Origin: an uncultured Clostridium sp.
Lineage (GTDB): Bacteria > Bacillota > Clostridia > Lachnospirales > Anaerotignaceae
Length of the DNA stretch: 18,935 nt
Assembly: GCA_947246775.1 (NCBI GenBank)
Contig: CAMXTM010000007.1
Location: forward strand, 1 to 18,935
Direction: 5' to 3'
The translations under genes were made by a program, and so were the position numbers. Positions 1 through 18,935 of the stretch are shown piece by piece (position 1 is the first letter of the stretch; each line of letters begins with the position of its first letter). The notes under the pieces are model-generated. The model worked only from the letters and a program-made list of their open reading frames with translations. It was not told the DNA's origin and did not search any database.

Positions 1-435
1 AGAGCTTGTGATGACTTTGACTATAGTTGTATGTGCGTGGGAGAAGAAACGGCAAAACAAGCAATACATGACATTAATGCGAAAGGTATGGAAGCAACCA
101 CAAAAGAAAAAAATAAATTAACGGTGTTGGAGATTGTTGTAGAATTTTATGCTAGAGGATTTCATTTTTTGCCGATTGATTTGTATAAATCAGATGCAAA
201 AAAATTTATTATAGAGGGGAACGGATTGATACCACCTTTTCATTCTTTGCAAGGTTTGGGCGATACCGCAGCACAAAGTATTGTAGAGGGTAGAGAAAAT
301 GGGGGAGAATTTAAGACAATAGAAGAATTTAAATTGAGGACTTCTGTTGGAAAAACATTGATAGAATTGCTAAAAGAAAATGGTGTGTTAAAGGGAATAC
401 CAGATACAAACCAGTTATCGTTGTTTATGAACTAA
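1..435 (+). CDS. polC: DNA polymerase III PolC-type alpha subunit, C-terminal fragment
   Basis: This is the last 144 residues of a replicative DNA polymerase III of the Gram-positive PolC type; the reading frame is open from the first base, so the gene starts outside the window. PolC is the main chain-elongating polymerase of Firmicutes and carries its own 3'-5' exonuclease. The visible part is the C-terminal region: a stretch ending in FLPIDLYKSDA, then the helix-hairpin-helix-like segment with PPFHSLQGLGDTAAQSIVE, then ...EEFKLRTSVGKTLIELLKENGVL, and the tail LPDTNQLSLF in slightly changed form (IPDTNQLSLF), which is typical of PolC ends. None of the polymerase catalytic aspartates are in view. 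A strong hairpin terminator follows directly. The first in-frame ATG (base 31) is internal and not a real start. Identification rests on the recognisable tail and domain order. Confidence 0.93.
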   Translation, partial: RACDDFDYSCMCVGEETAKQAIHDINAKGMEATTKEKNKLTVLEIVVEFYARGFHFLPIDLYKSDAKKFIIEGNGLIPPFHSLQGLGDTAAQSIVEGRENGGEFKTIEEFKLRTSVGKTLIELLKENGVLKGIPDTNQLSLFMN

Positions 436-476
436 AAAAAGAGTCCTGCTAGTGTTATAGTAGGACTCTTTTTTTT
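435..476. terminator. Bidirectional Rho-independent terminator between polC and the convergent cluster
   Basis: An 11-bp stem pairs 441-451 (GAGTCCTGCTA) with 458-468 (TAGTAGGACTC), with one G-T wobble and a 6-nt loop. It is flanked by an A run (435-440) and a T run (469-476), so it can work in both directions. It ends polC on the plus strand. On the minus strand the stop codon of the 271-residue gene overlaps its edge. Confidence 0.92.
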
Positions 477-1290
477 AGCCATTTTGGAAATAGTTTATTA
501 TAAAATCAATTACTTTTTTTTGTTTACCACAGCGAGGACAAGTATACATACCACAATAATAGGACAATATTTTGATACTTTTTTCTTCTCCCAGCATAGA
601 AAGAATAGCGCTTAACCAAATAAAAGTGTCATCAAAAGAGGACTTATCCCATTGATTTGGTTGATATACCGCAGGGGTAATTTGGCTAAGTTCTTTTTTG
701 CTTGAAAAAGAATAAGATAATTCTTCATTACAGTATTCGCAATTGCTGCACAAGATATAAAATGTATCCCAAGCAGACAGCGTTAGAATATAGGCGAGAT
801 ATTTGTCACCTAATATTGCTAAAATAGAGGTACAAAATTCTGATTTTTCAATAGAGGACATTTGTTTTAATAAATCTATGTGTTCAAAAAGAAAATCTTT
901 TGTTTTTTGCTGTAAGATAGCAATACTTTCTGTATAGCTATCTAGTATTGTTTGGTCTACATTTTCCTTTGGAAAATGATTTTCAGGAATATCTGTTGCA
1001 ATACAAAAACCCACTTGTGAAATAATATAAAATTGTTCTAAAAAGTCATTTTTGTATTTGTCAAACAGTTGTATAATGTAAGGTAGTGCAATATAGGTAG
1101 CACTGTAAAAACTCATTTGATGACTTAGATTTTCAAATAGATTTTCAAAAGCAATAGAGTAATCTGAATCATGATTTTTTTTGTAAAAAAGATGTTTTTC
1201 GCTTGTCAAGGTCATGATTTCGTCTTTTATGTTTCCGTAAGCTCCTCTATAGGTTTCCCATAGAGGAGAATTAAAATCAACTAAATTCAT
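475..1290 (-). CDS. Hypothetical protein with paired cysteine motifs, alpha-helical
   Basis: I do not recognise a named family with certainty. The 271-residue protein looks mostly helical and soluble, with no signal peptide or clear membrane span. Near the N-terminus is a WETYRGAYGN motif followed by a region around LFENLSHQMSFYSATYIALPY. Six cysteines lie in the second half: C181, C184 and C187 (CSNCEYC), C246, and C251-C254 (CPRCG). Their spacing suggests a metal site formed by two distant knuckles. The ATG has an AGAAAGGAAAG ribosome site just upstream. It is the last gene of a minus-strand cluster, 44 bp after a metallophosphoesterase gene, and its stop overlaps the shared terminator. The long helical scaffold recalls HEAT-repeat immunity-type proteins, but no toxin gene is present, so this is only a guess. 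Confidence 0.75.
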   Translation of the reverse strand: MNLVDFNSPLWETYRGAYGNIKDEIMTLTSEKHLFYKKNHDSDYSIAFENLFENLSHQMSFYSATYIALPYIIQLFDKYKNDFLEQFYIISQVGFCIATDIPENHFPKENVDQTILDSYTESIAILQQKTKDFLFEHIDLLKQMSSIEKSEFCTSILAILGDKYLAYILTLSAWDTFYILCSNCEYCNEELSYSFSSKKELSQITPAVYQPNQWDKSSFDDTFIWLSAILSMLGEEKSIKILSYYCGMYTCPRCGKQKKVIDFIINYFQNG

Positions 1291-1334
1291 TTTCTTTCCT
1301 TTCTGTTACTTATCTTAATAGGCTAGGTTTTATA

Positions 1335-1844
1335 TTATTCATTTTCATTTTGCGATTGTACTTTTTTTATAATTTCGTCCATTGAAATAGGAGTATAATT
1401 TGTTCTTTCTACAGATACACAATAATGCTGACTACTGTATGTTTTAAACATTGGGGAATTATGGATATGTCCAAAAATATTTGCATAGGGCATATTGTTG
1501 TTGACATACATTGGCTCGTGCGATAATATCCAGAAATCATTTAGTATAATAGGTTTATCATATACTTCTATAAAACCAACATCACGGTAATATTGGTTGC
1601 TGTGCTGGTCATGATTTCCTTTTACAAGATATTTTTTGCCCTTTAATTGGCTTAATATAAAAGATTCATTATTGTTCGCCCCAAAGTCACCAAGAAGATA
1701 AATAATGTCATTGTCTTTTACAGCACTATTCCATTTTGCAATCAGTTCTTGATTCATTTCTGCTGCATTTTGAAATGGTCTATTTTCATATCTGATAATA
1801 TTTTCATCTGAAAAATGTGTATCTGCAATAAAGTATATGGTCAT
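1335..1844 (-). CDS. Metallophosphoesterase, COG4186-like
   Basis: Calcineurin-like phosphoesterase of about 169 residues, likely hydrolysing a phosphoester with two bound metal ions; the substrate is unknown. The five family motifs are present in order: D8-x-H10 (IADTHF), GD53FG, GN77HD, SH109EP and GH126IH128. The opening ADTHFSDENIIRYENRPF resembles the small COG4186 group rather than the YfcE or MPE nuclease types. I place the start at the ATG at 1844-1842. A GTG nine bases upstream (1853) is in frame, but it is part of the AAGAGGTG ribosome site itself, which sits 6 nt before the ATG. That site overlaps the stop of the upstream HEAT-like gene, so the two are probably translationally coupled. 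The cytoplasm is the expected location, as there is no signal peptide. Confidence 0.88.
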   Translation of the reverse strand: MTIYFIADTHFSDENIIRYENRPFQNAAEMNQELIAKWNSAVKDNDIIYLLGDFGANNNESFILSQLKGKKYLVKGNHDQHSNQYYRDVGFIEVYDKPIILNDFWILSHEPMYVNNNMPYANIFGHIHNSPMFKTYSSQHYCVSVERTNYTPISMDEIIKKVQSQNENE

Positions 1845-1856
1845 GTTGCACACCTC

Positions 1857-2291
1857 TTAAATAAGATTATCTTCTATAAATTTATTTATTTTATTCATAA
1901 AATCTTTTAACATCATTTGTGTTGGTTTACTGGAATTATAGTATAACTCTTTTATCCGTTTTATCATTTGGGGATTATGGAGTAAAAAATCTATGGTTTC
2001 CTTAGAAATAAAGTCTCTTAAAGAGTCTAAACTAATTTCAAGAAGCTCATCATCATCTGTATTGAGTAATTCCAATAAAACGGATAACTCATATGGATTA
2101 CTATTATCATATAAACAATAGGCAAGCCTTTTTTTCCATTCCATATCTTGTTTGGATAATCGTTCCAATAATAATTTCCAATCGTCATCTGTAAAATGAG
2201 AAATTATATCTTGCGCAATATCTACTCCCTCGTCATACCAATAATTAGGATAAAAATATCCTGATAAATATTTTTCGAGTTCGTCATACAT
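1857..2291 (-). CDS. Small HEAT-repeat-like protein of unknown function
   Basis: A 144-residue acidic protein, almost entirely helical by eye, with two or three repeating amphipathic helix pairs: residues ~35-60 (DDWKLLLERLSKQDMEWKKR), ~68-98 (YELSVLLELLNTDDDELLEISLD) and ~100-130. The pattern resembles short HEAT/ARM-like repeats used for protein-protein binding. No catalytic motif, signal peptide or membrane span is visible. The ATG is preceded by AAGGAGAT at good spacing. Its stop codon overlaps the ribosome site of the downstream phosphoesterase gene, which suggests a shared transcript. It lies 56 bp downstream of prfC, with no terminator that I can see in between. Small HEAT-like proteins of this kind are often immunity or adaptor proteins, but nothing here proves it. 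Confidence 0.72.
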   Translation of the reverse strand: MYDELEKYLSGYFYPNYWYDEGVDIAQDIISHFTDDDWKLLLERLSKQDMEWKKRLAYCLYDNSNPYELSVLLELLNTDDDELLEISLDSLRDFISKETIDFLLHNPQMIKRIKELYYNSSKPTQMMLKDFMNKINKFIEDNLI

Positions 2292-2347
2292 TGTTTATTA
2301 TCTCCTTAATATAATAAATATGTTTGTAACTTTTTAAAAATATATGA

Positions 2348-3943
2348 TTATTTGTCTAAATATTCTCCTTCATTGACATCTAATGCTTCTACTAGAGGAA
2401 TTTCCGTATTTTTTTCTAAAAATGTATTCATAGTGTAATTGTTTGCAAATAGAAAAAGAGGTCTTTCAAATCTGTCATAAACAAGTGTAGAGCGAGTAGA
2501 AACATAATTTTTTAAATCAATATCTTTAGAAATAGTAGAAGAAACCCATCTAGCTACACTGTAATCTAAATCTTCCATGCGCACCTCTGAATTATATTCA
2601 TTTTTAAGGCGATATTCAAATACCTCAAATTGAAGTTCACCAACTGCACCTAATATTACATCATAATATTCGTTATGGTAAACTTGTATTGCACCTTCCT
2701 GAGCAAGCTGAGCAACACCTTTTTGGAATTGTTTTGCCTTTAAGGAGTTGACAGGGTGAACTCTCTTAAAAAATTCTGGCGGAAAGGTGGGAAGTGGCTC
2801 AAAAAATATTTTTTCTTTGCTTGTGGTTAAGGTGTCGCCAATTTGATAATTGCCAGTGTCATAAATACCAATGATATCACCTGCGAATGCTTTTTCTACA
2901 GTTTCTCTTTCATTTGCCATAAGTTGAGTAGATTGACTTAATTTAAACTGCTTGCCAGTGCGGGAAAGGGTTACATTCATGCCTCTTTCAAACGTACCAG
3001 AACAAATGCGTAAAAAAGCAAGTCTGTCTCTGTGTGCAGGATTCATGTTAGCTTGAATTTTAAAGATAAAGCCACTGAAAAAGTCGTCTGTAGGCTCTAC
3101 TGTTCCTGTTACTGTTTTTCTTGCACCTGGTGCAGGAGACCACTCTAAAAAGTGATTTAAAAATGGAGTAACACCAAAATCGACTAAAGCAGAGCCAAAA
3201 AATACAGGGGAGAGTTTTCCTTGTTTGATTGCCTGTAAATCAAATGCGTTTCCAGCACCATCTAATAATTCGATTTCGCTGCGAAGTATGTCAATGTTTG
3301 ATTCACTAATAATACCGTCTAACTTGTCGCCATAGACACCGTTTGCACCTAAATCAATAACATCATTTTTTCTGTATACAAATACTTTGTTTTCTAACCT
3401 GTCATAGATTCCCTCAAAGGTTAAACCATTTCCAATAGGCCATGTAACAGCAGTGGAGGGAAGTCCAAGTGCATCTTCTAAGTCTGCCATGCAGTCAAGA
3501 GGGTCTTTTGATTGTCTGTCTAATTTGTTTATAAAGGTAAAAATAGGAATTTGACGCATACTGCATACTTTAAAAAGTTTTTCTGTTTGTGCTTCTACAC
3601 CTTTTGCGGCATCAATTACCATAACAGCACTGTCTACGGAGGTTAGTATACGGTATGTGTCTTCACCGAAATCGTTGTGTCCAGGTGTATCCATAATAGA
3701 AACGACTTTGTCGTTATATTCAAACTGCATAACAGAAGAAGTAACAGAAATACCTCTTTGTTTTTCAATTTCCATCCAGTCAGATTTTGCAAATTTTTGA
3801 TTTCTTCTAGCTTTCACTGTGCCTGCTTCTCTGATAGCACCACCATGAAGAAGTAATTTTTCTGTTAATGTTGTTTTACCAGCGTCAGGGTGAGAAATGA
3901 CACCAAAAATACGTCTTTTTTGTATTATTTCTTGATTAACCAT
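2348..3943 (-). CDS. prfC: Peptide chain release factor 3 (RF3), translational GTPase
   Basis: RF3 is a ribosomal GTPase that removes RF1/RF2 after stop-codon hydrolysis. The 531 residues match the usual RF3 length. GTPase motifs are intact: G1 S17HPDAGKT24, G2 around RGISVTSS (63-70), G3 D85TPGH89, G4 N139KLD142 and G5 GSAL (250-253). The insert EAGTVKARRNQKFAKSDWMEIE between G1 and G2 and the C-terminal domain with QFQKGVAQLAQEGAIQVY and GAVGELQFEVFEYRL separate RF3 from EF-G, LepA and TetM-like proteins. The ATG has an AAAGGAAA ribosome site about 9 nt upstream. It is the first gene of a possible four-gene minus-strand unit. A candidate promoter lies within 50 bp upstream. Confidence 0.97.
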   Translation of the reverse strand: MVNQEIIQKRRIFGVISHPDAGKTTLTEKLLLHGGAIREAGTVKARRNQKFAKSDWMEIEKQRGISVTSSVMQFEYNDKVVSIMDTPGHNDFGEDTYRILTSVDSAVMVIDAAKGVEAQTEKLFKVCSMRQIPIFTFINKLDRQSKDPLDCMADLEDALGLPSTAVTWPIGNGLTFEGIYDRLENKVFVYRKNDVIDLGANGVYGDKLDGIISESNIDILRSEIELLDGAGNAFDLQAIKQGKLSPVFFGSALVDFGVTPFLNHFLEWSPAPGARKTVTGTVEPTDDFFSGFIFKIQANMNPAHRDRLAFLRICSGTFERGMNVTLSRTGKQFKLSQSTQLMANERETVEKAFAGDIIGIYDTGNYQIGDTLTTSKEKIFFEPLPTFPPEFFKRVHPVNSLKAKQFQKGVAQLAQEGAIQVYHNEYYDVILGAVGELQFEVFEYRLKNEYNSEVRMEDLDYSVARWVSSTISKDIDLKNYVSTRSTLVYDRFERPLFLFANNYTMNTFLEKNTEIPLVEALDVNEGEYLDK

Positions 3944-3983
3944 ATCAATTAATTTCCTTTCTTTGTCTTTTTGCCATTATTCT

Positions 3984-4012
3984 ATTGTAACCGAAATAGG
4001 AAAAAAAGAAAA
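3984..4012 (-). promoter_or_regulatory. Candidate sigma-A promoter for prfC
   Basis: On the minus strand, TACAAT (3984-3989) matches the -10 consensus at 5 of 6 positions. It lies 17 bp after TTTTCT (4007-4012), a poor -35 with 3 of 6 matches. The implied start point is about 30-40 bp before the prfC ATG. Support is moderate because of the weak -35. Confidence 0.4.
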
Positions 4013-4043
4013 CAGAAATATGCCATTTATCGCAAAATTTTGC

Positions 4044-4085
4044 AAAAAAAAGCCCCATAAGTTTATTAAAAACTTGGGACTTTTT
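4044..4085 (-). terminator. Rho-independent terminator after the CuAO-N-like secreted protein gene
   Basis: Read on the minus strand, AGTCCC-AAGTTT pairs with AAACTT-(two-base bulge)-GGGGCT, giving a 12-bp stem with one wobble and a 5-nt loop (arms 4051-4064 and 4070-4081). It is followed by eight T residues. It begins within a few bases of the stop codon at 4089 and separates this gene from prfC. Confidence 0.85.
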
Positions 4086-4088
4086 AGA

Positions 4089-5486
4089 TTATTCCATATT
4101 TTCTAACATATCCATAATATTGATTGTGTTACCATTTGGCTGTGATAATGCTTTTTGGTCTGTAGCTTCCATAGTCATGCCGCAATTAAATATCATAGTT
4201 AGTACATCTGGTACAGTTAAGTTAAATGTTACTGTTGCATTGTTGTCATTTTGATTTGCGGATATTGTAACATAATTTGTGCCAGAGATACCAGCAGAAA
4301 TATCCATATTGTAGCCAGTAATTACTTCACTTGAGCCTAATATTTTGAGTGTAAGGTGAATGTCAGAACCATCTTTGCTAAAGTCAAATTGAGAAACATA
4401 ACCATCTGCTTGTTGTTGGAAAGCACTGTCTCCAAAGAGAGTTACAAAAACAACAGCAGCTTGTTGAAATTCTTCGTAATCGTCTATACTGGTTAGTGGC
4501 ACAGAAGCTAATACATTTTTGAGGTATGACTCAAAATTAAAAGTGCTTTCTTTTACTGATTTTACTAATTCAGCAAAATCAATGTCCATACCCATAGAAG
4601 AATACATTTCATTTAAGTCCATATAGTACCAAGCGTCAGCGTCCATGTCAGCAAGTGCAAACAGTGGGCATTGTAAATAAATTTTTCCAGTAGAAACATC
4701 TGTAATATAATTGATTTCTACATTTTCTAGTGCATTTACAATAGCATTTGCCATTTCTGAAGTTTCTTCATCAGGTGCTTCTGTTGCAATGTATTTTTTC
4801 AATCCTTCTGTATTTAATTGCATAGCAAGAGACATATTTTGTTTGTCCTGTTCTGAAATACCCTCTAATGTGCCAGAAGCAGTAATTGGCATAAGTTCTG
4901 CTGTTGTTTCGTTGTAAGGCATATTTAACTCAAAAGAGAAAGTGCCTTTAAAAACGTAAGGTTGCTCAGCAAAATTTTTGTTGTATTCCATATAGCGGTT
5001 CATAATAGAAAAAGAGCCAGCATCTGCTAATAATTTGTCTGTATCAATGAGTAAAGCTGTTTTTTGCTCGTCGTCCCAACCAACAGGATAATCAAAAGCC
5101 TGACCTAAAAAACGGACTGGTATGTAAGTGTTACCAGAAGAAATTACCATAGAGGTTTCTAAATTTTTTTCTACACCATCTTTTGTAACAGTAACATTGG
5201 TTTCTCCAGGGTGAAATTGAATTGTGGTATCACCTCTTGTTGCTGTTGTTAAATGTTGTGTATCATCGTATGATATTTCAGCACCCATTTGTTGCAAAGT
5301 GTCACGAAATGGAACAAATACACGGTCTTTACGATTAATTGGTTTTAAATTGTCAAAAACGATTGTTTCCCCATTGATTTGCAACTGAATATCATCATTT
5401 TCTGCTGCCCAAGTTGTAACAGAGATACCTGCTGTCATTGTCATAGCAGTAATTACAGCAGCGAATCGTCTCCATATTTGCTTCAT
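4089..5486 (-). CDS. Secreted protein with copper amine oxidase-like N-terminal domain
   Basis: A 465-residue exported protein. Residues 1-28 form a Sec signal peptide: MKQIWRR, a hydrophobic core and a probable cut after WAA. Residues ~33-148 form a copper amine oxidase N-like (PF07833-type) domain, with both typical repeats visible: RVFVPFRDTLQQMGAEISYD (55-74) and YIPVRFLGQAFDYPVGWDD (121-139). This domain is common on clostridial envelope proteins and does not by itself imply oxidase activity. The rest (~150-465) is beta-rich with repeated patterns such as GTFSFELNMP and DGSDIHLTLKILG, recalling lipoprotein-like ligand-binding folds; I do not recognise its exact family. There is no lipobox cysteine. 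The ATG has a strong GGAGGT ribosome site. The gene has its own promoter and terminator, so it is probably monocistronic. Confidence 0.85.
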   Translation of the reverse strand: MKQIWRRFAAVITAMTMTAGISVTTWAAENDDIQLQINGETIVFDNLKPINRKDRVFVPFRDTLQQMGAEISYDDTQHLTTATRGDTTIQFHPGETNVTVTKDGVEKNLETSMVISSGNTYIPVRFLGQAFDYPVGWDDEQKTALLIDTDKLLADAGSFSIMNRYMEYNKNFAEQPYVFKGTFSFELNMPYNETTAELMPITASGTLEGISEQDKQNMSLAMQLNTEGLKKYIATEAPDEETSEMANAIVNALENVEINYITDVSTGKIYLQCPLFALADMDADAWYYMDLNEMYSSMGMDIDFAELVKSVKESTFNFESYLKNVLASVPLTSIDDYEEFQQAAVVFVTLFGDSAFQQQADGYVSQFDFSKDGSDIHLTLKILGSSEVITGYNMDISAGISGTNYVTISANQNDNNATVTFNLTVPDVLTMIFNCGMTMEATDQKALSQPNGNTINIMDMLENME

Positions 5487-5533
5487 TATATAAATACCTC
5501 CTTTTTGTTTTAGATATGGTTTGTATATTGATT

Positions 5534-5562
5534 AGTATAACATGATAATGGTGTAAAAACAA
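5534..5562 (-). promoter_or_regulatory. Sigma-A-like promoter for the CuAO-N-like protein gene
   Basis: On the minus strand, TTGTTT (5557-5562) and TATACT (5534-5539) are separated by exactly 17 bp. The -10 has 5 of 6 consensus matches. The implied start gives a leader of roughly 40 nt before the ATG at 5486, including the GGAGGT ribosome site. Between here and the stop of the SGNH gene (5643) there is only AT-rich sequence, and I see no convincing terminator. Confidence 0.65.
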
Positions 5563-5642
5563 CGTTAATATCAAAACAAGGTAATGGAAATACTGACAAA
5601 AAATGATAAAAACAGCATAATATGATATTAAAATAATGTCAT

Positions 5643-6290
5643 TTATTTTAGTATACCATTTCTATCTACAATACGTGTAATAGCAGAAAAAACACTATCA
5701 TATAAATAATCGTAGGCTTTTTCACTAAAATGCACACCATCATCTTGAAATAAAGAAGTATATTCTTCTTCTGTTTCATATTTTAGTATAGAAAACAAAT
5801 CAATGATAGGGCATTGGTATTGCTCAGCAACTTTTTTTACAATATCACCATATTTTTGCACTCTATCTGTTGTAGTAAATGGGAAAAAATCTGTATCTAC
5901 AACGGGAGGAGGTGTAATCAAAATAACAATAGGGTGACAGTGATGTAAGCCTGTGTGATTGTTGTGATTTTGTATTTGCTCCACAATGCTACAAAGATTT
6001 TTTTCATATTCATAAGGTGTACGATATTGGTCTTCTAGCAAACAACTATCATTAGAACCAAAAAGGATAAAAACAATATTGGGATGGTAGTCTAAAACAT
6101 CTTTTTGAATACGCTCAAGAGCTTCTCTTGTAGTATCACCATTTACACCACTGTTTTCTATTTTCCAGTTGACACTGGGATAGCATTGAGGCAAAAAAGA
6201 CTCCAAACGCCTAGTGTAAGTACATTTTTTACTTACACCATAACCAAATGTAATACTGTCACCAAAAGCAACAATTGTTGTTTGTATCAT
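5643..6290 (-). CDS. SGNH/GDSL-family hydrolase
   Basis: A 215-residue esterase/lipase-type hydrolase with all four SGNH blocks: block I F9GDSITFG16 with nucleophile S12, block II G48 (NSGVNGDT), block III G78SN80D and block V D184GVH187, whose Asp and His complete the catalytic triad. No signal peptide or membrane span is visible, so it is predicted cytoplasmic. It is closest in style to the small single-domain TAP/thioesterase or acetyl-esterase-like group; the substrate is unknown. The ATG has a TAAGGAGGAG site. The gene starts 24 bp after the aroA stop with no intervening promoter or terminator, so it is likely the last gene of the aroF-tyrA-aroA transcript. A metabolic link to aromatic biosynthesis is not evident from sequence. 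Confidence 0.9.
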   Translation of the reverse strand: MIQTTIVAFGDSITFGYGVSKKCTYTRRLESFLPQCYPSVNWKIENSGVNGDTTREALERIQKDVLDYHPNIVFILFGSNDSCLLEDQYRTPYEYEKNLCSIVEQIQNHNNHTGLHHCHPIVILITPPPVVDTDFFPFTTTDRVQKYGDIVKKVAEQYQCPIIDLFSILKYETEEEYTSLFQDDGVHFSEKAYDYLYDSVFSAITRIVDRNGILK

Positions 6291-6314
6291 GTGGCTCTCC
6301 TCCTTAAAAATATA

Positions 6315-7595
6315 TTATAATGATGCTAAAAAACTATAAAAGTTTGGGAAAGAAATATCAGCACATTCTGCACCTGTAATTATTGTCTGTCCAGAAGCAC
6401 GACAGCCTGCTACAGCCATAGACATAGCAATACGATGGTCGTTATAACTTTCTGTAATGCAACCTTTTAATGGTTTTCCTCCATGTACTATCATACCATC
6501 TTCTGTTTCTGTGATGTCTGCGCCAAATTTTTTTAGTTCTGTAATGACTGTTTTGATGCGATTAGATTCTTTTACTTTTAGTTCTTGAGCATCTTTAATA
6601 ATGGTAGTACCTTTTGCATAACAGCCAGCCACAGCAATAACGGGAATTTCATCAATTAAACGAGGAATGTCTGCACCGCCTATTGTTGTGCCATGTAGAG
6701 CAGAAGATTTTACAATAATGTCGCCTATTTTTTCACCATTTACTATTTTTTCATTTTCTATAGTGATATTAGCACCCATAGCTTGTAGAGCATCAATAAT
6801 ACCTGTACGAGTTTCATTGATACCTACATTTTTTAATGTAATCATGCTGTTTTGGCAAATGCAACCCATCACAATGAAATAAGCAGCAGAAGAAATGTCA
6901 GCAGGTACAACAATTGTTTTACCATAAAGTTCTGCTACTGGTTTGCAATGAATTTCATTTCCTATTTTTTGTATATCTGCCCCCATATAACGTAACATAA
7001 TTTCAGTATGGTCACGAGTAGATTCTGGTTCTATGACAACAGTTTCTCCTTTCGCAAAAAGTCCTGCTAATAATATAGCACTTTTGACTTGAGCGCTTGC
7101 CATAGGTAATATATATTTGATACCTTTTAGAGATTGTCCTTGTATTGTAAAAGGAGCAAATAATTTTTCATTATCATTGCCCTTTAATACTGCACCCATT
7201 TCACGTAATGGTATAGCAATACGATTCATAGGGCGTTTTTGTATAGAACTGTCTCCAGTTAAATGGCTTGTAAAGTTTTGTGCCGATAATATACCACTGA
7301 TTAAGCGTAATGTTGTACCACTGTTGCCTACATCAAGTGTTTCTGTTGGTGCTGTTAAGCCATGTAGTCCTTTTCCATGTACAATTATTTTGTCATCAAG
7401 TTGTTCTATTGTAATACCAAGTTTTCTAAAACATGATATAGTAGAAAGACAATCTTCTCCCATTAGAAAACCACTTATTTCTGTAATTCCTTTCGCTAAT
7501 GCGCCAAACATAATACTTCTGTGAGAAATAGATTTATCACCAGGCACAGTAATGACAGCATTTATATTTTTTTTAGGTGTTATAATTTGATTCAT
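6315..7595 (-). CDS. aroA: 3-phosphoshikimate 1-carboxyvinyltransferase (EPSP synthase), class II
   Basis: The enzyme joins phosphoenolpyruvate to shikimate-3-phosphate, the sixth shikimate pathway step. Its 426 residues are the normal full length. Visible signatures: substrate loop PGDKSISHR (18-26, K21), VGNSGTTLR (89-97), GDSSIQKRPM (114-123), catalytic D315-E316 in PRLIDEIPVIAVAG, KESNRIK (342-348) and NDHRIAM (385-391). The four short motifs used to define class II enzymes are all present: GDK at 19-21, SAQxK at 167-171, RxHxE at 194-198 and NxTR at 260-263. Class II enzymes are the Agrobacterium CP4/Gram-positive type, often poorly inhibited by glyphosate. The ribosome site AAAGGAT overlaps the end of tyrA, pointing to translational coupling. 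Function is secure; the inhibitor phenotype is inference only. Confidence 0.97.
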   Translation of the reverse strand: MNQIITPKKNINAVITVPGDKSISHRSIMFGALAKGITEISGFLMGEDCLSTISCFRKLGITIEQLDDKIIVHGKGLHGLTAPTETLDVGNSGTTLRLISGILSAQNFTSHLTGDSSIQKRPMNRIAIPLREMGAVLKGNDNEKLFAPFTIQGQSLKGIKYILPMASAQVKSAILLAGLFAKGETVVIEPESTRDHTEIMLRYMGADIQKIGNEIHCKPVAELYGKTIVVPADISSAAYFIVMGCICQNSMITLKNVGINETRTGIIDALQAMGANITIENEKIVNGEKIGDIIVKSSALHGTTIGGADIPRLIDEIPVIAVAGCYAKGTTIIKDAQELKVKESNRIKTVITELKKFGADITETEDGMIVHGGKPLKGCITESYNDHRIAMSMAVAGCRASGQTIITGAECADISFPNFYSFLASL

Positions 7596-7600
7596 TTATA

Positions 7601-8698
7601 TCAATCCTTTACAAAAACGTCATAATTTAGGTCATGAAGCAAAGAAATGCTTTTTTGTCTGTCTTCTTCTGTATCAAAAGCAAAATATAAAGCACCTTGT
7701 TCTTGTTCTCTGTTGTTGACAATGCTCATATTTTTGATATTAATACCATGACTAGAAAATAGTACGGCAATAATAGCAATACTACCAGGACGATCTAATA
7801 CATCTACAGTAATTTCATATCGTTTAACAAAACTCTTTGGTGTAACAGAGTGGAAAGAATCTCTATAAACTCTTGCTATATCAAAATAGTCATGAATATA
7901 GTCATATTGTTCTTCTGATAATTTTTCACGGATATTTTTTATTACCATTTCAAAAGAAGAAAGCACGTTTAGTATTTGTTGTTTGTTTTCCATACAAATC
8001 CCCTGCCACATATCAGGACTAGAAGAAGCGATTCTTGTAATATCTTTAAAACCACCTGCTGCTAATAAATGCATATGTTGGTTTGGTGTATCTAAGTTTT
8101 TAACATTGTGGACAAGAGCCGATGCAATAATATGAGGTACATGGCTGATAGAGGCAACAATGTAATCATGCTCTTTAGGAGAAAGCGTAACAACAATAGC
8201 ACCAGTGGACTGTATAAAACTTGAAAAAGCATTTACTGTTTCTTTTGGTATAAAGTCATCTGGCGTTAAAATGTAATAAGCATTTTCAAAAAGATGTTCT
8301 TTTGAAGCATTGTAACGAAAGCGCTCAGAGCCTGTCATAGGGTGTCCACCTATATATATAAATTTTTCAGAATACTGTTTCATTTTTTGATATAGTTGCC
8401 ATTTTGTGCTGCCAACATCTGAAATAATACAGTTTTTTGATACAAAAGGAAGTAATTTTTCTGTATATTCTATAATGTTTTGTACAGGTGTACAAATAAA
8501 TATGACATCACAATTTTCAAATATGTCTGTAATTTCTGTAGCATATTCATCAATGACACCTTGTTTTTTTGCTTCTAATAAAACATCTTCATGACGATTA
8601 AATGCAACAATAGTTTTGATAGATGTTCTGTTGCGAAATGCTTTTGCAAGAGAACCACTAATTAAACCAAGCCCTACAATGCCTATTTTAGAAAACAT
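7601..8698 (-). CDS. tyrA: Prephenate dehydrogenase with C-terminal ACT domain
   Basis: The enzyme oxidatively decarboxylates prephenate to 4-hydroxyphenylpyruvate, the committed step to tyrosine. At 365 residues it has the standard Firmicutes layout: an N-terminal Rossmann domain with G9LG11LISG15, a DVGSTK motif (94-99), the active-site loop GGHPMTGSE (117-125), the helical dimerisation domain with SHVPH (185-189) and GGFKDITRIASSSPDMW (215-231), and an ACT domain (~291-365, ITVDVLDRPGSIAII) expected to sense an amino acid, probably tyrosine. No chorismate mutase domain is fused. The start ATG lies two bases after the aroF stop, and its AGGAAGGAAG ribosome site lies within the aroF coding end, so the two are tightly coupled. 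Confidence 0.96.
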   Translation of the reverse strand: MFSKIGIVGLGLISGSLAKAFRNRTSIKTIVAFNRHEDVLLEAKKQGVIDEYATEITDIFENCDVIFICTPVQNIIEYTEKLLPFVSKNCIISDVGSTKWQLYQKMKQYSEKFIYIGGHPMTGSERFRYNASKEHLFENAYYILTPDDFIPKETVNAFSSFIQSTGAIVVTLSPKEHDYIVASISHVPHIIASALVHNVKNLDTPNQHMHLLAAGGFKDITRIASSSPDMWQGICMENKQQILNVLSSFEMVIKNIREKLSEEQYDYIHDYFDIARVYRDSFHSVTPKSFVKRYEITVDVLDRPGSIAIIAVLFSSHGINIKNMSIVNNREQEQGALYFAFDTEEDRQKSISLLHDLNYDVFVKD

Positions 8699-8700
8699 AT

Positions 8701-9714
8701 TTAAAACTTCCTTCCTGCTAACTGAATGTATGGTCTTAGCTCATCACAAAGTGCTTTAAAATCTTCTGGATTTAATGATTGAGAACCATCAGACATTGCA
8801 GCGACAGGATTTGGGTGAACTTCAATTTCAAGACCATCAGCGCCAATAGCAACAGCAGCACGACTTAAAGGAGCAATATAGTCACGAACACCAGAAGCAT
8901 GACTTGGATCTACAATAATAGGCAAATGAGTTTTACTTCTTAAAACAGGAATTGCACTAATATCTAATGTATTTCTTGTACTTGTTTCATAAGTACGGAT
9001 ACCTCTTTCACAAAGGATTACTTTTTCGTTTCCTTCACTCATGATATATTCTGCGGCATTGAGCCATTCATCTATTGTAGCGGAGAGTCCTCTTTTTAAT
9101 AATATAGGTAAGTCAGACTTTCCAACTTCTTTGAGTAATTCAAAATTCTGCATATTTCTAGCACCAATTTGCATAATGTCTACATATTTTACAGCAGTTT
9201 CAGCAGCTTTGCAGCTAGTTACTTCTGTAATAACAGCCATACCTGTTTTTTGTTTAATATCTGCCATATAACGTAAACCTTCTTCTTCTAAACCTTGAAA
9301 AGAGTAAGGAGAAGTACGAGGTTTATATGCGCCACCTCTTAATATTTGAGCGCCTGCATTTTTTGCTGCAATAGCAGAAGCCATAAGTTGGTCATAACTT
9401 TCAATAGCACAAGGTCCTGCCATAATAATGAAATTGTCACCGCCAATTTTTATACCATTTACATCAATGATAGTAGGCTCGGGGTGAAATTTCAAATTTG
9501 CCACTTTGTAAGTTTCACTAATAGATACAAGCTTTTCAACACCTGGCATAAGCTGAGGGTTTTCTGCTAAAAATTTAGATTTATCACCAACAACACCTAT
9601 AATTGTAATAGATGCACCTCTAGAAAGGTGAGCATCTAATTCTAAAGAGTGTAACTTTTGAATAATGGCTTGTATATTTTCTTCTGTTGCTGATTGCTTC
9701 ATAACAACTATCAT
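8701..9714 (-). CDS. aroF: 3-deoxy-7-phosphoheptulonate (DAHP) synthase, type I beta
   Basis: This enzyme condenses phosphoenolpyruvate and erythrose-4-phosphate, the entry step of the shikimate pathway. The 337 residues have the AroF/Thermotoga-like layout: a ferredoxin-like N-terminal regulatory domain (~1-75) and a (beta/alpha)8 barrel. Barrel motifs: AGPC102AIES, RGGAYKPRTSPYSFQG (126-141), IGARNMQNF, LLKRG (205-209), VDPSHASG (268-275), LEIEVH (295-300) and SDG (308-310). C102, H272, E298 and D309 fit the usual Cys-His-Glu-Asp metal site. The N-terminal domain is the type that gives feedback control by tyrosine or phenylalanine in related enzymes. It is the first gene of its operon, with an AGGAGG ribosome site and a strong promoter just upstream. 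aroF is the symbol widely used for this class in Firmicutes; aroA or aroG are used in some species. Confidence 0.95.
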   Translation of the reverse strand: MIVVMKQSATEENIQAIIQKLHSLELDAHLSRGASITIIGVVGDKSKFLAENPQLMPGVEKLVSISETYKVANLKFHPEPTIIDVNGIKIGGDNFIIMAGPCAIESYDQLMASAIAAKNAGAQILRGGAYKPRTSPYSFQGLEEEGLRYMADIKQKTGMAVITEVTSCKAAETAVKYVDIMQIGARNMQNFELLKEVGKSDLPILLKRGLSATIDEWLNAAEYIMSEGNEKVILCERGIRTYETSTRNTLDISAIPVLRSKTHLPIIVDPSHASGVRDYIAPLSRAAVAIGADGLEIEVHPNPVAAMSDGSQSLNPEDFKALCDELRPYIQLAGRKF

Positions 9715-9761
9715 GTTATTATTCCTCCTTTGATTAAGTCATAAAAATGGATTTTATGTAT

Positions 9762-9790
9762 ATTTTACTATTGGAAATAATACATGTCAA
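9762..9790 (-). promoter_or_regulatory. Sigma-A promoter for the aroF-tyrA-aroA operon
   Basis: On the minus strand a perfect -35 TTGACA (9785-9790) is followed after 17 bp by TAAAAT (9762-9767), 5 of 6 matches. The -35 and most of the spacer lie in the last codons of the LytTR-type gene. The predicted leader is only about 40 nt, ending in an AGGAGG ribosome site. That leaves no space for a T-box or other long leader, so control of the operon is probably at initiation or by the ACT and ferredoxin-like enzyme domains. Confidence 0.8.
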
Positions 9791-10586
9791 TCATAGGATA
9801 ATTTTCTATTTGTATAGAATTTTCTCTATACATATATGCGAATACAACATTTAAAGTTGACTGTCTGTAAGAGCGACTAATATAAGCTTTTTTATCTGTA
9901 TTATAAAAACTAGCAGTCCAATTGTTTGAGTTTTTATCAATTCTGGAAACATTGCAAGGATTGATAATATAACAACGGTGGGATTGTATTAAAGTATTGT
10001 CTGGTATCAATTCTAAAAAATGTTGAAAAGTTATAGGTAATTCTGTAGATAAATTATCTTTTGTGCAAATGGAAACTTTTCTATTTTTAGCCTCTGCAAA
10101 TAGTATATCATCTATTTGAAATCGATAAGAACAAGAGGAATAATTTAATTCTAATGTTTTTTTATAACTTGTTTTGTACATATTGTAATAAAAATCAATA
10201 TATTCAATAAAATTGTTAGATATTTTTTTAGTAATAGGGAGTAGAACAGATTGAAATGGCTTTAATTGAAAGAAAGCGTCAAACAAATACTCTCTACTTT
10301 CTGAAAAAAGTATCATAGGATAATTTGCATATTTTGAATCACTCTGAATTTTTTTAATAAATTGAATAATATAGCGAGGGTTTTTGTCTAAATAAAACAT
10401 AAAAAGATGAATTTGTTCTATTAAAGAATTTATTTGTTCAAATTTAGAGATAGCATCAAAAGAATTATAGGTATAAGTTTTTATGTTGTATTTCTCTTTT
10501 GGGAAAAAAGTGTCAAAAATTAGTTTAGTTTCTTTTTCAAAAAAGCATTGTAATATAGTAAAAGAGTAAATGGGAATCGCCTCCAA
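9768..10586 (-). CDS. LytTR-family DNA-binding regulator with degenerate receiver-like domain
   Basis: Probable transcription regulator, 272 residues if read from TTG at 10586. The C-terminal ~100 residues (about 155-255) match a LytTR DNA-binding domain: YRFQIDDILFAEAKNRKVSI, then TFQHFLELIPDNTLIQSHRCYIINPCNVSRID and KKAYISRSYR. The N-terminal half looks like a worn receiver domain: D67 (FYLDKNP) sits where the phosphate-accepting Asp would be, but the acidic pair expected after the first strand is absent (TILQCFFEKE). It may therefore be phosphorylation-independent. No partner kinase is nearby. The start is uncertain: TTG at 10586 has no upstream ribosome site, and GGAGG (10580-10584) lies inside that reading, 8 nt before an in-frame ATT at 10571-10569. 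TATAAT at 10596-10601 would place transcription start close to the TTG. Expression by ATT initiation is possible. Confidence 0.8.
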   Translation of the reverse strand: MEAIPIYSFTILQCFFEKETKLIFDTFFPKEKYNIKTYTYNSFDAISKFEQINSLIEQIHLFMFYLDKNPRYIIQFIKKIQSDSKYANYPMILFSESREYLFDAFFQLKPFQSVLLPITKKISNNFIEYIDFYYNMYKTSYKKTLELNYSSCSYRFQIDDILFAEAKNRKVSICTKDNLSTELPITFQHFLELIPDNTLIQSHRCYIINPCNVSRIDKNSNNWTASFYNTDKKAYISRSYRQSTLNVVFAYMYRENSIQIENYPMIDMYYFQ

Positions 10587-10753
10587 AAAAATATTATTAT
10601 AGAAACAAGAATTGATAATAAAAATAAATTAGAACATTATGAAAGAATTTTATCACATTTCATTACAACTGTACAGTAAATATTTTATACTTGTCATATT
10701 TTAGAAAGGGATTGCATAAATATAGACAATAAAAAAAGAGCTTTTTTATGCTG

Positions 10754-10781
10754 TGTATGAAAACTATTTGTAACATAAATA
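10754..10781 (+). promoter_or_regulatory. Tentative sigma-E-type promoter for the spoIIIA operon
   Basis: In Bacillus subtilis the spoIIIA operon is transcribed in the mother cell by sigma-E. Here TGTATGA (10754-10760) and CATAAATA (10774-10781), 13 bp apart, loosely resemble the sigma-E -35 and CATACAAT-type -10 boxes. The position fits, leaving a leader of about 25 nt with the SD. The match is partial, so this is a weak call. Confidence 0.25.
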
Positions 10782-10797
10782 TAAAAACTATTTACAA
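10760..10797 (+). repeat. Short direct repeat upstream of spoIIIAA
   Basis: AAAACTATTTGTAA (10760-10773) and AAAACTATTTACAA (10784-10797) are near-identical 14-mers, 24 bp apart start to start, overlapping the region where the spoIIIA promoter should be. They could bind a regulator twice on nearby faces of the helix, or be chance in AT-rich DNA. Confidence 0.4.
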
Positions 10798-10813
10798 AAG
10801 AAGGGGATAACAT

Positions 10814-11770
10814 ATGGAAATAAAAAAATTGCTTATACGAACATTTGGGGGGAATTTAAAACAAATAGTGGAAGCAATGGAAGAAAATTTTTTAAAAGAA
10901 ACGGAAGAAATTCGTATTAGAATAGGAAAACCACTATTTATTTTTGTTAAGAAGAAAGAATATTTTGTAAAACTTGATGGAACTGTTAGTCATAAGGAAG
11001 AAGAAGCATATTTTGTAGAAAGTAATGATGTGCGTCATACATTAGAAAAAGCGAGTAAATATTCGATGTATGCCTTTTCAGAGGAAATAAAAAATGGCTT
11101 TTTGACAATAGAAGGAGGACATAGAATTGGCATTGTGGGGAGAGCAGTTGTAGAAAATGGACTAGTTAAGACAATACAAAATATTAGTGCATTGAATGTA
11201 AGGATTGCACATGAAGTAAAAGGCTGTAGTGATATTGTGTTGCAGTATGTAGTAAAGAAAGGAAATTTTTATAATACACTTTTGATTTCGCCACCTGCTT
11301 GTGGAAAGACAACACTTTTAAGGGATATGGTAAGACAGTTAAGTAATGGTAAAAAGGGACTTTTTTTGGGACAAACTGTTGGTGTGGTAGATGAAAGAGG
11401 AGAAATTGCAGGTTGTTATAAAGGAATTGCGCAAAATGATGTTGGAATTAGGACAGATGTTTTGGATTGCTGTCCTAAAGCGGAGGGTATGCTAATGTTG
11501 GTAAGGAGTATGTCACCGCATATTATTGCTGTAGATGAAATTGGAAGGAGGGAAGATTTTGTTGCAATAGAGAGTATTGTCAATGCTGGTATACAGTTAA
11601 TTTGTACAGTACATGGAAATAGCTTAGAGGATATTAAACAAAAGGAAATATTAGGAGATATGGTAAAAAGAGGAGTTTTTCATACGATTATTGTGCTTAC
11701 TGGAAAACAAAGAGCAGGAGAAATTGAAACGATTTATAATGAAAAATTAGAAATCGTTTATCAAAAATAG
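10814..11770 (+). CDS. spoIIIAA: Stage III sporulation protein AA, secretion-type ATPase
   Basis: First gene of the spoIIIA operon. SpoIIIAA is a mother-cell ATPase related to type II/IV secretion motors; it is thought to power the channel that keeps the engulfed forespore supplied and sigma-G active. The 318 residues are close to family length. An N-terminal domain (~1-130) includes RIRIGKPLFI and GFLTIEGGHRIGIVGRAV. The ATPase core has a Walker A loop S159PPACGKTT167, a VVDERGEIAG motif (191-200) and a Walker B IIAVDEIG (237-244, D241 and E242), then a CTVHG segment like the histidine box of secretion ATPases. ATG with GAAGGGG upstream. spoIIIAB follows 11 bp later. Confidence 0.97.
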   Translation: MEIKKLLIRTFGGNLKQIVEAMEENFLKETEEIRIRIGKPLFIFVKKKEYFVKLDGTVSHKEEEAYFVESNDVRHTLEKASKYSMYAFSEEIKNGFLTIEGGHRIGIVGRAVVENGLVKTIQNISALNVRIAHEVKGCSDIVLQYVVKKGNFYNTLLISPPACGKTTLLRDMVRQLSNGKKGLFLGQTVGVVDERGEIAGCYKGIAQNDVGIRTDVLDCCPKAEGMLMLVRSMSPHIIAVDEIGRREDFVAIESIVNAGIQLICTVHGNSLEDIKQKEILGDMVKRGVFHTIIVLTGKQRAGEIETIYNEKLEIVYQK

Positions 11771-11781
11771 GGAGAGGTTGT

Positions 11782-12303
11782 ATGTTTTTACAGTTGATAG
11801 GAGCTTTGATTGTGGTGTTAAGTTGTACTGTAGTAGGTATTTGTTTTGGAAAGAAAATAGTATATAGAGTAGAGGAATTGGAGCAAATGCAAAGAGCAAT
11901 GATAATGTTAAAAAATGAAATAGATTATTTGGCGATATCTTTGCCAGAGGCATTGCAAGAAATTGGTGCAAAATGTAGTAATGAGATAGAAAATTTATTT
12001 TTTAAGATAGCGAAAGAAATGGAAAAAAGAGAGGGAGAAAAAGGAGAAGAAATATGGAAAAAAGCGGTTTTAGAATGGAAAGAGAAGACATATTTGGAAA
12101 AACAAGATGTTGATGCAGTAATTTGTGTTGGTTTGTCAATGGGATATTTGGATATAGAGCAACAAAGAGCAAGTATTGATTTGTTTTTAAAATATATAGA
12201 AATGACATTAGAAGAATTAAATCAAAAAAAGAAACAACAACAAAAATTATATTCTAGTATGGGAATATTGATAGGAATGTTGATTGTAGTAGTATTGTTG
12301 TAA
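11782..12303 (+). CDS. spoIIIAB: Stage III sporulation protein AB
   Basis: A 173-residue membrane protein with an N-terminal membrane span (~2-22, LQLIGALIVVLSCTVVGICF), a central helical domain (~30-145) and a C-terminal hydrophobic span (~155-173, SMGILIGMLIVVVLL). The central domain is related in fold to the GspF/PilC-type platform proteins of type II secretion, and SpoIIIAB is thought to act beside the AA ATPase at the mother-cell face of the channel. The motif RVEELEQMQRAMIMLKNEIDY, with LPEALQEIG after it, is typical of the family. The GGGAGAGG ribosome site overlaps the gap after spoIIIAA. The rest of the operon, in the standard order, makes the identification secure. Confidence 0.95.
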   Translation: MFLQLIGALIVVLSCTVVGICFGKKIVYRVEELEQMQRAMIMLKNEIDYLAISLPEALQEIGAKCSNEIENLFFKIAKEMEKREGEKGEEIWKKAVLEWKEKTYLEKQDVDAVICVGLSMGYLDIEQQRASIDLFLKYIEMTLEELNQKKKQQQKLYSSMGILIGMLIVVVLL

Positions 12304-12330
12304 GAATGAAAAAAGGAGGATAAAAAGTTT

Positions 12331-12525
12331 ATGGAGATTCATATTGTGTTTCAAATTGCAGCAGTTGGTATATTAGTTGCGGTGTTAAATCAGGTACTTG
12401 TAAGAGCAGGACGAGAGGAACAGGCTATGATGACAACATTAGCGGGGCTTGTGGTAGTACTTTTTTGGGTAATACAGTATATTAGTAGATTGTTTGATAC
12501 AGTGCAGACATTATTTCAGATATGA
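12331..12525 (+). CDS. spoIIIAC: Stage III sporulation protein AC
   Basis: A 64-residue protein made largely of two membrane spans (~5-25 and ~33-52), the normal size for SpoIIIAC, a small membrane component of the feeding-tube complex. The family-like stretch VGILVAVLNQVLVRAGREEQA leads to a second span with LAGLVVVLFWVI. Its ribosome site is AAGGAGG about 11 nt before the ATG. The last codon (ATA) and the TGA stop lie within the first copy of a 106-bp repeat, so that element supplies the end of this reading frame. The adjacent gene, spoIIIAD, is separated by 106 bp, an unusually long gap for this operon. Confidence 0.95.
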   Translation: MEIHIVFQIAAVGILVAVLNQVLVRAGREEQAMMTTLAGLVVVLFWVIQYISRLFDTVQTLFQI

Positions 12526-12625
12526 AAAACCGTTTGTATATTTGATAATCAAGCTTTTTCTGCGTTACTTTGTAATGTTAGGTCAAAGCTTTCATGAACG
12601 TTAAATATACTCACTAAAGAGGTGA
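12520..12625 (+). repeat. Structured intergenic repeat, copy A (spoIIIAC-spoIIIAD)
   Basis: A 106-nt element aligned without gaps to 14709-14814 (95 identical positions by my count). It folds into one long interrupted hairpin: P1 12536-12546 with 12600-12610 (11 bp), P2 12551-12557 with 12585-12591 (7 bp), and P3 12562-12568 with 12572-12578 (7 bp, TTT loop). Copy A has four G-T wobbles where copy B has Watson-Crick pairs. Conserved sequence extends past the stems on both sides. The left flank contains the spoIIIAC stop; the right flank holds TCACTAAAGAGGTGA, which provides the AGAGGTG ribosome site of spoIIIAD 6 nt before its ATG. No T run follows, so it does not look like a terminator. It could be an RNA processing or stability element, a translation regulator, or a MITE-like remnant. 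Confidence 0.9.
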
Positions 12626-12631
12626 ATACAT

Positions 12632-13015
12632 ATGAATATAGCACAAATTGTTGCAGTAGGATTAGTTGGAACAGTGCTTTGTATTATGATAAAAGAGCAA
12701 AGACCCGAGATAAGTCTGTTGATAGCAGTTGCGACAGGTGTTTTGATATTTATTTCTGTGTGTGACAAATTGAAAATATTGCTTTCACTTTTAGAAGAAA
12801 CAGCAGAAAAGGCAGGAGTAAGCGAGGGATATTTTGCTATTGTGTTAAAAGTAATAGGAATTGCATATTTGGCACAATTTGGTATGCAGTTGTGTATAGA
12901 TGCAGGGCAAACAAGTATTGCAGGTAAAATTGAACTGGCGGGAAAAATTATGATAATGGTAGTTTCTGCACCTGTGTTAATGTCGTTGCTAGATGTAGTA
13001 ATTAGTTTAACATAG
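12632..13015 (+). CDS. spoIIIAD: Stage III sporulation protein AD
   Basis: A 127-residue membrane protein with about four hydrophobic segments (~4-20, ~28-46, ~68-88 and ~105-125), as expected for SpoIIIAD. In related spore formers it is a polytopic partner of SpoIIIAC in the mother-cell membrane. The pattern PEISLLIAVATGVLIF, then YFAIVLKVIGIAYLAQFG and DAGQTSIAGKIELAGKIMIM, is typical of the family. Start ATG at 12632, with the ribosome site AGAGGTG located at the end of the upstream 106-bp repeat. Its translation is therefore likely to depend on that element's structure. spoIIIAE starts 11 bp after its stop. Confidence 0.95.
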   Translation: MNIAQIVAVGLVGTVLCIMIKEQRPEISLLIAVATGVLIFISVCDKLKILLSLLEETAEKAGVSEGYFAIVLKVIGIAYLAQFGMQLCIDAGQTSIAGKIELAGKIMIMVVSAPVLMSLLDVVISLT

Positions 13016-13026
13016 GGGGCATATGA

Positions 13027-14178
13027 ATGAAAAAAGTAAGTATAATGTTTGTAGTATTGTGGTATTTTGTTTTTTTTACTGTTGGAGTAAAAGCAGAACA
13101 AATAGAACTTTCTGAAGAAGATACAGAAGAAGTATTGATACAGCAAATAGAGAAATTGCCATTAGCTGATGTAGAAAAAGAAATAGAGCAGATTTGGGAA
13201 AAAAGGGAATTGCCCTCGTTTGGGGAGTGTATTAAAAAATCCATTTTAGAGGGAAGTTTTATTAATTTTGAAGAATTGTTTGGGTTGCTGATACAAAAAT
13301 TGTCTGGAGAGATTATGACACAAATTGCTGTAGTAAAGAAGATAATATTTGTAGTGTTGTTAAGTGCGATATTAAAAAATATAAATGCTTCTTTTGCTAT
13401 GAAATCGGTAGGAGAATTGGGTTTTTATGTCTGTTATATGGTGCTTATTGTTGTCATTACGGCTGCATTTTATAGTCAAACAGATATGGTTGGAAATACA
13501 ATAAGAGATGTTGAAACATTTTTTAAAGCGATGCTGCCTGTTTTTGTAACATTGTCAATGACATCAGGGGGATATGGACAAGCAACGGTTACAGCACCAG
13601 CAGTTATGGCGGGAGCAGGAATATTGACACATATTGTTTGTAATGGGATATTACCTGCTGTTGTGATGACAGCATCTCTTGAAATGATTAATCATATATC
13701 AGAAAAACCAATGTTAGAGCGTTTTACAAAATTGTTTCAGGGGGGGATATCATGGGGAATGAAAGGTATAGCGTTTTTGTTTGTGGCATTGCTTTCACTG
13801 CAAAAATTGGGAGGAAGTGTATTAAGTCGAGGTATAGGAAAGACAGCAAAAGCAGTTGTTACATCTGTTCCCGTTGTAGGTGATGTTATGGGGGGAGCAG
13901 TAGATACAGTAGGGGCATTGATAGGCATGATAAGAGGAGGAACATTGATTACTGTTGTTATATTTATGGCATTGATTTGTGCGGTACCATTGATACGTCT
14001 GTGTATTATGATATTGATATATAAATTAACAGCGGCAGTAGTAGAGCCGATTTGTGAGAGTCGGCTTGTAAAATGTATTAGTAGCGCAGGAGATTTTTCT
14101 GTATTGCTATTTGGAGCGTTGTTTTTGGTGGAAAGTATGTTTTTGTTTTCTGCTGTATTGCTGTTAACATTTTTTTAA
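13027..14178 (+). CDS. spoIIIAE: Stage III sporulation protein AE
   Basis: The largest SpoIIIA membrane protein, 383 residues. Residues 1-23 look like a signal peptide (MKKVSIMFVVLWYFVFFTVGVKA), followed by a short acidic extracytoplasmic region (~25-90) and then some seven hydrophobic spans between ~105 and 383. Family landmarks: VTLSMTSGGYGQATVTAPAV, LQKLGGSVLSRGIGKTAKAV and VVGDVMGGAVDTVGALIGMI. It is needed for the forespore-feeding complex. The chosen ATG (13027) is the second of two overlapping ATGs; the first (13023) is in another frame. The ribosome site GGGGG overlaps the spoIIIAD stop, suggesting coupling. spoIIIAF follows 20 bp later. Confidence 0.95.
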   Translation: MKKVSIMFVVLWYFVFFTVGVKAEQIELSEEDTEEVLIQQIEKLPLADVEKEIEQIWEKRELPSFGECIKKSILEGSFINFEELFGLLIQKLSGEIMTQIAVVKKIIFVVLLSAILKNINASFAMKSVGELGFYVCYMVLIVVITAAFYSQTDMVGNTIRDVETFFKAMLPVFVTLSMTSGGYGQATVTAPAVMAGAGILTHIVCNGILPAVVMTASLEMINHISEKPMLERFTKLFQGGISWGMKGIAFLFVALLSLQKLGGSVLSRGIGKTAKAVVTSVPVVGDVMGGAVDTVGALIGMIRGGTLITVVIFMALICAVPLIRLCIMILIYKLTAAVVEPICESRLVKCISSAGDFSVLLFGALFLVESMFLFSAVLLLTFF

Positions 14179-14198
14179 TAAAGAGAGGAGCAATAGGA

Positions 14199-14693
14199 AT
14201 GTTAGAGGCTTTTTCAGCATATATAAAAAACATAGCAGTATTTACATTGTTTGCTGCATTTGCGGAGCTGCTTATACCAGAGAACAATTTTAAGAAATAT
14301 CTTAGTTTTGTAATGGGAATGCTTTTGCTCACAGCGATTTTAAAGCCTATGTTTTCTATATTTCAGAGAGGAAATGATATAGAGTTGCAGACAATGCAAA
14401 AAATGGTATCTGTTTGGGCAGAAGAATATCATGTAGGAAATGGAATACAGCAACAATGGAGTGATGAAATGATATTGGATATTTATAAAAGAGAACTAGA
14501 ACAAAAATGGACAGAGGAATTAAGAGACAAATTTTACGCAAAAGAAGTTTCTGTAATAGCGGAAATTTCCGAACAAGCAGGGAAGTATGGTGAAATTATT
14601 TCTGTCAAAATTGTTGGAGGGGAAGAAAAGGGGGAGGAGATGAGAAAATATATGGAAAGTAACTATGATGTAGAAAAGATTTTAGTAGAATAA
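14199..14693 (+). CDS. spoIIIAF: Stage III sporulation protein AF
   Basis: A 164-residue protein with two N-terminal membrane spans (~8-25 and ~33-50) followed by a soluble domain (~65-164) in the intermembrane space between mother cell and forespore. In B. subtilis this domain has a ring-building-motif-like fold and joins the SpoIIIA rings. The spans carry FTLFAAFAELLIPENNFKKYLSFVMGMLLL, characteristic of SpoIIIAF. The soluble part is rich in E and K, with the core VSVIAEISEQAGKYGEIISVKIVG. The ATG has AGAGGAG 8 nt upstream. The stop lies 15 bp before the second copy of the 106-bp repeat, which separates this gene from spoIIIAG. Confidence 0.93.
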   Translation: MLEAFSAYIKNIAVFTLFAAFAELLIPENNFKKYLSFVMGMLLLTAILKPMFSIFQRGNDIELQTMQKMVSVWAEEYHVGNGIQQQWSDEMILDIYKRELEQKWTEELRDKFYAKEVSVIAEISEQAGKYGEIISVKIVGGEEKGEEMRKYMESNYDVEKILVE

Positions 14694-14708
14694 TGTTTTT
14701 TGTACTAC

Positions 14709-14814
14709 ATATGAAAAACCGTTCGTATATTTGACAATCAAGTTTTTCCTGCGTTACTTTGTAACGCTAGGTCAAAACTTTTATAAGCGTCAAATATACT
14801 CACTAAAGAGGTGA
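14709..14814 (+). repeat. Structured intergenic repeat, copy B (spoIIIAF-spoIIIAG)
   Basis: Same 106-nt element as 12520-12625, shifted by exactly 2189 bp. Stems: P1 14725-14735 with 14789-14799, P2 14740-14746 with 14774-14780, P3 14751-14757 with 14761-14767. P1 and P3 are fully Watson-Crick here. The 11 differences from copy A are all transitions. Six are at paired positions and keep pairing: four turn G-T into G-C, and two form a C-G to T-A swap in P2. The right end TCACTAAAGAGGTGA provides the ribosome site of spoIIIAG. I looked for target-site duplications and found none convincing. Confidence 0.9.
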
Positions 14815-14822
14815 TTTTTACA

Positions 14823-15392
14823 TTGGATAAAAAGAATTGGGCAAAAGAGTTATTTCGTCCAGAAAATAAAAAAGCACGAATGAATTTGTTTACAGCGTTT
14901 TTGGTAGGAGTATTGCTTTTATTGATGAATCAATTTTTTTTTAATAAACCAGAGGCAGAAATAGATGTAATACCACAAATTGAGGAACAAATGGAGCAAA
15001 AAGAAAGTAGTATAGAAAAAGAAATAGAAAAAAGATTAGAAAGTGTTTTTTCAAATATGAATGGAGTGGGGCAAGTAAAAGTAATGGTAACAATGAAAAA
15101 TACAAAAGCATCTATATTAGCGAAAGAAGAAAGGAAAGAATATGAAATTACAGAAGATGGAGAAAAAAAGAGAACACAAACACAAAAAGAAGAAAATACA
15201 GTTGTAATGTCTGAAGATAATAGAGGAACAAGAACACCAGTAGTTGTACAAGAAACCATGCCAGAAATAGAGGGAATTGTAATTGTGGCAGAGGGGGGAG
15301 ATGATGCAGTTGTAGTACAAATGTTATCAGAGGCATCGCAAGCCCTTTTTAATGTACCAGCACATAAAGTAGCAGTATTAAAAATGAAATAA
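14823..15392 (+). CDS. spoIIIAG: Stage III sporulation protein AG
   Basis: SpoIIIAG forms the large ring of the feeding-tube channel in the space between the two membranes. It has an N-terminal cytoplasmic tail, one membrane span (~22-42, NLFTAFLVGVLLLLMNQFFF) and a secreted ring-building domain with GVGQVKVMVTMKNTKASILAKE and PEIEGIVIVAEGGDDAVVVQML. The acidic/basic linker RTQTQKEENTVV sits within it. I choose TTG at 14823 (about 189 residues). The in-frame GTG at 14811 is part of the AAAGAGGTGA ribosome site, and TTG lies 8 nt after that site. The ribosome site belongs to repeat copy B. A non-ATG start could lower expression. spoIIIAH follows 13 bp later with a strong SD. Confidence 0.93.
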   Translation: MDKKNWAKELFRPENKKARMNLFTAFLVGVLLLLMNQFFFNKPEAEIDVIPQIEEQMEQKESSIEKEIEKRLESVFSNMNGVGQVKVMVTMKNTKASILAKEERKEYEITEDGEKKRTQTQKEENTVVMSEDNRGTRTPVVVQETMPEIEGIVIVAEGGDDAVVVQMLSEASQALFNVPAHKVAVLKMK

Positions 15393-15405
15393 GGAGGAAA
15401 AAAAT

Positions 15406-16086
15406 ATGTTTGTAGTAAAAAGGAATCAAGTAATTGTAACAGCGTTGGCTGTTATGGTAGCAGTAGCAGGGTATTTGAATTTTACAGAAAGTAGAGCAAG
15501 TGAGGGAACAAAGACAGCTATGTCATTAAATGAGGAGGGTGATGCAGTCGCTTTGCTAGATGATTTTTCTGTATTACCAGATACAGACCCTAATGAGATG
15601 GCAGAGGGAAGTATGGAAGATTTAGACCCAATTACAGCAGAGGTAAATATAGCAGAGGCATCTACTACAACAGGAGATGGAGCGGCTGTGTTTGTAAATG
15701 CAGAAGAAAATGCAGGGGTAGTAGAATCATCTACATTTTTTGCGGAAGCAAAATTAGATAGAGAACAAGCGAGAGCAAAACAAAAAGATATGTTAACAGA
15801 AATGATGAATAATGAGAGTGTAGATGGAGAACAAAAGGCAGCTTGTGCCGATAATATGTTAGAGCTGCAAAAAAGAATAGAAAAAGAAACAGCAGCAGAA
15901 GCCATGATAGAATCAAAAGGATTTAAAGAAGCGTATGTGCGTATTGATGATGAAACAGTAGATGTTGTAGTAGATAAAGAGGAATTAACAGATGCAGAAG
16001 TAGCACAAATTGAGGATATTGTAAAGAGAAAAACAGGATTTGAAGCGGACAAAATAAGAATTAGCCCATTAAAGAAAACAAAATAA
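15406..16086 (+). CDS. spoIIIAH: Stage III sporulation protein AH
   Basis: SpoIIIAH spans the mother-cell membrane and, in sporulating Firmicutes, binds a forespore protein (SpoIIQ) across the intermembrane space. The 226-residue protein has one membrane span (~8-26, QVIVTALAVMVAVAGYLNF), a long acidic, Thr/Ala-rich spacer (~35-105) and a C-terminal ring-building domain. Family pattern: STFFAEAKLDREQARAKQKDMLTEMMNN, then a coiled stretch with KRIEKETAAEAMIESKGF and the terminal IEDIVKRKTGFEADKIRISPL. The start ATG has AAGGAGG 7 nt upstream. It ends the operon just before a 17-bp hairpin. Confidence 0.96.
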   Translation: MFVVKRNQVIVTALAVMVAVAGYLNFTESRASEGTKTAMSLNEEGDAVALLDDFSVLPDTDPNEMAEGSMEDLDPITAEVNIAEASTTTGDGAAVFVNAEENAGVVESSTFFAEAKLDREQARAKQKDMLTEMMNNESVDGEQKAACADNMLELQKRIEKETAAEAMIESKGFKEAYVRIDDETVDVVVDKEELTDAEVAQIEDIVKRKTGFEADKIRISPLKKTK

Positions 16087-16094
16087 ATACATAA

Positions 16095-16136
16095 ATAGAA
16101 AAAGATTTTTGTATATACGCAAAAATCTTTTTCTAT
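16095..16136. terminator. Hairpin terminator after spoIIIAH (probably bidirectional)
   Basis: A perfect 17-bp stem pairs 16095-16111 with 16120-16136 around an 8-nt loop. It follows the spoIIIAH stop by 8 bp and precedes the opposing RHH gene stop by 9 bp. The stem itself is A/T rich, with T runs on both strands, so it likely serves both converging transcripts. Confidence 0.85.
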
Positions 16137-16145
16137 ATTGAAATA

Positions 16146-16349
16146 TTATTTTTTTGCACTGAGTTTAATATTAACATCGGGTGGTATAGTATCTTTAATT
16201 TCTCCGTTTGCGCCCTCAAATTTTTTAATATTTTGTCTTACTAAAAAAAGAATATGGCTGTTTATAGAACGTCCCTCATAATCAGCAACAAAATTTAATT
16301 TTTTTAGCATTTCTTCCTCTATACGAATGGAAACACTTTTAACAGCCAT
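16146..16349 (-). CDS. Ribbon-helix-helix (Arc/CopG-like) DNA-binding protein
   Basis: A 67-residue small repressor-type protein. Residues ~1-45 follow the ribbon-helix-helix pattern: a short strand VKSVSIRI (3-10), helix EEEMLKKLNFVADYEG (11-26) and, after GRS, helix INSHILFLVRQNIKKFEG (29-46). The basic-hydrophobic strand would enter the major groove as a dimer. The tail to residue 67 is short and polar. The ATG has GGGGGTGG upstream. The gene faces away from the SLOG-domain gene and shares a 124-bp AT-rich region with it; autoregulation or control of that neighbour is possible. No toxin partner is seen, so an antitoxin role is not supported. It converges on spoIIIAH. Confidence 0.8.
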   Translation of the reverse strand: MAVKSVSIRIEEEMLKKLNFVADYEGRSINSHILFLVRQNIKKFEGANGEIKDTIPPDVNIKLSAKK

Positions 16350-16413
16350 AGAACCACCCCCAAAAAATAAATATATAGTATATTTATTATATAGCTGTTA
16401 TACACTTTGATGT

Positions 16414-16442
16414 TTGAAATAGATATATAATAAATACATTAT
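16414..16442 (+). promoter_or_regulatory. Candidate promoter for the SLOG-domain gene
   Basis: TTGAAA (16414-16419) and CATTAT (16437-16442) are 17 bp apart; both match sigma-A hexamers at 4 to 5 of 6 positions. The start codon at 16474 would follow a leader of about 25 nt with the AAAAGGGGG ribosome site. The surrounding 16350-16473 region is very AT rich and also faces the RHH gene. Confidence 0.4.
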
Positions 16443-16473
16443 GATGTTAAAAAATTGAAAAAAAGGGGGAATA

Positions 16474-16827
16474 ATGATGAAAATTGCTGTAATCGGTTCA
16501 AGAGGGTTGCATATTGATAATTTGGGAGACTATATACCAGAAGAGGTAACTGAGATTGTATCAGGGGGAGCAAAAGGAATAGATAGTTGTGCTAGAGAGT
16601 ATGCTGAAGCACATCATATAAAATTGACTGAATACTTGCCAGAATATAAAAAATATGGGCGATATGCTCCACTAAAGAGAAATCTTGCGATTATTAAGAA
16701 TGTTGATGTCGTTTTGGCATTTTGGGACGGGAGTTCAAAAGGAACGAAATTTGTAATTGATAATTGTAAAAAGAATAATGTAACAGTTGTTGTTACGATA
16801 ATAGAGGGTCAGCAATTTATTCACTAA
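16474..16827 (+). CDS. SLOG-superfamily protein, DUF2493/YspA-like
   Basis: A 117-residue single-domain Rossmann-like protein of the SLOG superfamily, whose members bind nucleotides or nucleotide-derived ligands. Motifs: IAVIGSRG (4-11), SGGAKGIDSCAREYA (30-44), a KRNLAII segment (68-74) and WDGSSKGTKFVID (84-96), with G86, K89, G90 and T91 in the glycine-rich phosphate loop. The order and length agree with the small DUF2493/YspA-like or cpYpsA-like branch. Function is not established; some SLOG members are linked to conflict or signalling systems. Start: the first of two tandem ATGs, after AAAAGGGGG. The RHH repressor gene is divergent upstream. The nearest gene downstream is the MPN-LysM gene, 224 bp away. 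Confidence 0.85.
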   Translation: MMKIAVIGSRGLHIDNLGDYIPEEVTEIVSGGAKGIDSCAREYAEAHHIKLTEYLPEYKKYGRYAPLKRNLAIIKNVDVVLAFWDGSSKGTKFVIDNCKKNNVTVVVTIIEGQQFIH

Positions 16828-17051
16828 AAAAAGGGTAGAATAGGTTGCTGATTTTCGGTTAAATATGAGAAAAAGGCATAAAAATAATCGTAAATGATGT
16901 TAAGTATAAAAAAGGGAGAGAATAAAAGAGCGAAAAAGGGGATATTTTTGTATAAAAAATAGTGAAAAAGGGGACAAGTTTTGACAAATTTCTTGTACAA
17001 GCCATGATATATTGTGTATATCCTAAATTGTAGCAAGGAGGTAACAAAAAA
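16828..17051 (+). promoter_or_regulatory. Upstream region of the MPN-LysM gene, with promoter-like and palindromic sequences
   Basis: This 224-bp gap contains no gene. It holds TTGACA (16981-16986) with a weak TGATAT-type -10 at 17005-17010 (18 bp spacing), a 10-bp palindrome CTTGTACAAG (16992-17001), and an inverted repeat GATATA/TATATC (17006-17011 and 17017-17022). It also has a direct repeat GAAAAAGGGGA at 16932-16942 and 16964-16974. The palindromes overlap the presumed promoter, so a repressor could bind there. An AAGGAGG ribosome site lies at its end. Confidence 0.45.
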
Positions 17052-18299
17052 ATGCAGTTTCTTTTTAATGATGACAGCAATTTATATAGTGCTGTTGGAG
17101 AGGAGGAGGAGATAACTCTGCCCTCTAATATAAAGCAGATAGGTTCTATTGAAGATGATATTAAAATATATGTAGAAGATTATGTGCATACATATTTGTA
17201 TCAGTATGCTAGGAGTGGGGGAAATAAGGAAAAGCTAGCGGCTTTGGCAGGGCGGTGTATTGTAGTAGAGGGGAAACAAGCAATTATTATTAGTGGAGCG
17301 ATACAAGCGAAAGATACGAAACAGCAAAAAGGGGCAGAAAGTTTTACAGAAGATACATGGCGATATATCAATGGACAAATGGAGGTATATTTTAAGGGAA
17401 TGAGCTTGGTAGGGTGGGTGCATACACAACCTGGCTTTGGGACATTTTTGATGGCAAAAGATGAGATATTTCATAAAGAGAATTTTAAAGAACCGTGGCA
17501 GGTATTGTTTGTCATAGATTCATTGGACAAGCTGGATACCTTTTTTATACATAATGTAGAAAGAACAGGATTAAGACCTGCAAAAGGATATTTTATTTAT
17601 TATGATAAGAACCAAGAGATGCAGGAGTATATGTTGGATAATAGTTTAGTGCGACCACGGTTGGAGAAACAAGATAGTAATGACAAAATAGAGGAAGGAG
17701 AGGATAAAGAGAGAGAGAAGAAACGCCCTACAGCAGAGGAGAGAATAGATGCTGCGAAAGATATAAGGAGAGTATTAAAAAAGAGGGCGAAAGAAGCAGA
17801 AGAAGAGAACCGCAGTAGATTAACCATGTTGGCTGGTGTTAGTAGTATATTGTGTATAGCTTGTTTGTTTATGGGAGTTAGTTTACTAAATAATATCAGT
17901 AGAGTTAGGAAGCTGGAAACGGAGATAGCGACAGTGCAAAATTCGTATTATGCGATGGCAGAGCAGTTGGAAGAAGCGCAAACGCAAATGGTATTTGCGG
18001 CACAAAAAGCGGAACAAGAACAGCAGGAGCGACTGAAAAAAGAGGCAGAGGAGAGAGCTGAGCGACAAAGGCAAGAAGAAGAAAGAAAAGCCGTAGAGGA
18101 AGCAAAAAAGAAAGCGGAAGAAGAAGAAAAGAATAAGATACTTGCTACATATGTTGTAGAAGCGGGGGACAGCCTTGGGTATATTAGTAATAAATTTTAT
18201 GGAACAAGTGATGGTATAAAAGACATTATGTCAGCGAATAGTATAAATGATAGGAATAAGATTATCTGCGGGCAAACACTGATGATACCAGTAAGGTAA
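17052..18299 (+). CDS. MPN/JAB-like domain, transmembrane, coiled-coil and LysM protein
   Basis: A 415-residue multi-domain protein. Residues ~35-190 resemble a JAMM/MPN (JAB) domain: VVEGKQAIIISGAI (71-84, E73) and GWVHTQPGFGTFLMAKD (121-137). The metal motif is altered: a JAMM site has HxH with Asp about ten residues later, whereas here H124-T-Q126, with D137 present. Loss of the second His suggests an inactive, MPN-minus-type fold. Next come a charged linker (~205-255, EEGEDKEREKKRPTAEE), one membrane span (~258-280), a coiled coil (~283-365, Q/E/K/A-rich) and a C-terminal LysM domain (~367-415, YVVEAGDSLGYISNKFYG to GQTLMIPVR), which binds peptidoglycan. There is no signal peptide; the N-terminal domain is likely cytoplasmic and LysM extracellular. 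I do not recognise a named gene. ATG after AAGGAGG. Confidence 0.85.
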   Translation: MQFLFNDDSNLYSAVGEEEEITLPSNIKQIGSIEDDIKIYVEDYVHTYLYQYARSGGNKEKLAALAGRCIVVEGKQAIIISGAIQAKDTKQQKGAESFTEDTWRYINGQMEVYFKGMSLVGWVHTQPGFGTFLMAKDEIFHKENFKEPWQVLFVIDSLDKLDTFFIHNVERTGLRPAKGYFIYYDKNQEMQEYMLDNSLVRPRLEKQDSNDKIEEGEDKEREKKRPTAEERIDAAKDIRRVLKKRAKEAEEENRSRLTMLAGVSSILCIACLFMGVSLLNNISRVRKLETEIATVQNSYYAMAEQLEEAQTQMVFAAQKAEQEQQERLKKEAEERAERQRQEEERKAVEEAKKKAEEEEKNKILATYVVEAGDSLGYISNKFYGTSDGIKDIMSANSINDRNKIICGQTLMIPVR

Positions 18300-18307
18300 A
18301 AAAGGTG

Positions 18308-18342
18308 AGAGATAGGAGAAAAGAAGAACTCCTATCTCTTTC
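18308..18342. terminator. Hairpin terminator between the LysM gene and the S24 repressor
   Basis: AGAGATAGGAG (18308-18318) pairs with CTCCTATCTCT (18329-18339), an 11-bp perfect stem with a 10-nt loop. A T-rich tail follows on the plus strand and CACCTTTTTT follows on the minus strand, so it probably serves both converging genes. Confidence 0.85.
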
Positions 18343-18352
18343 TGTGTTGTTG

Positions 18353-18935
18353 TTAAATAGGAACAAATTTAACATGAATCACTTTACCTATAATACGGAC
18401 ACGACTTTGTTCTGCGCCTGAAAAAATATAAGAAGGATAAGAAGGATTTTCTGGTTGTAGAACAAGAATATTTTCTTTTTTAAGGACACGTTTTAAAGTA
18501 GCGGATTCGTTGTCAATAACAACGACAGCGATGTCACCATTTTCTACATCTGGTTGTTTGCGAACTAGGACAAGGTCACCATCATAAATACGAGCATTAA
18601 CCATACTGTTACCTTCCACACGAATATAGATATAATTATAAGCTGGGTTTAGTTCTGAAATATCTATAGATTCGTAACCCTCAATGTGATCTTCAGAGAA
18701 AGAGGGATTGCCAGCATGAACAGAGCCAATAATTGGTAATTTAATAGTATTATTTATTCTGCTTAGAGGGCTGGAGCTTTGAAGATAACCGCAAGAGATA
18801 AGTAATTCTTCATAAGCAACAATAGGGCTGGCAATATTTTGTAATAAACGAGCTGAAGGAGGTCTATCCAACTTCAGGTTAAGATATTTGGAAAGATACG
18901 TGCGGTTAAAGCCAGTAATTTCTGCAAATTCTGTA
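18353..18935 (-). CDS. XRE-type HTH / S24 peptidase (LexA/CI-like) repressor, 5' end missing
   Basis: The frame is open to the window edge, so the start is not visible; about 193 residues are seen. The first visible residues (TEFAEITGFNRTYLSKYLN) form the second half of an XRE helix-turn-helix. A linker leads to an S24 self-cleaving peptidase domain: GSVHAG with the likely cut between A74 and G75 of the visible fragment, catalytic Ser110 in EGNSMVNARIYDGD, and Lys148 in ATLKRVL, 38 residues later, as in LexA-like proteins. This type represses DNA-damage or phage functions and is inactivated by RecA-promoted self-cleavage. The TTG at 18871 is internal, since the frame continues upstream. It could be a chromosomal LexA-like regulator or a phage-type CI. 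No phage genes are in this window. Confidence 0.88.
   Translation of the reverse strand, partial: TEFAEITGFNRTYLSKYLNLKLDRPPSARLLQNIASPIVAYEELLISCGYLQSSSPLSRINNTIKLPIIGSVHAGNPSFSEDHIEGYESIDISELNPAYNYIYIRVEGNSMVNARIYDGDLVLVRKQPDVENGDIAVVVIDNESATLKRVLKKENILVLQPENPSYPSYIFSGAEQSRVRIIGKVIHVKFVPI

Follow-up and report, generated by a model that had tools for sequence, protein, structure and literature searches.

A probable ERIC-like intercistronic hairpin repeat, apparently undescribed, inserted twice in a clostridial spoIIIA operon

The spoIIIA operon of an uncultured Clostridium species carries two copies of a palindromic sequence, which in our judgement probably represents a new MITE/ERIC-like intercistronic hairpin repeat. 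The two copies are likely to be separate insertions and passengers of the operon. The repeat is apparently undescribed. Certain gut clostridia and their phages carry it between co-transcribed genes, including those of rRNA and tRNA operons. The window, by which we mean the whole stretch of DNA analyzed here, comprises 18,935 nucleotides and all features described below lie on its plus strand.

The initial annotation had described the stretches 12520-12625 and 14709-14814 as two copies of a 106-nt structured element. Gapless alignment confirmed this relation, with identical nucleotides at 95 of 106 positions and 11 differences, all of them transitions. Copy A (12520..12617) is located between spoIIIAC (12331..12525, PF06686) and spoIIIAD (12632..13015, PF06686 at the C-terminus), and copy B (14696..14806) between spoIIIAF (14199..14693, PF09581) and spoIIIAG (14811..15392), which was named by its position and gave no Pfam hit. 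Pfam support was obtained for the spoIIIA genes AA, AB, AC, AD, AE, AF, and AH. As had been claimed, both copies share one common long hairpin fold, and z-scores of -3.35 (copy A) and -5.35 (copy B) were calculated against 200 shuffles when the copies were extended by 14-15 nt on the 5' side. The 5' strand of the stem P1 in copy A (GTATATTTGAT, 12536..12546) pairs with 12600-12610 and that of copy B (GTATATTTGAC, 14725..14735) with GTCAAATATAC near the 3' end; fold and covariation agree on both. The paired change at 12554/12588 (C-G vs U-A) was recovered. The changes from U-G in copy A to C-G in copy B hold for positions 12546, 12576, and 12602, but that at 12578 holds in the fold of copy B only. 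Position 12559, which was absent from the earlier list, shows the same change from U-G to C-G.

The 106-nt unit is real but its boundaries had to be revised on both sides. On the 5' side, it extends further and includes a first hairpin (H1), which is complete in copy B (14696-14718; covariance model R1, 121.5 bits) and decayed in copy A. For the latter, model R1 matched 12507-12617 with 99.5 bits, and P1, P2, P3, and the 3' end CTCACTAA are present. On the 3' side, the last 8 nt of the 106-nt stretch (AGAGGTGA) represent a ribosome-binding sequence. At 12618..12625, we read this octamer as lying outside the repeat and as the probable ribosome-binding site of spoIIIAD. At 14807..14814, it is the ribosome-binding site of spoIIIAG and is also found in 4/4 congeners without the repeat, in which the spoIIIAG start reads AAAGAGGTGA. 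BLAST matches to copies elsewhere stop variously between positions 98 (CTAA) and 106. Sequence comparison with the relatives suggests that spoIIIAG likely starts at a TTG near 14824.

The repeat also touches the ends of the upstream genes. The TGA stop of spoIIIAC (12523..12525) is located inside the conserved ATATGAAAAACC of the repeat; the relatives read TTTCA(G/A)ATTTAA at this site and the protein end FQI is unchanged. The TAA stop of spoIIIAF (14691..14693) lies at the 5' edge of the repeat, and the protein ends with ILVE here and with IEDS or IEGS in the relatives. It appears that the repeat took over stop codons of upstream genes in this operon, and we infer that it supplied that of spoIIIAF.

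Two readings had been offered for the pair, an RNA element belonging to the spoIIIA operon and a MITE-like repeat with a conserved fold. A cis-regulatory RNA acting in sporulation would be in line with the occurrence of the element twice within the operon, each time in sense and directly before a start codon. It would also fit with the G-U tolerance of copy A and with the 3' tail, which in both window copies is predicted to pair with the ribosome-binding site. However, both sites are empty in 4/4 other species of the genus, and the same element precedes tRNA, rRNA, phage, and unrelated genes, so that we consider a role in spoIIIA regulation highly improbable. The MITE-like reading was borne out by dispersed copies, empty sites, and covariation. 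Copy B shares 94% identity with a copy located on a different contig of the same genome (G000:C92) and 90% with copy A; the pair is therefore not a local duplication, and an origin of copy A from copy B was rejected. The spoIIIA copies would have been gained separately and as passengers, after the split from the congeners.

A search for further copies with a covariance model, which the initial annotation had proposed, revealed many dispersed copies in genus and family. In the five genomes of the genus, we counted 9 (G000), 9 (G001), 20 (G002), 15 (G003), and 52 (G004) matches, 105 in total. At the family level, 19 of 58 genomes were positive and these were spread over 4 of 17 genera. An order-wide search, for which stricter filters were used and few candidates were scored per genome, yielded matches in 19 of 392 genomes, all 19 inside that family. 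Since BLAST alone misses the copies of G003 (0 vs 15 by covariance model), absence outside the family is no proof. Pattern scans matched 10 stretches in IMG/VR and, in the genome collection, records apparently corresponding to G001, G002, and G004 as well as one further MAG. The contigs that carry the element thus include both host contigs and ones classified as viral; blastn of phage and plasmid records gave no match. The earlier statement that no described family has this sequence still stands. Rfam gave 0 matches in the window at the gathering score, a relaxed search (E up to 10) of 12300-14900 and of 9 loci (61,549 bases) returned nothing above that score covering the element, and we recognized no description in the literature searched.

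From these copies, a common architecture of about 120 bp was deduced. It consists of a TAAGG-like 5' edge, the short H1, the three-part hairpin P1-P2-P3, and a 3' end that mostly reads C(A/G)CTAA. P1, the inverted repeat, is subterminal: H1 lies beyond it on the 5' side, and the extreme ends carry no terminal inverted repeats. H1 does not resemble P1-P3. In places the copies are arranged in tandem with a period of about 120, and G004 carries a longer modular variant with an additional arm of about 75 nt.

The compensatory changes between copies A and B had been taken as a sign of selection on the structure of the transcript. Covariation does extend beyond the two copies. Among 115 distinct rows from the 120 aligned copies, the covariation score was 0.485 compared with 0.176 after shuffling (0/500 shuffles reached the observed value), and it was at most 0.088 when the structure was slid out of register. 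Cells changed on both sides numbered 739 vs 231 in shuffled alignments, and 29 of 35 pairs were changed on both sides vs 25.7, a value of 29 being reached by 3/500 shuffles. The stems covary across copies as well as across genera, as would be expected from a structured RNA but also from a DNA palindrome. For wobble counts, 9 of the 120 copies were dropped (long inserts, gaps, truncated) and then identical rows, which left 106. One-sided stem changes gave G-U in 14 and A-C in 15 cases when copies of at least 90% identity were compared, and 52 vs 43 at an identity of at least 70%. In the window's own group A-C was more common (14 vs 6 G-U), copy A with its G-U pairs being one of only 3 such copies among 35, and in a third group both were equally frequent (8 vs 8), whereas in G003-G004 G-U prevailed (33 vs 17 A-C), which leans to the sense strand there. 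The sense strand was predicted to form the more stable fold in only 23 of 114 copies, which were chosen by length from the 120, and this asymmetry may in part reflect loop parameters. Taken together, selection on the transcript was not borne out overall, and textbook compensatory changes need not imply such selection when the wobble signature is missing as it is here. Pairing may be kept mainly since the palindrome matters as DNA, either because a folded single strand is recognized or because one arm is copied to the other at replication.

One alternative is that phages and hosts share an intercistronic RNA module, a hairpin ahead of each ribosome-binding site, tRNA, or 23S rRNA that is cut or bound and leaves the RNA downstream with a processed, protected 5' end of its own, selection rather than drift explaining the sense position. 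Orientation was tallied by hand from rough ORF calls. For G000-G002, which represent the window's species and its two nearest congeners, the tally covers 35 of 38 copies. Here, 25 of 28 copy clusters had a co-directional downstream ORF, as had 19 of 22 sites after merging of prophage duplicates; 20 of the 25 co-directional clusters were at most 34 nt away from this ORF. Ten viral contigs and one MAG contig together carried 17 copies, every one in sense, and for 12 of these the next ORF lay no more than 17 nt away; the genes that follow encode portal, Mu-F-like head, scaffold, tape-measure, tail-sheath, and MuB/TniB-like proteins. At two loci with MuB-like genes (L040 and L127), the element is located just upstream and its P1 arms, although very different, still pair. 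In other genera, the element is often followed immediately by tRNA-Tyr or 23S rRNA. Fourteen loci, all in sense, lie immediately 5' of tRNA-Tyr; this site is filled in 8 genomes from two genera, which could reflect function rather than drift. In 5 genomes of genus g17 copies directly precede the 23S rRNA. The long and almost uninterrupted hairpin would also be compatible with such a module. On the other hand, wobble and energy tests gave no consistent sense-strand signature, and many relatives do without the element at the same sites. Moreover, in G003-G004, a subset of the matches gave 43 clusters; a downstream ORF was called for all but 6 of these, and only 15 of the 37 were in sense. Four loci in 16S leaders are antisense. 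These data indicate that the sense bias does not extend to the family as a whole. A strand bias of transposition or replication would have the same effect: judged from GC skew, 5 of 6 loci in G001 are likewise oriented with the leading strand, and the single locus that separates transcription from the replication strand is a weak 39-bit copy. Weighing these data, we regard the RNA module as a minority possibility. If, as we prefer, the element is a mobile hairpin repeat, sense insertions between co-transcribed genes would, with less certainty, be transcribed as a long hairpin ahead of whichever ribosome-binding site, tRNA, or rRNA follows. This hairpin would be tolerated and may act as a processing site for an endonuclease of the RNase III type or as a 5'-protecting structure. 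We consider rather improbable a further reading, in which a bacterial family and its phages have a self-spreading operon part in common. It would settle in sense precisely where a new segment of the transcript begins (ribosome-binding site, tRNA-Tyr, 23S rRNA) and act there in processing or insulation, and it would be moved by a mechanism that leaves no target duplication and is not explained in all carriers by Y1, Transposase_20, or reverse transcriptase.

How the repeat moves bears on two further alternatives. A classical DDE-type MITE of the ERIC, NEMIS, or RUP sort would be bounded by terminal inverted repeats and would create a TA-type target duplication. Size, palindromy, intergenic location, and the longer variant indeed resemble NEMIS (about 107/155 bp) and ERIC (127 bp) as they are described in parts of PMC2229807, but the inverted repeat of our element is subterminal with H1 outside. 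The one pair of filled and empty loci that resolves the ends, the other pairs being too diverged, reads GAAATAA/ATGTAGTAACG when empty (L096) and GAAATAA, the element (TAAGG...CTAACC), and ATGTAATAACG when filled (L097), with no target duplication. No insertion sequence with matching ends was seen among the 20 Y1 loci scanned, and we judge a DDE-type origin unlikely. Lack of a duplication at this site would suit a REPIN/IS200-type element that is mobilized by a Y1 (HUH) transposase recognizing a folded single strand, as would the folded palindromes and the tandem and clustered copies. According to parts of PMC3116915, REPINs or BIMEs (REP doublets with RAYT) are palindromic, clustered, and tandem, are thought to be moved in trans, and cluster beside RAYTs. 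Y1 matches were detected in 12 of the 14 genomes of g2, g7, and g17 that carry the element, and also in G002-G004. However, there was no Y1 match in four element-bearing genomes, namely G000 (78% complete), G001 (one contig), G005, and G023, and in G003, 151 Y1 matches contrast with just 15 of the element. The element forms a single long hairpin with nested stems plus H1 instead of the two inverted REPs of a REPIN, and visual inspection of the flanks revealed no constant target tetranucleotide. Mobilization by Y1 appears quite unlikely on this basis. The idea that the repeat forms one end of an IS200-like element was rejected, as the 20 fetched Y1 loci (L046-L065) contained 0 element matches. 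Transposase_20 was not found in G000, G001, G002, G004, G010, and G049, and RVT_1 was not found in the element-bearing genomes G010 and G049; Y1, Transposase_20, and reverse transcriptase were each rejected as common mobilizer, none being found in every element-bearing genome tested. An autonomous version of the repeat was not found either. The preferred reading remains a non-autonomous palindromic interspersed repeat that would be moved in trans by some machinery.

Among known systems, ERIC elements create a TA target duplication, which was not seen for our element at the one resolving site. NEMIS/Correia elements have terminal inverted repeats at their very ends, which our element lacks, and the two are set apart by description and not by sequence. 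In phage T7, intercistronic RNase III sites are hairpins between co-transcribed genes; the copies between phage genes may be analogous hairpins, but they belong to a mobile repeat that is common to the host. ERIC (IRU, RU-1) is, according to parts of PMC2229807, a palindromic intergenic repeat of enterobacteria (127 bp) that is co-transcribed with flanking genes and whose orientation influences its effect on the mRNA. Our element is likewise palindromic, intergenic, and probably co-transcribed with flanking genes, but differs in sequence and host group and by its additional 5' hairpin, tandem arrays, and insertions in rRNA/tRNA operons. The same parts describe NEMIS/Correia elements of Neisseria, which measure about 105-155 bp, have a modular long form, and give stem-loop transcripts proposed as RNase III substrates; size range and modular long form are similar here. 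Clop-1 of C. perfringens and Clot-1 of C. tetani are clostridial intergenic stem-loop repeats with a predicted common structure (parts of PMC2267715), and by description, not by sequence, they resemble our element in these respects. Our findings extend the ERIC/NEMIS kind of small mobile hairpin to an anaerobic clade and show such a repeat in rRNA/tRNA operons and in phage gene clusters, in the latter almost always in sense.

Filled and empty sites occur in close species and therefore the effect of the hairpin on operon expression is directly testable. Of 22 loci examined, 12 had tRNA-Thr and tRNA-Tyr separated by a short spacer without the element, and 4 (L235-L238) gave no tRNA-Tyr pattern match and were left unread. 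In G037, which has 7 rrn operons (4 of 7 read), the 23S leader lacks the element's part of the query; G029 was left out of this comparison. Inspection by eye suggested a possible remnant of the element's tail before tRNA-Tyr in G047 and short, decayed-looking hairpins before the 23S rRNA in G057.

The window, contig G000:C7 of a fragmented genome of 2.3 Mb (G000), carries spoIIIAA to spoIIIAH, with Pfam support for seven of the eight genes; spoIIIAG was named by position. A small ORF right after spoIIIAH (16146-16349, minus strand) is ribbon-helix-helix-like by eye. The initial annotation had flagged two 106-nt stretches of this operon (12520-12625 and 14709-14814). When we realigned them, we found, as described there, a gapless alignment with 11 differences, all transitions, and one fold common to both. 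Pairing was indeed kept at the differing sites in the common stems, but the list of these sites had overlooked 12559, and the boundaries were set too narrow at the 5' end and too wide at the 3' end. We place copy A at 12520..12617, between spoIIIAC and spoIIIAD, and copy B at 14696..14806, between spoIIIAF and spoIIIAG.

Both stretches belong to a repeat family. BLAST searches of their own genome gave matches at eight places with copy A as query and at nine with copy B. The covariance-model search of the host and its relatives that had been proposed did recover dispersed further copies. A model built from 31 copies (R1) matched 9, 9, 20, 15 and 52 times in the five genomes of the genus (G000 to G004, of which G001 is one contig of 2,924,599 bases). 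Among the family's 58 genomes it hit 19, spread over 4 of the 17 genera. A wider model (R2), applied to 392 genomes of the order, matched 19, all within that family, under stricter filters that can miss weak matches. A pattern match was also obtained in 10 stretches of IMG/VR contigs (17 copies, counting one MAG locus). G001 (4 copies), G002, G003, G004 (up to 6) and G010 (4) also have copies in tandem, repeating every 120 nt or so. One 6,494-base contig of G004 (L032, G004:C93) holds 15 model matches in both orientations, and in the one-contig genome G049 each of six rRNA operon loci (L107, L108, L109, L098) bears a diverged pair of copies that are about 79% alike. We recognised no prior description of the family among the open-licence papers searched.

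The repeat unit measures about 120 nt. It opens with a TAAGG-like 5' edge and a short hairpin, H1 (TTTTTCATAC-loop-GTATGAAAAA), followed by CCG(T/C)T and a long hairpin of nested stems, in which P1 (GTATATTTGAC / GTCAAATATAC in the window) precedes P2 and P3, the latter with a short loop; the 3' end is mostly C(A/G)CTAA. Some G004 copies (L033, L037, L039) carry about 75 nt extra between the 3' strands of P2 and P1, and by eye this arm forms two hairpins. Across 115 distinct aligned copies, 88.9% of the cells were paired (70.6% in shuffles), 739 cells had changed on both sides (231 shuffled) and the covariation score was 0.485, against 0.176 in shuffles and no more than 0.088 when the partners were slid. 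The copies are related, and the alignment was fitted to a similar structure. By a coarser count, 29 of 35 pairs had changed on both sides, which 3 of 500 shuffles reached. Thus, covariation of the stems is strong, albeit not tree-corrected, and the pairing is real.

If the transcript fold were selected, single stem changes should be G-U more often than A-C. Counting disjoint nearest-neighbour pairs of copies, we found 14 G-U, 15 A-C and 11 other mismatches among one-sided changes at 90% identity or more, and 52 G-U, 43 A-C, 62 other mismatches and 68 double Watson-Crick changes at 70% or more. By group, G-U versus A-C stood at 6 versus 14 (G000-G002), 33 versus 17 (G003-G004) and 8 versus 8 (others). 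Of 114 copies, only 23 had a sense strand favoured by predicted energy (3 of 35 within the group of the window). Because of these counts and strand energies, nothing points consistently to selection on sense RNA; the G003-G004 counts do lean towards the sense strand. The earlier step from compensatory change to selection on RNA structure is not upheld overall; it leaned on copy A, one of only three copies in its group with the better-folding sense strand. The double changes are equally well explained by a folded single DNA strand in transposition or by copying from arm to arm.

In G001, G002, G003 and G004 neither the spoIIIAC-AD nor the spoIIIAF-AG gap, both of them short, contains the element, and the AGAGGTGA closing the second flagged stretch is the native ribosome-binding sequence at spoIIIAG, present in all four. 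Copy A begins within the spoIIIAC stop codon region, and the protein still ends in FQI*; SpoIIIAF of the window ends two residues shorter than in relatives. Copy B has a closer match on another contig (94% identity) than in copy A (90%), so a local duplication is not a likely origin of the pair. An rRNA spacer of genus g17 (L096 empty, L097 filled), the only such pair resolving both ends, displays insertion without duplication. In G037 (seven rrn operons, four read) the element's portion of the query is missing from the 23S leader, which is filled in G042, G045, G049 (six operons by match, five read), G053 and G055. At 12 of 22 loci examined (genera g11, g17, g6), tRNA-Thr is close to tRNA-Tyr and no element is present.

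The orientation of the copies was tallied by ourselves from downstream ORF calls in G000-G004. Of the 28 clusters in G000-G002, 25 have a downstream gene oriented like the element (19 of 22 sites with prophage duplicates merged), and in 20 of these it lies within 34 nt; L169, L174 and one of two in L157 deviate. This sense bias is absent in G003-G004: a downstream ORF was called for 37 clusters and has the element's direction in 15, and six further clusters have no such call. All 17 copies carried by ten viral contigs and one MAG contig are in sense, 12 of them within 17 nt of the next gene. Neighbours include rpmE/DUF1385, an SSF symporter, the MuA-MuB-like junction of L040, TnpB, tape measure, portal, Mu-F-like head protein, scaffold, tail sheath and a second MuB/TniB-like gene. 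Elements of genera g7 and g17 stand directly before tRNA-Tyr (14 loci in 8 genomes) and also before 23S, and those of g2 and g7 before hrcA, hydroxyethylthiazole kinase, gidB and dapH. A weak copy (34.4 bits) at 2.72 Mb in G049 (L109) lies between 23S and 5S as read by eye, and antisense elements occupy 16S leaders at four loci, three with an Rfam 16S match. The leading strand is G-rich; judged by GC skew in 20 sampled stretches of G001, five of six loci follow it and six of six follow the downstream gene. The bias could thus stem from transcription or from replication. At L173, a sense copy lies at most 34 nt after a TnpB gene (3347-4534; PF07282, PF01385), either by chance or as an old insertion next to the right end of that gene.

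Enterobacteria, Neisseria, pneumococcus and Rickettsia are known to have small mobile hairpin repeats, about 100-160 bp in length, and some of these reportedly alter mRNA stability (PMC2229807). Our repeat works in a similar manner. It differs from classical MITEs in lacking their defining end repeats, and from REPINs, thought to be moved by Y1-type RAYTs (PMC3116915), in that some genomes bearing it gave no match to such a transposase. Y1 transposases were not found in G000, G001, G005 and G023 but were present in the other element-bearing genomes tested, and none of 20 Y1 loci scanned had an element match. Transposase_20 had no match in six of ten genomes tested and RVT_1 none in three of ten, including the element-bearing G010 and G049. 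The 151 Y1 matches of G003, many truncated or with stops, represent a large, partly decayed IS200-like expansion. Each of the five genomes of the genus has a single match to a reverse transcriptase (PF00078) about 490 aa long (L284:3353-6585 in G001; G000:C254:701; G002:C1:11798; G003:C135:9297; G004:C6:89973). In G001 this enzyme adjoins a 588-aa protein that drew no Pfam hit and carries, by eye, a SWIM-like C-terminal motif.
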